A stretch of 64,000 nucleotides of DNA from Rhodopseudomonas infernalis (GTDB lineage Bacteria; Pseudomonadota; Alphaproteobacteria; Rhizobiales; Xanthobacteraceae), in the NCBI RefSeq assembly GCF_022271405.1, contig NZ_JAJNAL010000001.1:248001-312000 (forward strand). The letters are read 5' to 3'. Positions 1 through 64,000 of this stretch are shown here, one piece after another. The notes below the pieces were generated by a model that did not search any database, was not told the DNA's origin, and worked only from the letters and a program-made list of their open reading frames with translations. Made by a program: the position numbers and the translations under genes. The stretch's first letter is position 1. The number at the start of each line of letters is the position of its first letter.

Positions 1-74
1 CTATGGGAGATGGTCCAGCGCGATCTCGAGCCACTCCAGCAGTTCATTACACGCGTCAGCAAGGAAACCGATCG

Positions 75-866
75 TTGAGCAACATCAGCCGCTGGCGACA
101 TGCGCTGGCTCTCTTATTCGCCTCGCTCCTCCTCTCCCCCGCCCTCGCCGAGCCGGCCAAGCCGAAGCCCGATTTCGCGGTCAAGACCAAGGCGATCGAC
201 GGCAAGGTGCTGCTCGATGCGGCCATCAAGGCCGATCCGAAGCTGGCGGAGAATTGCCTGGCCGAGGGCAAGAAGTATATCGCCGAGCAGCGCGCCGAGG
301 CCGAGCCAGAATTCAAGAGCGACCCGGAACTGTTCCGCAACGGACCTTGGACCTATGAGCGCAGCTACACGGCGGACTCGCTGGTCGCGGACCGCTATGT
401 CAGCGTGCTGCGCATCGACTACAGCTACACCGGCGGCGCACACCCTAATACGGAGATCGACACCGTCCTGTGGGACAAGGCGCAGAGCAAGCGGATCAGC
501 ATCCGCCCGTTCTTCACCGACCTCGCCGATGGCAGTCCGGCGATGCAGGCGATGGTCAAGGGCGTGCTGGCCTCGCTGAAGGCCGAAAAGAAGGCGCGTG
601 GCACCGATGACGACGGCGACGACTACGTCAAGAGCATCGAGCCGAAGCTGCTGAAGATCGGCCCGGTGACGCTCGCCCGCTCGACAGAGGCCGGCAGAAG
701 TTCCGGCCTGATCTTCCACTACGCGCCTTACGCCGTCGGCGCCTATGCGGAAGGCAGCTACGACGCCTACGTGCCGTGGCAGAGCCTGAAGCCGTATCTG
801 TCCGCGGAAGGCACCGCGATCTTCGGCGGCGATCGGCCGAAAGGCGACGATGAACGCAACAAGTAA
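75..866 (+). CDS. Exported DUF3298-like protein
   Basis: The open frame runs from base 3, but I place the start at TTG 75, nine bases after an AAGGAAA ribosome site. This gives 263 residues beginning with a signal peptide (basic SRWRH, hydrophobic core, Ala cleavage region near SPALA). The mature part has a Y-x-Y-TGGAHPN motif near the middle and a C-terminal stretch ending FHYAPYAVGAYAEGSY, both typical of DUF3298/RsiV-like extracytoplasmic domains. These are known as periplasmic or surface domains of unclear ligand; no enzyme motif is visible. The last 17 bases overlap meaB, so the two are probably co-transcribed, but no functional link is obvious. The domain call is from motif memory and is fairly secure; the role is unknown. 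Confidence 0.7.
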   Translation: MSNISRWRHALALLFASLLLSPALAEPAKPKPDFAVKTKAIDGKVLLDAAIKADPKLAENCLAEGKKYIAEQRAEAEPEFKSDPELFRNGPWTYERSYTADSLVADRYVSVLRIDYSYTGGAHPNTEIDTVLWDKAQSKRISIRPFFTDLADGSPAMQAMVKGVLASLKAEKKARGTDDDGDDYVKSIEPKLLKIGPVTLARSTEAGRSSGLIFHYAPYAVGAYAEGSYDAYVPWQSLKPYLSAEGTAIFGGDRPKGDDERNK

Positions 867-1842
867 GAAGCCGCTCGATCTGCCGTCGCTGGCGAGCGAG
901 GTGCGCGATGGGCACCGCGCCGCGCTGGCGCGCGCGATCACGCTGATCGAGAGCCGCCGCGGCGATCATCAGGCGTCCGCACGCGCGCTGGTGCAGGATC
1001 TGCTGCCGCTAACCGGCCGCGCGATCCGCGTCGGCATCACCGGCTCGCCCGGCGTCGGCAAGTCGACCACGATCGACGCGCTCGGCATGTATCTGATCGA
1101 GCAGGGCCACAAGGTGGCGGTGCTGGCGGTCGATCCGTCGTCGGCGCGCACCGGCGGTTCGATCCTCGGCGACAAGACGCGGATGGCGCGGCTGTCCGCC
1201 GAGCCGAACGCCTTCATACGCCCCTCGCCCTCCTCCGGCACGCTTGGCGGCGTCGCAGCGAAGACGCGCGAGGCGATGCTGCTGTGCGAGGCAGCGGGCT
1301 TCGATGTCGTGCTGGTGGAGACCGTCGGCATCGGCCAGTCCGAAACCGCGGTCTGCGACATGACCGACTTCTTCCTCGCACTGATGCTGCCGGGCGCCGG
1401 CGACGAGCTGCAAGGCATCAAGAAGGGCCTGGTCGAACTCGCCGACATGATCGCCATCAACAAGGCCGATGGCGACAACATCGCGCGCGCCAATCTGGCC
1501 GCCGGAGAGTATCGCGCCGCGCTGCATATCCTGACGCCACGCTCGCCGCACTGGCAGCCGCCGGTGCAGACCTATTCGGCAATCACCGGTACCGGCATCG
1601 CGGAGCTCTGGCAGAGCGTCCTCGCCCATCGCGACGCCACCACGCCCTCCGGCGAGTTTGAGGCGCGGCGCCGCGAGCAGCAGGTCAAATGGATGTGGAC
1701 GATGCTGGAAGACCGCTGGAAAGCGCGCCTCAAGAGCGACCCCACGATCCGCGCCAAGGTGAAGCAGACCGAAGCCGCCGTCGCCGAAGGCCGTGTCACG
1801 CCGGCGATCGGCGCCGACGCGATCGCCGAGCTACTGGTGTGA
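850..1842 (+). CDS. meaB: MeaB/ArgK-type GTPase, methylmalonyl-CoA mutase chaperone
   Basis: A 330-residue G3E-family P-loop GTPase. Visible motifs are Walker A GSPGVGKST (residues 65-73), VDPSS (94-98), the ETVGIGQSE switch region (157-165) and the base-recognition motif NKAD (204-207). The family loads and protects B12-dependent acyl-CoA mutases, mainly methylmalonyl-CoA mutase, by controlling cofactor delivery and removal of damaged cobalamin. Length and motif order match full-length MeaB. No mutase gene lies in this window, so the partner must be elsewhere. The start ATG lies inside the end of the upstream exported-protein gene, suggesting one transcript. The older ArgK (arginine transport kinase) name for this family is misleading. 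Confidence 0.95.
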   Translation: MNATSKKPLDLPSLASEVRDGHRAALARAITLIESRRGDHQASARALVQDLLPLTGRAIRVGITGSPGVGKSTTIDALGMYLIEQGHKVAVLAVDPSSARTGGSILGDKTRMARLSAEPNAFIRPSPSSGTLGGVAAKTREAMLLCEAAGFDVVLVETVGIGQSETAVCDMTDFFLALMLPGAGDELQGIKKGLVELADMIAINKADGDNIARANLAAGEYRAALHILTPRSPHWQPPVQTYSAITGTGIAELWQSVLAHRDATTPSGEFEARRREQQVKWMWTMLEDRWKARLKSDPTIRAKVKQTEAAVAEGRVTPAIGADAIAELLV

Positions 1843-1921
1843 GAGACCCGACACCGGCTCTCACGCTGCACAGACGCGTCTCGGCACGCCAGCAACGCCA
1901 AGCATGGGCCCGCGCCTCATC

Positions 1922-2005
1922 CGTCATTGCGAGCGAAGCGAAACAATCCAGGCGTCAGGCGCTGAGCCGCTGGATTGCTTCGTCGCTTCGCTCCTCGCAA
2001 TGACG
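1922..2005. repeat. Palindromic intergenic repeat, family B, copy 1
   Basis: Long inverted repeat: the left arm starts CGTCATTGCGAG and the right arm ends CTCGCAATGACG, with inner arms around CAATCCA and TGGATTG. Related copies lie at 34232-34319 and 42876-42939. It sits between meaB and the peptidase gene and should form a cruciform or an mRNA hairpin. Confidence 0.85.
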
Positions 2006-2022
2006 GCGATGGGGATCGCGCC

Positions 2023-2673
2023 ATGACCGCACTCCGCATCCTGATCACCGGCTTCGGCTCGTTTCCGGGGGCGCCGTACAATCCAACGCCGGCGCTGGTC
2101 GACCGGCTGGTGAAGCTGCGGCGACCGGCCTTCGAGGCAGTTGCGCGCATCGGCCATGTCTTTCCGGTGAGCTACCGCGCCGTCGATCGCGAACTTCCCG
2201 AACTGCTGGCCAACCAGCCCGATGCACTGCTGATGTTCGGCCTCGCGGCGCGCACATCGCATCTACGAATCGAGACCCGCGCGCGCAATGCCGTGACGAC
2301 GCTGTGGCCGGACGCGGAACGCACGACGCTGCGCACCGCCTCGATCGCGTTGCATCAGGATGCGCAGCTGTTCGGGCCGCATTGCGCCAAGCTGATGCGC
2401 GCCGCCTGCGCGACCGGCATCGATGCCCGGCTCTCGCGCGATGCCGGGCGCTATCTGTGCAACTATCTGAGCTGGCGCGCGATCGAGGCGACACATCGGC
2501 CGCACGGCCCCCGCCTCGCCGCGTTCGTCCACGTTCCACTGATCGCCCGCGACGGCCGGCCGTGGCGGGACGGTACGATCAGTGCGGAGCACCTGGTCGA
2601 CGCCGGCGAAGCCATCCTGCTGGAAATGATCAGCCAGGCGCGACGAGCAAGCCCCTCGCTCACGACGGCGTGA
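2023..2673 (+). CDS. pcp: Pyroglutamyl-peptidase I family (C15) cysteine peptidase
   Basis: A 216-residue protein from ATG 2023, just after the palindromic repeat. It opens with the family signature GFGSFPGAPYNPT. The catalytic triad of the C15 family can be placed: Glu84 in RIETRARN, Cys146 in AGRYLCNYLS and His170 in FVHVPLI, so it should be active. The family removes N-terminal pyroglutamate from peptides in the cytoplasm. There is no signal peptide. It reads in the same direction as meaB but is separated by about 180 bases containing a repeat, so it may be expressed separately. Sequence around the triad differs somewhat from the Bacillus enzyme, so the substrate may not be limited to pyroglutamyl peptides. 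Confidence 0.85.
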   Translation: MTALRILITGFGSFPGAPYNPTPALVDRLVKLRRPAFEAVARIGHVFPVSYRAVDRELPELLANQPDALLMFGLAARTSHLRIETRARNAVTTLWPDAERTTLRTASIALHQDAQLFGPHCAKLMRAACATGIDARLSRDAGRYLCNYLSWRAIEATHRPHGPRLAAFVHVPLIARDGRPWRDGTISAEHLVDAGEAILLEMISQARRASPSLTTA

Positions 2674-2742
2674 TCCGAGATCGAAGTTCCAGGTTTGAAC
2701 CCCAGCCGCGGCTCGGCGTTGAAAGGCGAACGGGAGGTCCGC

Positions 2743-3000
2743 ATGCCCTACGCGCTGTATTGCGACGACGCCAAGATCAGCAAGGCCTATCCGACCGAGG
2801 CCAGCGTGTGGAAACATGCGCAGGAAAGCGGTCTCGTTGTCGACGTCGATCCCGGCGGCGAGTCACCGCAGCCGCGCCGCATCCTCGATAACGGCTACCA
2901 AATCCGTGCCTGCAGCGCTGACCCGGGCGAAAACCCGGAGCACAACGACGCCGAGGCCCATGCGGAGCGCGACTACCAACTCGCCCGCAACGCCGCCTGA
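2743..3000 (+). CDS. Small conserved hypothetical protein
   Basis: The 85-residue protein starts at ATG 2743, preceded by a good GGGAGG site; an upstream ATG at 2695 lacks one. It begins MPYALYCDDAKISKAYP, is acidic and hydrophilic, and has no signal peptide or membrane segment. Residues 1-45 look like a compact alpha/beta unit; the tail is rich in Glu, Asp, Asn and Ala. I do not recognise a named family. A strong terminator follows 37 bases downstream, supporting a real transcript end. Confidence 0.65.
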   Translation: MPYALYCDDAKISKAYPTEASVWKHAQESGLVVDVDPGGESPQPRRILDNGYQIRACSADPGENPEHNDAEAHAERDYQLARNAA

Positions 3001-3036
3001 GGGTTAACCCTACCGCCAAACATCTCGCTGCTGCGA

Positions 3037-3067
3037 CGCCGCCGTCCTCCGTGGGGCGGCGGTTTTT
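3037..3067 (+). terminator. Rho-independent terminator
   Basis: Seven-base GC stem CGCCGCC/GGCGGCG (3037-3043 with 3055-3061) and an 11-base loop, followed by G then TTTTT. It ends the transcript of the small gene at 2743-3000. Confidence 0.85.
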
Positions 3068-3108
3068 GCGTTACCAGTTCAACGTTGGTCCACGCGAGAG
3101 GCGCAGAC

Positions 3109-4464
3109 ATGACGATCCATCGGCGCGACCTGCTCGGCGCGGTCGCCGGCGCACTGACTCTGGCCGCAACGCCGCTCGCGGCAGCGCCGCTGACCTCTAA
3201 GCGCGGCCGCGATGCCACCCAGTTCGGGGTCCGGCCTGATAGTTCGGAGGATCAAACCCTCGCGTTGCAACGCGCCATCGACGATGCCGCCGAGCGGCGC
3301 ATGCCGCTGGCACTGCCGCCGGGCACCTATCGCACCGCCACGTTGCGGCTGCCGTCCGGCGCGCAGCTCAGCGGCGTGCGCGGCGCGACACGGCTGATCT
3401 TCACAGGCGGCCCGTCCCTGTTCGACAGCGCGGGCGCCGAGACGCCGACGCTGCAAGGTTTGGTGATCGACGGCGGCGGCATCACGCTTCCGGCGCGGCG
3501 TGGCCTGGTCCACTGCGTCGGGGCGCGGTCGCTGCGGATCGAGCAATGCGAGATCACCGCCAGCGGCGGCAGCGGCATCTGGCTGGAAACCACCGCCGGC
3601 ATCATCACCGACAACACGCTGACCGCGATCGCCGTGACCGGCGTGGTGTCGTTCGACGCCAAGGGGCTGAGCGTGTCGCGCAATACGATCATCGGCACCA
3701 ACGACAACGGCATCGAAATCCTGCGTACCGCGATCGGCGACGACGGCACGCTCGTCACCGGCAACCGGATCGAGAACATCAAGGCCGGCCCCGGCGGCTC
3801 GGGGCAATATGGCAACGCCATCAACGCGTTTCGCGCCGGCAACGTCATCGTCAGCGGCAACCGCATCAAGAATTGCGATTACTCCGCGGTGCGCGGCAAT
3901 TCGGCCTCGAACATCCACATCACCGACAACAGCGTCAGCGACGTGCGCGAAGTCGCGTTGTATTCAGAGTTCGCCTTCGAGGGCGCGGTGATCGCGAACA
4001 ACACCGTCGACGGCGCGGCGCTCGGCGTCTCAGTGTGCAACTTCAACGAAGGCGGACGGCTCAGCACCGTGCAGGGCAATATCATCCGCAATCTGCGGCC
4101 GAAGCGACCGATCGGCACGGCGCCCGACGACGACGCCGGCATCGGTATCTATGTCGAAGCCGACACCGCGGTGACCGGCAACGTGATCGAGAATGCGCCG
4201 TCGTTCGGCATCGTCGCAGGCTGGGGCCGCTATCTGCGCGACGTCGCGATCACCGGAAACGTGGTCCGCAAGGCGTTCGTCGGCATCGGAGTGTCGGTCG
4301 CGGACGGCGCCGGCACGGCGGCGATCAACGGCAACGTCATCGCCGAAACGCAGCGCGGCGCGGTGGTCGGTCTCGATCATGCCAGGCCAGTGACGCCGGA
4401 CCTGACCGCGCCAAATGCAGCGCGGTTCGCCCAGATCGCGCTCGGCACGAATTCCGTTCGCTGA
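3109..4464 (+). CDS. Tat-exported right-handed beta-helix repeat protein (TIGR03808-like)
   Basis: A 451-residue protein from ATG 3109. The N terminus MTIHRRDLLGAVAGAL is a twin-arginine signal (RRDLL), so it should be exported folded. The body begins like a pectate-lyase fold protein (TQFGVRPDSSEDQTLALQRAIDDA) and continues with many short repeats of the type xVxGNxIxN, for example ITDNTL, VSRNTI, VTGNRI, VSGNRI and ITGNVV, which is the ladder of a parallel beta helix. It matches my memory of TIGR03808, an uncharacterised twin-arginine repeat family restricted to a few alphaproteobacteria. A carbohydrate-active or surface role is inferred from the fold only. No clear catalytic residues can be assigned. 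Confidence 0.8.
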   Translation: MTIHRRDLLGAVAGALTLAATPLAAAPLTSKRGRDATQFGVRPDSSEDQTLALQRAIDDAAERRMPLALPPGTYRTATLRLPSGAQLSGVRGATRLIFTGGPSLFDSAGAETPTLQGLVIDGGGITLPARRGLVHCVGARSLRIEQCEITASGGSGIWLETTAGIITDNTLTAIAVTGVVSFDAKGLSVSRNTIIGTNDNGIEILRTAIGDDGTLVTGNRIENIKAGPGGSGQYGNAINAFRAGNVIVSGNRIKNCDYSAVRGNSASNIHITDNSVSDVREVALYSEFAFEGAVIANNTVDGAALGVSVCNFNEGGRLSTVQGNIIRNLRPKRPIGTAPDDDAGIGIYVEADTAVTGNVIENAPSFGIVAGWGRYLRDVAITGNVVRKAFVGIGVSVADGAGTAAINGNVIAETQRGAVVGLDHARPVTPDLTAPNAARFAQIALGTNSVR

Positions 4465-4489
4465 CTCAGCGCTTTCAACGATGCACAAC

Positions 4490-4590
4490 CTCATGGTGAG
4501 GAGGCCCGCAGCGCCGTCTCGAACCATGGACAAGGGACGCTCCACAGCCCCATTCTTCGAGACGCTCGGCTCCGCCGGGCCGAGAAGGAG
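4490..4590. repeat. Intergenic repeat, family E
   Basis: Stretch beginning CCTCATGGTGAGGAG and ending near CATTCTTCGAGACGC, with internal complementarity (CTCATGGTGAG; CGTCTCGAA against TTCGAGACG). It resembles a dispersed intergenic repeat I recall from Bradyrhizobiaceae genomes. Only one copy is in this window, so family membership is from memory. Confidence 0.5.
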
Positions 4591-4599
4591 CACTGCCGC

Positions 4600-4950
4600 T
4601 TACTGATACGCTGCCGCGAAATAACTTCGCTTCAGCCTGAACTGCCCGCCGACCGCGCGGTACACTTGCCGCAGATACTGGCCGTTCCGACACAGCGCGG
4701 CCACGCCGGACCGGCATCCGAGATACTCGTAGTGCAGCACGATGGTCGCCGGCGTATAGGTCGCGAAATAATGACCGGCAATCGAGCCGGACGGACATTG
4801 CGCCGCGAGGTTGCGCTGGATCTCCAACGGCAATTGCGCCAGGTGATACGAATTCCACAGCGGATCCTTCGGCGACTGCGCAGACGCAGCAAACCCGGCT
4901 CCGCCAAACGACAGCGCGGCGTGTCCCGCCGACAATAACTGTGAGATCAC
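4600..4950 (-). CDS. Small exported hypothetical protein
   Basis: The open frame extends upstream to 5157, but the best start is GTG 4950, five bases after a GGGAGG site. The 116-residue product then begins with a signal-like segment (VISQLLSAGHAALSFGG, cleavage near ASAQ). The mature part, from SPKDPLWNSYHLAQLP, is about 90 residues with three cysteines (AQCPSG, LGCRSG, ALCRNG) and many aromatic residues, suggesting a periplasmic, possibly disulfide-bonded domain. I do not recognise the family. It is convergent with the beta-helix gene and separated from it by a repeat. Confidence 0.6.
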   Translation of the reverse strand: MISQLLSAGHAALSFGGAGFAASAQSPKDPLWNSYHLAQLPLEIQRNLAAQCPSGSIAGHYFATYTPATIVLHYEYLGCRSGVAALCRNGQYLRQVYRAVGGQFRLKRSYFAAAYQ

Positions 4951-5304
4951 GGCATCCTCCCGACCATGCATCGCGTCTCGTCTGATCGCGATTGGGGATC
5001 TGAATGGGAGGATAGCCGAGCGAAACTGACAGGACGCTTTCAACGCCGGCCCGCACACATCGCGTATCCGCGATTGCGAGGCAGCTACATCTGAATCTCG
5101 GGGATCGACCGCGCGGCTAAAACATCGCCACGTCTTTTTATGGAGCTTCGGCTCCAATGCATCGCGCGGCTTTGCTTGCTGTTGAGGCTGAAAGGATGAA
5201 CCACAGGGACTTGTGGTTCATCCTTCGCAGTTCGCTGCTCTCAAGCGTTGGAAGATACTGGAAGGGCAACCAGAACTGTGCCCCACCTACTTCTTCCCGT
5301 TCCC
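4951..5304. other. Intergenic region
   Basis: The 354 bases between the small exported gene and the 3' end of the chemoreceptor gene hold no convincing gene. The only notable structure is the hairpin at 5192-5225. Confidence 0.6.
5192..5225 (-). terminator. Perfect 14-bp hairpin, probable terminator
   Basis: AAGGATGAACCACA pairs perfectly with TGTGGTTCATCCTT around a six-base loop. It lies 80 bases downstream of the chemoreceptor stop on the minus strand. There is no long T run, so it may act as an mRNA 3' stabilising hairpin. Confidence 0.55.
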
Positions 5305-7368
5305 TCAGGCCGCCCGCACCGTCTCGACGAACCGCCCAACCTCCTGGCGCAGGCGGGTGCTGTCGCGCGAGAGGGACTGCGCGGCGGACAGTACCTGCGT
5401 CGAGGCTGCGCCGGTTTCGGTGGCGCCGCGTTGAACGTCGGTGATGTTCGACGAGACTTGCTGGGTGCCGCGCGCCGCCTGCTGGACATTGCGGGAAATT
5501 TCCTGCGTCGCCGCACCCTGCTCTTCCACCGCCGAGGCGATGGTCGAGGCGATCTCCGACATACGCTCGATCGTGCCGCCGATCTCGCGGATTGCTCCGA
5601 CGGAATCCTGCGTCGCCGACTGCATCCCAGTGATCTGCTGACTGATCTCGCCGGTCGCCTTGGCGGTCTGCTCGGCCAGCGCCTTGACCTCCTGCGCCAC
5701 CACGGCGAAGCCGCGGCCGGCGTCGCCGGCGCGCGCAGCTTCGATCGTGGCATTGAGCGCCAAGAGATTAGTCTGTCCCGCAATAGTGTTGATCAGATCG
5801 ACCACGTCGCCGATGCGATTGGCGGCGTCCGATAGCTGCCCGATCCGGTGATTGGTCTTGCGGGCCTGATCGACTGCTTCGCCGGCGATCCGGGCAGCTT
5901 CCTGCACCTGGCGGCTGATCTCCGAGATCGACGACGCCATCTGTTCGGTGGCGGAAGCGACCGATTGCACATTGGCGGAGGCTTGTTCCGAGGCAGCCGC
6001 CACCGACGTCGCCAGCTCCTGCGAGCGGTCGGCGGTCGACGTCAGCGTACCGGCCGACGACTCCAGTTCGGATGAAGCCGACGAGACGGTGTGGATGATT
6101 TCGCCGACGGCGCCCTCGAAGTCATCGGCCAGCCGCCGCATTTCGGCTTTGTGTTGCTCGGCAACCCGTCGCTCGGCCTCTTCCTGCTCTTCCTTCAGCC
6201 GCTTCACGTCGAGCGCATTGGACTTGAAGACTTCGACCGTGCAGGCCATCAGGCCGATCTCGTCGAGCCGGCCGGAGCCGGCAACTTCAACGTCGAGATT
6301 GCCCGAGGCCAGTTCGCGCATCGTGTCGGAAATTCGCACGATCGGACGTGACACCGCGCGGCCGATCAGCCACGCCAGCACGATGCCGATGAGTTGCGCC
6401 GAGATGGTGATGATCAGCGTCTGCGACCTGGTATCGAACACCTGCGCCTGCGTGGCCTGGCTGATCTGCTGCTGCTCTGCGATGCCGATCTGGTTGATAC
6501 GCCCGGCAGCGGCCGCCAGCGTGCCCGCCACTTTGCTCATCTCGTGGATCTTTGCCTCGACGCCGGCAATATCCGCCGCCGCCTGCCGGAAACCGTCCGC
6601 ATAGATCGTCAGGTCGGTCTCGATCGCGGCGATCTGCTTCTGCTCCGAGACCGTGTCGACGGAGGTCTTCAGCGCCGACAGCGCGCTCTTGAGATCGGCG
6701 AGCGATTTATCGGCGGTCGCCAGCGCGTCCTTCTCGAGCCGGATGCCCAACATCTTGCTGGCGGCAAGCCGCAACATCATGAAACTCTTCAGGCCCTGCC
6801 CGACCAGCAGCGCATTGCGGCCGTCGCCATCGCCGGTCATCGTCGCGCTCTGCAGTTGTTCGAACTTCGCCATCAGACGCTGTCCCACGGGACCAAGTAC
6901 CTCGACCGTGATCCGGCTCTGGTCGCGGCGCAGCTTGACTATTTCGGAGAATTTGCCGCTGTACTGACCGAACTGCTGATCGATGTCGGTCAGCAGCGTA
7001 TGGATCTCGGGATTTTGAATCTGGCGGGTGCCTTGGGCGATGCCGGCCGTGAGCTTCTGAGCAGCCCGTTCGACCTCGCTGACCAGCGGCTCGTCGCCGG
7101 TGAGCCCGTATTCGTGCACGACACTGCGCAGCGCCGCAAAGCCGCTGTCGATCTTGTGCGCGAGATCGACGACCTCGACGCGTTGGCCGAACGAAGTCAC
7201 GGCCGCTCCCAGGCTCCCGAAGCTGGTGTAGTTCATCACGGCGAGGATCGCCATCAGCACCTGAATGGCAGCGAAGCCGATCGCGATTTTGACGCCGATC
7301 TTGCGATTGGTGAACAGCGCGAGCGGACTGAATGAACGGGGTGTGAGCGGCGGGGGTGTGCGGGTCAT
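5305..7368 (-). CDS. Methyl-accepting chemotaxis protein
   Basis: A 687-residue transmembrane chemoreceptor. I choose ATG 7368 ([12 protein letters not shown]); the frame extends further but without receptor-like sequence. Order: short cytoplasmic N terminus, TM1 (about residues 26-48, [19 protein letters not shown]), a long all-helical periplasmic sensor of about 270 residues, TM2 ([19 protein letters not shown]), HAMP linker, then the signalling domain with the conserved hairpin tip [18 protein letters not shown]. The sensor length and helical pattern fit a helical bimodular (HBM) type rather than Cache or PAS, though this is inference. No CheB/CheR-binding pentapeptide is visible at the C terminus. 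No other chemotaxis gene is nearby, so it is an orphan receptor. Confidence 0.92.
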
Positions 7369-7820
7369 GATCTGACTTTCACTGCGGGCGCAAGTGCGCG
7401 CTCGGGCTGCGACCTTCCAGTGCACGGCAGGCGCCGATCCGCGTCGCAGCGTCGACACGATCGTCGCGGCGGATCACCCCGGCGTGCTGATGAGTTTTGT
7501 GGGCGGACGCCAATGTCCGCTGGCCCCACGTGCGCTGGAAATCATTTGAAAAGTTTAAAGAGGCGAGCCGCACAACCATTCGAATGTGCGTGAAATTTGG
7601 CGCAGCTAAGCGCTGGCCACTACTTGATATCGATCGGGCCGATCACGCGAGAGCTTGACGATGTTGGACTTTTCGCCCACGCCGCGGTCAGGGGTCAGAC
7701 CAGCGCGGCGACAAATTAGGTCGTCCTGCCTGCCATGTCTTCGCCGAAAGTCTAGCTTATCCTTGTGTATCAGCCGTCGCGTTACTGCGCTCTCCGGAAC
7801 GAATTGCACGGCCGCGCGTC
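7369..7820. other. Intergenic region between divergent genes
   Basis: These 452 bases separate the chemoreceptor and hydrolase genes and should hold both promoters. Short open frames exist, but none has a ribosome site or recognisable protein. It is more AT-rich around 7540-7580 and 7740-7760. No defined operator was found. Confidence 0.6.
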
Positions 7821-8870
7821 GTGGCTGAGATGTACTCGCACCGATGGCTTCTCATGCCTCATCTTCTCAAGATGCTGTTCGCTGCCGCTCTCGGTGCGAC
7901 GCCCGTCGTGACGCCGTTGCTCACGACCGCCGACGCCGCGCCACGCGAGCCATATGGGATCAATCTGGAAGGCTATGCCTATCCATATCCGGTGCATTCG
8001 TTCGCCGTGACGTCGGGCGGCGAGCAACTCGCCATGGCCTATATGGATGTCGCGCCCGCGCAGCCGAACGGTCGCACCGTCGTGCTGCTGCACGGCCGTA
8101 ACTTTCCGTCGAGCTATTGGGCGCCGGTCATCAAGATGCTGGGCGAAGCAGGCTACCGCGTGGTGGCGCCCGATCAGATCGGCTTCGGCAAATCCTCGAA
8201 GCCGACCGGCGATCTGCACTTCGACGACCTTGCCCGCAACACCATCGCGCTGCTCGACAAGCTCGGGATCGCCAAGGCCGACGTCGTCGCGCATTCGCTC
8301 GGCGGCATGCTGGGCGTTCGGATCGCCCGCGCCTATCCGGACCGTGTCGACCATCTGGTGCTGACGGCGCCGATCGGTCTGGAAGACTATCGGCTCTACG
8401 TGCCGCCGACGCCGACAGAGAAGATCATCGCCAATGAGGACATGCTCACGGCCGAGACTTATCGCAAGCAGCTCGAAACCAACTACGCGCTGAAGTTGCC
8501 GCCCGATCAGGTCACGCCCTTCATCGACGCGCGTTTCAACCTCAAGGGCAGTCCGGACTATCCGCGTTGGCTACGCGCCTTCGTGGCGTCGGCGCAACTG
8601 ATCTATCGCGAGCCGGTGGCGCACGAAATTCCGCTGATCAGCCGCCCCACGCTGTTCATCATGGGCGCCGACGATCACAACGCCCCGGGCAAGCCCAACG
8701 CGCCCGAGCCGCTGCGCGCCAAGATGGGGCAGAACGCCGAGTTGGCGAAGAAGCTTGCGGCCGAGATGCCGAACGCGCGTGCCGAGGTGCTGCCGAACAC
8801 CGGCCACCTGGTGTTTCTCGAAGCGCCCGATCGCTATCGCGACCTGGTGCTGGATTTTCTCGGCAAGTAG
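7821..8870 (+). CDS. Exported alpha/beta-fold hydrolase
   Basis: A 349-residue serine hydrolase. Catalytic features are the oxyanion motif HGRN (91-94), nucleophile Ser159 in AHSLGG, a probable acid at Asp284/Asp285 (GADDH) and His329 in NTGHLVF. The cap region 190-260 is helical. The start is uncertain: GTG 7821, ATG 7830 or ATG 7854. A hydrophobic segment (MPHLLKMLFAAALGATPVV, ending TADAAP) follows the third candidate, so the protein is probably secreted to the periplasm. The family includes esterases, epoxide hydrolases and dehalogenases; the substrate cannot be read from sequence. It stands alone between divergent and convergent neighbours. Confidence 0.85.
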   Translation: MAEMYSHRWLLMPHLLKMLFAAALGATPVVTPLLTTADAAPREPYGINLEGYAYPYPVHSFAVTSGGEQLAMAYMDVAPAQPNGRTVVLLHGRNFPSSYWAPVIKMLGEAGYRVVAPDQIGFGKSSKPTGDLHFDDLARNTIALLDKLGIAKADVVAHSLGGMLGVRIARAYPDRVDHLVLTAPIGLEDYRLYVPPTPTEKIIANEDMLTAETYRKQLETNYALKLPPDQVTPFIDARFNLKGSPDYPRWLRAFVASAQLIYREPVAHEIPLISRPTLFIMGADDHNAPGKPNAPEPLRAKMGQNAELAKKLAAEMPNARAEVLPNTGHLVFLEAPDRYRDLVLDFLGK

Positions 8871-8882
8871 CCCGTCGGCCGC

Positions 8883-9479
8883 TCAGCTGGCCCGGCGCAG
8901 CAGCGGATAGCGCTCGGCCAGTACTGCGACGTCGAGGGCGTGCTGCCAGGCAGGCGGCGCAATCTCGATCGGCTCAGCGATGTCCGGGGCGATGTCGTCG
9001 TCGAGATCGATCGGCGGGACGATGCTGAGCTGCGGTGGGGCCACTTCCACCGCCAGCTCCATCTCGAGCGCCGGCATGCCAGGATCGTCCGATTCCAGTT
9101 CGACGGGCAAAGTGACGCTATAGATCTGCTCCGGCGCCGGAGCGACGGGCGACGGAATGACGTTGAAGACCCGCGTCGGTTCGACCGCGGTCTCGTCGCT
9201 CAGATAGAAGATCGGCCGTGGCGCCAGATCTTTATTTTGGCCGAGCCATGACAGGTCGACTGGCAGATTGTCGTCCGTCGCCTCGCGGTACAGCAGGTCG
9301 CGCCAGGTATCAACCGCCGCTTTGGCTTCCTGGATGTTCTCCAAAAAGGCCACTTCGGTGAAAAACCGTCGCCAGCGGCCGGTCTCGAATAGTTCGGTGA
9401 GATATTCCAGTCGCTGTTCGGCGAGCACGCACCAGCGCTCGACGATTGCGCGGCCGCGCATCGCGTCGGTGACTTCCAT
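8883..9479 (-). CDS. Hypothetical protein, possibly TIGR03809-like
   Basis: 198 residues from ATG 9479; a TTG two codons upstream is an alternative. The N-terminal half (RAIVERWCVLAEQRLEYLTELFETGRWRRFF, then a second helical block) is a conserved helical domain that resembles the small Bradyrhizobiaceae family TIGR03809, recalled with moderate certainty. The C-terminal half is low complexity, rich in Pro, Glu, Asp and Ala (PAPEQI, IDLDDDIAPDIAEPIEI), and probably disordered. No signal peptide. Function unknown. It is convergent with the hydrolase, the two stops being about 13 bases apart. Confidence 0.6.
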   Translation of the reverse strand: MEVTDAMRGRAIVERWCVLAEQRLEYLTELFETGRWRRFFTEVAFLENIQEAKAAVDTWRDLLYREATDDNLPVDLSWLGQNKDLAPRPIFYLSDETAVEPTRVFNVIPSPVAPAPEQIYSVTLPVELESDDPGMPALEMELAVEVAPPQLSIVPPIDLDDDIAPDIAEPIEIAPPAWQHALDVAVLAERYPLLRRAS

Positions 9480-9692
9480 GACCAATCCGCCAATGAGGGG
9501 AGAGACGAACGCGACGCTACTTACGAATCAACGCAAGCATATGAATCAGTTTGTTAACAAAAATTTACCATGTCCAGCCGGCGGTGCCCCCGTATTGCCC
9601 CGAAGACCGTGAGTGGCCGAATCGCATGCGGTCACAAATGGTCGCAGTTAGGGACGGGTGATTTGTTCTGTGGGTGGGCGTCCAAAGAAAAG

Positions 9693-9722
9693 GACCCGCC
9701 CGGGGGGACAACCGGGCGGGTC
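9693..9722 (-). terminator. Terminator of the sigma/anti-sigma transcript
   Basis: Eleven-base GC stem GACCCGCCCGG/CCGGGCGGGTC. Read on the minus strand it is followed by CCTTTTCTTT. It lies about 220 bases past the anti-sigma stop. The rest of 9480-9942 holds no convincing gene. Confidence 0.8.
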
Positions 9723-9942
9723 ACAAGCCATATTGGCGCTGGGGTGGATGGGCGCTCGCGCCGAATACAGCCTCGTTGGGGCTTTGCGCTCCCACAACGA
9801 TTGGTCAGCGGGACAACACCAAACGTTCAATGCGGTTGCGAATTTTTTGTAGATTGAGAGAGGTGGCGTGGACGCGAGCCGGCAAGCTGCCGACATGACC
9901 GTCTGCACAAACAAACCAAGCGGCGGTCAGGGTTTGTGGTCG

Positions 9943-10806
9943 TCAGGGCGCCGGGAGCGCCATCGTGACGAGCGGCTCCTTTTCCAACCGGGCGATCAGG
10001 CGGGCCTGATCCTGCTGCGACTTTGCCCCCGCAAGCTGCAGGCGGAAGACCCCACCCTTGCTACTGTCGATCACCGAGGCCTGATAGCTGTCGAGCAGCG
10101 CGGTGATGTCGGAGATCCGGGCATCCGGCGCAAACCGGACAAAGACACGCTGGCTGATGTCGCCGCCGAGGCTGCGCGTCAGAGGCGCAGCGCGCTGCAT
10201 CGCAGGCGCTGACAGCGATGGACCCGGGGCAGGTGCCGCGACCGGCGGTGCCGCAGCAGCGGGCGGCGACGCCGGCGCCGGGGCGGGCGGCGCCTGGACA
10301 CGTTCCGCCTCGTTCCGCGGCGCAGGCGCGCGATCGTATTGCGGTTGATAGGTGCCGGTTTCGAGCACGCCGCCCGGCGACCACACCAGCATCGCGCCGA
10401 TCAGCCCCGCTTGTACCACCAGGGCCGTGCTGGCTAGAGAAGCCGACCAGGTCAGCACCTTCGGCGAGAGACTCTTCACGAATGAGGCGAAGCGAGTTCC
10501 AAAACTCCGCCCTGCCGCTTTGAAGCCGACTTGCGCAGACCGCGCCGGCTCGGCATCGATCGCCGAGAACAGCTTCTGCATGGCCCTGGACGAGGGCACG
10601 CCGAGGCTCTCGTTCAGCTCGATCGTCGAGGCATATTCTTCGAGTACGGCGGCATATTGCTTGGCGAGGTCGGGATCGCGTTCGAGCGCCTCGGCGACAC
10701 GGCGCGTGTCGCGGGCGCTCAGCGTGCCGGCCGCATACCACGGCAGCAGCGCTTCGAGGTCGCCCGGCTCCTGATGCTCAAGCATCGATTTGCTCATCGC
10801 CATCAT
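9943..10806 (-). CDS. Membrane anti-sigma factor
   Basis: 287 residues. The start ATG 10806 overlaps the sigma factor stop (ATGA), so translation is coupled. The N-terminal 90 residues (EALLPWYAAGTLSARDTRRVAEAL) resemble the helical anti-sigma domain, but the His-x3-Cys-x2-Cys zinc motif of the ZAS group is absent. One membrane segment lies at about 119-144. The periplasmic part begins with a long Pro/Ala linker (PPAPAPASPPAAAAPP) and ends in a compact domain (RVFVRFAPDARISDITALLDSYQ) resembling a ferredoxin-like alpha/beta unit. It should hold the sigma factor at the membrane and release it on an envelope signal. The partner is assigned by gene coupling and is quite secure; the signal is unknown. 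Confidence 0.85.
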   Translation of the reverse strand: MMAMSKSMLEHQEPGDLEALLPWYAAGTLSARDTRRVAEALERDPDLAKQYAAVLEEYASTIELNESLGVPSSRAMQKLFSAIDAEPARSAQVGFKAAGRSFGTRFASFVKSLSPKVLTWSASLASTALVVQAGLIGAMLVWSPGGVLETGTYQPQYDRAPAPRNEAERVQAPPAPAPASPPAAAAPPVAAPAPGPSLSAPAMQRAAPLTRSLGGDISQRVFVRFAPDARISDITALLDSYQASVIDSSKGGVFRLQLAGAKSQQDQARLIARLEKEPLVTMALPAP

Positions 10807-11372
10807 GGCCAGCCTCGCTGCACGCCGGCTGCCTGAAGCAGATCGGCCAGTTTCTTGCGCGCGTAAAACAGTCGGGTCTTCACGGTGTTCTCCGGAATGC
10901 CGACGATATTGGCGACCTCTTCCACCGATTTCTCGTGGTAGTAGACGAGATCGACGATTTCCCGATGGTCAGGCGAAAGCCCTTCCAGGCACTTTCGCAA
11001 CGCATTGCCTGTGTCCTTTTTCTGGACAGTCACTTCCGGATCGTCGGAAGGGTCTTCGATCGCGGCAGCGGATTCGTCGTCGAGTTCGGCGTCCTTACGG
11101 CGTCGCATCGCCGACAGCGCCTTGAACCGCGTGATCGCCAGCAGCCAAGTGGAAACAGCTGACCGTCCTTCGAACTTCCCCGCCTGGCGCCAGACGTCCA
11201 GAAAAACCTCGCTGATAAGGTCTTCGGCGGTCTGTTCGTTCCGCACCAGCCGCAGTCCGAAGCGATAGACCCGAACGTGATGCCTGCCATAAAGCACCTG
11301 CATCGCCATCCGGTCGCCCTGGGCGATCCGCGCGATCAGTTCCTCGTCCGCAGTCCCCTGCCTGGTATTCAC
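10803..11372 (-). CDS. ECF-type RNA polymerase sigma factor
   Basis: 189 residues from GTG 11372, which follows a GAGG site; the longer frame to 11498 has an unrelated leader. Region 2 is DLISEVFLDVWRQAGKFEGRS with the following AVSTWLLAITRFKAL segment, and region 4 is LSPDHREIVDLVYYHEKSVEEVANIVGIPENTVKTRLFYARKKL, a helix-turn-helix that reads the -35 element. Regions 1.1 and 3 are absent, as in ECF sigmas. The anti-sigma gene overlaps its stop. ECF pairs usually autoregulate; I looked for a GGAAC-type -35 upstream and found no well-spaced match. Confidence 0.93.
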   Translation of the reverse strand: MNTRQGTADEELIARIAQGDRMAMQVLYGRHHVRVYRFGLRLVRNEQTAEDLISEVFLDVWRQAGKFEGRSAVSTWLLAITRFKALSAMRRRKDAELDDESAAAIEDPSDDPEVTVQKKDTGNALRKCLEGLSPDHREIVDLVYYHEKSVEEVANIVGIPENTVKTRLFYARKKLADLLQAAGVQRGWP

Positions 11373-11777
11373 TGGCCGCCTCGCACGATAGGTCGGACGA
11401 AACCCGCGGAAGGTTCGAAAATAAAAGGCAAATTTATCATCCTGGCCGACTGCAGCAGCCCAACTGTGAGGTTGAGCACAGATGCAAATACCTTTCACCA
11501 GCGCCGCGAGTCCACCTTCCTCGAGGGTTGATCTTTAGCTCGATTCGCCAGCTGCAACCTGGCCAGGGGCATTTTCATTCCCCGTCCTTGCCCGCTTGGT
11601 GCCCGCTCCCAACGCCGCCAGCCCCCGTGGAACACCATCTGGAGGCTCGGCATTCGAAAATAGTTCAATTTGAGCAAACGCATAGACAGGCCACCGCGGG
11701 GAACTACGAAACTCAGGATACGAAACCTAAAGGCTTTCCTCGTAAGTTCCCTTAACTCACACGCATCGAAGCGCACG
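11373..11777. other. Divergent intergenic region
   Basis: These 405 bases lie between the ECF sigma gene and the diguanylate cyclase gene. They should contain both promoters, but no operator, RNA or gene could be supported. Confidence 0.55.
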
Positions 11778-12923
11778 ATGAATTCAACTGCCGCAACTCC
11801 GGGCCTCTCATCAGTGCCAGCGGACGAGGTCGATTGGGCCCGGACGCTCGCGGTCCGTGCCAAGCGGATGAAGCAGCGGCGGCAGATCTTCGACCTCGTT
11901 GCCGTCAGTTATCTGATCGATGCAGCGCTGCTGCTGATGTACGCGTTCGCGGACACAATTCCTTTCGGCATCGTGCCTGCCTATCTTGCCGCTGTTCTGC
12001 TGATCATGGTCGCGACCATAGCGCTGTCCGAGCATGGCTTTCATGATCGTCATAAGGATTTTTTCCTGGTCTTGCCGACCTTGGCTGTCAACATGGCGTT
12101 GGCCCTCGGCTTTATGGTTTGGGTGCCGCAGGCGGCCTTCGTGTTCATGGGCGCGCTGCTGATTCTTTTCAGCGTCGCTTCGCTTCACGCCAGCCGCAAG
12201 CAGAGCCTGGTCGGCTGGAGCGTGATGACGATCGCGCTGGCGATGCTGTTCCTATTGAATGATCGCCCTATTTCCGTGCCGGGCGGCTCGATGCTCGAAC
12301 GTCTGACGACGCTCCTGGTGCTGGTGCTGACGATCGGCCGCTGCATGTTCGTCGGCATGTACTCTGCCAGCCTGCGGGAGACGCTTTACAAACGCGGCGT
12401 GGAATTGCGCGAAGCCTATCAGCGGATCGAGGAGCTCGCGGAGCTCGACGAGCTCACCGGCGCATTCAACCGCCGCTGCATCATGCGGATGCTCAACGAA
12501 GAGATCGACCGCGCCGAACGCAACGGTACGCCGCTTTCACTGGCATTGATCGATCTCGACTGGTTCAAGCGCATCAACGACGGCTTCGGTCATCCGATCG
12601 GCGATGAGGTGCTCCGCACCTTCGCCATCACCATCTTCGCCAACATTCGCAGCTTCGATCGCTTCGGCCGCTACGGCGGCGAGGAATTTCTGTTGCTGCT
12701 ACCCAATACATCGCGCGAGGAAGCGCACGCCATGCTGGAGCGACTGCGTGAGATCGTCGCAGAACTCGACTGGACGGCTTTTTCGCCGCGCATGCAGGTG
12801 ACCCTCTCCGCGGGCATCGCCACGATGACGCTCGGCGAAACCGCCGATGCCGCCCTCGCCCGCTCTGACAGCGCGCTCTACACCGCCAAGGAAATGGGAC
12901 GTAACCGGATTTTCACGATCTGA
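11778..12923 (+). CDS. Membrane diguanylate cyclase (GGDEF)
   Basis: 381 residues from ATG 11778; the upstream extension to 11670 lacks a ribosome site. About six membrane helices occupy residues 35-215, with little periplasmic sequence. The C-terminal domain begins DELTGAFNRRCIM and has an intact active site RYGGEEF, so it should make cyclic di-GMP. An RSFD motif ends five residues before GGEEF, which is the canonical RxxD inhibitory site for product feedback. No EAL domain is present. The membrane part resembles the integral-membrane sensors of many alphaproteobacterial cyclases; its input is unknown. It is followed in the same direction by a DUF2336 gene 35 bases on. Confidence 0.93.
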   Translation: MNSTAATPGLSSVPADEVDWARTLAVRAKRMKQRRQIFDLVAVSYLIDAALLLMYAFADTIPFGIVPAYLAAVLLIMVATIALSEHGFHDRHKDFFLVLPTLAVNMALALGFMVWVPQAAFVFMGALLILFSVASLHASRKQSLVGWSVMTIALAMLFLLNDRPISVPGGSMLERLTTLLVLVLTIGRCMFVGMYSASLRETLYKRGVELREAYQRIEELAELDELTGAFNRRCIMRMLNEEIDRAERNGTPLSLALIDLDWFKRINDGFGHPIGDEVLRTFAITIFANIRSFDRFGRYGGEEFLLLLPNTSREEAHAMLERLREIVAELDWTAFSPRMQVTLSAGIATMTLGETADAALARSDSALYTAKEMGRNRIFTI

Positions 12924-12958
12924 AGAATTCAGATTTGAACGCGACGCCAGGATGGACG

Positions 12959-14113
12959 ATGAGCTCTCAGCCGGCCCTTACCGCCGCCAATCTCCTCGAT
13001 GAACTGCAGGCCACGCTGATGCACGGAACGGTCGCGCGCCGGGTCGAGACCCTGCGCCGCGTCACCGATCTGTATCTCGATGGCGAGGTCGACTACAGCG
13101 ACGATCAGGTCACGGTGTTCGACGACGTCTTCAACTGCCTCGTCAGGAATATCGAATGCAACGCCAAGGTGCTGCTGGCACAGCGGCTGGCCCAGGTGAA
13201 GGCGCCGCCGCGGATCATCCATCACCTTGCCTTCGAAGACATGATCGAGATCGCAGCGCCGGTGCTGTCGCATTCCGAGCAGCTCGACGACGCCGCCTTG
13301 ATTGCGAACGCCCGCACCAAGAGTCAGCGACATATGCTGGCGATCTCGACCCGTCGTTCGCTCAGCGGCGCGGTCACCGACGTGTTGGTCGAGCTCGGTA
13401 GCCAGGATGTGGTCCACAGCACCGTGCGCAACCCCGGCGCGGAGTTTTCCGACAGCGGTTACTCCACCCTGGTCAAGCGGGCCGAACTGGACGAGGCCCT
13501 CGCGACCGAACTGAGCCGTCGCGCCATCCCGCGCGCCCAAGTGCTCAAGATGATCGCGCTCGCTTCGGCCTCCGTGCGGGAGAAGCTCAAGGCCGCCAAT
13601 CCGGACGCGGCCGCCGAGGTGAGTAGCGCGGTGAAGACGGCGACCCGGCTGGCACGCTCCGCGCCGGCAGCGATCAGCCGTCAGACCAACATCGCTCATG
13701 GACTGGTTCGAGCGCTTTATGAAGAAGGCCGTATCAACGAAGAGCAGATCTACATCTTCGCCAACGAACGCAAATTCGACGAACTCAACCAGGCCATTGC
13801 CTGCCTCGCCGGCACGTCGGTAGAGACCGCTGAAGCCTTGATGGTCGAATCCCGCGACGAGGGCCTGTTGATTCTCGCCAAGGTCTGCAAGCTGAGCTGG
13901 AGCACCGTCAAAGCGATCATCCGGATGCGCGACGAGCTGACCAGCGCGAAGTCTGGCGATCTCGAGGAGTGCCGATTCACCTACGAACGGCTGCGCACCT
14001 CGACCGCGCAGCAGGTGCTGCGCTTTCACCGGATGCAGCAATCCACCGCGGTCGCCAAGCCGCCGGCCGCCTGCGCGGCCGGCGGCATGGGCCCATCACC
14101 ACCGGGTGCGTAA
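12959..14113 (+). CDS. DUF2336 protein
   Basis: 384 residues from ATG 12959, largely alpha-helical, no signal peptide. HEAT-like helical pairs recur along the protein (DDVFNCLVRNIECNAKVLLAQRLAQVKAPPRIIHHLA and later blocks), matching DUF2336, a family frequent in Rhizobiales and of unknown function. It lies 35 bases after the diguanylate cyclase, suggesting a two-gene operon and perhaps a cyclic di-GMP link. The C terminus is Ala/Pro/Gly-rich and is encoded over a perfect hairpin. The last 18 bases overlap the 3' end of the convergent TonB receptor gene. Confidence 0.8.
   Translation: MSSQPALTAANLLDELQATLMHGTVARRVETLRRVTDLYLDGEVDYSDDQVTVFDDVFNCLVRNIECNAKVLLAQRLAQVKAPPRIIHHLAFEDMIEIAAPVLSHSEQLDDAALIANARTKSQRHMLAISTRRSLSGAVTDVLVELGSQDVVHSTVRNPGAEFSDSGYSTLVKRAELDEALATELSRRAIPRAQVLKMIALASASVREKLKAANPDAAAEVSSAVKTATRLARSAPAAISRQTNIAHGLVRALYEEGRINEEQIYIFANERKFDELNQAIACLAGTSVETAEALMVESRDEGLLILAKVCKLSWSTVKAIIRMRDELTSAKSGDLEECRFTYERLRTSTAQQVLRFHRMQQSTAVAKPPAACAAGGMGPSPPGA
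14059..14086. other. Perfect 12-bp GC hairpin at overlapping gene ends
   Basis: GCCGCCGGCCGC pairs perfectly with GCGGCCGGCGGC around a CTGC tetraloop. It lies inside the last codons of the DUF2336 gene and just past the convergent TonB receptor stop. There is no T run; it may end or protect both transcripts. Confidence 0.6.
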
Positions 14114-16324
14114 ACCCGCGTAGACGGCCCGCCCCATCCCGGGATTGAACAGCGCCGACGCCGCCGTGGCGGTCTCGACCGCGATGGCGGTCGAGATGTA
14201 GCGCTTGTCGAGCAGATTGCGGGCTTCGATATAGCCGGACCAACCGGTGCCGCGATCGTAGCCGAGCTTGAAGTTCAACAGCGCATACGGATCAACCGTC
14301 AGCGTGTTGGCGTTGTCGGCGAAGAAAGCCTGGGGCATCCATTCGACGTTCGGGCCGGCATAGAAACCATTGGCGTGCTTGTACAACACCTCGGCCCGAA
14401 GCCAGTGTGCCGGCACCGCCGGGAGCTGATTATTGCCCCAGGTCGCATCGCCGTCGAACCGGAAGTCGCTGTAGGTGTAGGCGACGTTGAACCAGAATCG
14501 GTCCTCCTGCGCAAAGGTCGACTTCAGGAACGCGACGCCCAGCCCCGCCTCGACGCCTTGATGCACGGTGCGATCGGCGTTGCGGATGGTGCAGGCCCCT
14601 GGTGTCGACGGGCTGGTCAGACATTGCAGCTCGTTGCGGATGTCGGAGCGATACAGCGACACGTCCCAGGTCAGATCCGGCCGCCGGCCGCGGGTGCCGA
14701 TCTCGTAGGTGGTGGCGGTCTGTGCATTGATGTCGGTGCTCGCCGGCGACGCAAACGTGGTGACGTCGTAGGTCGGCACCTCGGCGCTGCGCGAGATGTT
14801 GCCGTACACTTGCCAGGTCGGATCGACGTCCCAGAGCAACCCGATCTTCGGACTGAACGGATTGTAGGCCCGCCGTCCCGACTGATCGCCGTTGGCCAGG
14901 AAACGGTCCTGCTGATCGCGGACGGCGTGGAGGAATTGCGCGCCCGCGACCACAGCCACATTCGGCAGAACGAAGAATGAATTCTCGCCATAGGCGGAGA
15001 CGTTCTGCGACTTCCACAGATAGGACGCCGCCAAAGGTCCCTTGGTGGCGGCGCCGATGTTCCAGTACTGGTTGATGTCGATCGTGCCATTCTGGATGTT
15101 GACGCCGGTGACCAACCGATTGCGGTAGCCGCCGATGATGCGGTCGTCGGTGACACGGGCGAAGCCGCCGTAGTCGTGAACATGGAAATCCAGCCACTGA
15201 TAGATCGGATGCATCACGTGGCGTTCGAGCACGGAAGCGCCGAAGTCCACGGTCGTCTCGTCGAATCGCAGCGTCGTCTTGTTGGCGACGCGCACGGAGT
15301 CGATGTTGCGCTGCTGATCCTGCTGCACCCACACCGGATTGGCGGCGCGTGGTGTCATCAGCGCCGCGTCCTTCGTCACCTCGCCGGGAATCTCCGAGCG
15401 CCATCGGCCTGCGTTCAGATAGAACCGTGTCTCGGCGTCCGGTGAAAACTGATAGCCGAAATTGGCATTGAGGCGCTCGGCGTCGGTCTTGCTGTGCTCG
15501 CGATAGCCGTCCTCGCGCTGCGCCGACATCGTCATGTACCAGTCGAATGGACCGGCGAAGCCGCCGACACTGGTGGCGGACTTCAGATAGCCGAAGCTGC
15601 CGCCGTCGATGCGGGCTTCGAACTCGGGCGCGTTGCGGCCGGTCGGCATCACGAAGTTGATCGCACCGCCGAGCGAATTCGCGCCGTAGCGCAGGGCATT
15701 GGCCCCCTTGTAGACCTCGACATAGCGATACGCGGTCGGATCGATCTCGAACAGATCGAACAGGCCATCGGCAGTGCTGATCGGAAGGCCGTCCATCAAG
15801 GGGATGATGCCGCGATTGCCATAAGCGCGCGACAGGCCCGACCCACGGATCGAGATACGCGCATCCGGCCCCCAGCGCTGCTGGATCAAGACGCCCGGCA
15901 CCCAGCCGAGCGCATCCTTGATGCTGTTGGCCGGCGAGTTCTTGAACTCGGTGTCGGCCACCAGCGCGACGCCGCCCGGCGTGCGCTGGATGTCCTGCCG
16001 CGCCTGCTCGGTGGTCGGCACCGTGAGGCTCGCCGAGCCAGCCGTCCCTGCCGGCTGCGCGGCCCCCGCGACCGGCTGCGCTATCGGAGCGCCGCGGCTA
16101 GCCGCGCGCATCGCCCGGCTGCCGCCGATGGCGGCGCGCGGCTTCGGCTGTACGACAGGGCGCGCCGCCTGATCCGGCGCCTGCACGGTCACCGGCGGCA
16201 GCGAGTTCGGCGAGCTCCGCGCCAAGGCGGACGGGCTCCACGACGCGGAGCACGCGATGGCAGCAGCAGAGGCCAGCAACGCGCGACGGAACGATACTGA
16301 CATCGACACCTTCAGGCGCTCCAT
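14096..16324 (-). CDS. TonB-dependent outer membrane receptor (second of a tandem pair)
   Basis: 742 residues. ATG 16324 shares its A with the upstream receptor stop (TGATG), implying coupled translation; an in-frame ATG at 16303 with an AAGG site is an alternative. A signal peptide (FRRALLASAAAIACSASW) is followed by a TonB-box-like LPPVTVQAP, an Ala/Pro/Arg spacer, the plug domain (DALGWVPGVLIQQRWG; VRGSGLSRAYGNRG; EVYKGANALRYGANSLGGAINFV) and a beta-barrel ending in aromatic TRW. Such receptors import iron chelates, copper complexes, cobalamin or other ligands using TonB energy. It is clearly paralogous to its neighbour. The ligand is unknown; a metal is inferred from the adjacent DUF2946 gene. 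Confidence 0.92.
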   Translation of the reverse strand: MERLKVSMSVSFRRALLASAAAIACSASWSPSALARSSPNSLPPVTVQAPDQAARPVVQPKPRAAIGGSRAMRAASRGAPIAQPVAGAAQPAGTAGSASLTVPTTEQARQDIQRTPGGVALVADTEFKNSPANSIKDALGWVPGVLIQQRWGPDARISIRGSGLSRAYGNRGIIPLMDGLPISTADGLFDLFEIDPTAYRYVEVYKGANALRYGANSLGGAINFVMPTGRNAPEFEARIDGGSFGYLKSATSVGGFAGPFDWYMTMSAQREDGYREHSKTDAERLNANFGYQFSPDAETRFYLNAGRWRSEIPGEVTKDAALMTPRAANPVWVQQDQQRNIDSVRVANKTTLRFDETTVDFGASVLERHVMHPIYQWLDFHVHDYGGFARVTDDRIIGGYRNRLVTGVNIQNGTIDINQYWNIGAATKGPLAASYLWKSQNVSAYGENSFFVLPNVAVVAGAQFLHAVRDQQDRFLANGDQSGRRAYNPFSPKIGLLWDVDPTWQVYGNISRSAEVPTYDVTTFASPASTDINAQTATTYEIGTRGRRPDLTWDVSLYRSDIRNELQCLTSPSTPGACTIRNADRTVHQGVEAGLGVAFLKSTFAQEDRFWFNVAYTYSDFRFDGDATWGNNQLPAVPAHWLRAEVLYKHANGFYAGPNVEWMPQAFFADNANTLTVDPYALLNFKLGYDRGTGWSGYIEARNLLDKRYISTAIAVETATAASALFNPGMGRAVYAGLRTRW

Positions 16325-18564
16325 CACCAGCGCACCTTGAAGCCCGCATAGACCGCGCGGCCGGTGCCGGGCTCGAACAGCGGCGACGAGGCGGTTGCCT
16401 TGTCGATGATGCTGGCCGAGGCGATGTAGGTCTTGTTGAGGATGTTGCGGCCCTCGATGTAGACCGAATACGGCCCGCCATTGTCGATGCCGGCCTTGAG
16501 GCCGAGCAACGCATAGGGCTCGGTCTGCAGCGTGTTGGCGCTGTCGACGTAGTAAGCCTGCGGCACCCATTCGACGTTCGGCCCGGCATAGAAGCCGTTC
16601 GGATTTTTGTAGAGCAGCTCGGCGCGGAGATAGTGCCGTGGCGCTCCCGGCAGCAGGTTGGTACCGAATTTCGCGTCGTTGTCGAAGCGGAAATCGTTCA
16701 GCGTGTAGGCCATGTTCAGCCACAGCCGATCGGCGACCGGTCCACGCTCGAACAGATTGTTGAACAGCGCGACGCCGAGCCCGGCCTCGATGCCCTGGTG
16801 AACGGTGCGGTCGGCGTTGGTGACGTTGCAATTGCCGAACGCACTGTACAGGCACAGCAGTTCGTCTTTGATCTCGGCGCGGTAGCCGGTCAGCTCCCAG
16901 GTCAGGTCCGGCCGGTTGCCGCGCGTGCCGATCTCATATGTCGTCGCGCGCTGCGGCCGGATGCTGGTGAACGGAATGGTCGGGATGCCCGGCCCCGATG
17001 CGCTTTCGCCGAAGCTCGGCACCTCGGCACTGCGCGAGATATTGGCGAAGGCCTGCCAGGTCGGATCGATCTGCCACAACAGCCCGCCCTTCGGGCTCCA
17101 CAGATTGAATTCCGTGGATCCCGACTGATTGCCATCGGACAGAACGCGGTCGCGGCGGTCGCGCGTTGCATGCAGGAACTGCGTTCCGGCCACCAGCGCG
17201 ACGTTGTGCAGGACGTAAAACGAGTCCTCGATATAAACCGAGGTGTTGGTCGACTTGTCGAGTGACGACGAAGCCAGCGCGCCCTTCTGCCCTGCGATGT
17301 TGACATACTGCTTGTTGTCGAGGCGACCGTTGAGAATATTGACGCCGGCGACCAGGCGATTGCGATAGCCGCCGATCTCGCGATCGTCGGTGACTTTGGC
17401 GAAGCCGCCATAGTCTTGATAGCGATAGTCCAGCCACTGGAAGATCGGATGCATCAGATGGCGATCGACGCCGAAGGCTCCGAGATCCACCACCGTATTG
17501 TCGAAGCGGATCGTCGTCTTGTTGGCGAGCCGCACCGTGTCGATGTTGCGCTGCTGATCGAGTGCGAGGTTGCCCGCCGCCGCGGTCTGCGGCGAGTTCA
17601 GCGCGGTGTCCTTGCTAACGGTGCCGGGAATCCGCTGACGAACGCTGTTGGCGTTGAGATAGAACCGCGTCTCGATGTCCGGGGTGATCTGGTAGCCGAT
17701 ATTCCCGCTCAGCCTATAGGCCTGTCCGTTGCTGTGGTCGCGAAAGCCCTCCGCGGCTTGCGCAGATGCGGTGACGTATCCGTCCCACGCGCCGTTGACG
17801 CCGCCGGCATTGGCCTGCAGCCGCCGATAGCCGAACGCGCCGGCGTCGACGCTGACGCCGTTTGGAAACGGATCACGCCCCGTCTTGGTGACGAAGTTGA
17901 TCGCGCCGCCGAGCGAATTGGCGCCGAACTGCAGCGCGTTGGCCCCCTTGTACACCGCGACGTATTTATACGCCGTCGGATCAATCTCCTGAAAATCCCC
18001 ATAGCCATCGGCGGTGTTGATCGGGATGCCGTCCATGTAGAGCTGCACGCCGCGCAGATGGAAATTGCGCGACAGGCCTGAGCCGCGAACCGACAGCCGC
18101 GTGTCGTCGCCCCATTTCGGCTGCGCGAACACGCCGGGCACGTAGTCGAGAATGTCCTTGATGGTGTTGGACACTGTCGAGCTCCGATAGGCGTTCGCCG
18201 GCACCAGCGCGACGCCGCCCGGCGTCTGCTGGATGTCGGCGAGCGCCTGCTGCACGGTCAGCACGGTCAGCGCAGGCCCCCGCGCAGTTGCCCGCGGAAC
18301 TGCGGTCGGCGCGACAGCTGGCGTCGGCGCAACGGCCGGCGTGACGCGAGGGCTTCGTGATGCGCTGCGCTGCTGCAGCCGCGTGCGCGGCGCTGCCTGG
18401 CGCGCCTGCTCGGGCGCCTGCACGGTGACAGGTGGCAGCACGGACTGCCGACTCTGGGCGAGCGCAGGCAACGTGAACAGCGATGTGGTGACGATGGACG
18501 TGGCGACGAGCGCTGCAGCGTGCGCGAGCACGGGACAGCGCCGCCGCGAAGAAGCGGACGACAT
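16324..18564 (-). CDS. TonB-dependent outer membrane receptor (first of a tandem pair)
   Basis: 746 residues from ATG 18564. A signal peptide ends near LPALAQ, then comes the TonB-box-like LPPVTVQAP and a long Pro/Ala/Arg-rich linker with repeats of APTxAV type. The plug contains TIKDILDYVPGVFAQ, VRGSGLSRNFHLRG, and YKGANALQFGANSLGGAINFV; the barrel ends in KVRW. Plug motifs are FecA/FhuE-like. It shares extended similarity with the next gene along the whole length (for example YNGNISRSAEVP-type blocks, NADRTVHQG, FYAGPNVEW), so the pair arose by tandem duplication. It lies 60 bases after the DUF2946 gene on the same strand. Confidence 0.92.
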   Translation of the reverse strand: MSSASSRRRCPVLAHAAALVATSIVTTSLFTLPALAQSRQSVLPPVTVQAPEQARQAAPRTRLQQRSASRSPRVTPAVAPTPAVAPTAVPRATARGPALTVLTVQQALADIQQTPGGVALVPANAYRSSTVSNTIKDILDYVPGVFAQPKWGDDTRLSVRGSGLSRNFHLRGVQLYMDGIPINTADGYGDFQEIDPTAYKYVAVYKGANALQFGANSLGGAINFVTKTGRDPFPNGVSVDAGAFGYRRLQANAGGVNGAWDGYVTASAQAAEGFRDHSNGQAYRLSGNIGYQITPDIETRFYLNANSVRQRIPGTVSKDTALNSPQTAAAGNLALDQQRNIDTVRLANKTTIRFDNTVVDLGAFGVDRHLMHPIFQWLDYRYQDYGGFAKVTDDREIGGYRNRLVAGVNILNGRLDNKQYVNIAGQKGALASSSLDKSTNTSVYIEDSFYVLHNVALVAGTQFLHATRDRRDRVLSDGNQSGSTEFNLWSPKGGLLWQIDPTWQAFANISRSAEVPSFGESASGPGIPTIPFTSIRPQRATTYEIGTRGNRPDLTWELTGYRAEIKDELLCLYSAFGNCNVTNADRTVHQGIEAGLGVALFNNLFERGPVADRLWLNMAYTLNDFRFDNDAKFGTNLLPGAPRHYLRAELLYKNPNGFYAGPNVEWVPQAYYVDSANTLQTEPYALLGLKAGIDNGGPYSVYIEGRNILNKTYIASASIIDKATASSPLFEPGTGRAVYAGFKVRW

Positions 18565-18623
18565 AGATGAAACTCCGGGAGCTGAAGTGACGAGGACATA
18601 CGCGCCGCAAGCGGCGCAGGTCG

Positions 18624-19001
18624 TCAGATCAGGGCCGGAGGTCCGCGTGGCTGGTGATCGCGGGACTGGGTGAAGGCGACGAACGGCGTGTCGCGCGGCG
18701 GATCATAGGCCGTCCCGAACGCGAGACGAATAGCGACCGCAGGTGCCACCGGCGGCGGCGCGGCACCGACATGGTGGCCGATACACAAAGGACAATGGGC
18801 GGGCGCGGTCTTGGCCTTACCGGAGTCCTCGGGCGACGTTGCGTCACCGCTCGGCAGACAGAGTTCGTGGCCGGCCTGGAGCTGCGCAGGCGACTGAGCC
18901 GCAAGCAGCGCGCTGGTGAGCAGCACGTTCAGCACAAGCGCATACACGGCCGCCCAAGCGGCGCTCCATGCGATTCTACGCTTACGTGCGAAATGGCTCA
19001 C
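18624..19001 (-). CDS. DUF2946 protein
   Basis: About 125 residues from GTG 19001, which follows a GGGGGA site; GTG 19016 is an alternative. A hydrophobic N-terminal segment (AWAAVYALVLNVLLTSALLAA) is a signal or anchor. The mature part has the diagnostic HCPLCIGHH motif and a C-terminal RGPPALI ending, both typical of DUF2946. Genes of this family are often found beside TonB receptors and copper-related loci, and the Cys/His motif could bind metal, but the function is unproven. It probably leads an operon with the two TonB receptors. Confidence 0.8.
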   Translation of the reverse strand: MSHFARKRRIAWSAAWAAVYALVLNVLLTSALLAAQSPAQLQAGHELCLPSGDATSPEDSGKAKTAPAHCPLCIGHHVGAAPPPVAPAVAIRLAFGTAYDPPRDTPFVAFTQSRDHQPRGPPALI

Positions 19002-19328
19002 AAAGTATTCCCCCACCTTTTGCTATCACAGTGCAGGCGCGAGTCAATTTCGTTAGCGATCCGTAAACCACCGGACACTTGGACGATGAGTTGGGCCTAT
19101 GCGTCCACACCGTGCGCCAGACCCGCGCCTTACCGGCCGCGATGACCGCTCTGGCAGCTGCGCGCCGCGGCCCGGACTGCCGGCGATCCGGTGGGCAAAT
19201 GAGGCAGGCCGCCACACAGGTTGCCAAGATATTGCCGCGGGCCGGCGAAGATTTCTCACGTTTTGGCCCCGCTGACGCCATTGCCGCAGGGACATTTTAC
19301 CCTCGGGCTGGCAGATGGGGAGATTGCC
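19002..19328. other. Divergent intergenic region
   Basis: It lies upstream of both the DUF2946-TonB operon and the Ala/Pro-rich gene. No riboswitch (no cobalamin box), Fur-like box or gene could be supported. Confidence 0.5.
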
Positions 19329-20054
19329 ATGACATACACAGCCAGCGGGCGCTTGGCTCTGATCATTGCGGCCGGGATGTTCGCCTGCCTGCTTGGACCT
19401 TTACAGCCGGCGCCGGCCAGTGCCGCTCCGGAGGGGAACGCGGCACAGCAGACCGCGCCGCCGACCGCCAAGAAGAAGGTTGCGCGCTCGCACGCCAAGC
19501 ACGTCAAGAAAAAGGCCGCGCCTGCCAAGCCGGCGAAGCCGACCGCCGAAAATTCCGGCAATGACGTCAAAGCCAAGGATCAGAGCAAGCTCGCCATCAT
19601 GCCGCTGCCTCAGGCCACGCCGCAGGACGAGGCTCAGGCTGCTGCAGATTCGCCGGCGTCGGCCGCTCTGCCCCCGACGATTGCCAATGCCAATGCCCAG
19701 TTCCCTGAAGTGGCGGCCGCCGATGGCGCAACCTTGGGCGCAGCGCCCGCGGCGTCTCACCCTGCCGGCTCCGACGCCGCCGCGAAGCCCGCTGCCGATG
19801 TCACGGTCATGGCCCCTGACGAGGTGAACGACCTCGATCGCGCCGCAGCGGATTCAGCGCCATCGACCACGATGGCCGCCGTCACCGCCGCGCCCACCGC
19901 GAACGCCCAACCCTCCACGACCGGCACCGCTCAACTGTCGTCGGCGTCCGGCGCTGACGGTGCCTGGGACAAGGCGTCGCTGATCGGCAAGCTCTTCATT
20001 GCGGCCGGCGGGCTGCTGACGCTGGCCTCGGCCGCGCGAATGTTCATCGCCTGA
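19329..20054 (+). CDS. Exported Ala/Pro/Lys-rich protein with C-terminal membrane helix
   Basis: 241 residues from ATG 19329, six bases after a GGGGAG site. It begins with a signal peptide ([15 protein letters not shown], cleavage near ASA), then a Lys-rich block ([22 protein letters not shown]), then about 130 residues of low-complexity Ala/Pro/Thr/Asp sequence, and ends with one hydrophobic helix ([22 protein letters not shown]). This looks like a periplasm-spanning or wall-contacting linker protein. No recognised domain. Strong composition bias makes homology calls unreliable. Confidence 0.65.
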
Positions 20055-20136
20055 GATCCGCCGCCTCCCCTTGAAGCGCCTCGCGCCAGCGGGCAGATTG
20101 CCCGCGGCCGCGACCGGCCCTCAACGGGAATGCAAC

Positions 20137-20916
20137 ATGAGCACTTTTGAATTCATCATCGTCGAGCGCCAGAACGCGGTCGGCATCATCAAGCTCAACC
20201 GTCCGAAGATGCTGAACGCGCTGTCGTTCGGCGTATTCGGCGAGATCGGCGCCGCGGTCGAGGACCTGGAGGCCGACGATGCGATCGGTTGCATTCTGAT
20301 CACCGGCAGCGAGAAGGCTTTCGCCGCCGGCGCCGACATCAAGGAGATGCAGCCGAAGGGCTTCATCGACATGTTCAATGAGGATTTCACCGCGATCGGC
20401 GGTGACCGGCTGGCACGCTGCCGGAAGCCGACCATCGCGGCAGTTGCCGGCTACGCGCTCGGTGGTGGCTGCGAATTGGCCATGATGGCCGACTTCATCA
20501 TCGCGGCCGACACCGCCAAGTTCGGTCAGCCGGAGATCACCCTTGGCACCATCCCGGGCATTGGTGGTACGCAGCGACTCACTCGCGCAATCGGCAAGGC
20601 GAAAGCGATGGACCTCTGCCTCACCGGACGGATGATGGACGCGCAGGAGGCTGAACGCGCCGGTCTGGTCAGCCGCATCGTCCCCGCCGATAAGTTGATG
20701 GAAGAAGCACTCGCCGCAGCCGAAAAGATCGCGTCGATGTCACGCCCGGCCGCGGCGATGGCGAAGAACGCCGTCAACCGTGCGCTGGAGAGCACTCTGG
20801 CCGAAGGCCTTGCGGTCGAGCGCGATCTCTTCCACGCCACCTTCGCGCTGGACGATCGGGCCGAAGGCATGGCGGCGTTCATCGAGAAGCGGAAACCGAA
20901 CATCCAGAACCGCTGA
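20137..20916 (+). CDS. Enoyl-CoA hydratase
   Basis: 259 residues, the usual crotonase length. It has the CoA-binding [11 protein letters not shown] motif (oxyanion hole), then Glu113 in [11 protein letters not shown] and Glu133 in [13 protein letters not shown], the two catalytic glutamates of classical short-chain enoyl-CoA hydratase. It should hydrate trans-2-enoyl-CoA to 3-hydroxyacyl-CoA in fatty or aromatic acid beta-oxidation. The closeness to mitochondrial-type ECHS1/FadB1 sequence suggests short-chain substrates. It stands alone, about 80 bases after the Ala/Pro-rich gene. Confidence 0.93.
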
Positions 20917-21118
20917 CGACGAACTGACGGATGCGGTGATCGCAAGGCGATTGCCGCATCTTGCCACGCGCCCCATCGTCGCAGCGTTGCCGCATCACCA
21001 CAGTGGACCGGCCAATCATCCACAGTTCCGGCAGGATGGTTTGCCTCTCGCGGCACCGCGTTCTAAACATGCGAGGGCATCGGCGGGGGCGCAGATATCC
21101 AGATCACAGCGGGACCGA

Positions 21119-22537
21119 ATGGACGAGTACGCCCAGATCAACGGTGGTGGAGATTACCCGCGCATGGCGCGACGGAGCTTCTACGTCGCGACGGCCGTCG
21201 CCCTTCTGCTGATCACTCCAGCAAGCGCCGAGAGCCTCACTGACGCGCTTGCCAAAGCCTATCAGACTAATCCCCAGTTGAACGCCGAGCGCGCGCGGCA
21301 GCGCGCCACTGACGAGAACGTGCCGGCGCAATTGTCGGGCTACCGGCCGCAGATCATCGCCAGCCTCGGTGCCGGCATGCAGGCGATCCGCAATCTGCTG
21401 CCGGACAACACTGTCCAGACCGCCAATTTGAAGCCGTGGACGATCGGCGTCACCGTGACGCAAACGTTGTTCAACGGCTTCCGCACCGCCAACAGCGTTC
21501 GCGTTGCCGAGCTTCAGGTGAAGTCCGGCCGCGAAGCGCTGCGCAATGTCGGACAGGGCGTGCTGCTCGACGCGGTCACCGCCTATACCAACGTGCTGGC
21601 CAACCAGGCTCTCGTGGCGGCGCAAAAGGCCAACGTCGACTTCCTCAGCCAGACGCTGGACATCACCAACAAGCGGCTCAACGCCGGCGACGTCACGCCG
21701 ACCGACACCGCCCAGGCCGAAGCGCGGCTCAGTCGCGGTCGCGCCGATCTCAATGCCGCAGAGGTCAATCTTGCGGTCAGCCAGGCCACCTATGCTGAAG
21801 TCATCGGCAACACGCCGTCGCGGCTGGGACCCGCCTCGCCCGTCGACCGTCTGCTGCCGCGCAGCCGAGAGGATGCGATGTCGCTGGCGATGCAAGGCAA
21901 TCCTGCCGTGCTGGCGGCCAGCTACGACGTCGACGTCGCCACCACGACCATCAAGGTCGCCGAGGGCGCGCTGCTGCCGACCGTCACCTTGCAGGGCAGC
22001 GCCAGCCGCAGCCGCGGGACCGACCAAACGCTCGGCAGCGCCGGCACCGATCAGGCTTCGATCCTCGGCCAGATCAACGCGCCGATCTATGACGGCGGTC
22101 TCGCCGCTGCTCAGACCCGGCAGTCGAAGGAAATCGCCGCGCAGAGCCGGCTGGTGCTCGATCAGGTCCGCAATCAGTCGCGCACCGCGGCGATCGCCGC
22201 CTGGGTCAGCAACGAGGGCGCCAAGATCGCCGTCAGCGCCTCGGAGGCGGAAGTGCGGGCCGCCGAAATCGCGCTCAAGGGCGTCAGCCGCGAGGCCCAG
22301 GGCGGCCAGCGCACCACCGTCGACGTGCTCAACTCGCAGCAGGACCTCATCCAGGCGCGGGCCCGTCTGATCGGCGCCCAGCGCGACCGCGTGGTCGCCT
22401 CCTACACACTACTCAGCGCCATCGGCCGCCTCGACGTGCAGACGCTCGGGCTCAACACGCCGGACTACCTGCCCGAGGTTCACTATCACCAGGTGCGCGA
22501 CGCATGGCACGGACTGCGTACGCCGTCGGGGCAGTAA
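21119..22537 (+). CDS. TolC-family outer membrane efflux protein
   Basis: 472 residues from ATG 21119 (weak GGGA site); ATG 21164 (MARRSFYVATAVALLL) is an alternative start directly at the signal peptide. After cleavage near ASAE it has SLTDALAKAYQTNPQLNAERARQRATDENVP, the typical start of a TolC protomer, and two internal repeats (second around SLAMQGNPAVLAASYDVDVATT). It forms the outer-membrane channel for type I secretion or RND efflux. No inner-membrane partner is in the same direction; the RND-adaptor pair lies downstream on the other strand, so it may be a housekeeping TolC. Confidence 0.92.
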   Translation: MDEYAQINGGGDYPRMARRSFYVATAVALLLITPASAESLTDALAKAYQTNPQLNAERARQRATDENVPAQLSGYRPQIIASLGAGMQAIRNLLPDNTVQTANLKPWTIGVTVTQTLFNGFRTANSVRVAELQVKSGREALRNVGQGVLLDAVTAYTNVLANQALVAAQKANVDFLSQTLDITNKRLNAGDVTPTDTAQAEARLSRGRADLNAAEVNLAVSQATYAEVIGNTPSRLGPASPVDRLLPRSREDAMSLAMQGNPAVLAASYDVDVATTTIKVAEGALLPTVTLQGSASRSRGTDQTLGSAGTDQASILGQINAPIYDGGLAAAQTRQSKEIAAQSRLVLDQVRNQSRTAAIAAWVSNEGAKIAVSASEAEVRAAEIALKGVSREAQGGQRTTVDVLNSQQDLIQARARLIGAQRDRVVASYTLLSAIGRLDVQTLGLNTPDYLPEVHYHQVRDAWHGLRTPSGQ

Positions 22538-22592
22538 TCTCGGCAACGCTGCGAGAACGGCGGCCGAACTCGTACAATCCCGCGTCGATCCA

Positions 22593-22618
22593 CACGATCG
22601 ATCAACACGATCGATCAA
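22593..22618. repeat. Two tandem 13-bp units
   Basis: CACGATCGATCAA occurs twice in direct succession between the TolC-family gene and the convergent small gene, whose stop codon lies within the second unit. Confidence 0.8.
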
Positions 22619-22935
22619 CACGCCTTGGCGTGATTGCGGGCCGGCATGCCGGCAGGCGCGCGACCTAACGGGTCGGACGGGGACTGCACTGCACCGCGGG
22701 CGCTCTGCGTCCGGCTCTGGCCCGGCGGAAAGGTCGGACCATGGGTGACTGTCGCGGCTTCGACCCGGTCACCGAGAGCCCTGCCGGTTTCGGCGCAGAT
22801 GAAATGCTGCTGCGAGCAGGCCAGGCAGAACACGGGCTCGTAGGTCAGCCGATCTCCGCCCGCCGAGTCGTCGGCCAGCCAGGTCTGAGCCATCAGACCG
22901 CTTTGCGGACATCGATATACCAGAAGCCTAGCCAT
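22615..22935 (-). CDS. Small Cys-containing protein, possibly metal-binding
   Basis: 106 residues from ATG 22935; the longer frame to 23049 is not needed. The conserved part is residues 1-60: YRCPQSGLMAQTWLADD, then FCLACSQQHFICAETG. The Cys-Pro, Cys-x2-Cys and following His/Cys suggest a small zinc-ribbon-like fold. This N-terminal unit resembles a short protein family seen many times in Bradyrhizobium and Rhodopseudomonas genomes, recalled without a family name. The C-terminal 45 residues are low complexity and may be poorly conserved. Function unknown. Confidence 0.65.
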   Translation of the reverse strand: MARLLVYRCPQSGLMAQTWLADDSAGGDRLTYEPVFCLACSQQHFICAETGRALGDRVEAATVTHGPTFPPGQSRTQSARGAVQSPSDPLGRAPAGMPARNHAKAC

Positions 22936-23123
22936 AATCGCATGCTGACACGGCGTTCGCGCATGACGCTTGACGCAAGTCAATCGGCCGATGCGTACAA
23001 TTGACGCGATCGCCGTCGGCGCGAATGTCATCGCGCTGCAACATAGCATTTCCTACTGTCTTGCAGGTGTTTTTGGAAATGCTAGTTGCGAATCTTCGTA
23101 GAACTACGCGAGCCCTTAAGTAA

Positions 23124-26100
23124 TCATCCCAGGCGACGGCGGGAGAAATACGAGATGAGAACCGGCAGGGTGATCAGAATCACGCCGGGCGCCAGCATCA
23201 TCCCCGTAACAACGACGATCGCGAGCGGCTTCTGCACCTGCGAGCCGATGCCGTGCGATACAGCCGCGGGTAACAGGCCGACACCGGCGATCACGCAGGT
23301 CATCAGTACCGGTCGCAATTGCAATTCGCCCGTCCGGATCACCGCTCTGATCCGGTCGAAGCCCTGATCGATGAGCTGATTGTACTGTGACAGAATGATG
23401 ATGCCGTCCATGACGGCAATTCCAAACAGCGCGATGAAGCCGATCGCCGCCGAGACGCTGAATGGGATGCCAGTCACCAGCAGTCCCATCACGCCGCCGA
23501 AAATCGCCATCGGGATCACGCTCATCGCCAACAAGGTGTCGGCGAACGATCCGAAATTGAAGAACAGCAGGACGCCAATCAACAGCAAGCTGATCGGCAC
23601 CACAATCGACAAGCGCTTGATGGCATCCTGCAGATTGCCGAATTCGCCGACCCACTCGGCCCGCGAGCCCGGCGGCAGGTGCACCTGCTCGGCGACCTTC
23701 TGCTGCGCTTCCTGGATCGCGCTGCCGAGGTCGCGTTCGCGCACCGAAAATTTGATCGGCAGATAGCGCTCCTGCTGCTCGCGATAGATATAGGCCGCGC
23801 CCGAGACGAGCTGGATCGAAGCGACCTCGCTGAGCGGAATCTGGGTGATGCCGTTCGGGCCCTGCACGCCGATCCGCAGATTGTGGATCGCCTCCGCGCT
23901 CTTGCGATACTCCGGCGCCAGCCGAATGATGATCGGAAAGTGCCGGTCGCTGCCCGGCTCGTAGAGGTCGCCTGCGCTGTCGCCGCCGATCGCCACGCGG
24001 ATCGTCGAATTGATGTCGCCGGGCGTCAGGCCGTAGCGCGCGGCGCGGGCGCGGTCGACGTCGATCTGGATCGTCGGCTGGCCGAGCGAGGTGAACACCG
24101 CGAGGTCCTGCACGCCCTGCACCGTCGCCAGCACGGCCTTGATCTTGTTGGCGGTTTCGGTGAGCGCCTGCAGATCGTTGCCGAACAGCTTGATCGAATT
24201 CTCGCCCTTCACGCCGGACACCGCTTCCGAGACGTTGTCCTGCAGATATTGCGAGAAGTTGAACTCGACGCCGGGAAATTTCTCCTGCAGCTGCTTCAGC
24301 ATCCGCGCGGTGAGATCGTCCTTGTCCTTGACGCCGGGCCATTGCGAGACTGGCTTCAGCGGCGCGAAGAATTCGGCGTTGAACAGGCCGGCTGCGTCGG
24401 TGCCGTCGTCGGGCCGGCCATGCTGCGACACCACCGATTCCACCTCTGGGAAGCTCTGGATCAGCTTGCGCATCTGGTTGACGTAGGTGTTGCCCTCCGT
24501 CAGCGAGATCGTCGGCGGCAGCGTCGCACGTACCCAGAGGTTGCCCTCTTCCAGCTTGGGCAGAAATTCCAGGCCGAGGAAGCGCGTCGCCACCACGGTC
24601 ATCAGCACGAGCCCAACGGCCCCGGCCATCACCAGCCGGCGATTGGCCACGGCCCAGCCGAGCAACGGCATGTACAGCCGATGCAGCCAGCGCATCAGGA
24701 AAGTCTCGGTCTCCTGCACGTGCGACGGCAGGATGATGGCGGACAGCGCGGGCGTCACCGTGAAGGTCGCCAGCAGGCCGCCGGCGAGCGCATACGCATA
24801 GGTCCGCGCCATCGGGCCGAAGATGTTGCCCTCGACGCCGGACAGCGTGAACAGCGGCAGGAACGCCGCGATGATGATCGCCGCGGCGAAGAAGATCGAA
24901 CGCGACACGTCGGCGGACGCCGACAGGATCGCGTGGCTCTTCATCCCCATTATTGTTTCGGGCGAGATCTGGCTCCGCTCTTCGGGCGAAAGGGCGGTGG
25001 TGTGCGACAATCGCCTGAAGATCGCCTCGACCATGATCACGGTGGCGTCGACGATCAGGCCGAAATCGATTGCACCGACCGACAGGAGGTTGGCGGACTC
25101 GCCACGCAACACCAGGATGATCACGGCGAAGAACAGCGCGAACGGAATCGTTGCGCCGACGATCAGCGCGCTGCGCAGATTGCCGAGAAACACCCACTGC
25201 AGAAAGACGATCAGCAGGATGCCGACCACCATGTTGTGCAGCACCGTGTGGGTCGTGGTGTCGATCAGGTCTTTGCGGTCGTAGATACGTTCGATCCGCA
25301 CGCCAGGGGGCAGCACGCCGGACGCGTTGATCGCGTGCACGGTCTGCTCGACTCGCGCGATGGTGGGCGAGCTCTTCTCGCCGCGCCGCATCAGTACGAT
25401 GCCCTGAACGATGTCGTCGTCGCCGTTCATGCCGGCGATGCCGAGCCGAGGCTTTTCGCCGACACTCACAGTGGCGATGTCCTTGACCAAAACGGGGTTG
25501 CCGTTGCTCGAGGTCACCATCGTGTTGGCGAGATCGTCGATCGAGCGGATCAGGCCGACGCCGCGCACCACCGCGGACTGTGCGCCGATGTCGACGGTGT
25601 TGCCGCCGACGTTGATGTTGGAATTGGAGACTGCCTGCAGCACCTGCGGCAACGTCAGGCCGTTCGCGACAAGCTTGTTGAAATCGACCTGGACCTCGTA
25701 GGTCTTGGTCTTGCCGCCCCAGCCTGTGACGTCGATGACGCCCGGCACCGCGCGGAAGCGGCGCTGCAGCACCCAATCCTGCAAGGTCTTGAGATCGAGG
25801 ACGCTGTAGCCCGGCGGGCCGACCAGCCGATAGCGGAAGATCTCACCGATCGGGCTCAGCGGCGAGATGCCCGGCTGCGCATTGCCCGGCAGCGGCGGCA
25901 GCTGCGACAGCCGGTTGAGCACCTGCTGCAACGCTTCGTCGTAGGTGTAGTCGAACGAGAACTGCAGTTTGACGTCGGACAGGCCGTACAGCGAGATGGT
26001 GCGGATCGTCTTCAGGTTCTTGATGCCGGCGACCTGCGTCTCGATCGGAATCGTGATGTAACGCTCGATCTCCTCGGCCGAGAGCCCGGGGCTCTGGGTC

Positions 26101-26246
26101 ACGATGTCGACCATCGGCGGCGTCGGATCGGGATAGGCTTCGATGTTGAGCTGATTGAAAGCGATGACGCCACCGGCCATCACCAGCACGAACATCAGCA
26201 CCATCAGATAGCGACGGTTGACGGCAAGAGCGACGAGGCGACCCAT
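23124..26246 (-). CDS. Heavy-metal efflux RND transporter (CzcA/CusA family)
   Basis: 1040 residues, full length for an RND pump. It opens MGRLVALAVNRRYLMVLMF with TM1, then a periplasmic loop with the heavy-metal-RND hallmark DPTPPMVDIVTQSPGLSAEEIERYITIPIE. TM4 contains VGAIDFGLIVDATVIMVEA, keeping the two aspartates and the glutamate of the proton-relay motif of metal exporters, although the usual DGAV is DATV here. A second periplasmic loop and six further helices complete the pump. It should take cations from periplasm or cytoplasm via the adaptor encoded upstream. The metal (Co/Zn/Cd/Ni against Cu/Ag) cannot be fixed from the motif. Confidence 0.93.
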   Translation of the reverse strand: MGRLVALAVNRRYLMVLMFVLVMAGGVIAFNQLNIEAYPDPTPPMVDIVTQSPGLSAEEIERYITIPIETQVAGIKNLKTIRTISLYGLSDVKLQFSFDYTYDEALQQVLNRLSQLPPLPGNAQPGISPLSPIGEIFRYRLVGPPGYSVLDLKTLQDWVLQRRFRAVPGVIDVTGWGGKTKTYEVQVDFNKLVANGLTLPQVLQAVSNSNINVGGNTVDIGAQSAVVRGVGLIRSIDDLANTMVTSSNGNPVLVKDIATVSVGEKPRLGIAGMNGDDDIVQGIVLMRRGEKSSPTIARVEQTVHAINASGVLPPGVRIERIYDRKDLIDTTTHTVLHNMVVGILLIVFLQWVFLGNLRSALIVGATIPFALFFAVIILVLRGESANLLSVGAIDFGLIVDATVIMVEAIFRRLSHTTALSPEERSQISPETIMGMKSHAILSASADVSRSIFFAAAIIIAAFLPLFTLSGVEGNIFGPMARTYAYALAGGLLATFTVTPALSAIILPSHVQETETFLMRWLHRLYMPLLGWAVANRRLVMAGAVGLVLMTVVATRFLGLEFLPKLEEGNLWVRATLPPTISLTEGNTYVNQMRKLIQSFPEVESVVSQHGRPDDGTDAAGLFNAEFFAPLKPVSQWPGVKDKDDLTARMLKQLQEKFPGVEFNFSQYLQDNVSEAVSGVKGENSIKLFGNDLQALTETANKIKAVLATVQGVQDLAVFTSLGQPTIQIDVDRARAARYGLTPGDINSTIRVAIGGDSAGDLYEPGSDRHFPIIIRLAPEYRKSAEAIHNLRIGVQGPNGITQIPLSEVASIQLVSGAAYIYREQQERYLPIKFSVRERDLGSAIQEAQQKVAEQVHLPPGSRAEWVGEFGNLQDAIKRLSIVVPISLLLIGVLLFFNFGSFADTLLAMSVIPMAIFGGVMGLLVTGIPFSVSAAIGFIALFGIAVMDGIIILSQYNQLIDQGFDRIRAVIRTGELQLRPVLMTCVIAGVGLLPAAVSHGIGSQVQKPLAIVVVTGMMLAPGVILITLPVLISYFSRRRLG

Positions 26247-26445
26247 CCGGATCGAACCTTTCAGGCAGGCGGGCGGCGGGAGCCGCGATCAGGCGTCCGT
26301 TGTGTTCTCTCCACCATCGTTCCGCGCCGTCAAATGAACTCTGCGACAGGTTGCGCGGAGCCCGATCTTCGCGAGCGGGATGCGGCCGGACGAAAGCTGG
26401 AGGGAAATAAGGAAGGAGCGGCGCGCACCGCGATGTCTGACAGCG

Positions 26446-27687
26446 TCAGCCGGTGGCGGCGCGGTCGATAAAGAGGCTACCCTTGGTGACGATCTTCTCG
26501 CCGGGCTTCAGGTTGCCGATGACTTCGACCAGATTGCCTGCGGTCAGGCCGGGCTTGATCGTGCGCAATTCGATCGAGCGATCGTCGCGTGCGACCCAGA
26601 CGCGAACCTGATCGCCTTCATAGATCAGCGCCGTTCGCGGAACACCGACCGCCGGATGGTCGGACGCCGAGTAGATCGTGACGTTGGCGAACATTTCCGG
26701 CTTCAGCGCGCCGTCCGGATTGTCCAGCGTGGCGCGGACCATCAACCGGCGCGTATTCGGATCGATCGCAGTGGCGACGTAATTGACCCGCGCCGTCAAC
26801 GTGCGGTTCGGCAGCGCCAGCACTTTGAAGCTGACGTCCTGCCCGATCTCGACCGCGGCGGCTTCGGATTCGCGAACGAAGGCGGTGAGCCAGACAGTCG
26901 ACAAATCGCCGATCACGAACACCGGATCGCTGGCGCCGGCGTTGACGTATTGTCCTGGACCGATCTTGCGCTGAACCACGGTGCCGGCAATCGGCGCGTA
27001 GATCGTGGTCTCGGGATTGATCTTGCCCTTGTCCTGAAATGCCGCGATCGCCGCCTCGGTGAGGCCGAGGATGCGCAGGCGGTTTCGCGCGGCCTCGAGT
27101 GCGGTGGTGGCAGATTGCATGTCGTTCTGCGCGCCGATCAGCGTCGTCTGCGCCTGCTGGTAGTCCTTCAGCGGCACCGCCTTGCCTTCAAACAGATCGC
27201 GCGCGCGCTTGTCCTGCAGCTGTGCGAGTTCGAGCTGCGATTTGGCTTTGTTGAGTGCGGTCGAAGCGACGATGAAATCGTTCTGCGCCTGCACCGTGTC
27301 GGGCGCCTCGATGGTGAACAGCGGCTGACCCTGCTGGACGTGATCGCCTGCGCGAGCCAGCAGTTTAGTCACCCGGCCCGCGTAGGGCGAGAACACCGGG
27401 GTCGAGCGGTCTTCGTCGATCGCGATCTTGCCTTCGGTGACGTGCTCGGCACGGAAGCTGAAATCGCTCACCGGCTCGATCGTCAGGCTGGCCCATTCCG
27501 ACGCGCTCGGCGTGTAGCGATCGGCGCTGCGGCGCGATTGGCTGGAGATTTCCGAATGAACCTCCGGAGTCGTGAAACTCTGGACCAGAGCCGTGCCAGC
27601 CACGGCGCCGCCGGCCACCACGCAACCGGCGACCACCAGCCACTTGCGCGGCATCATACGCAGACGTTGAGATAATTCGTTCAGCAT
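26446..27687 (-). CDS. RND efflux periplasmic adaptor (CzcB/CusB-like)
   Basis: 413 residues from ATG 27687; the longer frame to 27897 has no adaptor-like sequence. An N-terminal anchor (WLVVAGCVVAGGAVAGTALVQ) is followed by beta-barrel, lipoyl (VFSPYAGRVTKLLARAGDHVQQGQPLF; TIYAPIAGTVVQRKIGPGQYV) and helical hairpin (about residues 165-235) domains. It bridges the RND pump to an outer-membrane channel. It is 200 bases upstream of the pump gene, an unusually wide gap for such a pair but without an intervening gene. No N-terminal His-rich metal segment as in CzcB is seen. Confidence 0.92.
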   Translation of the reverse strand: MLNELSQRLRMMPRKWLVVAGCVVAGGAVAGTALVQSFTTPEVHSEISSQSRRSADRYTPSASEWASLTIEPVSDFSFRAEHVTEGKIAIDEDRSTPVFSPYAGRVTKLLARAGDHVQQGQPLFTIEAPDTVQAQNDFIVASTALNKAKSQLELAQLQDKRARDLFEGKAVPLKDYQQAQTTLIGAQNDMQSATTALEAARNRLRILGLTEAAIAAFQDKGKINPETTIYAPIAGTVVQRKIGPGQYVNAGASDPVFVIGDLSTVWLTAFVRESEAAAVEIGQDVSFKVLALPNRTLTARVNYVATAIDPNTRRLMVRATLDNPDGALKPEMFANVTIYSASDHPAVGVPRTALIYEGDQVRVWVARDDRSIELRTIKPGLTAGNLVEVIGNLKPGEKIVTKGSLFIDRAATG

Positions 27688-27936
27688 GGCCCAGCTCGAG
27701 ATCCGGCTTGATCGCCGTTTTGCCTCCCGGCGGCTCATAATGCCGAGTTCATGTGACACGCCAACTAAAAAGCGTGAAAGATGAAATATCCGGCAACCGC
27801 AGCGCACCATCCTGGCAGACCATGCCCGGATGAACGTTCGTAGCGATCGGAACCTGAACGACGGATTAACCGGGTCAGTTTCCCCGTTAACGTTCATGGG
27901 GCGTCCTTCTCCACAGGTGAAAGGTCGGGAACGCGC

Positions 27937-29358
27937 TCAGCCGCGCGCCGGCCAGCGCGGCGGATCAGAACCGAGCGGCACCGACGGCAGTGCCCAGTGA
28001 GCCGGCGTTTTCGACAGTTGAGCGGCGTGCAGCACCGCTGTCAGCATCCCGAAGCCCGAGGGCGTCGGTGCAAGACGTGGAGCCGCTGCTTCTGCGGTGA
28101 TGTCGGGAACGAGCAGGCCTTCGGTCAGCCGTCCCATCTCCCACAGCCATTGGCCGGTGCGGGCGAGCGACACCTGGACGTGCCAGCTGCCGCCTTCGCG
28201 GGCCTGCCGCGCTTTGGCGACCATCGCGCCGCACGCCATCAGATAGCCGGTGGCGTGGTCGAGGATCTGCATCGGCAGTTCCTTGGGTCCGGCGACACCA
28301 GCCGCCTGCCCTTCGGCAGCATTGAAGCCGGTGGCGCATTGCACCAGCGAGTCGAAACCACGCCGGTCCGCCCACGGCCCGCTGCGGCCATAGGCCGACA
28401 GCGACACATAGACGAGCCCGGGATTGATCGCGGCCGCTTCCTCCGGCGAAAAGCCGAGCGCCGCGAGCGAGCGCGGGCGATAGCCCTGGCTGAAGATATC
28501 CGCTTCGGCGAGCAGCGCGCGTAGCGCGGCCTGACCGTCCTTGGTGGTGAGATCGGCAAAGCTCGACAGCTTGCCGCGGCCGGTGTCGATCACCAACCAC
28601 GGGATCGACGGCAGCTTTGGACTTGATACCAGCATGAGATCGGCGCCATGCGCCGCCAGCGTACGGCCGGCGACCGGGCCGGCGATCACCCGCGACAGAT
28701 CGAGCACCCGCACCCCGCCGAGCGGGCGATCGCCGGCCGGCCAAGGAGCCGGCCAAGGAGCCGCCCATGGCTTCGGCGCCGCCTCGCCTATCCTGGTGAT
28801 GTCCAACAGCGGCAGGTCGGCCAGCGCGGACGCCTGCGGCAGCGCCTGCCATTCCTCGCGCGTGCGCATCAGCGCCACCACGCCGCCGGCCGCATAGGCG
28901 GCGGTCTCGAACGCCTCGCCGTCCCACGTCAGCAGCGCGGCCTGCACCGCCTCGCGCGTCGCCGCGCAGCTCAGCACCTTGCAGACAGCATCGCGATGGT
29001 GCGGGAAGTTGGTATGGAGCCGGACATAGCGTCCGCCTTTGACCTGATACACGCCGGCGATCGGATCCCACATCGGCGGCGGCGGCTCGCCGTCGCGGCG
29101 CAAGTAACGCTCGGAGCGGCACTCGATCGCGGCGTGGCGCATATCGACGCTGATGCTCTGCGCCTGCCCGCTGCGCATCTCCCAGATCTGCGCCGCCGCC
29201 ATCGCGCTGGCCGCGATCGACACCTGGGCGGCGGCGTCGACGCGAAACGACGACGGCAGCTGCGGCTCGTCGCCGGTCAGCGTAACACGCTCCAGCGCGG
29301 CGGCATCGCCCCCGACCGAGGTCCACAGATCGGCGAGCAGATCGCGGGGAGCTTGCAT
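27937..29358 (-). CDS. Class III (CaiB/BaiF) CoA transferase, halves in permuted order
   Basis: 473 residues from ATG 29358, with an AAGGA site. The classical N-terminal CaiB motif (GGVRVLDLSRVIAGPVAGRTLA) appears only near residue 210, and the text after it matches the first half of the family (GFSPEEAAAINPGLVYVSLSAYG; DHATGYLMACGAM). Residues 30-200 instead resemble the second half (MWDPIAGVYQVKGGRYVRLHTNF, then REEWQALPQASALADLPLL). So the two halves look circularly permuted. The family moves CoA between carboxylic acids such as carnitine, oxalate or bile acids. The donor and acceptor are unknown. The gene is alone. Confidence 0.85.
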   Translation of the reverse strand: MQAPRDLLADLWTSVGGDAAALERVTLTGDEPQLPSSFRVDAAAQVSIAASAMAAAQIWEMRSGQAQSISVDMRHAAIECRSERYLRRDGEPPPPMWDPIAGVYQVKGGRYVRLHTNFPHHRDAVCKVLSCAATREAVQAALLTWDGEAFETAAYAAGGVVALMRTREEWQALPQASALADLPLLDITRIGEAAPKPWAAPWPAPWPAGDRPLGGVRVLDLSRVIAGPVAGRTLAAHGADLMLVSSPKLPSIPWLVIDTGRGKLSSFADLTTKDGQAALRALLAEADIFSQGYRPRSLAALGFSPEEAAAINPGLVYVSLSAYGRSGPWADRRGFDSLVQCATGFNAAEGQAAGVAGPKELPMQILDHATGYLMACGAMVAKARQAREGGSWHVQVSLARTGQWLWEMGRLTEGLLVPDITAEAAAPRLAPTPSGFGMLTAVLHAAQLSKTPAHWALPSVPLGSDPPRWPARG

Positions 29359-30200
29359 GGGGTCGAATCCTTGCCTTGGCGGAGCGTTGATCTGATTAGC
29401 AGGCTTCGGCTCGGCGTGTCCCACATTGCAGCCAAGCCTTTTCGGCCCCGCGGCGCGCTGCGCCCGAGTTTTGCAAGACTCCTCCCCGAGGGGAGGCGGC
29501 GCGCCGCACGGCGCAATGGGTAGTGTATCGCGGCCATGTCGTCGCCTGTGCGAGAGCAACGGCACGCCCGCGCGTCGCCTTGCGGCGCGCCACCGGCGGC
29601 GGTTTTTGGCTGTCGGGCCCGTGCTTCCGGGGACAGGCAAGGGTAATAAAACCCCACTGATCCGGCGGATTTCGCCGCCTTCACCTGCCCCCGTCCAGCG
29701 AACTAACAAGTCGCAGAGCCTCATAGTGGGCCCGGACGGGTCCCCGACGCCTCCCGGACGAATGGGTGCGAGCCACCCGCGCGGGACGCCGCGTCGATCC
29801 GGCTTGGTCGACCGATGCCGACGTCGCCGAACTCGCCCGGCTGGTCACCCAGCCGACCGATCTGCCCCACACCAAGACGCCTCATGATGCGCCCCTCGTT
29901 GGACAGGACGAGAAGGAATATAATCTAATTAGGAATTTTGTCAATACAAACTAGTGATGTGTTCAGACATTGCGGACGTTGACATGACTACAGAGCGCTA
30001 CAGCAAACAGGCTGTCTAAGAATGGCCGGTATCCTGAGGTAGATGGACTAAACAGTCTGGCCGTCACGTCTTGACCCGAGCTTCGGGTTTCCCAGCAGTC
30101 ATGTGATCGAACAGCCGACAGCATTCCAATTGAGACGATTATACGCCTATGGCATATTATGAGTTGATTGCTTGGCTGCGGACCAACCAGGAGGATGCCC
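29359..30200. other. Long intergenic region
   Basis: The 842 bases between the CoA transferase and the antitoxin gene hold no frame with a ribosome site or recognisable product. The last 250 bases are clearly more AT-rich than the surroundings and include an 8-bp palindrome CTAATTAG at 29925-29932. This may be a decayed gene or an insertion scar; I cannot show either. Confidence 0.5.
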
Positions 30201-30503
30201 ATGCCCTTACGAAATGTCGTCCTGACGGAGCCTCAGGAAGAACTGCTCGACAGTCTCGTCAAGTCCGGCCGCTATCAAGATGCGAGCGAGGTGCTTGGCG
30301 AAGGTCTCAGACTTGTGGAGCGTCGTGAGGCGGAGGACGCAGACAAATTGCAAGCGCTTCAGGCCGCCGCCCGCGCCGGCGTTTCGGCGCTCGATCGCGG
30401 AGAGTTCAAGGACTTCGATACGGTCGAGAACCTTGAAAACTATCTCAACGGGCTGTCGGACGAGATCGTAGCGAGCGCAGCGAATAGCCACTCTGATGCA
30501 TGA
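30201..30503 (+). CDS. ParD/CopG-type antitoxin
   Basis: 100 residues from ATG 30201, six bases after a perfect AGGAGG; an ATG directly abutting that site at 30195 is less likely. The N terminus MPLRNVVLTEPQEELLDSLVKSGRYQDASEVLGEGLRLVERRE is a ribbon-helix-helix dimerisation and DNA-binding unit of ParD antitoxins. The rest (LQAAARAGVSALDRGEFKDFDTVENLENYL) is the toxin-wrapping helix region. It would repress its own promoter and neutralise a ParE toxin. No complete toxin gene follows; only a nine-codon frame overlaps its stop. Confidence 0.85.
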   Translation: MPLRNVVLTEPQEELLDSLVKSGRYQDASEVLGEGLRLVERREAEDADKLQALQAAARAGVSALDRGEFKDFDTVENLENYLNGLSDEIVASAANSHSDA

Positions 30504-30529
30504 AAAAACGACGCTTCCTCAGAGCCTGA
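30500..30529 (+). pseudogene. Possible remnant of a ParE toxin start
   Basis: ATG 30500 overlaps the antitoxin stop (ATGA), the usual ParD-ParE junction, and encodes MKKRRFLRA before a stop. Several ParE-type toxins begin with a similar basic start. The rest of the toxin is missing and a palindromic repeat follows about 40 bases on. This is a suggestion, not a firm call. Confidence 0.3.
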
Positions 30530-30571
30530 ACGGAAATGCGCCCTTTGAAATCAGGCGCTTTCGTATCCCCG

Positions 30572-30602
30572 CGTCATGCCCGGCCTTGTCCCGGCCATGA
30601 CG
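30572..30602. repeat. Short palindrome, family A outer arms only
   Basis: CGTCATGCCCGGCC and GGCCATGACG flank TTGTCCC. It matches the ends of the 90-bp family A elements without the middle part. Confidence 0.75.
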
Positions 30603-30649
30603 GGATTGCTGAGCAGACTAAGCGACTAAAAGGCGCTGAGAGTCATACC

Positions 30650-33600
30650 TCAATGAAAATCCCGCGACGGCGGCAGGATGCGGACGTCGCGGGGGTGGCG
30701 ATGGCGTTGGGCGGGGGCGTCGGGCGTGTCGCGGCGATCGCCGTTGAGGGCTTCGTAGCCGTTCTTCTCGGAGGTCAGCGGCTCGTACAGCTCGGCGCCG
30801 ACCGGTAGCGCCGGACTTACCAGGCCCTCGGACAGGCGGCCCATCTCGAAGCTGCGGTCGATCAGCCGCTCGGCCACCAGATGCACCACGCCTTCCGGGC
30901 TCGCCTGGATCCGGCCCTCGACCAGCACCAGGCGTGCGCCCATCACCTCCTTGCGAAACTTCTCCATCACCGCCGGCCACACCACGATGTTGGCGATGCC
31001 GGTTTCGTCCTCGATCGTCATGAAGATCACGCCTTTGGCGCTGCCCGGCCGCTGCCGCACCAGCACGACGCCGGCGCAGCGCGCGCGCCGGTTGTTACTG
31101 CGCGTCTCCGATACGCTGCGGCAGGTCACGACGCGTTCGGCCGTGAACAGCGGACGCAAAAACTCCAACGGATGGCCCTTCAACGACAGCCGCACCGTCT
31201 GATAATCGGCGACGACGTGCTCGGCCATCGGCATCTGCGGCAACGGCGCCGCCTGCTCGTCCTGCTGCTCGCGCGCCTGGGCGGCTTCGAACAGCGGCAG
31301 CGGCACGTCGTCCGGTAAGCGCCGCACCGCCCACAGCGCGGCGCGGCGATCGAGCCCGAGCGAGCGAAATGCGTCGGCGTCCGCCAACAGGATCAGCGCC
31401 CGCTTCGGCAGCGCGGTGATGCGCGCGAACTGTTCGAGCGAGCCGAACGGCCCCCTCGCCCGCTCCGCGACGATGCGCGCCGCCCAGTCGTCGCTCGGCG
31501 CCTCGCCAGCTTCGCGCCGCACCCGCTCCTCGTCCGGATCGGCCCAACGGAAGCCGTCGATCATCCGGAAGCCGAGCCGCACGGCGTGATACTTGCCGCA
31601 CGGCTCCTCCAGCGTGCACTGGCCTTCGCTGAACGACACGTCGACCGGCCGCACGTCGACGCGATTACTTCGCGCGTCGCCGACGATCTGTGCCGGCGCA
31701 TAAAAGCCCATCGGCTGCGAATTGAGCAGCGCGCAGCAGAACGCGTCGGGATGGAAATGCTTCATCCACGACGACACGTAGACCAGCTTGGCGAAGCTGG
31801 CGGCGTGGCTTTCCGGAAAGCCGTAGGTGCCGAACCCCTTGATCTGGTTGAAGCAGTTTTCGGCGAAGGCCTGCGGATAGCCGCGCGCCACCAGATTGCC
31901 GATCATCTTGGTTTCGAACTTGCCGATGGTGCCGACATTGCGGAACGTCGCCATGGCGCGGCGCAGCTGATTGGCCTCGTCCGGCGTGAAGTGCGCGGCC
32001 TCGATGGCGATCCGCATCGCCTGCTCCTGGAACAGCGGCACGCCGAGCGTCTTGCCGAGGATCTGCTGCAGCTCGTTCTTGTCGCCGGCCTCGCCGGACG
32101 GCTGCGGATACACCACCGGCTCCTGCTTGTTGCGACGGCGAAGATAGGGATGCACCATGTCGCCCTGGATCGGCCCCGGCCGCACGATCGCGACTTGAAT
32201 GACGAGATCGTAGAAACATTTCGGTTTGAGGCGCGGCAGCATGTTCATCTGCGCCCGGCTCTCGACCTGGAACACGCCGAGCGACTCGCCGCGCTGGAGC
32301 ATCTGATACACTTCATTGTCGTCCTCCGACTTGATGTCGGAGAGCTGGAAACGAAGGCCCTTGTGCTGCTCGATCAGGTGAAATCCCTTGCGGATGCAGG
32401 TCAGCATGCCGAGCGCCAGCACGTCGACCTTCATCATCTGCACCGCGTCGATGTCGTCCTTGTCCCACTCGATGAAGGTGCGGTCCGCCATCGCGGCATT
32501 GCCGATCGGCACATACGTATCGAGCCGGTCCTGGGTCAGCACGTAGCCGCCGACATGCTGCGACAGATGCCGCGGAAATCCGATCAGCTCGGTGGCGAGT
32601 TCGACCGCGCGGCCGATCATCGGATTGTCGGGATCGAGCCCGGCCTGCTTGACCTGCATCTCGTTCAGGCCCTTGCCCCAGCTTCCCCACACCGTATCGG
32701 CCAGCGCGGCAGTGACGTCCTCGGACAGGCCCAGCGCCTTGCCGACGTCGCGGATCGCCGAACGCGGCCGATAATGGATCACGGTGGCGACGATCGCGGC
32801 GCGATGCCGGCCGTAGCGGCGATAGATGTACTGCATCACCTCTTCGCGGCGCGAATGCTCGAAATCGACGTCGATGTCCGGCGGCTCGTTGCGCTCCTCG
32901 GAGACGAAGCGCTCGAACAGCAGGTCGATCTCGGTCGGATCGACGCAGGTGATGCCGAGCACGTAGCACACCGCCGAATTCGCCGCAGAGCCGCGGCCCT
33001 GGCACAGGATGTCCTGCGACCGCGCATAGCGGACGATGTCGTGCACGGTGAGAAAATAATGCGCGTAGCCGCGCTTGGCGATGATCGTCAACTCCTTGGC
33101 GATGGTGGCGCGCAGCCTGTCGCTGATGCCATTCGGGAAATATTCGGCGATGCCCTGCTCGGTGAGGTCCTGCAGATGCTGCTGCGCGGTCTTGCCGGGC
33201 GGTACAGGTTCGTCGGGATAGTGATATTTCAGCTCGTCGAGCGTGAAGTTGATCCTGTCCGCAAACCGCAGCGTCTCGGCGATGGCGTCGGGATCATTGC
33301 GGAACAGCCGCGCCATTTCGGCCGCCGGCTTGAGATGGCGCTCGGCATTGCCTTCGAGCCGGCGGCCGGCCTTGTCGATCGAGGTCTTTTCGCGCACGCA
33401 GGTCAGCACATCCTGCAGCGCGCGCCGCGCCGGGTGGTGATACAGCACGTCGTTGGTGGCGATGCCCGGGGCTTTCGCCGCAGCCGCAATCCGGCGCAGC
33501 CGGTCCAGCCGCCGCTTGTCGTCGCCGCGATAATACGGCGCGAGGCCGAGCCAGACGTTGGGGGTGAGCGCGGCGAGACGCGTCAGAGCGGCTGCGATCG

Positions 33601-34186
33601 GCTTGGTCTGGAATCGGTAGGACGGCATAAGGACGAGGAGGATTTGCGAGTCATCGACTTTGCGGTTTGCTCCGTCATGCCCGGGCTTGTCCCGGGCATC
33701 CACGCCTGGCGGGCGGAGTTGCAGCACAGGCGTGGATGGCCGGGACGAGCCCGGCCATGACGGCTGGGAGAGGTGGTGGATGGTGGCGGAAGGCGGACCC
33801 ATTGAAGGGGACGGTTCGTGAATGAACGCCTCCAGATCCGCAAACGTCAGGTGACACTCGCCCTTGTCGGCGCGCAGCTTGCCGGCGCTGAGCAGGCGGC
33901 AGAGACGGCCATAAGCAGCGCGGTCGGTCGGATAGGCCAGCAGATCGGGCGTGCCGTCGCTGAAGCACAGCCGGGTGCCGATCAAGAGCTTGGGCTTGTG
34001 CACCACCTCCTCGTTGTCGAGCTCGCTGTAAGCGCGGACCACGCCGGCCAGCGTATTGCGGTCGGCGATGCCGATCGCATCGAGTTCGAGCGCGCTCGCT
34101 TGATGCACATAGTCCTGCGGATGCGAGCCGCCTTCGAGGAACGAGAAGTTGGTGGTGACGCCTATCTCGGCGTAGCGCGGGCTCAT
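30650..34186 (-). CDS. dnaE2: Error-prone DNA polymerase DnaE2 (ImuC)
   Basis: 1178 residues, a C-family polymerase. It opens with a PHP domain (YAEIGVTTNFSFLEGGSHPQ; AIGIADRNTLAGVVRAY) and continues with the palm (CQGRGSAANSAVCYVLGI; PPDIDVDFEHSRREEVMQYIYRR), fingers, HhH and an OB-fold (GVVLVRQRPGSAKGVIFMTIEDETG). It performs translesion synthesis after DNA damage together with ImuA and ImuB. Homologues in memory run from LTFADL directly to a QLLVLTLPHRF-like strand, whereas here about 55 residues intervene; residues 142-172 of these are encoded by a 90-bp palindromic repeat. No frameshift results. It lies 205 bases after imuB, probably in the same SOS operon. Confidence 0.96.
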   Translation of the reverse strand: MSPRYAEIGVTTNFSFLEGGSHPQDYVHQASALELDAIGIADRNTLAGVVRAYSELDNEEVVHKPKLLIGTRLCFSDGTPDLLAYPTDRAAYGRLCRLLSAGKLRADKGECHLTFADLEAFIHEPSPSMGPPSATIHHLSQPSWPGSSRPSTPVLQLRPPGVDARDKPGHDGANRKVDDSQILLVLMPSYRFQTKPIAAALTRLAALTPNVWLGLAPYYRGDDKRRLDRLRRIAAAAKAPGIATNDVLYHHPARRALQDVLTCVREKTSIDKAGRRLEGNAERHLKPAAEMARLFRNDPDAIAETLRFADRINFTLDELKYHYPDEPVPPGKTAQQHLQDLTEQGIAEYFPNGISDRLRATIAKELTIIAKRGYAHYFLTVHDIVRYARSQDILCQGRGSAANSAVCYVLGITCVDPTEIDLLFERFVSEERNEPPDIDVDFEHSRREEVMQYIYRRYGRHRAAIVATVIHYRPRSAIRDVGKALGLSEDVTAALADTVWGSWGKGLNEMQVKQAGLDPDNPMIGRAVELATELIGFPRHLSQHVGGYVLTQDRLDTYVPIGNAAMADRTFIEWDKDDIDAVQMMKVDVLALGMLTCIRKGFHLIEQHKGLRFQLSDIKSEDDNEVYQMLQRGESLGVFQVESRAQMNMLPRLKPKCFYDLVIQVAIVRPGPIQGDMVHPYLRRRNKQEPVVYPQPSGEAGDKNELQQILGKTLGVPLFQEQAMRIAIEAAHFTPDEANQLRRAMATFRNVGTIGKFETKMIGNLVARGYPQAFAENCFNQIKGFGTYGFPESHAASFAKLVYVSSWMKHFHPDAFCCALLNSQPMGFYAPAQIVGDARSNRVDVRPVDVSFSEGQCTLEEPCGKYHAVRLGFRMIDGFRWADPDEERVRREAGEAPSDDWAARIVAERARGPFGSLEQFARITALPKRALILLADADAFRSLGLDRRAALWAVRRLPDDVPLPLFEAAQAREQQDEQAAPLPQMPMAEHVVADYQTVRLSLKGHPLEFLRPLFTAERVVTCRSVSETRSNNRRARCAGVVLVRQRPGSAKGVIFMTIEDETGIANIVVWPAVMEKFRKEVMGARLVLVEGRIQASPEGVVHLVAERLIDRSFEMGRLSEGLVSPALPVGAELYEPLTSEKNGYEALNGDRRDTPDAPAQRHRHPRDVRILPPSRDFH
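33673..33762. repeat. 90-bp palindromic element, family A, in frame inside dnaE2
   Basis: It begins CGTCATGCCCGGGC and ends GGCCATGACG, with inner arms CCACGCCTG and CAGGCGTGG. It is exactly 90 bp and adds 30 codons to dnaE2 without a stop. The same-length relatives at 38105-38194 and 58051-58140 are intergenic. Confidence 0.9.
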
Positions 34187-34231
34187 GGGCGTCTCGGCTC
34201 AGGAATTCAAAATTTAGCCCGTCATTAAGCC

Positions 34232-34319
34232 CGTCATTGCGAGGAGCGAAGCGACGAAGCAATCCAGCTCAGTGCACGACGCTGGATTGCTTCGTCGGTT
34301 TCGCCTCCTCGCAATGACG
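34232..34319. repeat. Palindromic intergenic repeat, family B, copy 2
   Basis: Outer arms CGTCATTGCGAGGAG and CTCCTCGCAATGACG; inner arms GAAGCAATCCAG and CTGGATTGCTTC. It fills most of the imuB-dnaE2 gap. A further partial right arm (CTCGCAATGACG) follows at 34346-34357. Confidence 0.88.
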
Positions 34320-34391
34320 GGGAGAGACTGCGCACACAAACTCGCCTCGCAATGACGGGGAGAGGTCGTGCCTCGGGCCAGATGCCATCCC

Positions 34392-35990
34392 TCACGCGAA
34401 CAACCCATGCATGTACCAGCGCGGCTGGCCGCTGCCGTCCTGCTGGGGCATCACTTCGATCGCATAGAGGCCGTCGCGATACAGCCAGAAGCGTGCGCCG
34501 TCCTCGTCCTCGATGCGGAAGTAATCGCGGGTCAGGCCGGGCTCGGCGGCGCGCCACCATTCGGCGGCGATGCGCTCCGGGCCTTCGGCGCGGGTGACGC
34601 GGTGGGTGACGCGGCGCCAGATGAACTGTGCCGGCGGCCCGTCCGGCACGCCGGCCAGCACCTCGATCGGCTCAGGCGGCTGCAGCAGCCGCAGCGGCCG
34701 CAACGGCGGCTCGTCGGCCCGCGCCGGCCACGGCGCATCGCCGGCGTCCGGCGGACAATGCTGCACCGGCACGGCCAATGCGGCGCGCTCGGGAATATGC
34801 GTGTCCTGCGGCAAATAGCGCACCACGCGGCGCGCACCCAGCCGCGCCGTCAGCGTGTCGGCCAGCAAGGCGACATCTTCGGCCTGATGCGCCTGCGTGT
34901 CGAAGCCGCGCTGCGCCTCCGCCGTGGTCACGCTGACGCTGGCGGCGAGGCGGATCAGATCGTAGCCGAAGCCGGGATCGAGCGGATCATTGAGCGCGTC
35001 GAGCTTTTCGGCGAACAGCCGCTGGACCACCTCGACCCGCGTCACCGGCTGGCCGGTCTCGACACTGATCGACCGCACCGCGCCGTCGCTGCGGAAGAAG
35101 CTGGCGACGAGCTGCCGTGCGCCCTTGCCGCTTCGCTCCATCGCGGCGATCAGCAGCTTCGCCAGGCCCAGCAGCGTCGGCAGGATGACGTCGGTGGTGG
35201 CGACCGGCTCGGGGAAACGCTTGTCGATCAAATAGTCCGGTGCCGGCCGGCGCGGCGAGATCGGCGCATCGTCGTCGCCAGTGGCCTGGCGCAGCACCGC
35301 GACGAAGCCTTCGCCGAAACGGGCGGCGAGTTCGGACGGCTTTCGCGCCAGCACCTCGCCGATGGTCTTGAGCCCGGCGCGGCGCAGGCCGCGGACGATC
35401 GCATCATCGACGCCGAGCGCTGCCACTTGCAGCGGCGCCACCGCCCGCGCCTCCTCGCCCGGCGCGACGATGCTGCGCGGCGCACCGCGCGTCAGCGCCC
35501 GCGCCGCGACCGCGGTGCCGGCAATTGCCGCGCTGGTCTCGAAGCCCTGCCGGGTCAGCGACGTCGTCAACGACTGCATCAGTGCGGCCTCGTCGCCGAA
35601 CAGATGCGCGCAGCCGGTGATATCCAGGAACAGCCCGTCAGCGCCATCGAGCGCCACCAGCGGCGTGAAGCGATCGCACCAGTCGGCGATGGCATTCAGC
35701 AGTACCGCGTCGGCGTGCGGATCGTGATCGATCACATCGAGCGCCGGATGCATCGCCCGCACGGTGGCGAGCGGCATCCCCGGCAGCACCCCGCCTTGGC
35801 TCGCGCGCGCATCGCAGGCGACTACCACCAGCGCGTTGTCGCGTTTGGCGGCGACCACGCGCGGCGGGCGTGGCGCTTCAGCCGGCGAGCCGCTGCTCGG
35901 CGGAAGTAACTGACGTTCGAACCGATCGGTCGACAACCTCGGCAACCACAGGCCGAGGATGCGTCTGCGGTTCACGGAAGTGGCACGCAT
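34392..35990 (-). CDS. imuB: ImuB, catalytically inactive Y-family mutasome protein
   Basis: 532 residues from ATG 35990. It has the Y-family fold (LGLWLPRLSTDRF; VVVACDARASQGGVLPGMPLATVRAMHP; ADGLFLDITGCAHLFG) but lacks the acidic residues that bind metal in active DinB polymerases, as expected for ImuB. The C-terminal region (LRPLRLLQPPEPIEVLAGVP; ITHRV-like WRRVTHRVTRAEGPERIAAEWW) is the conserved ImuB tail. In Caulobacter and Mycobacterium it links DnaE2 to the sliding clamp. Its first 113 bases overlap imuA, an alphaproteobacterial arrangement I have seen before. SOS-regulated through the imuA promoter. Confidence 0.93.
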   Translation of the reverse strand: MRATSVNRRRILGLWLPRLSTDRFERQLLPPSSGSPAEAPRPPRVVAAKRDNALVVVACDARASQGGVLPGMPLATVRAMHPALDVIDHDPHADAVLLNAIADWCDRFTPLVALDGADGLFLDITGCAHLFGDEAALMQSLTTSLTRQGFETSAAIAGTAVAARALTRGAPRSIVAPGEEARAVAPLQVAALGVDDAIVRGLRRAGLKTIGEVLARKPSELAARFGEGFVAVLRQATGDDDAPISPRRPAPDYLIDKRFPEPVATTDVILPTLLGLAKLLIAAMERSGKGARQLVASFFRSDGAVRSISVETGQPVTRVEVVQRLFAEKLDALNDPLDPGFGYDLIRLAASVSVTTAEAQRGFDTQAHQAEDVALLADTLTARLGARRVVRYLPQDTHIPERAALAVPVQHCPPDAGDAPWPARADEPPLRPLRLLQPPEPIEVLAGVPDGPPAQFIWRRVTHRVTRAEGPERIAAEWWRAAEPGLTRDYFRIEDEDGARFWLYRDGLYAIEVMPQQDGSGQPRWYMHGLFA

Positions 35991-36663
35991 CACAATTCCA
36001 TTCCATGATCCAACGGCCGGTCTGGCCGTGACGATTGCGGATGAGCGATGTCTCGAGGACCGGCGCGCCCCAATCCTCACCCGGCGGCGAATGCGCCGCG
36101 CGCACCATCCAGCGCGTCTCCGCGGTGGACGCCTGCGGCGCGGCGGCGATGCGCAGCATCAGCGCGGTGACGCCGCTTTCCTGCGCCGCCAGCGTCAGTT
36201 TTCGCGAGGCGACCTGATCGAACGCGCGGGTCTCGCCCCAGAGTTCGGTGATCACCGCGCCGAGGCCGTTGCAAGCCAGCGCATCGGCGGCGGCGCGCAG
36301 CGCGCTGTCGGCATCGTGGGCCCGCACCATCACCAGGCGGCGCGGATCGAGGCCGAGTTCGGCGAAGCCCTCCATCGCCAGGTCGCCGCTCTCCCGCGCG
36401 GAAAAATCCTGGCGGATCCAGATGAGGAACCGCTGATCGGCCAGCCGCCGCGCCACGCCCGCCGCAAAGCCGGTGGCCGCCGCGCCGTGGTGGCCATCGC
36501 AAAACACCTCATGCAGGGCGCCCTGCACCAGCCCGCCTTGCAGAACGGCGTCGGCGTCGGCATGACCGAGCGGCACGCGGCGCAGCGTCTCGGCCGTCCC
36601 GCTTTCGAGCCGGTCGATCTCGCCTTTCAGGCGCGCAAGCATGCTGTGGCGCGCGCCGTCCAT
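35878..36663 (-). CDS. imuA: ImuA, SOS mutasome protein
   Basis: 261 residues from ATG 36663, behind a strong AAGGAG site. It contains a RecA/SulA-like core (VQGALHEVFCDGHHGAAATGFAAGVARRL; QRFLIWIRQDFSARESG; LVMVRAHDADSALRAAADAL) without a classical Walker A, and ends with the typical MEWNCDACHFREP and VVAEVVDR segments. ImuA is needed with ImuB and DnaE2 for damage-induced mutagenesis. An SOS box is centred about 67 bases upstream of its start. Its 3' end runs 113 bases into imuB. Confidence 0.92.
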   Translation of the reverse strand: MDGARHSMLARLKGEIDRLESGTAETLRRVPLGHADADAVLQGGLVQGALHEVFCDGHHGAAATGFAAGVARRLADQRFLIWIRQDFSARESGDLAMEGFAELGLDPRRLVMVRAHDADSALRAAADALACNGLGAVITELWGETRAFDQVASRKLTLAAQESGVTALMLRIAAAPQASTAETRWMVRAAHSPPGEDWGAPVLETSLIRNRHGQTGRWIMEWNCDACHFREPQTHPRPVVAEVVDRSVRTSVTSAEQRLAG

Positions 36664-36722
36664 GCGCCGCTCCTTTTTCGTTGCCGGTTACGAGAGTCGA
36701 TGAACCCGTTGCCGGCTCATTT

Positions 36723-36737
36723 GTTCATGATATGTTC
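36723..36737 (+). promoter_or_regulatory. Alphaproteobacterial SOS box (LexA operator)
   Basis: GTTC-ATGATAT-GTTC, an exact GTTC-N7-GTTC, lies between imuA (minus) and the radical-SAM gene (plus). A TTGCCG (36709-36714) and TATGTT (36731-36736) spaced 16 bases apart form a possible rightward promoter overlapped by the box, so LexA could block both directions. Confidence 0.85.
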
Positions 36738-36830
36738 TAATAAATCCCTGCCTCGGGAGAGAGTCAATCGGGTTCGGCCCGAGTCTCCGGAGCAAAATTT
36801 TTTCGGCAGTTGAATCAAGGAGATTCCCAT

Positions 36831-38081
36831 ATGGACGTGCAGCGCAAGCTGGCCATCCTGGCGGACGCGGCAAAGTACGACGCCTCCTGCGCCTCGAGCG
36901 GAACGGAGAAACGCGACAGCCGGGACGGCAAGGGGCTGGGTTCGACCGCGCCCGGCATGGGCATCTGCCATTCCTACGCGCCGGACGGCCGCTGCATCTC
37001 GCTCCTCAAGGTGTTGCTGACCAACGCCTGCAACTACGATTGTCTGTACTGCGTCAACCGCGCCTCGTCGAACGTTCCGCGCGCGCGCTTCACCGTCGAC
37101 GAGGTGGTGCAACTGACGCTCGATTTCTATCGCCGCAACTACATCGAAGGGCTGTTCCTCTCCTCCGGCATCATCCGTAGCGCGGACTACACCATGGAAC
37201 AGGTCGTGCAAGTTGCACAGACGTTGCGCGAAAAGCATCACTTCCGCGGCTATATTCATCTCAAGACCATTCCCGAAGCCGACGATACGCTGATCGCCAA
37301 GGCCGGCCGCTATGCCGACCGGCTCAGCATCAACATCGAGGTGCCGGAGGAGAACAGCCTGGCCAAGCTGGCGCCCGAGAAAGACGTCCGCGCCATCCGC
37401 CGCACCATGGGGCGGCTGCGGCTGCGACTGGACGAAGCCACCGAGGCCAAGGCCGAGGCGCGCAAGCAGCCTTCCCGCGCCAAGCCGCCGCGCTTCGCCC
37501 CGGCCGGCCAGAGCACGCAGATGATCATCGGTGCCGATGCCGCCACCGACCAGACCATCCTCGAAACCAGCGCCAACCTGTACGGTTCGTACAACCTCAA
37601 GCGGGTGTACTACTCGGCGTTCAGCCCGATCCCGGATTCCAGTCGCGCGCTGCCGCTACAAGCGCCGCCGCTGGTGCGCGAGCATCGGCTGTATCAGGCC
37701 GATTGGCTGATGCGATTTTACGGCTTCGGCGCGCAGGAGATTATCGATCCGTCGATCGGCATGCTGTCGCTGGAGATGGATCCGAAGCTGGCCTGGGCGC
37801 TCCGCCACCGCGACCGCTTCCCGCTCGACGTCAACCGCGCCAGCCGCGAGGAATTGCTGCGCGTCCCCGGCTTCGGCCGCAAGGCGGTGGACCGCATCAT
37901 CGATACACGGCGGCACAGCGCCATCCGCTCCGCCGACCTGGCGCGGCTGCACATCCCAAGGAACAAGGCACTACCCTTCATCGTTCTCCCCGACCACCGC
38001 CCCCCGAGCTATCTGCTCGACGGCGCGCGGCTGGCGGAGCGATTTCGACCGAAGGCGCAGCAACTGGGGTTTGGGTTTTGA
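36831..38081 (+). CDS. Radical-SAM DNA repair/modification protein (UDG-linked family)
   Basis: 416 residues from ATG 36831, eight bases after AAGGAG. The radical-SAM cluster motif CNYDCLYC places Cys67, Cys71 and Cys74. Residues 180-250 are family-specific. The C terminus has a helix-hairpin-helix (LDVNRASREELLRVPGFGRKAVDRI), a DNA-binding element. It matches the family named in TIGRFAMs as a radical SAM protein linked to a uracil-DNA-glycosylase-like protein, and that partner is the next gene. It is thought to act in DNA repair or modification, but the reaction is unknown. The SOS box upstream indicates damage induction. A palindromic repeat separates it from its partner. Confidence 0.9.
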   Translation: MDVQRKLAILADAAKYDASCASSGTEKRDSRDGKGLGSTAPGMGICHSYAPDGRCISLLKVLLTNACNYDCLYCVNRASSNVPRARFTVDEVVQLTLDFYRRNYIEGLFLSSGIIRSADYTMEQVVQVAQTLREKHHFRGYIHLKTIPEADDTLIAKAGRYADRLSINIEVPEENSLAKLAPEKDVRAIRRTMGRLRLRLDEATEAKAEARKQPSRAKPPRFAPAGQSTQMIIGADAATDQTILETSANLYGSYNLKRVYYSAFSPIPDSSRALPLQAPPLVREHRLYQADWLMRFYGFGAQEIIDPSIGMLSLEMDPKLAWALRHRDRFPLDVNRASREELLRVPGFGRKAVDRIIDTRRHSAIRSADLARLHIPRNKALPFIVLPDHRPPSYLLDGARLAERFRPKAQQLGFGF

Positions 38082-38104
38082 ACTAAGCGACGAAGAACGA
38101 CCTC

Positions 38105-38194
38105 CGTCATGCCCGGCCTTGTGTCGGGCATACACGCCTTACTGACGGAAACTCAGAAAAGGCGTGGATGCCCGGGACAAGCCCGGCCATGACG
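38105..38194. repeat. 90-bp palindromic element, family A
   Basis: Outer arms CGTCATGCCCGGCC and GGCCATGACG with inner arms ACACGCCTT and AAGGCGTGG (one mismatch). It lies between the radical-SAM gene and the UdgX-fusion gene and is exactly as long as the copy inside dnaE2. Confidence 0.9.
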
Positions 38195-38243
38195 CGGGGA
38201 GAGGTTTCACTGAACTAATCAGGGAGTCGAACTAATCGCCACC

Positions 38244-39728
38244 ATGCACCACATCCGCCTCGACAGCGACACTGATTTCGACGGCTGGCGCAAGGCGGCG
38301 CGGGAGTTGGTGATGGCGGATGTGGCGCCGGCGGATGTGACATGGACGGTGGCGGGCGACGAGCCGGAACTGTTCGATGCGCCGGGACTGGCGCCGGGGG
38401 AACAAGGTTTTGCCGAAGCAGCGGGGCCGTTCTCACAGCCCGCATCGCCCTCGCCTACGCAAACCTTCAACGTCCCCGCCCGGTTCGTCGACCTTGCCAA
38501 GACCGTGATCCTGCATCGCGATCCGCAACGCTTCGCGTATCTCTATCAATTGCTGTGGCGGCTGCGCGCCAATTCCGAGCTGATGCAAATTGCGACCGAT
38601 CCGGATGTCGCGCGCTTGCAGGCGATGGCCAAGGCGATCCGCCGCGATGAGCACAAGATGCACGCCTTCGTCCGCTTTCGCGAAATCGGCCGCGAGCCGA
38701 AGTCGCGCTACGTCGCCTGGTTCGAGCCGGAGCATCACATCGTCGAACTCGCCGCGCCGTTCTTCGCGAGGCGCTTCGCCGACATGGCCTGGTCGATCCT
38801 GACGCCCGACGTCTGCGCGCATTGGGACGGCCATGCGATCGCGATCACGCCCGGCGTGGCGAAATCAATGGCGCCGTCGGAGGATCGGCTGGAGGAAACC
38901 TGGCTCACCTACTACGCCAGCATTTTCAATCCGGCGCGGCTGAAGACCAAAGCGATGCAGGCCGAGATGCCGAAGAAATATTGGCGCAACCTGCCGGAGG
39001 CTGCGCTGATCAAACCCTTGATCGAAGACGCCGAACGCAAGACCCACGCGATGGTCGCGGCGCAGGCGACCGCGCCGAAGAAGCCGCAGCGACAGGAGCA
39101 GCCGATGGCCAAGGCGAAGCAAGGCGGCGACTCTCTTGAGGCGCTGCGCGAGCAGGCGCGCGAGTGCCGCGACTGCGATCTGTGGAAGCCGGCGACCCAG
39201 ACCGTGTTCGGCGAAGGCCCGCAACATGCCACTGTGATGCTGGTCGGCGAGCAGCCCGGCGACAAGGAAGACCTCGCCGGCAAGCCGTTCGTCGGCCCCG
39301 CCGGTCAGATGCTCGATCGCGCCTTAGCCGAAGCCGGCGTCGATCGCGGCAAGACCTACGTCACCAACGCGGTGAAGCATTTCAAATTCGTGCCGCGCGG
39401 CAAGATCCGTCTGCACCAGAAGCCGAACACGCCGGAGATCAAGGCGTGCCGGCAGTGGTACGAGCGCGAGCTCGCCACCATCAAGCCGCTGCTGGTGGTG
39501 GCGATGGGCGCCACCGCGGCGCAAAGCGTGCTCGGCAAGGTGACGCCGATCAACGCAAACCGCGGCCATCTGATCGAGCGCGACGACGGCCCGCAGGTGC
39601 TGGTGACGGTTCACCCGTCATATTTGCTCCGGCTGCCGGACGCCGACGCCAAGGAACGCGAATACGCCCGGTTCGTCGACGACCTCAGACTCGTCGCCGA
39701 GCACCTCAAGAAGGCGGAAGCGGCTTGA
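38244..39728 (+). CDS. Fusion of DUF4130 domain and UdgX-type uracil-DNA glycosylase
   Basis: 494 residues. The first 265 form the DUF4130 domain of the radical-SAM-linked family (DRLEETWLTYYASIFNPARL; MPKKYWRNLPE). After a Lys/Gln linker the glycosylase domain begins near 297: Cys308-x2-Cys311 and Cys402 are likely Fe-S ligands; motif A is GEQPGDKEDLAGKPFVGPAG (335-354); the R-loop GKIRLHQKP carries His391; motif B is HPSYLLR (457-463). UdgX enzymes use this His to form a covalent bond with the abasic site after uracil removal, and the usual KRRIH is KIRLH here. In many genomes the two parts are separate genes. It follows the radical-SAM gene and is probably SOS-induced with it. No strong ribosome site precedes ATG 38244. 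Confidence 0.92.
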   Translation: MHHIRLDSDTDFDGWRKAARELVMADVAPADVTWTVAGDEPELFDAPGLAPGEQGFAEAAGPFSQPASPSPTQTFNVPARFVDLAKTVILHRDPQRFAYLYQLLWRLRANSELMQIATDPDVARLQAMAKAIRRDEHKMHAFVRFREIGREPKSRYVAWFEPEHHIVELAAPFFARRFADMAWSILTPDVCAHWDGHAIAITPGVAKSMAPSEDRLEETWLTYYASIFNPARLKTKAMQAEMPKKYWRNLPEAALIKPLIEDAERKTHAMVAAQATAPKKPQRQEQPMAKAKQGGDSLEALREQARECRDCDLWKPATQTVFGEGPQHATVMLVGEQPGDKEDLAGKPFVGPAGQMLDRALAEAGVDRGKTYVTNAVKHFKFVPRGKIRLHQKPNTPEIKACRQWYERELATIKPLLVVAMGATAAQSVLGKVTPINANRGHLIERDDGPQVLVTVHPSYLLRLPDADAKEREYARFVDDLRLVAEHLKKAEAA

Positions 39729-39966
39729 GCCAAGCCAAGCCGCGGAAACGTCCGCATGGCACCGTACACAACGCACCTGTTCCATCGTGACGTTTCTGTG
39801 CAGGCATCGGAACCCGATCGATTCAATCGAAACCGAACCAGTTCCGGTAACCGTCGCGATCCTGGCGGGTTGAGCAAGCGGGCCGAACCGGCTAACGCTC
39901 CGCCGCAATGCTGCGCTGCAGAGCAGCGTCCGCAGCAAGACCAACAACAAGCATATGAGGAATTCG

Positions 39967-41202
39967 ATGTCGGCCCTTTCCCGCTCGATCGCCACTTTGG
40001 CGGCCGCCGCCCTGCTGACCGCCGCCGGCGGACAAGCCATGGCGCAGAAGAAATACGGCCCCGGCGCCAGCGATACCGAGGTCAAGATCGGCAATATCGT
40101 GCCCTACAGCGGCCCCGCGTCGGCGTATGGCAGCGTCGGCCGCGCGCAGGACGCCTACTTCAAGATGATCAACGACAAGGGCGGCATCAACGGCCGCAAG
40201 ATCGTCTACATCTCCTATGACGACGCCTACTCGCCGCCGAAGGCGGTCGAGCAGACCCGCAAGCTGGTCGAGAGCGACGAAGTGCTGTTCATGTTCTCGC
40301 CGCTCGGCACGCCGTCCAACACGGCGATCCAGAAATATCTGAACGCCAAGAAGGTCCCGCATCTGTTCCTGGCGTCGGGCGCCACCAAGTGGAACGACCC
40401 GAAGCGCTTCCCGTGGACGATGGGCTGGCTGCCGAGCTACCAGAGCGAAGGTCGCATCTACGCCAAGTACCTGATGAAGGAAAAGCCGGACGCCAAGATC
40501 GCCGTGCTGTATCAGGGCGACGATTTCGGCAAGGACTATCTGAAGGGCCTCAAGGATGGCCTCGGCGCCAAGGCGTCGCAGATCGTGATCGAGGACAGCT
40601 ACGAGCTGACCGAGCCGACCGTCGATTCCCACATCGTCAACATCAAGGCCAAGTCGCCGGACGTGCTGGTGATCTTCGCGACGCCGAAGTTCGCCGCGCA
40701 GACCATCAAGAAGGTCGCCGAGCTGGCCTGGAAGCCGATGATGATCGTGCCGAACGTGTCGGCCTCGACCGGCAGCGTCATGAAGCCGGCCGGCTTCGAG
40801 AATGCCCAGGGCATCGTCTCGGCCTCCTACGCCAAGGACGCCACCGACAAGCAGTGGGAAAACGACCCGGGCATGAAGGCGTATTACGAGTTCATGGCGA
40901 AGTACGCGCCCGACGCCAGCCGCGCCGATAGCTCGTTCATGACCGGCTACAACATCGCCGAGACCGTCGCGGTGCTGATCAAGCAGTGCGGCGACGACCT
41001 CACCCGTGAGAACGTCATGAAGCAGGCGGCCAGCCTCAAGGGCGTCCAGCTCGGCGGCCTGCTGCCCGGCATCACCCTCACCACCTCGGCGACCGACTTC
41101 GCGCCGATCGAGCAGCTGCAGATGATGCGGTTCGAAGGCCAGAACTGGAAGCTGTTCGGCGACGTCATCGAAGGCGAAGTCGCCTCCCCGACCGGCGGTT
41201 AG
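39967..41202 (+). CDS. Periplasmic binding protein, branched-chain amino acid/aromatic type
   Basis: 411 residues from ATG 39967, preceded by AGGA; ATG 39955 upstream is less likely. A signal peptide ends near AMAQ. The mature protein starts with the type I fold signature (DTEVKIGNIVPYSGPASAYG; GGINGRKIVYISYDDAYSPPKAVEQ). Such proteins deliver amino acids, amides, urea or aromatic acids to LivHMGF-like ABC importers. No permease or ATPase gene adjoins it, and it is not close to the CouP-like protein in this window, so it is an orphan receptor. A strong terminator follows at 41303. Confidence 0.92.
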   Translation: MSALSRSIATLAAAALLTAAGGQAMAQKKYGPGASDTEVKIGNIVPYSGPASAYGSVGRAQDAYFKMINDKGGINGRKIVYISYDDAYSPPKAVEQTRKLVESDEVLFMFSPLGTPSNTAIQKYLNAKKVPHLFLASGATKWNDPKRFPWTMGWLPSYQSEGRIYAKYLMKEKPDAKIAVLYQGDDFGKDYLKGLKDGLGAKASQIVIEDSYELTEPTVDSHIVNIKAKSPDVLVIFATPKFAAQTIKKVAELAWKPMMIVPNVSASTGSVMKPAGFENAQGIVSASYAKDATDKQWENDPGMKAYYEFMAKYAPDASRADSSFMTGYNIAETVAVLIKQCGDDLTRENVMKQAASLKGVQLGGLLPGITLTTSATDFAPIEQLQMMRFEGQNWKLFGDVIEGEVASPTGG

Positions 41203-41224
41203 TTCGGCTCGCCTCCAACAGCCT

Positions 41225-41266
41225 CGTCATTCCGGGGCGCGAGCGCAGCTCGCGAACCCGGAATCC
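41225..41266. repeat. Partial family C repeat
   Basis: Left part of family C (CGTCATTCCGGGGCGCGAGC, then GAACCCGGAATCC). The right arm is absent. Confidence 0.65.
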
Positions 41267-41302
41267 CGAGCTTGTCGACCATAGCTTCGACCTGACCATC
41301 GA

Positions 41303-41333
41303 GCCCTCCGCGACCACCGCGGAGGGCTTTTTT
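41303..41333 (+). terminator. Rho-independent terminator of the binding-protein gene
   Basis: Ten-base stem GCCCTCCGCG/CGCGGAGGGC with an ACCAC loop and a run of six T. A textbook terminator 100 bases after the stop. Confidence 0.93.
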
Positions 41334-41360
41334 CGTGCTCCACTTCTGCCAGCTCTCTGC

Positions 41361-41520
41361 CCTTCTCCCCTCGTGGGAGAAGGTGGCACGGACGCAGTCC
41401 GTGCCGGATGAGGGGCGCGGCAGCGCATCGGACGCGTACGTCAACAGCATCGCCGTTCCGCGCGGCGCCCCCTCACCCGCCGTCGCTGCGCGACGGCCCG
41501 CTCTCCCACAAGGGGAGAGG
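41361..41520. repeat. Family D intergenic repeat
   Basis: It starts CCTTCTCCCCTCGTGGGAG and ends CTCTCCCACAAGGGGAGAGG, with inner complementary parts GGATGAGGGGCGC and GGCGCCCCCTCACCC. A similar, longer array is at 57222-57546. The 379-base gap before the kinase gene holds this, the terminator and a partial family C repeat. Confidence 0.75.
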
Positions 41521-41581
41521 TTGAAGCGGCGCCGTGCCTCACGCTCTTGCCGCCTCGCTTGGTGCCTGCCAAAACGGCGCC

Positions 41582-42862
41582 ATGATCGATCATCGCCCGC
41601 TTCTCCGCGCCATCTTCGACGCCGCCGTGGCGGCAGCGCATCCTGACAGCATCCTGGCCGCCCGCCTTCCTGACGTTCCGCGCGGCCGGATCATCTGCCT
41701 TGCCGCCGGCAAGGGCGCGGCCGCGATGGCTGCCGCCGCGGAGCGGCATTATCTCGACACGCTGGGCCTTGATCCCGCGCGGCTGGTCGGCATCGCCACA
41801 ACGCGCCACGGCCACCGCGTGCCGACGCGCGCGATCGAGGTGATCGAAGCCGGCCATCCGGTGCCCGACGCCGAAGGGCTGCGCGGCGCCGAAGCCAGTC
41901 TGGCCCTCGCCGCCACCGCGACGCCGGACGATCTGCTGCTCGTGCTGCTGTCCGGCGGCGGTTCGGCGAACTGGATTCTGCCGGCCGAAGGCATCACTCT
42001 GGCGCAGAAGCAGCAGACCACCCGCGCACTGCTGCGCTCCGGCGCGCCGATCGGCGAGGTCAACGCGGTGCGCAAGCATCTGTCGCGCATCAAGGGCGGC
42101 CGCCTCGCCCGCGCCGGTGCCAATGCCGCCGAGATCGTCACCCTGGCGATCTCCGACGTGCCGCGCGACGAGCCTTCCGCAATCGCGTCGGGGCCGACGG
42201 TGCCCGATCCGACCACGCTGGCCGACGCCCGCGCGCTCGTCGCGCGTTACAAGCTCGAGCTCGACGATGCGGTCCGCGCCGCGCTGAACGATCCGCGCAA
42301 CGAAAGCGTCAAGGCCGGCGATGCCGCGTTCGCGCGGGCCCGGTTCGAGATCATCGCGACGCCGCGGCAATCGCTCGATGCCGCCATCCAGGTCGCGCGC
42401 GACGCCGGCTATGAGGTCACCGATCTCGGCGCCGATCTCGAGGGCGAGGCCCGCGACGTTGCGGCCGCACATGCTGGGCTGGCGCGCGAAGCCCGTGCGG
42501 CGGGCAAGAAGCTTGCGATCCTGTCCGGCGGCGAACTCACCGTCACGGTCCGTGGCAATGGCCGCGGCGGCCCCAATCAGGAATACGCGCTGTCCCTCGC
42601 GCAGCACTTGAAGGACCTGCCGGACGTCGCCGCCCTCGCCGCCGACACCGACGGCGCCGATGGCGGCGCCGGCAATGCCACCGACCCGGCCGGCGCACTG
42701 ATCGACGCGCGCACCTTCGCCAAGCTCGACGAACTGAAGCTCGATCCCGCCGCCACGCTGGCCGCCAACGACGCCACAACCTTCTTCGAACACACCGGCG
42801 ACCTGCTGCTGACCGGCCCGACGCTGACCAACGTCAATGATATTCGAGTGATCTTGGTGTGA
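41582..42862 (+). CDS. Glycerate 2-kinase/hydroxypyruvate-reductase-annotated protein (TtuD/GckA, MOFRL)
   Basis: 426 residues from ATG 41582. The N-terminal DUF4147 domain has AAGKGAAAMAAAAERH and LLSGGGSANW; IASGPTVPDP and the C-terminal MOFRL domain (ILSGGELTVTVRGNGRGGPNQEYALSLA; AADTDGADGGAGNATDPAGALID) follow. These match bacterial glycerate 2-kinases, often annotated as TtuD hydroxypyruvate reductase. The enzyme makes 2-phosphoglycerate from glycerate in serine-cycle, tartrate or glyoxylate-derived metabolism. It stands alone between repeats, so the pathway here cannot be fixed. Confidence 0.9.
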   Translation: MIDHRPLLRAIFDAAVAAAHPDSILAARLPDVPRGRIICLAAGKGAAAMAAAAERHYLDTLGLDPARLVGIATTRHGHRVPTRAIEVIEAGHPVPDAEGLRGAEASLALAATATPDDLLLVLLSGGGSANWILPAEGITLAQKQQTTRALLRSGAPIGEVNAVRKHLSRIKGGRLARAGANAAEIVTLAISDVPRDEPSAIASGPTVPDPTTLADARALVARYKLELDDAVRAALNDPRNESVKAGDAAFARARFEIIATPRQSLDAAIQVARDAGYEVTDLGADLEGEARDVAAAHAGLAREARAAGKKLAILSGGELTVTVRGNGRGGPNQEYALSLAQHLKDLPDVAALAADTDGADGGAGNATDPAGALIDARTFAKLDELKLDPAATLAANDATTFFEHTGDLLLTGPTLTNVNDIRVILV

Positions 42863-42875
42863 GCGCTATCCGCTC

Positions 42876-42939
42876 CGTCATTGCGAGGAGCGAAGCCGAC
42901 GAAGCAATCCAGCTCCGTGCACGGCGCTGGATTGCTTCG
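42876..42939. repeat. Family B repeat, right arm truncated
   Basis: Left arm CGTCATTGCGAGGAG and the inner pair GAAGCAATCCAG/CTGGATTGCTTC are complete, but the outer right arm is replaced by unrelated sequence. Confidence 0.78.
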
Positions 42940-43152
42940 CGGAGCCTGTGCCCGGCCGGCGCGATGCGCCGATCCGTATGCTCAAAATAACGAAACCGAT
43001 TGCATCACTCAGCCGTCATGCGCGGACCTTGACCCGCCCGCGCGGCCGAAGCCGCTTCGGCGCGGCGAAGGCCCGCGCATCCATCGTTCTCGAAGAAGAT
43101 GGATCGCCGGATCCAGTCCGGCGATGACGACCGTCGTTGTGGATCGATCCTG

Positions 43153-44727
43153 CTACTCCGCCGACTTCACCTCTCGCCGCTCCAGCGACGACAGCGCGTG
43201 CAGCAGCACGTTGCGGATCTTGTCGCTGTCGGCCGGCGTGACCGCGGCGGTGTCGAGATAGAAATCGAGTCCCGGCATTTTTTCGATCACCACCTCGGAA
43301 TTCTCCGCGCCGTCGTGCAGACGATCGATCACATACGGCACAACGTCTCGGCTGATGCCCTTCATGGTGATCAAAGGCAGCGTGTGGGCGGCGACGATGT
43401 CGCTGACCAGCGCGTAGGTTTCGTAGCTGACCACGATGCCGCCGGGCTCGGCGATCGACTGCAGCCGCGCCGCGAGGTTCGCCTCCGCGCCGATGATGGT
43501 GTAGTCCATCCGGTCGGCGCTGCCGAAATTCCCCACATTGCAGTAGCCGGAGTTGATCCCCATTCGCGCGCGGAACGGCTGTTCGATGCCGGCGGCGCGC
43601 CATTTTCCGTTGAGTTCGGCGAGCCGTCGCTGCATCGCCCAGGCCATCCGCACGCAGGCCTGCGCGTCGGCGCGGTCGCCCTTGGTGTCCGGATCGCCGA
43701 AGAAGATCAGCATCGCGTCGCCGATGAACTTGTCGATCGTGCCGCCGTAGCGATGCGCGATCTCCGACATCTCGGTGAAGTACTCGTTGAGCAGCTGGGT
43801 GATCAGTTCCGGCTGCAGCCGCTCGGTGGTCGCGGTGAAATTCTGGATGTCCGAGAAGAAGATCGTCAGCTTCTTGCGCTCGGTGTGGATGGTGACGTCC
43901 TTCTGGCCGGAGAAGATGCTCTTGTAGATCTGCGGCGGGATGTAGCGCGAGATCTTCATCGACAGCGTGGCGAGGAAATCGTTGTTGGTCTCCAGCTCCC
44001 TGTTCATGGCGACGATGCGGTCGGCCTGCCGCCGCTGCATCGCCAGGAACGACACGCCGCACACCGCGGCCAGCGCGAAATAGGCCAGCAGGAATTTGAA
44101 CGAGAACAGATTGGCGGCGATCGGCTGGGTGATCGTCACTTCCTGAATGCCGCGGACGTCGCCGACCTTCCAGTCGGTCTTCGGGCTTTCGGGGTGGACG
44201 TTGTGGCAGGCCACACAGGCCGGCGCCATCGTCACCGGCGACACCAGCCGCACGCTGTCGCTGAACAGGCCAGCCTTGCCGGACACGATGTTGCTGCTCG
44301 CATCCTTGCGCAACGCCGCCAGAGCGTCGCGCTCGAACGCGTCGAGTTCGTGCGGCGCACGATTGGCGAACGGATAGTCCGAGACGAACCGATAGGAGAT
44401 GTTGCTCTGCTGCTCGCCGATCACCCGGCCGAGTTCGAGCGACAGCGTCGCCGGAATCGGGATCGCGCCCGGGATATTCTGATAGTCGTGCACGACCTTG
44501 ACGTCGCCGGGGTGCTCCAGGATCCGGCCGACGACGTTGGCGGCGTAATAGTGCCGGACGCTCTTGATCACAGAATTCAGGTCGGAGGCCTGTCGCCGTA
44601 GGGCCGCGTCGGCAAGGTTGGTCAGGTCGAGCCACACCGCCGCCGGCAGCGCCAGCAGCAGCACCGCGATCAGGCCGGCCGTCAATCCGCTGCGCCGCCG
44701 CAGAGCCTGCCGATTGTCGTGATCCAT
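43153..44727 (-). CDS. Adenylate cyclase with periplasmic c-type haem sensor (DUF3365-like)
   Basis: 524 residues. TM1 (13-35), then a periplasmic domain (about 36-205) of the DUF3365/Tll0287-like type with a c-type haem motif CVACH (171-175), then TM2 (208-230), a short HAMP-like helix and a class III cyclase domain (from about 280). The cyclase has metal-binding Asp293 (FFSDIQNF) and Asp337 (KFIGDAM), and the adenine-selecting Lys333 and the Asp in MDYTIIG, so it should make cAMP rather than cGMP. The haem is expected to sense redox state, oxygen or NO in the periplasm. No neighbour is obviously linked. Domain calls are firm; the signal is inference. Confidence 0.9.
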   Translation of the reverse strand: MDHDNRQALRRRSGLTAGLIAVLLLALPAAVWLDLTNLADAALRRQASDLNSVIKSVRHYYAANVVGRILEHPGDVKVVHDYQNIPGAIPIPATLSLELGRVIGEQQSNISYRFVSDYPFANRAPHELDAFERDALAALRKDASSNIVSGKAGLFSDSVRLVSPVTMAPACVACHNVHPESPKTDWKVGDVRGIQEVTITQPIAANLFSFKFLLAYFALAAVCGVSFLAMQRRQADRIVAMNRELETNNDFLATLSMKISRYIPPQIYKSIFSGQKDVTIHTERKKLTIFFSDIQNFTATTERLQPELITQLLNEYFTEMSEIAHRYGGTIDKFIGDAMLIFFGDPDTKGDRADAQACVRMAWAMQRRLAELNGKWRAAGIEQPFRARMGINSGYCNVGNFGSADRMDYTIIGAEANLAARLQSIAEPGGIVVSYETYALVSDIVAAHTLPLITMKGISRDVVPYVIDRLHDGAENSEVVIEKMPGLDFYLDTAAVTPADSDKIRNVLLHALSSLERREVKSAE

Positions 44728-44864
44728 CCGCCTGTCTTGCCCCGCTGTTCTGGTTCCGGCGGCCGAACCCTAGAGCGGGCAGCGGGGGCTGAGAAGACGC
44801 AACGGTGCAACGCTACCAGACTTGTGATTCACCGCCGCCGCGCTCCACGGCTGGCGCGACCGGC

Positions 44865-45446
44865 TCAAGGTCCGACGGTTCGGATCGCCCGGCCCTGCGA
44901 GATGAAGGCGTAGTGGCCGTTGGCGAAGGTGCCGAGCATCAGCGCTTCGACGACCGGCTCGGCGATCTCGCCGCTGCCGGCCCAATCGACCACGAAATTG
45001 GCACCGGTGCCGGCGCGGTTGTCCAGCGTCGGGACAAAGGCCTCGATGGTGGCAAACGGTTTCAGCGCCACCGGCGCCTTGAGATAGCTCTGCACCATCT
45101 TGCCGGCACCGTCGAAATAGGCGATCCGCCGGATCACCAGCGGCTTGGTCTCGGAGGCGTTGTGGACGCTCAGCGTCACGGAAAAGTCCGCCCGCGCCTT
45201 GCCCTGCGCGATCGAGACGCTCGAATAGGCCGGCACATAGACCGAGCCGGCGGTTGGCAGCGGCTCAGCCGGCAGCGCGGTCAGCGACGCCGCGAAGGTC
45301 TGCTCCAGCCCCGGCGCTTCCGCCTTGCCCTGCGCGACCGATGGCGCCACCGACGCCAGCAGCAGCCCGGCCACGAGCCCAATCCGGTAGCAAGCACCGA
45401 TTCGGCCGGCCAGACCATCGTCCCGAGTTATGTCTTCCGGTCGCAT
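44865..45446 (-). CDS. Exported DUF3124 protein
   Basis: 193 residues from ATG 45446, eight bases after AAGGG; the longer frame to 45479 is less likely. An N-terminal hydrophobic segment (GLVAGLLLASVAPSVAQ) gives export. The mature domain begins GSVYVPAYSSVSIAQGKARADFSVTLSVHNAS and ends with the conserved FVVDWAGSG and AYFDGAGKMVQSY-type blocks, matching DUF3124, a periplasmic family of unknown role. It is divergent from the CPA2 antiporter with only 47 bases between their starts, so the two may share regulation. Confidence 0.8.
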   Translation of the reverse strand: MRPEDITRDDGLAGRIGACYRIGLVAGLLLASVAPSVAQGKAEAPGLEQTFAASLTALPAEPLPTAGSVYVPAYSSVSIAQGKARADFSVTLSVHNASETKPLVIRRIAYFDGAGKMVQSYLKAPVALKPFATIEAFVPTLDNRAGTGANFVVDWAGSGEIAEPVVEALMLGTFANGHYAFISQGRAIRTVGP

Positions 45447-45493
45447 GGCATTACCCTTATTGTGCGACGATCCATCCAACGGCGGCCGAGGGC

Positions 45494-47218
45494 ATGCACG
45501 AACTGATTCGCGACATTACGCTGTGCATCCTGTTCGCCTGGATGCTCGGCCTCTCGGCACACTTCTTCCGTCAGCCGCTGATCCTCGCTTATCTTATCGC
45601 CGGCTTCGTAATCGGTCCATTCGGCCTCGGTCTGGTGCAGTCGCAGGAATCGATCTCGGTGATTTCCGAGCTCGGCCTGATCTTCATGCTGTTCATGATC
45701 GGGCTGGAGATCGATCTGAAGAAGATCGTCCGCGCCGGCAGCGTGATCCTGGTGGCGGCGGGCGTCCAGCTGGTCGGCGGCTGCCTGCTCGGCATCGCCT
45801 TCTTCGCCACCATCGGGCTGGCGATCGGCGGCGGCCAGTTCGACGCCGTGTATCTGATGGTCGCCTGTGCGCTGTCCTCCACCGTGATCATCGTCAAGGT
45901 GCTGTACGAGAAGCGCGAGCTCGACACCCTGCCCGGCCGCATCACGCTGGGCATCCTGGTGCTGCAGGATATCTTCGCGATCCTGTTTCTCGCCGTGCAG
46001 CCGAGCCTGGCCGATTTGCAGATCTCCGTACTGGTGCTGTCGATCGCCCGCGTGGCGGCGCTGGTCGCGACCGCTCTGGTGCTGTCGCGCTACGTGCTGC
46101 CCTGGCTGTTTCACCGCATCGCCCGCACCCCCGAGCTGGTGCTGCTCGGCGCGCTGGCCTGGTGTTTCCTGATCGGCGAAATCGCCGAGCGGCTGCATCT
46201 GTCGCGCGAAATGGGCTCGCTGGTCGCCGGCGTGTCGCTGTCGACCTTCCCCTACGCGCTCGACGTCACCGCCAAGGTGACCACGCTGCGCGACTTCTTC
46301 ATCACGCTGTTCTTCGTCGGCCTCGGCATGACGATCCCAATTCCGAACGGCTCGATCATCTCGATGGCGCTGGCGATCGCCGTCTTCACGGTCGTCAGCC
46401 GCGTGCTGACCACCTTCGTGCCGCTGTATCTGATGCGTCAGGGGCTGCGCGCCAGCCTGCTGCCGGCGCTGAACCTGGCGCAGATCAGTGAGTTCTCGCT
46501 GGTGGTGATCCAGACCGGCATTCCGGCCGGCCATCTGCGCACCGAAACCTCGAGCGCGGCGTCGTTCGCCTTCGTGCTGCTCGCGGTGCTGTCGACCTTC
46601 GTGATGGTGCGCAGCGATCAGATCACCCGCCGCGCCATTCCGCTGCTCAAGCGCCTCGGCCTGCGTGATCTCGATCAGCAGGCGGAAGCCGCCGAGCATG
46701 GCGGCGGCCACGGCGCCGCGCGGCGGATCGTCATTCTGGGCTTCTTCCGTGCCGCCAGCGCCCTGGTCAGCGAGATCGAGCGGCGCAACGAGGATCTGCT
46801 GCAGCAGATCACCGTCATCGACTTCAATCCCAACGTCTATCGCACGCTCGCCGCGCGCGGCATGCACGTGGTCTATGGCGACATCAGCAATGTCGACACG
46901 CTGCTGCACGCCGGCGTCGGCAACGCCGAGATCATCATTCTCAGCGTGCCGGATTCACTGCTGAAGGGTGCCACCAACGAACGTCTGGTGCGCCACGTGC
47001 GCGGCCTCAATCCGACCGCCAAGATCGTCGCCACCGCTGATCTGCTCGCCGACGTCGAGGCGCTCTACAGCGCAGGCGCCGATTACGTAACGGTGACCCG
47101 GCTCAGCGATGCCGAGCAACTGTACAGCGTGATCGAAGCCGCCGACGACGGCCTGCTCGGCGACAAACGCGCCGCTCTCGACGCGCTGCTGGCGGAGCGC
47201 AAGGAAGTCCTGCCGTAG
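45494..47218 (+). CDS. CPA2-family cation:proton antiporter (KefB-like)
   Basis: 574 residues from ATG 45494. About twelve membrane helices run to residue 380, with the signature LGLIFMLFMIGLEIDLKKI, the helix carrying VYLMVACALSSTVIIVKVLYEK, and QDIFAILFLA. The cytoplasmic part is a TrkA-N (RCK) nucleotide-binding domain (IVILGFFRAASALVSEI; YGDISNVDTLLHAG). The family exports K+ or Na+ in exchange for protons and, in KefB/C, is gated by glutathione adducts. The RCK glycine pattern GFFRAAS departs from the usual GxGxxG, so nucleotide binding is uncertain. Confidence 0.92.
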   Translation: MHELIRDITLCILFAWMLGLSAHFFRQPLILAYLIAGFVIGPFGLGLVQSQESISVISELGLIFMLFMIGLEIDLKKIVRAGSVILVAAGVQLVGGCLLGIAFFATIGLAIGGGQFDAVYLMVACALSSTVIIVKVLYEKRELDTLPGRITLGILVLQDIFAILFLAVQPSLADLQISVLVLSIARVAALVATALVLSRYVLPWLFHRIARTPELVLLGALAWCFLIGEIAERLHLSREMGSLVAGVSLSTFPYALDVTAKVTTLRDFFITLFFVGLGMTIPIPNGSIISMALAIAVFTVVSRVLTTFVPLYLMRQGLRASLLPALNLAQISEFSLVVIQTGIPAGHLRTETSSAASFAFVLLAVLSTFVMVRSDQITRRAIPLLKRLGLRDLDQQAEAAEHGGGHGAARRIVILGFFRAASALVSEIERRNEDLLQQITVIDFNPNVYRTLAARGMHVVYGDISNVDTLLHAGVGNAEIIILSVPDSLLKGATNERLVRHVRGLNPTAKIVATADLLADVEALYSAGADYVTVTRLSDAEQLYSVIEAADDGLLGDKRAALDALLAERKEVLP

Positions 47219-47271
47219 CCGCGCGGGTGTCGAACGTAGGGACGATCAGCCTGATCGCCTCGGGCGCCCGC

Positions 47272-47784
47272 TCAAAACTCGCGCGCAATCTTGGCCAGCA
47301 TCGCCAGCAGCGCAGTGCGGTTGTCGTCGCCGATCAGTTCGACGAGCCGCGCTTCGTGCTGGGACTCGACCAGCTTCTTGGCGCGCGCCAGCGTGGCTCG
47401 GCCCTTGTCGGTCAGCATCAGAATGTGCGAGCGGCGATCGTTCCGCGATCGCGTCCGCACGCACAGGCCGCGCCCTTCCAACGCATCCAGCATCGCCACG
47501 AAGTTCGGCCGCAGGATGCCGAGCGTAGTGGCGATCTCGGTCTGGTTGCGGCCGGGATTGGCATCGAGCAGCAGCAGCACCGAGAACTGCGCCGGCGTCA
47601 GTTGAACCGGCGCGACGCAATGCAGGAAGTCCTCGAACACGCGCAGCTGTGCCCGCTTCAGCGCGTAGCCGAGCAGCCCGGCAAGCTCGCCCATCGCCAG
47701 TTCGCCGGACTCGTGGACGACTTCACCAGGCGGCTGTTTGCGCTCGGGGATCGACTTGCCGGCGGCAGGTTTGGAAGCGGTCAT
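47272..47784 (-). CDS. couR: CouR, MarR-family repressor of p-coumarate genes
   Basis: 170 residues with a MarR winged helix: PVQLTPAQFSVLLLLDANPGRNQTEIATTLGILRPNFVAMLDALEGRGLCVRTRSRNDRRSHILMLT, where the recognition helix and the RNDRRS wing are visible. It is divergent from the ABC permease gene, and the couAB and TRAP genes lie within 14 kb, the layout of R. palustris CouR, a repressor reported to be released by p-coumaroyl-CoA. An inverted repeat (47836-47850) upstream is shared with the couA and tarP promoters. The regulator and its target set are therefore well supported by context, although specificity is known only from the named homologue. Confidence 0.9.
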   Translation of the reverse strand: MTASKPAAGKSIPERKQPPGEVVHESGELAMGELAGLLGYALKRAQLRVFEDFLHCVAPVQLTPAQFSVLLLLDANPGRNQTEIATTLGILRPNFVAMLDALEGRGLCVRTRSRNDRRSHILMLTDKGRATLARAKKLVESQHEARLVELIGDDNRTALLAMLAKIAREF

Positions 47785-47835
47785 TGCCTCGGATCTTGTG
47801 CTGATTGATTGTTTGGCCCTTGCGCGGGCCTTGAG

Positions 47836-47850
47836 CTTATAATCGATAAT
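47836..47850. promoter_or_regulatory. Predicted CouR operator, couR/ABC importer promoter region
   Basis: CTTATAATCGATAAT aligns with GTTATAGACTATAAC at couA: TTATA, three variable bases, then GATAA for TATAA. It lies about 50 bases upstream of couR and 93 bases upstream of the permease start. It is the least perfect of the three sites. Confidence 0.6.
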
Positions 47851-47942
47851 TGTTATGCATCATACCAAATTGGCCGCGCAGAATTCAACTGTCGGCCGGC
47901 GGGTCGCGGCGGGGCCGCACCCTGCGGGAGGGGAGCGTCCGC

Positions 47943-48983
47943 TTGAACACCACGATTCTGCTTTTTCTGCTGCAGGACGGCATCACCAATGGCGCGATCT
48001 ACGCGCTGCTCGGACTGGCCCTCGTGCTGGTCTTTGCGGTGACGCGGGTGATCCTGATTCCGCAGGGCGAATTCATCACCTTTGGCGCACTGACCTACGC
48101 GACGCTGTCGACCGGCGGATCGCCCGGCACTGCTTATCTGGCGATGGTGATGGGCATCGTCGCCTTCGCGTTCGAACTGTTCGGCATCCGCAAGGCGCTG
48201 CACGCCGGCAAAGTGCTCCGCGCCGTGCTGATTTATCTGGTGTTTCCCGCAATCGTGCTGGCGCTGACGATCTGGCTGCCCGCGACGAAGCCCGGCGTCG
48301 CCGTGAACATCGCGCTGTCGCTGCTGATCGTCGCCGCGATCGGGCTGTTTCTGTATCGCATCGCCTTCCAGCCGCTGGCGCACACGTCGGTCCTCGTCCT
48401 GCTGATCGCCTCGGTCGGCGTGCACCTCGCTCTGCAGGGCTTCGGCCTGGTGTTCTTCGGCGCCGAAGGCCTGCGCGGTCCGCCGCTGTCCGACGCGGCA
48501 GTGACCGTCGGGCCGCTGCGCTTCACCGGCCAGAGCCTGGCCGTCTACGCCATCACCATTGTCGTCATGATCGGTCTGTGGCTGTTCTTCGGCTACACCC
48601 GCACCGGCAAGGCGCTGCGCGCCACCGCGGTCAATAGGCTCGGCGCCCGGCTGGTCGGGATCCGCACCTCGCTGTCCGGCCAGCTCGCCTTCCTGCTCGC
48701 CTCGGTCATCGGCGCGATCTCGGGCATCCTGATCGTGCCGATCACCACGCTCTATTACGACACGGGCTTCCTGATCGGCCTCAAGGGCTTCGTCGCCGCG
48801 ATCATCGGCGGCCTGATCAGCTATCCGCTCACCGCCGTGGCGGCGATCGTGGTCGGCGTCGTCGAGGCGTTTTCCTCGTTCTACGCCTCGAACTACAAGG
48901 AGGTCATCGTCTTCACGCTGATCCTGCCGGTGCTGGTGCTGCGCTCGCTCGCCGCCCCCGCGGTCGAAGAAGAGAAGGATTGA
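47943..48983 (+). CDS. ABC importer permease, LivH type (CouPSTU system)
   Basis: 346 residues from TTG 47943, about seven bases after a GGGAGGGGAG site; an earlier ATG gives a poor N terminus. It is a LivH-family permease: ITNGAIYALLGLALVLVFAVTRVILIPQGEFITFGAL, eight to ten helices, and the coupling-helix region GKALRATAVNRLGARLVGI. It forms the inner-membrane channel with the permease part of the next gene. The neighbouring CouR and binding protein point to uptake of p-coumarate and related cinnamates. In R. palustris CGA009 this system was reported as CouPSTU; the exact letter for this gene is left open. Confidence 0.9.
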   Translation: MNTTILLFLLQDGITNGAIYALLGLALVLVFAVTRVILIPQGEFITFGALTYATLSTGGSPGTAYLAMVMGIVAFAFELFGIRKALHAGKVLRAVLIYLVFPAIVLALTIWLPATKPGVAVNIALSLLIVAAIGLFLYRIAFQPLAHTSVLVLLIASVGVHLALQGFGLVFFGAEGLRGPPLSDAAVTVGPLRFTGQSLAVYAITIVVMIGLWLFFGYTRTGKALRATAVNRLGARLVGIRTSLSGQLAFLLASVIGAISGILIVPITTLYYDTGFLIGLKGFVAAIIGGLISYPLTAVAAIVVGVVEAFSSFYASNYKEVIVFTLILPVLVLRSLAAPAVEEEKD

Positions 48984-48988
48984 GCGCG

Positions 48989-50758
48989 ATGCCGCGTTGG
49001 CTTCCTATCCTCGTATTCGGGGTCGTGATGGCGGCGCTGCCGCTGATCCCCGGCATGCCGCCGTTCTGGATCGTGCTCTTGGACAATATCGGCCTCGCCG
49101 CGCTGGTGGCGATGGGCCTGGTGTTGCTGACCGGCGTCGGCGGGCTGACCTCGTTCGGCCAGGCCGCGTTCTGCGGCTTCGGCGCCTACACCACCGCCTA
49201 TCTGACCACGGTCTACGGCGTCTCGCCGTGGCTGACGCTGCCGCTGTCGCTGCTGGTCGCCGGCGGCGCAGCCGTCATCCTGGGGCTGATGACGGTGCGG
49301 CTCAGCGGCCATTATCTGCCGCTCGGCACGATCGCCTGGGGCATCTCGCTGTACTATCTGTTCAGCAAGCTCGACTTCCTCGGCCGCAACGACGGCATCT
49401 CCCGGGTGCCGCCGCTGTCGATCGGCTCGCTCGACATGTGGTCGCCGCAGTCGATCTATTTCGTGATCTGGGCGATGGTGCTGATCAGCGCCCTCCTCAC
49501 CATGAACCTGCTCGACAGCCGCACCGGCCGCGCCATCCGGGCGCTGCGCCGTGGCCATATCGCCGCCGAAGCCTTCGGCGTACGCACCGCGCGGGCGAAG
49601 CTGCTGGTCTTCATCTACGCGGCGGTGCTGGCAGGCCTGTCCGGCTGGCTCTACGCGCACTTCCAGCGCAGTGTGAACCCGACGCCGTTCGGCCCGCAGG
49701 CCGGCATCGAGTATCTGTTCATTGCCGTGGTCGGCGGCGCCGGCTATGTCTGGGGCGGCGTGCTCGGCGCCGCGATCGTGATCATCCTCAAGGAAGTGCT
49801 GCAGAGCTACCTGCCGCTGCTGTTCGGCGGCCAGGGCCAGCTCGAAATCATCGTGTTCGGCATCCTGCTGGTGATCCTGCTGCAGCTCGCGCCGGGCGGC
49901 GTCTGGCCGTGGCTGAGCAGCCTCGTCCCGATCAAGACACGCCGCGCGCGGATCGACCAGAGCGCCGCGCCGCCGCCGCGCGAGCGCAAGCTGGCCGAGA
50001 CCGGCACTCTCCTCAAGGTCGAGCGCGCGCGAAAACAGTTCGGCGGCGTGGTTGCGGTCAACGACGTGTCGTTCGACGTTCATGCCCGCGAGATCGTCGC
50101 GCTGATCGGCCCCAACGGCGCCGGCAAGTCGACCACCTTCAACCTGATCACCGGCATTCTCACCACCACCGGCGGACGCATCGAACTCCACGGCAAGCCG
50201 ATCGACAACGCGCCGCCGCAGGACGTCGTGCAGCTCGGCATCGCCCGCACCTTCCAGCACGTCAAGCTGGTACCCGATATGACCGTGCTGGAGAACGTCG
50301 CGATCGGCGCGCATCTGCGCGGCAGCGCCGGCGCGATCAGCAGCATGCTGCGGTTCGACCGCGCCGAAGAGGCCAAGCTGCTCGCCGAAGCGACCCGACA
50401 GATCGAGCGCGTCGGCCTCAGCGCCGAAATCGATCAGCTCGCAGGCTCGCTGTCGCTCGGTCAGCAGCGCATCGTCGAGATCGCGCGCGCGCTGTGCGCC
50501 GATCCGGTTCTGCTGCTGCTCGATGAGCCGGCCGCAGGCCTGCGCCATATGGAAAAGCAGCGCCTCGCCGCGCTGCTGCGGCAATTGCGCGACGGCGGCA
50601 TGTCGGTGCTGCTGGTCGAACACGACATGGGCTTCGTGATGGATCTCGCTGACCGCATCGTCGTGCTCGATTTCGGCACGCGGATCGCAGAGGGGACTCC
50701 CGCGACGATCAAGACCAATCCTGAAGTCATCAAGGCCTATCTGGGAGCGCTGTCATGA
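48989..50758 (+). CDS. Fused ABC permease (LivM type) and ATPase (LivG type)
   Basis: 589 residues. A TTG at 48980 overlaps the upstream stop, but ATG 48989 sits nine bases after GAAGGA and is preferred. Residues 1-310 are a LivM permease ([34 protein letters not shown]). A charged linker follows, and residues from about 340 are a LivG ATPase: Walker [10 protein letters not shown] (374-382), signature LSLGQQ, Walker B LLLLDEP and the switch His in EHDMGFVMD. So one polypeptide supplies one channel half and one motor. It couples translationally to the next ATPase gene (ATGA overlap). Confidence 0.93.
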
Positions 50759-51471
50759 GCGCGCTGCTGCAGATTTCCGACGTCTCGGTGTCTTATGGCA
50801 AAGTCGAGGCAGTCCGTTCGGTCAATCTCGAGGTACGCCCGCGCGAGATCGTCACCGTGGTCGGCGCCAACGGTGCCGGCAAGACGACGCTGCTGAGCGC
50901 CACGATGGGGATCTTCCCGCTGAAGGGCCGCGTCACCTTCGAGGGCGTAGACATCGACCGCCTCGACATCGAGGACCGCGTCGCCGCCGGGCTATCGCTG
51001 GTGCCGGAGCATCGCGAGCTGTTTGCTACCATGACGGTGGAAGACAATCTCGAACTCGGCGCCTTCCGCATTGCCAAGTCGGTCGCGGCGCAATCCCAGG
51101 AGCGCGTCTACGGACTGTTTCCGCGGCTGAAGGAACGGCGCAAGCAGCTCGCCGGCACGCTCTCCGGCGGCGAGCAACAGATGCTGGCGATGGGCCGCGC
51201 GCTGATGGGCGCGCCGAAGCTGTTGATGCTCGACGAGCCGAGCCTCGGCCTCGCTCCGATCATCGTCGCCGATATCTTCCGCATCGTCGGCGAACTACGC
51301 GAAGCCGGCGTCTCGGTGCTGCTCGTCGAACAGAACGCCAAGGCGGCGCTGGCGATCGCCGACCGGGCCTACGTGATGGAGCTCGGCGAGTTCGTGCTCG
51401 ACGGCAAGGCGTCGGAGGTCGCGGAGAACGAGCAGGTGGTGGCGAGCTATCTCGGCTTCTCGCACGCCTGA
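50755..51471 (+). CDS. ABC importer ATPase, LivF type
   Basis: 238 residues, the usual LivF length. Walker A GANGAGKTT, signature LSGGEQQ, Walker B LLMLDEPSLGLAP and the switch VEQNAKAAL are all present, so it should hydrolyse ATP. Its ATG overlaps the stop of the permease-ATPase fusion (ATGA). It pairs with the LivG half of that protein. The next gene is convergent, so this ends the importer operon; the binding protein is encoded about 1.1 kb away on the opposite strand. Confidence 0.95.
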   Translation: MSALLQISDVSVSYGKVEAVRSVNLEVRPREIVTVVGANGAGKTTLLSATMGIFPLKGRVTFEGVDIDRLDIEDRVAAGLSLVPEHRELFATMTVEDNLELGAFRIAKSVAAQSQERVYGLFPRLKERRKQLAGTLSGGEQQMLAMGRALMGAPKLLMLDEPSLGLAPIIVADIFRIVGELREAGVSVLLVEQNAKAALAIADRAYVMELGEFVLDGKASEVAENEQVVASYLGFSHA

Positions 51472-51486
51472 CCGGGCTCGGCCGCC

Positions 51487-52272
51487 TCAGCAGGCGATGG
51501 CCGCCTCGACGTCATCGAGCTGCACGACGCAGTTGCGGCCGAGCTCCTTGGCGCGATACAGCGCCTGATCGGCCCGCCGCATCAGCGCCGACAGATCGCT
51601 GCCGGCAACATGGGTCGCGAGCCCGAAGCTCATCGTCACCGGCACGTCGACGACGCCGCCGCCGATCTTTGTCGAACACAGCCGGCACAACGCCTGCACA
51701 CAGCGTCTCGCCTTCTCGTCGCCGACGTCGATCATCAGTCCGGCAAATTCCTCGCCGCCATGGCGAGCGATCAGTAGGTCGTTACGCGCGCCGAAATCCC
51801 GCAGGATTTCGCCGACTTCCGCCAGAACGCGGTCGCCGACTTCGTGGCCGTAGCGATCGTTGATCGCCTTGAAACGGTCGATGTCGCACATCACCGCGAC
51901 GACGCGGTGCCCGGCCGTCGCCGCCTTCGCGAGCAACGCGCTGGCAGCTTCGTCGAAGCCGCGCCGGTTGAGCAACCCGGTGAGTGGATCGGTGCGCGAC
52001 ACCCGGATCAGTTCGGCGCGGGTCAATGCCAGTTGCTGCATCAGCTTTGCCGAACGATAGCTCATCACCCCCGACAACAAGATCGACACCGTCAGCGCCA
52101 CCGTCATCGATGCGTGTGCAACGGTGCCGACCGGCACCAGCGCAGTTTCATTCGTGCCAAGATCGGTGATCAGGAAGCCCATCGTCACCAGAGCCGTCAG
52201 GCCACCGGCGATGGCTACCCGGCCGGCGGTGTAGCGCATGACATCGTAACGCGTGACGATTGAATGCGGCAT
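51487..52272 (-). CDS. Membrane GGDEF diguanylate cyclase
   Basis: 261 residues from ATG 52272. Two membrane helices (AIAGGLTALVTMGFLITDL; ASMTVALTVSILLSGVMSY) precede the domain starting DPLTGLLNRRGFDEA, with active site RHGGEEF. The position of the inhibitory RxxD motif reads RNDL, so product feedback is probably lost. It lies inside the coumarate cluster, convergent with the importer ATPase and about 300 bases past the CouP gene and its terminator, so it probably has its own promoter. Whether aromatic uptake and cyclic di-GMP are linked is unknown. Confidence 0.9.
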   Translation of the reverse strand: MPHSIVTRYDVMRYTAGRVAIAGGLTALVTMGFLITDLGTNETALVPVGTVAHASMTVALTVSILLSGVMSYRSAKLMQQLALTRAELIRVSRTDPLTGLLNRRGFDEAASALLAKAATAGHRVVAVMCDIDRFKAINDRYGHEVGDRVLAEVGEILRDFGARNDLLIARHGGEEFAGLMIDVGDEKARRCVQALCRLCSTKIGGGVVDVPVTMSFGLATHVAGSDLSALMRRADQALYRAKELGRNCVVQLDDVEAAIAC

Positions 52273-52512
52273 GCTCTGCAATCGTTCGGAGTAACGGCCC
52301 CTCTCCAAACACTAGGAGCCGCCCCTCCCTCTCGTCGGAGAGTTGTTCGAATGCACATAGTGATACCAGACGCTGATCTCGAAACAGGTTAAATTTAAGC
52401 AATCCGCGAGATCAGACTTAATGGATCGATAACGCAATTCACCGATCAGTTTCCGCCGCAGCGGATCCGAGGGGCGGCGCGGCGCAGGGCCGCGGTACTG
52501 GCCAAAAGAAAA

Positions 52513-52536
52513 CCGGCCTCGCGCGAACGAGGCCGG
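52513..52536 (-). terminator. Terminator of the CouP transcript
   Basis: Nine-base stem CCGGCCTCG/CGAGGCCGG with a six-base loop. On the minus strand it is followed by TTTTCTTTT. It starts 36 bases past the CouP stop and may work from the other side too (CTTT). Confidence 0.88.
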
Positions 52537-52571
52537 CTTTCATATTTGATGCGGGGCTCAGTTGCCCGCGA

Positions 52572-53729
52572 TTACTTGACCATGACGTACTTGCCGCCCT
52601 TGACCGTCAGCAGGATGCGCGAGCGGTCGTCGAGGCCGTAGCGGTCGGTCTCGGTGAACGTGTAGACGCCCTGGCTGGCGGCGATGTCCTTTTCGCTCAG
52701 CAGCGCCTTGCGGATCGCCTCGCGGAACTCCTGCGTGCCGGGCTTGGCGGTCTTCAGCGCGACCGGAACCACACGCTCGAGCACCTTGAAAGCGTCGAAC
52801 GAATGGCCGGCGAACTGGCTGCGGCTGTTCGGGCCGTACTTGGCCTCATAGGCGGTGTTGAGCTCGAGGCCCGGCTTCTTGGTCAGGGCGCTGTCGTCCT
52901 GGCCTTCCGGATCCATCACCGGGCCCGACGCCATCAGCACGCCCTCGGCGGACTTGCCGGCGATGCGGATGAAGTCCATCGAGGCGGCGCCGTGGGTCTG
53001 GTAGATCAGGCCGTTGTAGCCGCGCTCGCGCAGCGCGGTCTGCGGCAGCGCCGCGGCGGTGCCGGAGGCGCCGACCAGGATCGCGTCCGGATTGGCGGCG
53101 ACCAGCTTCAGCACCTGGCCGGCAACCGACGTGTCGGGACGCGCGAAGCGTTCCTCGGCGACGACCTTGAGGCCCATCGCCTCGCCCTGCTTCTTGAGGT
53201 CGTTGAACCACAGATCGCCATAGCTGTCGGAGTAACCTATGTAGCCGACGGTCTTGATGTTGTGCTTCTTCATGTGCTCGTAGAGCACCTTGCCCATGAC
53301 GGGGATCGGCTGCGGCATCACCACCGACCACTTGGCGCGCTCCGGCGTGATCGGCAGCGGCGCGAGTGCGATGTGCGGCACCTGGGCCTCGTTGGCGACG
53401 TTGGAGATCGCCACCGTCGGCGGCGTCACCGACGAGCCCATGATCACGTCGGCCTTCGACTCCGTGACGAAACGCCGCGCATTGGTGGTCGCCGCCGTCG
53501 GGTCTCCGCCGTCGTCGAGCACGATCACCTTGATCGGATGTCCGCCGATCTCCTTCGGGACGAATTCCAGCGCGTTGCGTTCCGGGATGCCGAGCGCGGC
53601 CGCCGGGCCGGTCGTGGTGACGCTGATGCCCACCGTGATCTCGTTGGTTTCGGCCAATGCGGCGCCGGACAGCGCCGGCAGCGCGATCGCCACCGCCATC
53701 GTGGCAACGGACAGCTTGAATTTGCTCAT
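52572..53729 (-). CDS. couP: CouP, periplasmic binding protein for p-coumarate-type aromatics
   Basis: 385 residues. A signal peptide (VATMAVAIALPALSGAALAE) is followed by a type I binding fold: NEITVGISVTTTGPAAALGIPERNALEFVPKEIGGHPIKVIVLDD, and later VGYIGYSDSYGDLWFNDLKKQGEAMGLKV. Position between the thioesterase/CouAB genes and the ABC importer matches R. palustris CouP, whose protein was reported to bind cinnamic acid derivatives. It is the last gene of the couA-couB-thioesterase-couP series, 58 bases after the thioesterase. It serves the importer encoded on the other strand. Ligand assignment rests on synteny. Confidence 0.88.
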   Translation of the reverse strand: MSKFKLSVATMAVAIALPALSGAALAETNEITVGISVTTTGPAAALGIPERNALEFVPKEIGGHPIKVIVLDDGGDPTAATTNARRFVTESKADVIMGSSVTPPTVAISNVANEAQVPHIALAPLPITPERAKWSVVMPQPIPVMGKVLYEHMKKHNIKTVGYIGYSDSYGDLWFNDLKKQGEAMGLKVVAEERFARPDTSVAGQVLKLVAANPDAILVGASGTAAALPQTALRERGYNGLIYQTHGAASMDFIRIAGKSAEGVLMASGPVMDPEGQDDSALTKKPGLELNTAYEAKYGPNSRSQFAGHSFDAFKVLERVVPVALKTAKPGTQEFREAIRKALLSEKDIAASQGVYTFTETDRYGLDDRSRILLTVKGGKYVMVK

Positions 53730-53787
53730 CTGCTCCTCCTCCCTCGTTATACTGACGGCCGTTCGGCCTGGTTGTGCTGTGGTGTTC

Positions 53788-54228
53788 TTACGTCATGCGG
53801 GGCGGCGAGTCAGCCCTCATGAATTTCTCGACGATCTCGGCTGGCACCGCGACCGACTTCAGCTTGTCGGGATTGCCCGGATCGCGGCCGACAAGCACCC
53901 GCGTCTCGAACGCCTCGATCGCCAGCGCGTCGCCCTTCAGCACCCTGTGAGTCACCTCGAAGCTCGAGCGATTGAACTTCTCGATCCGGCTCTCGATCGT
54001 GATCACGTCGCCATAGGTCGACGGGATATAGAACTTGGCGCGGGTGTCGACCATCGGAATGCCGACCAGCCCATAGACCCGCACCAGGTCCTGCTTGGAG
54101 CAGCCGGCAGCGGCGAACAGCGCCGACGTCGAATCGTCGAACATCGCGAAGTAACGCGGGTAGTAAACAATATTCGCCGGGTCGCAATCGCCCCATTGAA
54201 TCTGCACATCGCGGCGGTTGGTGAGCAT
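53788..54228 (-). CDS. 4-hydroxybenzoyl-CoA-type thioesterase
   Basis: 146 residues with a hot-dog fold. The active-site motif WGDCDPANIVYYPRYF contains Asp16, aligning with the nucleophilic Asp17 of Pseudomonas 4-hydroxybenzoyl-CoA thioesterase (GDCDPAGIV). It should split an aromatic acyl-CoA, releasing CoA, perhaps 4-hydroxybenzoyl-CoA or stalled cinnamoyl-CoA. It follows couB on the same strand after a 160-base gap filled by a palindromic repeat and precedes couP. It is a good candidate for CoA recycling or relief of dead-end CoA thioesters in the pathway; this is inference. Confidence 0.88.
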   Translation of the reverse strand: MLTNRRDVQIQWGDCDPANIVYYPRYFAMFDDSTSALFAAAGCSKQDLVRVYGLVGIPMVDTRAKFYIPSTYGDVITIESRIEKFNRSSFEVTHRVLKGDALAIEAFETRVLVGRDPGNPDKLKSVAVPAEIVEKFMRADSPPRMT

Positions 54229-54265
54229 TGGGCGGCGCCTAATCCAGACTCGTTACATCAAAATT

Positions 54266-54365
54266 CGTCATTCCGGGACGCACCTCTTGGCGCGGGCCCG
54301 GAATCCATATTTCCTGACGGTGGTTATGGATTCCGGGCTCGCGCTTCGCGCGCCCCGGAATGACG
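54266..54365. repeat. Palindromic repeat, family C, copy 1 (100 bp)
   Basis: Outer arms CGTCATTCCGGG and CCCCGGAATGACG; inner pair CCCGGAATCCATA and TATGGATTCCGGG. It lies between couB and the thioesterase gene. Relatives: 60091-60207 and 62606-62748. Confidence 0.9.
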
Positions 54366-54389
54366 AACGCTAAGGCATCCATCGATCCG

Positions 54390-56276
54390 TCAATCCGCCG
54401 CGATCACGTGCGGCGGCGGCGGGTCGGCGTAAAGGTCGGCGATCAGCGCGGCGCGATGTTCGAGGACCGCGCGCTGGTTGACCGAGCCCTTGTCGGTGAC
54501 TTCGCCGGCGTCGATCGACAGCGGCTCGCCGAGCAGTGTGGCGCGGGTGATGCGGTTTGACGAGCCCGTCGCCTGCGTCAGCAGCTTGCGGAAGCTCTCG
54601 CGAAACGTCTCGCGAATAGCGCCGTCCTTCGCCATTCCGGCGAGATCGTCGAGCGCCAGCGCCGGGTTGATCAGCCTGCAGCCGTCCGCATCGAGGATCA
54701 CCACGGCCGACACCGTATCGTGGTCGAGCCCGGCGATCACCACATCGCGCACCAGCGGCGCGCAGGCGGCGATGAACTTGGCGCGCAGCGGACCGACGCT
54801 GACCCAGGTGCCAGATGCGAGCTTGAAATCCTCGGAAATACGCCCGTCGAAATCGAAGCCCGCGGTGAGATCGTTGGCATCGACCGGCTTCAGCGCGTCG
54901 TTGAGCTTGTAGTAGCCCTCTTCGTCGAACGCCTTGGCGGTCAGCTCCGGCGCACGCCAATAGCCGGGCGTGATGTTCGGGCCTCTGGCGCGGACTTCCA
55001 GCTTGCCGTTATTCGGCACCAGCTTGGCCTCGTTGCCGGGCACCGGCAGGCCGACGTGGCCGGACCGGCTGGTCTGCGGCGTCACCGACATGAAGAAGGG
55101 CGCGGTCTCGGTAGCGCCGAGGCCGGTGAGCATCGGCACGCGCGCGCCGGTCTCCTGCACGGCGACTTCGTCGAGTCCGTCCCAGACGTGCCGCGCCAGG
55201 CTGGCGCCGGAGAAGAACATCGCATGCAGCCGGCTGAAGAACAGCTGCCGAAGCTGTGCATCCTCGCGCAGCACCGGCAACAGCGATTCGTAGCCCTTGG
55301 GGACGTTGAAGTACACGGTCGGGGCGATCTCACGCAGATTGCGGATCGTCGCCGCGATGCCGGCAGGCGTCGGCTTGCCGTCGTCGATATACATCGAGCC
55401 GCCGTTGAACAACGTCAGCCCGATATTGTGGTTGCCGCCGAAGGTGTGATTCCACGGCAGCCAGTCGACGATCACCGGCGGCTCGTCCTTCAGGAACGCC
55501 ATCGCCTCGCGGATCATCACCTGATTGGCGCAGATCATCCGCTGGGTGTTGATCACCGCCTTCGGATTTCCGGTCGAGCCGGAGGTCAGCAGAAACTTCG
55601 CGATGGTGTCGTGACCGATCGCGTCGTGCTTCGCCGCCAGGTCCGGATGGTCGGGCGTGTTCAAGAGGTCCTCGAGCGCCGTCACCTTGCGGCCCGGCAC
55701 CTCACCGCGCGTCGCGGCGATCTCGACGTCTTCCGGCACGGTGGCGAGGATCGCCGGCGCGAACGGCGTGACGTCGTCGGCAAAAATGAGTCCAGGCGTC
55801 AGCAGGCCGACGATGTAGCGCAGCTTGCCGAAATCCTTCGACACCAGCGAATAAGGCGGCGACACCGGGCACATCGCGACGCCCGCATACAGCGCGCCGA
55901 ACATCATTTGGGCGTGGTCGATCGAATTGCCCGACAGGATCATCACCGGCCGCTCGGCCGAGAGCCCGCGCGCCAGCAGCGCCGAGGCGATGCGCTGCGC
56001 TGCGCTCAGCATCTGCGCGTAACTGATCGTGCGCCAGCCGCCGGTCTTGTCGCGCTCCGCCATGAACACCCGGTCGGGCGTCTGCTCGGCGAAATGGTGC
56101 AGGCGGTCGGTGATCCGCACCGGATAGTCCGCGAGCGTCGTGGTCGAGCGCACATAGATCGTGCCGTCCGGCTTGCGGTCGGTCGAGATGCCTATCCGGC
56201 CGAACGAAATGTCCCGCAGCGGATGAAGCCCGCCGTCGCTCCCCGCCGTATCGGCGCGTGCAGTCGCGTTCATCAT
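54390..56276 (-). CDS. couB: CouB, p-coumaroyl/feruloyl-CoA synthetase
   Basis: 628 residues from ATG 56276, five bases after GAGGTGG; an in-frame GTG at 56285 lacks a ribosome site at proper distance. It is an adenylate-forming enzyme: P-loop FLLTSGSTGNPKAV (228-241), LPWNHTFGG, GLGATETAPFF and the C-terminal AKFIAACAPLVRDVV region. The N-terminal part and length match feruloyl-CoA synthetases rather than plant-type 4CL. It activates p-coumarate, ferulate or caffeate with ATP and CoA. It starts 11 bases past the couA stop, so the two are one operon; an inverted-repeat operator precedes couA. Confidence 0.92.
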   Translation of the reverse strand: MMNATARADTAGSDGGLHPLRDISFGRIGISTDRKPDGTIYVRSTTTLADYPVRITDRLHHFAEQTPDRVFMAERDKTGGWRTISYAQMLSAAQRIASALLARGLSAERPVMILSGNSIDHAQMMFGALYAGVAMCPVSPPYSLVSKDFGKLRYIVGLLTPGLIFADDVTPFAPAILATVPEDVEIAATRGEVPGRKVTALEDLLNTPDHPDLAAKHDAIGHDTIAKFLLTSGSTGNPKAVINTQRMICANQVMIREAMAFLKDEPPVIVDWLPWNHTFGGNHNIGLTLFNGGSMYIDDGKPTPAGIAATIRNLREIAPTVYFNVPKGYESLLPVLREDAQLRQLFFSRLHAMFFSGASLARHVWDGLDEVAVQETGARVPMLTGLGATETAPFFMSVTPQTSRSGHVGLPVPGNEAKLVPNNGKLEVRARGPNITPGYWRAPELTAKAFDEEGYYKLNDALKPVDANDLTAGFDFDGRISEDFKLASGTWVSVGPLRAKFIAACAPLVRDVVIAGLDHDTVSAVVILDADGCRLINPALALDDLAGMAKDGAIRETFRESFRKLLTQATGSSNRITRATLLGEPLSIDAGEVTDKGSVNQRAVLEHRAALIADLYADPPPPHVIAAD

Positions 56277-56286
56277 GATATCCACC

Positions 56287-57096
56287 TCAGGTGGGTTTGA
56301 CCTTGGCGGTCTTGTGATCGAGGAAGGCGCGGATCCGGTTCTTGGCTTCCTGGTCGCTCTGCGCGACGGTGGCCATCAGCGATTCCATCAGCAGCCCGGT
56401 CTGCGGATTGGCCTCGGCGATCATCGGCAGCGCCTGCAGCACGGCGAAATTCGTCAGCGGCGCGTTCTGCGCAACGCGATTGCCGAGTTCGATCGCCTTG
56501 TCGTAGGCCGAGCCGCCGTCGTCGGTGAGATATTGCGAGAAGCCGTGCACCACGCCGTCCGCCGCGGAATACACCCGGCCGGTCAGCATCATGTCGGCCA
56601 TCCGCGCCACGCCGATCAACCGCGGCAGACGGACCGAGCCGCCGCCGCCGACGAAGATGCCGCGGCTGCCTTCCGGCAGCGCGTAATAGGCCGATGGCTC
56701 GGCGACACGGATATGCGCCGCGCAGGCGAGCTCGAGCCCGCCGCCGATCACCGCGCCCTTCAGTGCCGCGATCACCGGCACGCGGCAATACTGAACTCTG
56801 TCGAACACCCGGTGCCAGGTCTGCGAATGCACCAGCCCTTCGGTGGCGTCGCGCTCGCGCAGTTCGGACAGATCGAGGCCGGCGGAGAAGTGATCGCCGA
56901 TGCCGTGGATTACCACCGCGCGAATGTCGTCCGGGATGTCGGTGAAGCAATCTTTCAGCGCAGCCATCAGCCCGTCATTCAGCGCATTGCGCTTTTTCGG
57001 GCGATTGAGGCCGATCGTCAGCACGGAGCCGACGGTTTCGACGACCAGCGTCGATGAGTCCGCGAGCGTCGCGGCAGAGGCGTTTCCTGTGAGCAC
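56287..57096 (-). CDS. couA: CouA, enoyl-CoA hydratase/lyase for hydroxycinnamoyl-CoA
   Basis: 269 residues from GTG 57096, with AGGA seven bases ahead. It is a crotonase-fold protein: HFSAGLDLSEL, Glu122 in IGGGLELACAAH and Glu142 in ALPEGSRGIFVGGGGSVRL. In the CouAB pathway it hydrates p-coumaroyl-CoA and cleaves it to 4-hydroxybenzaldehyde and acetyl-CoA. The second Glu block (ALPEGSRGIFVGGG) differs from ordinary short-chain hydratases and fits R. palustris CouA. It is the first gene of the operon and the predicted CouR operator is 22 bases upstream. No aldehyde dehydrogenase gene is in the window. Confidence 0.92.
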   Translation of the reverse strand: MLTGNASAATLADSSTLVVETVGSVLTIGLNRPKKRNALNDGLMAALKDCFTDIPDDIRAVVIHGIGDHFSAGLDLSELRERDATEGLVHSQTWHRVFDRVQYCRVPVIAALKGAVIGGGLELACAAHIRVAEPSAYYALPEGSRGIFVGGGGSVRLPRLIGVARMADMMLTGRVYSAADGVVHGFSQYLTDDGGSAYDKAIELGNRVAQNAPLTNFAVLQALPMIAEANPQTGLLMESLMATVAQSDQEAKNRIRAFLDHKTAKVKPT

Positions 57097-57118
57097 TTAT
57101 TACGTCCTGTGCAGAATA

Positions 57119-57133
57119 GTTATAGACTATAAC
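57119..57133. promoter_or_regulatory. Predicted CouR operator at couA
   Basis: GTTATA-GAC-TATAAC, a perfect 6-3-6 inverted repeat. It lies 12 bases downstream of a TTGACT (57146-57151, minus strand), so it overlaps the expected -10 region and should block couAB transcription. Confidence 0.8.
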
Positions 57134-57221
57134 GAATGCGGCGGGAGTCAATGGGCGTAGCGCGGCGATGGGAAATCGAATGCCGTGAGATGCACAAACG
57201 TAGCCAAGACGACTGCGCGCT

Positions 57222-57546
57222 CCCTCTCCCGCTTGCGGGATAGGGCTGGGGTGAGGGCGACACGCGCACTGACTCTGGGCCACGCGGAGGCACCACCTCA
57301 CCCGGCTTCGCTGCGCCAAGCAACCCTCTCCCACGAGGGGAGAGGGTTGGGCTGCCGTCGCGGAGATCGATGCTCGAGACGATTGCCTCCCCGCGAGCAC
57401 GGCGAGCTCCCTCGCCCCGCTCTTCGCGGGGAGAGGGTTGGGGTGAGGGGCGCCCCGAGCACAGAGGCTCGGCAGCGGCGAAGCGCCCCCTCACCCGGCT
57501 TGCATCTGGCGATGCAAGCCGACCTCTCCCCGCTCGCGGGGAGAGG
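57222..57546. repeat. Family D intergenic repeat array
   Basis: It contains several CCCTCTCCC / GGGGAGAGG blocks with GGGGTGAGGG and CCCCTCACCC partners, in at least two tandem units. It occupies most of the 473 bases between couA and the DUF3237 gene. No gene seen. Confidence 0.75.
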
Positions 57547-57569
57547 TGAAGGCGGCGGCTTTGCTGAGC

Positions 57570-58031
57570 CTACAGCACCTGATGCACGTCGACGACGACG
57601 CGATCTTTGTGGCGGGCGGCGGAGCCGATGAACAAATACTGGGTCAGCCACTGATAATTCGGGTGCCCGGTCTCGAACCGCGGGCGGGTGCGGAAATAGA
57701 TCAGCTTGGGATCGACCGGCTCGCCGCGTTTCAGCTTCTGCAGAAGTTCGATCGGCCCGAACCGGATTCCGAAATTTTCGACATAGACCACCGCGCCGTC
57801 GTCGGTCTCGAACGCGTATTTGGCCTCCAGCTCGATCAGCTCGTTCGGCCGGATGATCTGAAAGTCGGCGCCGGACGGCAGGATGCGACCGCTGATGCCC
57901 TCGCCCTTCACGGTGCCGCCGATCACGGGAATCACCCGCCGCACACCGGCGCCGGTGTCGCCGGCGGAGATCACCTCGCCGATATGCGCCGTGATGGTGA
58001 AGACGTATTTGGTTTCGAGCGTGGGCGTCAT
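57570..58031 (-). CDS. DUF3237 protein
   Basis: 153 residues from ATG 58031, eight bases after GGAGG; a TTG two codons upstream is not preferred. It is all-beta and cytoplasmic, opening LETKYVFTITAHIGEVISAG and containing GGTVKGEGISGRILPSGADFQIIRPNELIELEAKYAFETDDGAVVYVENFGIR, the core of DUF3237. The end FRTRPRFETGHPNYQWLTQYLFIGSAARHKDRVVVDVHQVL is typical of the family. No activity is known. It sits between couA and the TRAP transporter genes on the same strand, so it may act in aromatic metabolism, but this is only context. Confidence 0.85.
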   Translation of the reverse strand: MTPTLETKYVFTITAHIGEVISAGDTGAGVRRVIPVIGGTVKGEGISGRILPSGADFQIIRPNELIELEAKYAFETDDGAVVYVENFGIRFGPIELLQKLKRGEPVDPKLIYFRTRPRFETGHPNYQWLTQYLFIGSAARHKDRVVVDVHQVL

Positions 58032-58050
58032 CGTCAAATCCTCCGTCCCC

Positions 58051-58140
58051 CGTCATGGCCGGGCTTGTCCCGGCCATCCACGCCTTTTATGCGTTTTAGT
58101 CAGCAAGGCGTGGATGCCCGGGACGAGCCCGGGCATGACG
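58051..58140. repeat. 90-bp palindromic element, family A
   Basis: Outer arms CGTCATGGCCGGGC and GGGCATGACG (imperfectly paired) with inner arms CCACGCCTT and AAGGCGTGG. It lies between the TRAP large subunit gene and the DUF3237 gene. Confidence 0.9.
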
Positions 58141-58155
58141 GGCTTTGTTAGCTGA

Positions 58156-59460
58156 TCACCCGATCATCCGCATCGGCAGCCAGGTGGCGATTACCGGAAA
58201 AGCGACCAGGATGCCGAGGCGGATCAGGTCGGTGGCAACGAACGGCAGCACGCCTTTGAAGATCGTCGACATGCTGACGTCCTTGATCACGCTCTTGATC
58301 ACGAACACGTTCATGCCGACCGGCGGATGGATCAGGCCGAGTTCGACTGTCATCACGATGATGATGCCGAACCAGATCGGATCGAAGCCCAGCGCCATGA
58401 TGACCGGGAACACGATCGGCACGGTGAGGATCACCATCGCCATCGCATCCATCAGGCAGCCGAGCACCAGATACATCAACAGGATCAGCGCCAGCACGCC
58501 GTACGGGCCGATGCCGAGGCCGGTGAGAAACTCGGTGATCAGCTGCGGCGTCTGAGTGATGGTGAGAAAATAACCGAAGCACAGCGCGCCGATCAGCACG
58601 GTGAACACGGCGGCAGCGGTGCGCGTCGCCTGCAGCAGCGACTGCAGGATGCCCTCGCGGCTGAGCTTGCCGCGGAGGATGCCGATCAGGAAAGCGCCGA
58701 CGGCGCCGACCGCACCGGCCTCGGTCGGAATGAAGAATCCGCCATACAGGCCGCCGATGACGAACACGAACAGCAGAAGCGGCGACCACACGTCGCGAAA
58801 CGCCGCCAAGCGGTCGGCCCACGATGCCTTCGGGCCGGCGGGCAGGAAGCCGGGCTTGGCCACGCCGATGATCCAGATCGTGATCATATGCATGACTATC
58901 GCGAGCAGGCCCGGCACGATGCCGGCGATGAACAATTTGCCGATGTCCTGCTGGGTGATGATGCCGTACACGGCGAGCACCGTCGACGGCGGCAGCATCG
59001 CGCCGAGCGTGCCGCCGACGGCGATCACGCCGGTCGAGAACGACTGCGGATAGCCGAACCGCCGCATTTCCGGATACGCCACGGCCGAGAACGTCGCGGC
59101 AGTCGCGACGGACGAGCCGGAGATCGCCGCGAAGCCGCCGCAGGCGCCGATCGTGGCGATGCCGAGCCCGCCCTTCCAATGGCCGACGAAGGTGTTGCCG
59201 GCGCGGAACAGCTCGCGGCTGATCCCCGATGCGGACACGAACGCGCCCATCAGCAGGAACATCGGGATCACGCCGAACGAGTAGTCGGTGACGGTCCGCA
59301 TCGTGGTCTGGCCGACCAGCTTCAGCGCCGGATCGAGGCCGGTGAGATAGCCGAAGCCGGTGGCGCCGACGAGCCCCATCGCCATGCCGACCGGCACGCG
59401 CAGCAGCATCAGCACGAACAGGCTGACGAAGCCGATCAGCGCAACCATTTCGTTGGACAT
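58156..59460 (-). CDS. tarM: TarM, TRAP transporter large membrane subunit (DctM)
   Basis: 434 residues, about twelve membrane helices. Typical DctM signatures are LLRVPVGMAMGLVGATGFGYL, PMFLLMGAFVSASGISRELF, a GGFAAISGSSVATAATFS loop and the C-terminal HPPVGMNVFVIKSV. It forms the sodium-driven transport channel. It begins six bases after the small-subunit gene. In R. palustris CGA009 the syntenic TarPQM system was reported as a promiscuous uptake route for lignin-derived aromatics, redundant with CouPSTU. Confidence 0.92.
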   Translation of the reverse strand: MSNEMVALIGFVSLFVLMLLRVPVGMAMGLVGATGFGYLTGLDPALKLVGQTTMRTVTDYSFGVIPMFLLMGAFVSASGISRELFRAGNTFVGHWKGGLGIATIGACGGFAAISGSSVATAATFSAVAYPEMRRFGYPQSFSTGVIAVGGTLGAMLPPSTVLAVYGIITQQDIGKLFIAGIVPGLLAIVMHMITIWIIGVAKPGFLPAGPKASWADRLAAFRDVWSPLLLFVFVIGGLYGGFFIPTEAGAVGAVGAFLIGILRGKLSREGILQSLLQATRTAAAVFTVLIGALCFGYFLTITQTPQLITEFLTGLGIGPYGVLALILLMYLVLGCLMDAMAMVILTVPIVFPVIMALGFDPIWFGIIIVMTVELGLIHPPVGMNVFVIKSVIKDVSMSTIFKGVLPFVATDLIRLGILVAFPVIATWLPMRMIG

Positions 59461-59466
59461 CGCGGC

Positions 59467-60036
59467 TTACTCCACCGGCTTCATGCGCTGTTCGCGCATC
59501 TGCTCCGGATGGAAGATCAGCCGGAAAGTTCGGATTGCGATCAACAGCACCGCGGAGACGTCGCCGATCCACGACACCAGATAGAACGGCCAGATCGGTA
59601 CCTGCAGGTCCATGGTGACGATGTGATCGGCGCGCGTCGTCACCACCTTGTCGAACAGCGTGTAGGTCTGCACGCTGACGACGAACAGCAGCACCAGCGT
59701 CGCGAAGATATCGATGACGCGCTGCCAGCGCGGCGATGCCGCCGCCCAGACCAGATCGACGGTGATGTGCGAGCCGCGATAGGAGGTCGCCGCGATGCCC
59801 CAGAAGATCAGCACGCCGAGCATGAACTGCCCGAAATTGTAGTAGTCCGGGATCGTCACCGCGAAGAATTTTCGCATGAACACCGCCAGGAAGGTGTTCA
59901 GCGCCACGATGCCGACGAAGAACGCCGCGATCCATTCGATCACGTCGATGAATCGGTCCATCCGGTTCTTGGCGACACGCTTCGTCTCCAGCGCGCCGGG
60001 CAGCCGATCGGCCAGCTTGTCGAGGTCGGAGGTCAT
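59467..60036 (-). CDS. tarQ: TarQ, TRAP transporter small membrane subunit (DctQ)
   Basis: 189 residues, four membrane helices. Motifs are VIEWIAAFFVGIVALNTFLAVFMRKFF, the DctQ hallmark FWGIAATSYRGSHITVDLVW, and a final helix near LVSWIGDVSAVLLIAIR. It stabilises the large subunit and links to the periplasmic receptor. It is separated from tarP by about 185 bases holding a palindromic repeat and from tarM by six bases. Confidence 0.92.
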   Translation of the reverse strand: MTSDLDKLADRLPGALETKRVAKNRMDRFIDVIEWIAAFFVGIVALNTFLAVFMRKFFAVTIPDYYNFGQFMLGVLIFWGIAATSYRGSHITVDLVWAAASPRWQRVIDIFATLVLLFVVSVQTYTLFDKVVTTRADHIVTMDLQVPIWPFYLVSWIGDVSAVLLIAIRTFRLIFHPEQMREQRMKPVE

Positions 60037-60090
60037 GGGGTCAGAACGTTTGGAGCCTGAGTGTTTTGCGTTTCGTCACCACAAACGATT

Positions 60091-60207
60091 CGTCATTCCG
60101 GGGCGCGCGCAGCGCGAGCCCGGAATCCATAACCACCGCCAGGGGATATGGATTCCGGGCCTGCGCCCCAGCCGGCTGACGCCGTCTGGGACGCATCCCG
60201 GAATGAC
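60091..60207. repeat. Palindromic repeat, family C, copy 2
   Basis: Outer arms CGTCATTCCGGGGCG and ATCCCGGAATGAC; inner pair CCCGGAATCCATA and TATGGATTCCGGG. It fills the tarP-tarQ gap and could stabilise tarP mRNA relative to tarQM. Confidence 0.88.
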
Positions 60208-60221
60208 AAAGCCTCATAGGC

Positions 60222-61247
60222 TTACAGCCCCGCGTCGTACTTCTTCAGCGCGGCCTTGAGTTCGCCGTCGATCGCAGCGGCGTCGGCGCCGGCTTTCTTG
60301 ACGCCTTCGGCCCAGGAGTCGCGCAGCGGCTGGGTGGCCTTCTTCCACTCGGCGAGTTGCTCGTCGGTCAGCGGATAGACCTCGTGGCCTTGCAGCGCCT
60401 TCATCTTGGTGCGGCCGTTGGCTTCGAAGTCGACCCACGGATCGGTGACCTTCGAGGCCCATTCCGGCGTGCAATGATCGTCAATGATCTTCTTCTGGGT
60501 CGGCGACAGCGCGTTGTAGGCCTTCAGGCCGATATTGTAGGTAAACACGGTCGAGTACAGCGGCACGTCCATGTGATACTTGACCACCTTGTCGATGCCG
60601 AACAGGAAGATCGACCCCCAGGGGAAGGTGATCTCGTCCGCCACGCCGCGCTCCAGCGCGTCACGCGATTCCGGCGCCGAGGCCTGCACGTTGGTGCCGC
60701 CGAACAGCTTCACCATCTCGCCGATGGTCGATTGCGCCGGACGGACCTTGAGGCCCTTCATGTCCGACGGCAGCACGACCTTCTTCTTGCCGTGCAGCGC
60801 GCCCGGATCGTGGATGAAGGCGAAGCACAGCTTGGTGTCCTTCATCTCGGTCGGCGCGTATTTCTGGTACCACTCGTTGAACGCCTGCGTGCCCTTCTTG
60901 CCGTCCTTGAAGGTGAACGGCAATTGGCCGGCGGAGACGATCGGGAAGCGGCCGGGCTGATAGCCGGGATTGACGTAGGTGACGTCGGCGATGCCGTCGC
61001 GCGCCATGTCGTAATGATCGAAAGCCTTGCCGAGCTGCTCGGAGGGGAAGACGGCCATCTTGATGGTGCCGCCCGAGGCCTTCTCGATGTCGGCCGCCCA
61101 CTCCTTGGTGGCGGGGACCAGCGGATGCGCCGGCGGCACCCAGAGCGAGACTTTCCAGTTGACGGTCTTGTCCTGCGCCGAGGCGGCGGACACGCAGGCG
61201 GGCGTCACGCTGGCTGCAAGCAGCAGCGCGAGCATCATTCTCCTCAT
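60222..61247 (-). CDS. tarP: TarP, TRAP transporter periplasmic receptor (DctP) for aromatic acids
   Basis: 341 residues from ATG 61247, with a GGGAGAG site. A signal peptide ends near SAASAQ. The DctP fold is seen in NWKVSLWVPPAHPLVPATKEWAADIEKASGGTIKMAVFPSEQLG and KGLKVRPAQSTIGEMVKLFGG, whose Arg normally pairs with the ligand carboxylate. It captures organic acids in the periplasm; synteny with R. palustris TarP points to p-coumarate and related acids. It starts the tarPQM operon. A 15-bp inverted repeat matching the couA operator lies 48 bases upstream. Confidence 0.9.
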   Translation of the reverse strand: MRRMMLALLLAASVTPACVSAASAQDKTVNWKVSLWVPPAHPLVPATKEWAADIEKASGGTIKMAVFPSEQLGKAFDHYDMARDGIADVTYVNPGYQPGRFPIVSAGQLPFTFKDGKKGTQAFNEWYQKYAPTEMKDTKLCFAFIHDPGALHGKKKVVLPSDMKGLKVRPAQSTIGEMVKLFGGTNVQASAPESRDALERGVADEITFPWGSIFLFGIDKVVKYHMDVPLYSTVFTYNIGLKAYNALSPTQKKIIDDHCTPEWASKVTDPWVDFEANGRTKMKALQGHEVYPLTDEQLAEWKKATQPLRDSWAEGVKKAGADAAAIDGELKAALKKYDAGL

Positions 61248-61294
61248 CGAGGTCTCTCCCTGTTGGATGGCTTCAAACGGCCTTTGGTTGTATT

Positions 61295-61309
61295 GTTATA
61301 GAATATAAC
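61295..61309. promoter_or_regulatory. Predicted CouR operator at tarP/pobA
   Basis: GTTATA-GAA-TATAAC, a perfect 6-3-6 inverted repeat differing from the couA site by one spacer base. It lies 48 bases upstream of tarP and 110 bases upstream of divergent pobA, so it could control either or both. Confidence 0.75.
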
Positions 61310-61386
61310 CTTCAAAGCAAGTGACCGGCTCGGAATAGCTGGTAGATGGCGGACCGCAACTGGACGGCGACGGCGGCGTCTCGTAA

Positions 61387-62589
<1,203 letters not shown>

Positions 62590-62605
62590 GACGCTTCCCC
62601 CACGC

Positions 62606-62748
62606 CGTCATTCCGGGGCGCGCGCAGCGCGAACCCGGAATCCATAACCCCTGTGCTCTCGGCGTGAGGACCACGTCCGTGCAAACCCCCGCGCGCTGCA
62701 GAGTATGGATTCCGGGTTCACGCGCTGCGCGCGTGCCCCGGAATGACG
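62606..62748. repeat. Palindromic repeat, family C, copy 3 (extended)
   Basis: Outer arms CGTCATTCCGGGGCGCG and CCCCGGAATGACG; inner pair AACCCGGAATCCATA and TATGGATTCCGGGTT. It is longer than the other copies because of a larger centre. It lies just after pobA and may end its transcript. Confidence 0.88.
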
Positions 62749-62903
62749 GGACTGGGGCATCGTGACAGTCGCGCTGGTCGGTTTGCGTCCTCGCAGCCCG
62801 TTTCAAACACTCTCTCAAATCGCGCTTCAAACTTTGTCGGCGTTGCGAGTGATGCTGCGCTGCGGTCTATAGGTGGGGGACGCAACGACGCGAGTGCCCT
62901 CCG

Positions 62904-63347
62904 ATGACCGACAACGATCCGAGCGACATCGTCTTTGAAGACATTCCCGCCGGCTTTGCACGGCACACGCGCAGCAGCCCCCTCACCGCGCCGTGGGAGC
63001 CGCTGTATGCGCGGACCACGGCCGATGCAGTGATACTCGGCCTGCGGGTTCGCGAGGCGCATACCAATTCGCGCGGCCTCGCGCATGGCGGGCTGATCAC
63101 CGCGCTCGCCGACAACGCGATGGGCTACAGCTGCGGCCTCAAGCTCGGCGGCGCCGCGCGGCTGCTGACGGCGTCGCTGGCGATCGATTTCATCGGCTCG
63201 GCGAGGATCGGCCAATGGCTGCAGATCGAACCGGAGGTGATCAAAGTCGGCCGGACGCTGTGCGTCACGCAGTGCTTCGTCACCGCCGACGGCGTCCGCT
63301 GCGCCCGCGCCAACGGCACCTTCAGCGTGGTCGAGGCGAAGGCCTGA
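62904..63347 (+). CDS. PaaI-type acyl-CoA thioesterase
   Basis: 147 residues, hot-dog fold. The motif NSRGLAHGGLITALADNAMGYSCGL (HGG with the following Asp) is the active site of the PaaI/YbgC-like thioesterase group. It hydrolyses acyl- or phenylacetyl-type CoA thioesters. No strong ribosome site precedes ATG 62904. It is separated from pobA by a large palindrome, so it may not be co-transcribed. It differs in subfamily from the WGDCDP-type thioesterase in the cou operon. Confidence 0.85.
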   Translation: MTDNDPSDIVFEDIPAGFARHTRSSPLTAPWEPLYARTTADAVILGLRVREAHTNSRGLAHGGLITALADNAMGYSCGLKLGGAARLLTASLAIDFIGSARIGQWLQIEPEVIKVGRTLCVTQCFVTADGVRCARANGTFSVVEAKA

Positions 63348-63380
63348 CCACGCTGATGACGATGTGGCGCGCGGCTCGCC

Positions 63381-64000
63381 TCAGCCGCAGACCACCGCTT
63401 CCACGCCGGCCGCCACCTCGAACAGCTCGCGGTCGGCGCCGTTCACGCCCGCCAGCATCAGCCCCACCGGCGCCTCGCCCTTCTGGTGGCAGGGCAGCGA
63501 GATCGCGCAGCCATCGATCATGTTGATCAGCGTGCAGTTGCGCAGGGCCAGCAGATTGGCCTTGGTGAAGGCCTTGTCGTCGGCGAGCTCGGCGATCTTC
63601 GGCGGGGTGATCGCGGCGGTCGGCAGCGCCACCGCGTCGTAGGGTGCGAGCCGCGCCATGGCGCGGGCGATCAGCGATTTGCGGGCACCGACCGTGTCGA
63701 TGTATTCGGCGGCGCTCTGCGTTTCGCCGCGCGCGATGCGCTCGCGCACGCGCGGATCATAGACGTCGCCCTTGGCGACCAGCAGATAGCGATGCCAGGC
63801 GTAGCTCTCCGCCGCAGTGAGCCCGCCCTTGGCGCCGAGCGGCGCGACGTCGTTGAATTCCGGCACCTCGATCTTCTCGATGATCGCGCCGTGGCTCGCC
63901 AGCGTCTTCAGCGCGCGCTCGAACGCGGTACGCACGGTTTCATCCAATTCGTCGAGCGCCACCGTGGTCGGCACCGCGATGCGCAGGCCCTTCACGGGCC
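63381..64000 (-). CDS. Amidase (C-terminal part; gene runs off the window)
   Basis: At least 206 residues; no start is expected here because the sequence continues past the edge. It matches the C-terminal half of amidase-signature enzymes: KGLRIAVPTTVALDELDETVRTAFERALKTL, then YDAVALPTAAITPPKIAEL and the family ending ALRNCTLINMIDGCAISLPCHQKGEAPVGLMLAGVNGADRELFEVAAGVE. The Ser-Ser-Lys triad lies upstream of the window. It could cleave an amide such as allophanate-, aryl- or malonamide-type substrates; none can be fixed. Confidence 0.85.
   Translation of the reverse strand, partial: PVKGLRIAVPTTVALDELDETVRTAFERALKTLASHGAIIEKIEVPEFNDVAPLGAKGGLTAAESYAWHRYLLVAKGDVYDPRVRERIARGETQSAAEYIDTVGARKSLIARAMARLAPYDAVALPTAAITPPKIAELADDKAFTKANLLALRNCTLINMIDGCAISLPCHQKGEAPVGLMLAGVNGADRELFEVAAGVEAVVCG

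Follow-up and report, generated by a model that had tools for sequence, protein, structure and literature searches.

Between imuA and a radical-SAM gene that is transcribed away from it, the DNA of Rhodopseudomonas infernalis carries a single exact LexA box, and the locus raises the question of whether this one box may control the operons on both of its sides. The original prediction had placed an exact GTTC-N7-GTTC between the two genes, and the match was confirmed at 36723-36737 on the + strand of the window, by which we mean the whole stretch of 64,000 nucleotides that was analysed.

The box and the genes on either side

The genes, the box and a repeat of the locus are as follows.

30650-34186, - strand: dnaE2, error-prone DNA polymerase (NF004225, 1571 bits)
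34392-36080, - strand: imuB, an open frame of uncertain start with the IMS domain PF00817
35878-36663, - strand: imuA, named from NF033429 (50.9 bits, under the curated cut-off of 150) and from its place in the imuA-imuB-dnaE2 order
36723-36737, + strand: LexA (SOS) box GTTCATGATATGTTC, an exact GTTC-N7-GTTC and the proposed shared operator
36831-38081, + strand: radical-SAM protein of 416 aa with a C-terminal HhH (rSAM_link_UDG; TIGR03916, PF04055)
38102-38194, no strand assigned: palindromic repeat of family D1, between the radical-SAM and DUF4130-UdgX genes
38244-39728, + strand: DUF4130-UdgX fusion protein (TIGR03915 at 239 bits, TIGR03914 at 354.2 bits)

The leftward genes follow the order imuA-imuB-dnaE2 on one strand and form an ImuABC mutasome cassette. 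The box is intergenic: imuA starts at 36663 and runs leftward, the radical-SAM ATG is at 36831 and faces rightward, and the start of the box is 60 nt off imuA and 108 nt off this ATG. In the window, two exact matches to GTTC-N7-GTTC were counted against 1.48 expected, and 38 of 100 shuffles gave at least two. From the same window rate, about 0.004 matches were expected in the 167-nt intergenic region, and the whole genome held 127 matches compared with 53 for the backward-read control. Since the motif is not significant by count in the window, its weight rests on its place and its conservation, and the latter, as described below, rules out a chance match as the origin of the box. The window genome encodes LexA (178 bits), and its lexA match is preceded, at a distance of about 110 nt, by an exact box, GTTCGGCATGTGTTC. 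A further exact box, GTTCACATTATGTTC (L097:4193-4207), is situated about 8.8 kb before the window and about 25 nt upstream of a leftward open frame of 85 aa (L097:3910-4167).

The radical-SAM gene scored 563.8 bits against the TIGR03916 cut-off of 343.5 bits, and the HhH matches of its protein were weak and under the gathering score. The CX3CX2C motif corresponds to C67, C71, and C74, which were invariant in an alignment of 34 sequences. A second cysteine triad, C20, C46, and C55, lies N-terminal to this motif and was likewise invariant in the 34 aligned radical-SAM relatives. The structure model of the protein had a pLDDT of 83.7, with low confidence at residues 20-56 and 409-416, and the triad falls in the longest low-confidence stretch. 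Our guess, by analogy with lipoyl synthase, is that the triad could bind an auxiliary iron-sulfur cluster. The nearest folds to the model, among the 50 matches listed, were the cores of HydE, AprD4, viperin, lipoyl synthase, and biotin synthase, at 9-18% identity; a profile search against solved structures gave three weak matches only, the best with an E value of 0.032.

The UdgX part of the second rightward protein was assigned by its TIGR03914 score, which compares with a cut-off of 189.95 bits. Motif A (GEQPG), motif B (HPS), and the R-loop His are all present in the window protein, and its UdgX part aligned with the solved UdgX chain 6ajo at an E value of 1.9e-55. Among 195 sequences searched, the R-loop His was found in all 147 matches covering that position, the window's included. 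According to portions of PMC10359453, this His forms the covalent bond in UdgX of M. smegmatis. The DUF4130 model had a pLDDT of 86.5 and no PDB fold match at E <= 0.001, and therefore no function is proposed for DUF4130; in the DUF4130 alignment, 2 of 42 picks were left out. In portions of PMC3765255, DUF4130 is predicted to be an enzyme related to mutagenesis, with ties to SplB-like radical-SAM proteins and to UDGs.

Conservation of the box and loss of the partner genes

In the family to which the window genome belongs, TIGR03916 scored over its cut-off in 51 of 198 genomes. The 51 loci outside the window genome (one genome, G155, has two) and the window made up a set of 52. In 37 of them, distributed over 9 genera, imuA was divergent from and adjacent to the radical-SAM gene. 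The original prediction had named conservation in syntenic genomes as the check on the box; this check was run, and the box was kept in 37/37 divergent loci. The element thus has the marks of an alphaproteobacterial SOS box, namely an exact box, its conservation at orthologous promoters, and a host LexA that is itself boxed. In one further genome (G108, locus L096), the radical-SAM match spanned only about 32 codons and imuABC and the box were still there; neither a DUF4130 nor a UdgX match was found in the L096 stretch read.

The remaining 15 family loci were without a divergent adjacent imuA. An own box in the sense GAAC-N7-GAAC was found in 14 of them, and it began 15-40 nt before the radical-SAM start. 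The sole miss was L044, the second radical-SAM copy in G155 (L231:8298-10111). This copy is preceded by a cytidine/dCMP-deaminase-like gene (PF00383), and a box lies about 44 nt upstream of the deaminase open frame. The reversed control motif occurred within 350 nt in 6 of the 52 family loci, with the same sequence each time, at -16.

When a sample of the class was searched, 25 of 385 genomes had TIGR03916 over the cut-off. A box 16-53 nt upstream, always in the GAAC sense, was present in 22 of the 23 class loci outside the family (the miss was L075), and none of these 23 loci had a divergent adjacent imuA. Solo radical-SAM loci of the family and the class together had their own box in 36 of 38 cases, starting 15-53 nt upstream. 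The prediction that the radical-SAM side shares LexA control is supported, and loci away from imuA lend it independent support by having an own box (14/15 in the family, 22/23 in the class).

A third, named set consisted of the best 80 of at least 594 loci; its species may overlap with those of the other two sets, and two Bosea rows, which lacked a class label, were counted as Alphaproteobacteria. Within these best 80, the box was found in the last 150 nt in 56 of 59 Alphaproteobacteria (base-shuffle mean, 0.20; the misses were L144, L148, and L217), in 0/18 Beta/Gammaproteobacteria and in 0/3 Verrucomicrobia, and one verrucomicrobial locus, L209, had a box farther off, at -307. The reversed control motif was found in none of the 80. 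In the same 80 loci, a CTGT-N8-ACAG box was present in 3/18 Beta/Gammaproteobacteria (shuffle mean, 0.03), and TGTTC-N4-GAACA, the pattern used for Verrucomicrobia, was present in 0/3 Verrucomicrobia.

Of 11 UdgX genes without a radical-SAM neighbour, a single one had a box in the 1.2 kb upstream; for one of the 11 (L218), there was little upstream DNA. Since the box is rare at such genes, it is not a generic UdgX feature, and a generic link between UdgX and the SOS response was ruled out. The box goes rather with the radical-SAM gene, independently of imuA, where LexA reads the motif. Based on the own boxes of the solo radical-SAM loci and the counts in the named set, the radical-SAM/UdgX operon appears to be a LexA target by itself.

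The history of the rightward slot was followed in trees. The radical-SAM tree left out L069 and L094 (incomplete proteins), and the imuA trees left out one short row. The divergent rows with a single box formed one set in the radical-SAM tree, apart from the moved copy L044, with an SH-aLRT support of 99 without L023 and 88 with it. The imuA of L023 grouped with the solo imuA genes of its own genus (L129-L131), and its box is close to imuA; L023 may represent a second acquisition, or its relatives may have lost the partner.

Of the 198 family genomes, 172 had imuA, and 40 imuA loci were sampled from these, 34 without TIGR03916 over the cut-off and 6 with TIGR03916 elsewhere; the box was present at imuA in 40/40. 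The 34 loci without TIGR03916 comprised 4 with DUF4130, with or without UdgX, 14 with UdgX alone, 2 with a UdgX fragment, and 14 with no partner in the stretch on that side, which was about 2.9 kb long at most and some 690 nt long in L114. The imuA tree requires 12 changes of partner presence, of which at least 7 are forced by well-supported branches, and, for the partner-bearing rows, 10 changes in whether radical-SAM is kept. In the 18 loci where a partner remains and the radical-SAM gene is gone, UdgX was present in 17 and DUF4130 in 4; judged from these loci, UdgX is the most durable part at the imuA slot. Elsewhere UdgX was less durable, with no UdgX match beside the radical-SAM gene in 8/23 class loci (one at a contig end) and in 16/80 named loci; the class and named loci without UdgX (the named ones again among the best 80 of at least 594) mostly retain DUF4130. 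The rightward slot erodes repeatedly, in many cases to UdgX alone and then to nothing, and imuA and the box stay.

Proposed promoters around the box and alternative readings

Candidate promoter elements were located on both sides of the box, with sigma-70 weights based on the E. coli consensus.

36702-36705, + strand: conserved GAAC, 17 nt before the box; an upstream promoter element or an extra LexA half-site
36709-36714, + strand: proposed -35 (TTGCCG, weak) of the radical-SAM promoter, with a 16-nt spacer, suggested by left-flank conservation
36731-36736, + strand: proposed -10 (TATGTT) of the radical-SAM promoter, inside the box, with the best rightward score over 37 loci
36739-36744, - strand: proposed -10 (TTTATT) of the imuA promoter, adjoining the box, with the best leftward score over 37 loci
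36762-36767, - strand: proposed -35 (TTGACT) of the imuA promoter, with a 17-nt spacer, suggested by TTGACTC conservation

A rightward promoter overlapped by the box had also been predicted. This held in part: the best-scoring rightward -10 falls in the box, and a strict sigma-70 scan of 36600-38300 returned no promoter on either strand.

Very probably, one LexA operator represses two overlapping back-to-back promoters, and both operons are released together after damage, as the conservation of the box and the map of the putative promoters suggest. On the leftward side, LexA on the box would cover the region just past the -10 of imuA (imuA-imuB-dnaE2); on the rightward side, it would cover the -10 of the radical-SAM/DUF4130-UdgX operon. 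As read from the map, two RNA polymerases would hardly fit at once, and LexA would block both. DNA damage would lead to LexA cleavage and then to simultaneous release of both operons, and translesion synthesis would be made alongside the uracil-trapping protein and its partner enzyme. Less surely, UdgX may cap uracil or AP sites in damaged or gapped DNA and ImuABC may fill past lesions, and the radical-SAM enzyme might process a base lesion or the UdgX adduct. In the window, LexA binding, both promoters, induction, and co-transcription of UdgX are what we infer.

The conserved footprint exceeds the box, with gAACc..t..C.ggc.cattT before it and TAaTa.A after it over 38 divergent loci (the 37 and L096). 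The flanks were compared in four groups, namely 37 loci with radical-SAM, 18 with DUF4130/UdgX and no radical-SAM, 11 without a partner, and 8 outgroup solo-imuA loci; L096, L107, L109, and L132 were left out, and L132 was out of the aligned imuA set because its box overlaps the predicted imuA start. In this order of the groups, AAC at -20 was kept in 36/37, 15/18, 6/11, and 0/8, C at -11 in 36/37, 14/18, 5/11, and 4/8, and TTGACTC within 75 nt of the box in 37/37, 18/18, 11/11, and 7/8. Thus the left flank fades as the rightward genes vanish and TTGACTC persists. The trend gave a raw Fisher p of 4e-7 with kinship ignored; in a kinship-corrected test with 7 independent pairs, the median p was 0.5 for AAC and 0.25 for C at -11, and the direction was nearly always the expected one. 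In the outgroup, the best leftward -10 was elsewhere, at +16.

These flanks bear on an alternative that we consider unlikely, in which the GAAC and the left flank belong to the imuA leader, or to a second LexA half-site, and not to a radical-SAM promoter. The GAAC reads as an inverted half-site and is separated from the first GTTC by 21 nt, or about two turns, and the flank is kept in several loci without rightward genes (the 6/11 above), as this alternative would have it. Against it, the GAAC was missing in 8/8 outgroup solo-imuA loci scored. In the nine outgroup loci L129-L137, the distance of the box to the predicted start of imuA is -2 to 16 nt, compared with 50-176 nt in L098-L128.

Somewhat less likely still is that LexA controls imuA and the radical-SAM gene and that the inserted palindromic repeat has uncoupled DUF4130-UdgX in this genus. 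The distance from the radical-SAM stop to the DUF4130 match was <=27 nt in 25 of the 37 divergent loci and 96-296 nt in 12, and the window, with a gap of 162 nt (38082-38243), is among the latter. This gap, which contains the repeat copy at 38102-38194, folds to a very stable hairpin (z = -7.07). Because of the long gap and the stable hairpin, co-transcription of the radical-SAM and UdgX genes in the window is not assured. Nevertheless, a terminator scan between the two genes showed no terminator-like T run in the gap, and the window has the DUF4130-UdgX gene in position with an open frame, which argues against the uncoupling. The same kind of repeat occurs elsewhere in the locus: dnaE2 carries a 93-nt palindromic repeat in frame (33670-33762), 83% identical to the copy at 38102-38194, which adds a peptide in the N-terminal part. 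In a comparison of 8 loci, the dnaE2 insert was common to L052, L028, L029, and L096, had a shorter form in L055, and was missing from L025, L036, and L031.

It is improbable that the box serves imuA only, with an unregulated radical-SAM/UdgX promoter in the roughly 93 nt from the box to the ATG and an accidental gene order: the window box is farther from the radical-SAM ATG than the boxes of solo loci, the strict promoter scan was empty, and the kinship-corrected median p values were 0.5 and 0.25, but the sampled alphaproteobacterial radical-SAM genes are nearly always boxed, yet the divergent clade has one exact box, the best rightward -10 falls in that box, and two other divergent imuA lineages among the best 80 of at least 594 loci have separate boxes (three in L145, Methylopila capsulata, and two in L202, Henriciella pelagia).

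Meetings with the mutasome and comparison with known systems

The rightward genes were also met beside mutasome genes in other arrangements. In L074 and L076, the radical-SAM, DUF4130, and UdgX genes stand between imuB and dnaE2 on the same strand, with 1.2-2.5 kb after imuB unread. UdgX is followed by dnaE2 in L211 (Erythrobacter; among the best 80 of at least 594), and udgX precedes dnaE2 in L230. A co-directional run of udgX-imuA-imuB-dnaE2 was observed at L229:2573-8676 (G344), and no exact alphaproteobacterial box was found in 10.9 kb at L229. SRAP proteins shield AP sites, and UdgX capping can be likened to this. It is possible, though doubtful, that UdgX works in partnership with the ImuABC mutasome: the SOS response would make both at once, UdgX would covalently cap uracil or AP sites in single-stranded gaps, ImuABC would meanwhile copy past the damage, and the radical-SAM/DUF4130 proteins would remove the cap or repair the base. 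If this is true, selection for the pairing of UdgX with the mutasome would explain the repeated meetings of these genes. The low frequency of the box at UdgX genes without a radical-SAM neighbour (1/11) was counted against a general UdgX-mutasome rule.

The proposed shared SOS operator, conserved over 9 genera of one family, leads to a testable hypothesis, namely that UdgX and the radical-SAM protein are active together with translesion synthesis. Ready-made comparisons are offered by the series of natural losses, with radical-SAM lost, DUF4130 lost, and UdgX often kept. No reaction is known to have been described for the radical-SAM partner. COG4277 is presumably the same family as TIGR03916.

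In our literature search, no paper on the radical-SAM partner was found beyond PMC8565304. Portions of that paper predict that LexA controls a COG1573-COG4277 pair in Bacteroidetes; they also mention earlier reports of a UDG system of this kind under SOS control in Verrucomicrobia and Alphaproteobacteria, citing work on Caulobacter and Verrucomicrobia. Since SOS control of the UDG/COG4277 pair is in print, as far as these portions go, LexA control itself is mostly unsurprising. The window resembles this pair in having a UDG and a presumed COG4277 partner under putative LexA control; it differs in that these portions of PMC8565304 draw no tie to an operator shared with imuA, and the Bacteroidetes sites are other LexA motifs. 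Neither the shared imuA/radical-SAM-UdgX operator nor the loss series was found among the matches listed in the search, which covered few subscription papers.

UdgX was first described in Mycobacterium smegmatis; it serves as a genome tool, and its cellular role is called largely unknown (portions of PMC10359453). The window protein is like the known UdgX (structures 6ail and 6ajo) in its GEQPG, HPS, and R-loop His, but it is fused to DUF4130 and its loop reads GKIRLH in place of GKRRIH. The radical-SAM protein is like SplB, the spore photoproduct lyase, in being a radical-SAM protein linked to the SOS response, but it has no SplB family match (NCBIfam, E <= 0.001). SOS control of imuABC in Caulobacter is described in portions of PMC1839093 and PMC6120978. 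With the alphaproteobacterial LexA regulon (GTTC-N7-GTTC; imuA-imuB-dnaE2), the window has the box and the operon order in common; in contrast to that regulon, its single box lies between imuA and a second, divergent operon and seems to serve the two alike. On the comparative evidence, the box is real and conserved and probably regulatory, and the shared operator would be a new arrangement within a known regulon.
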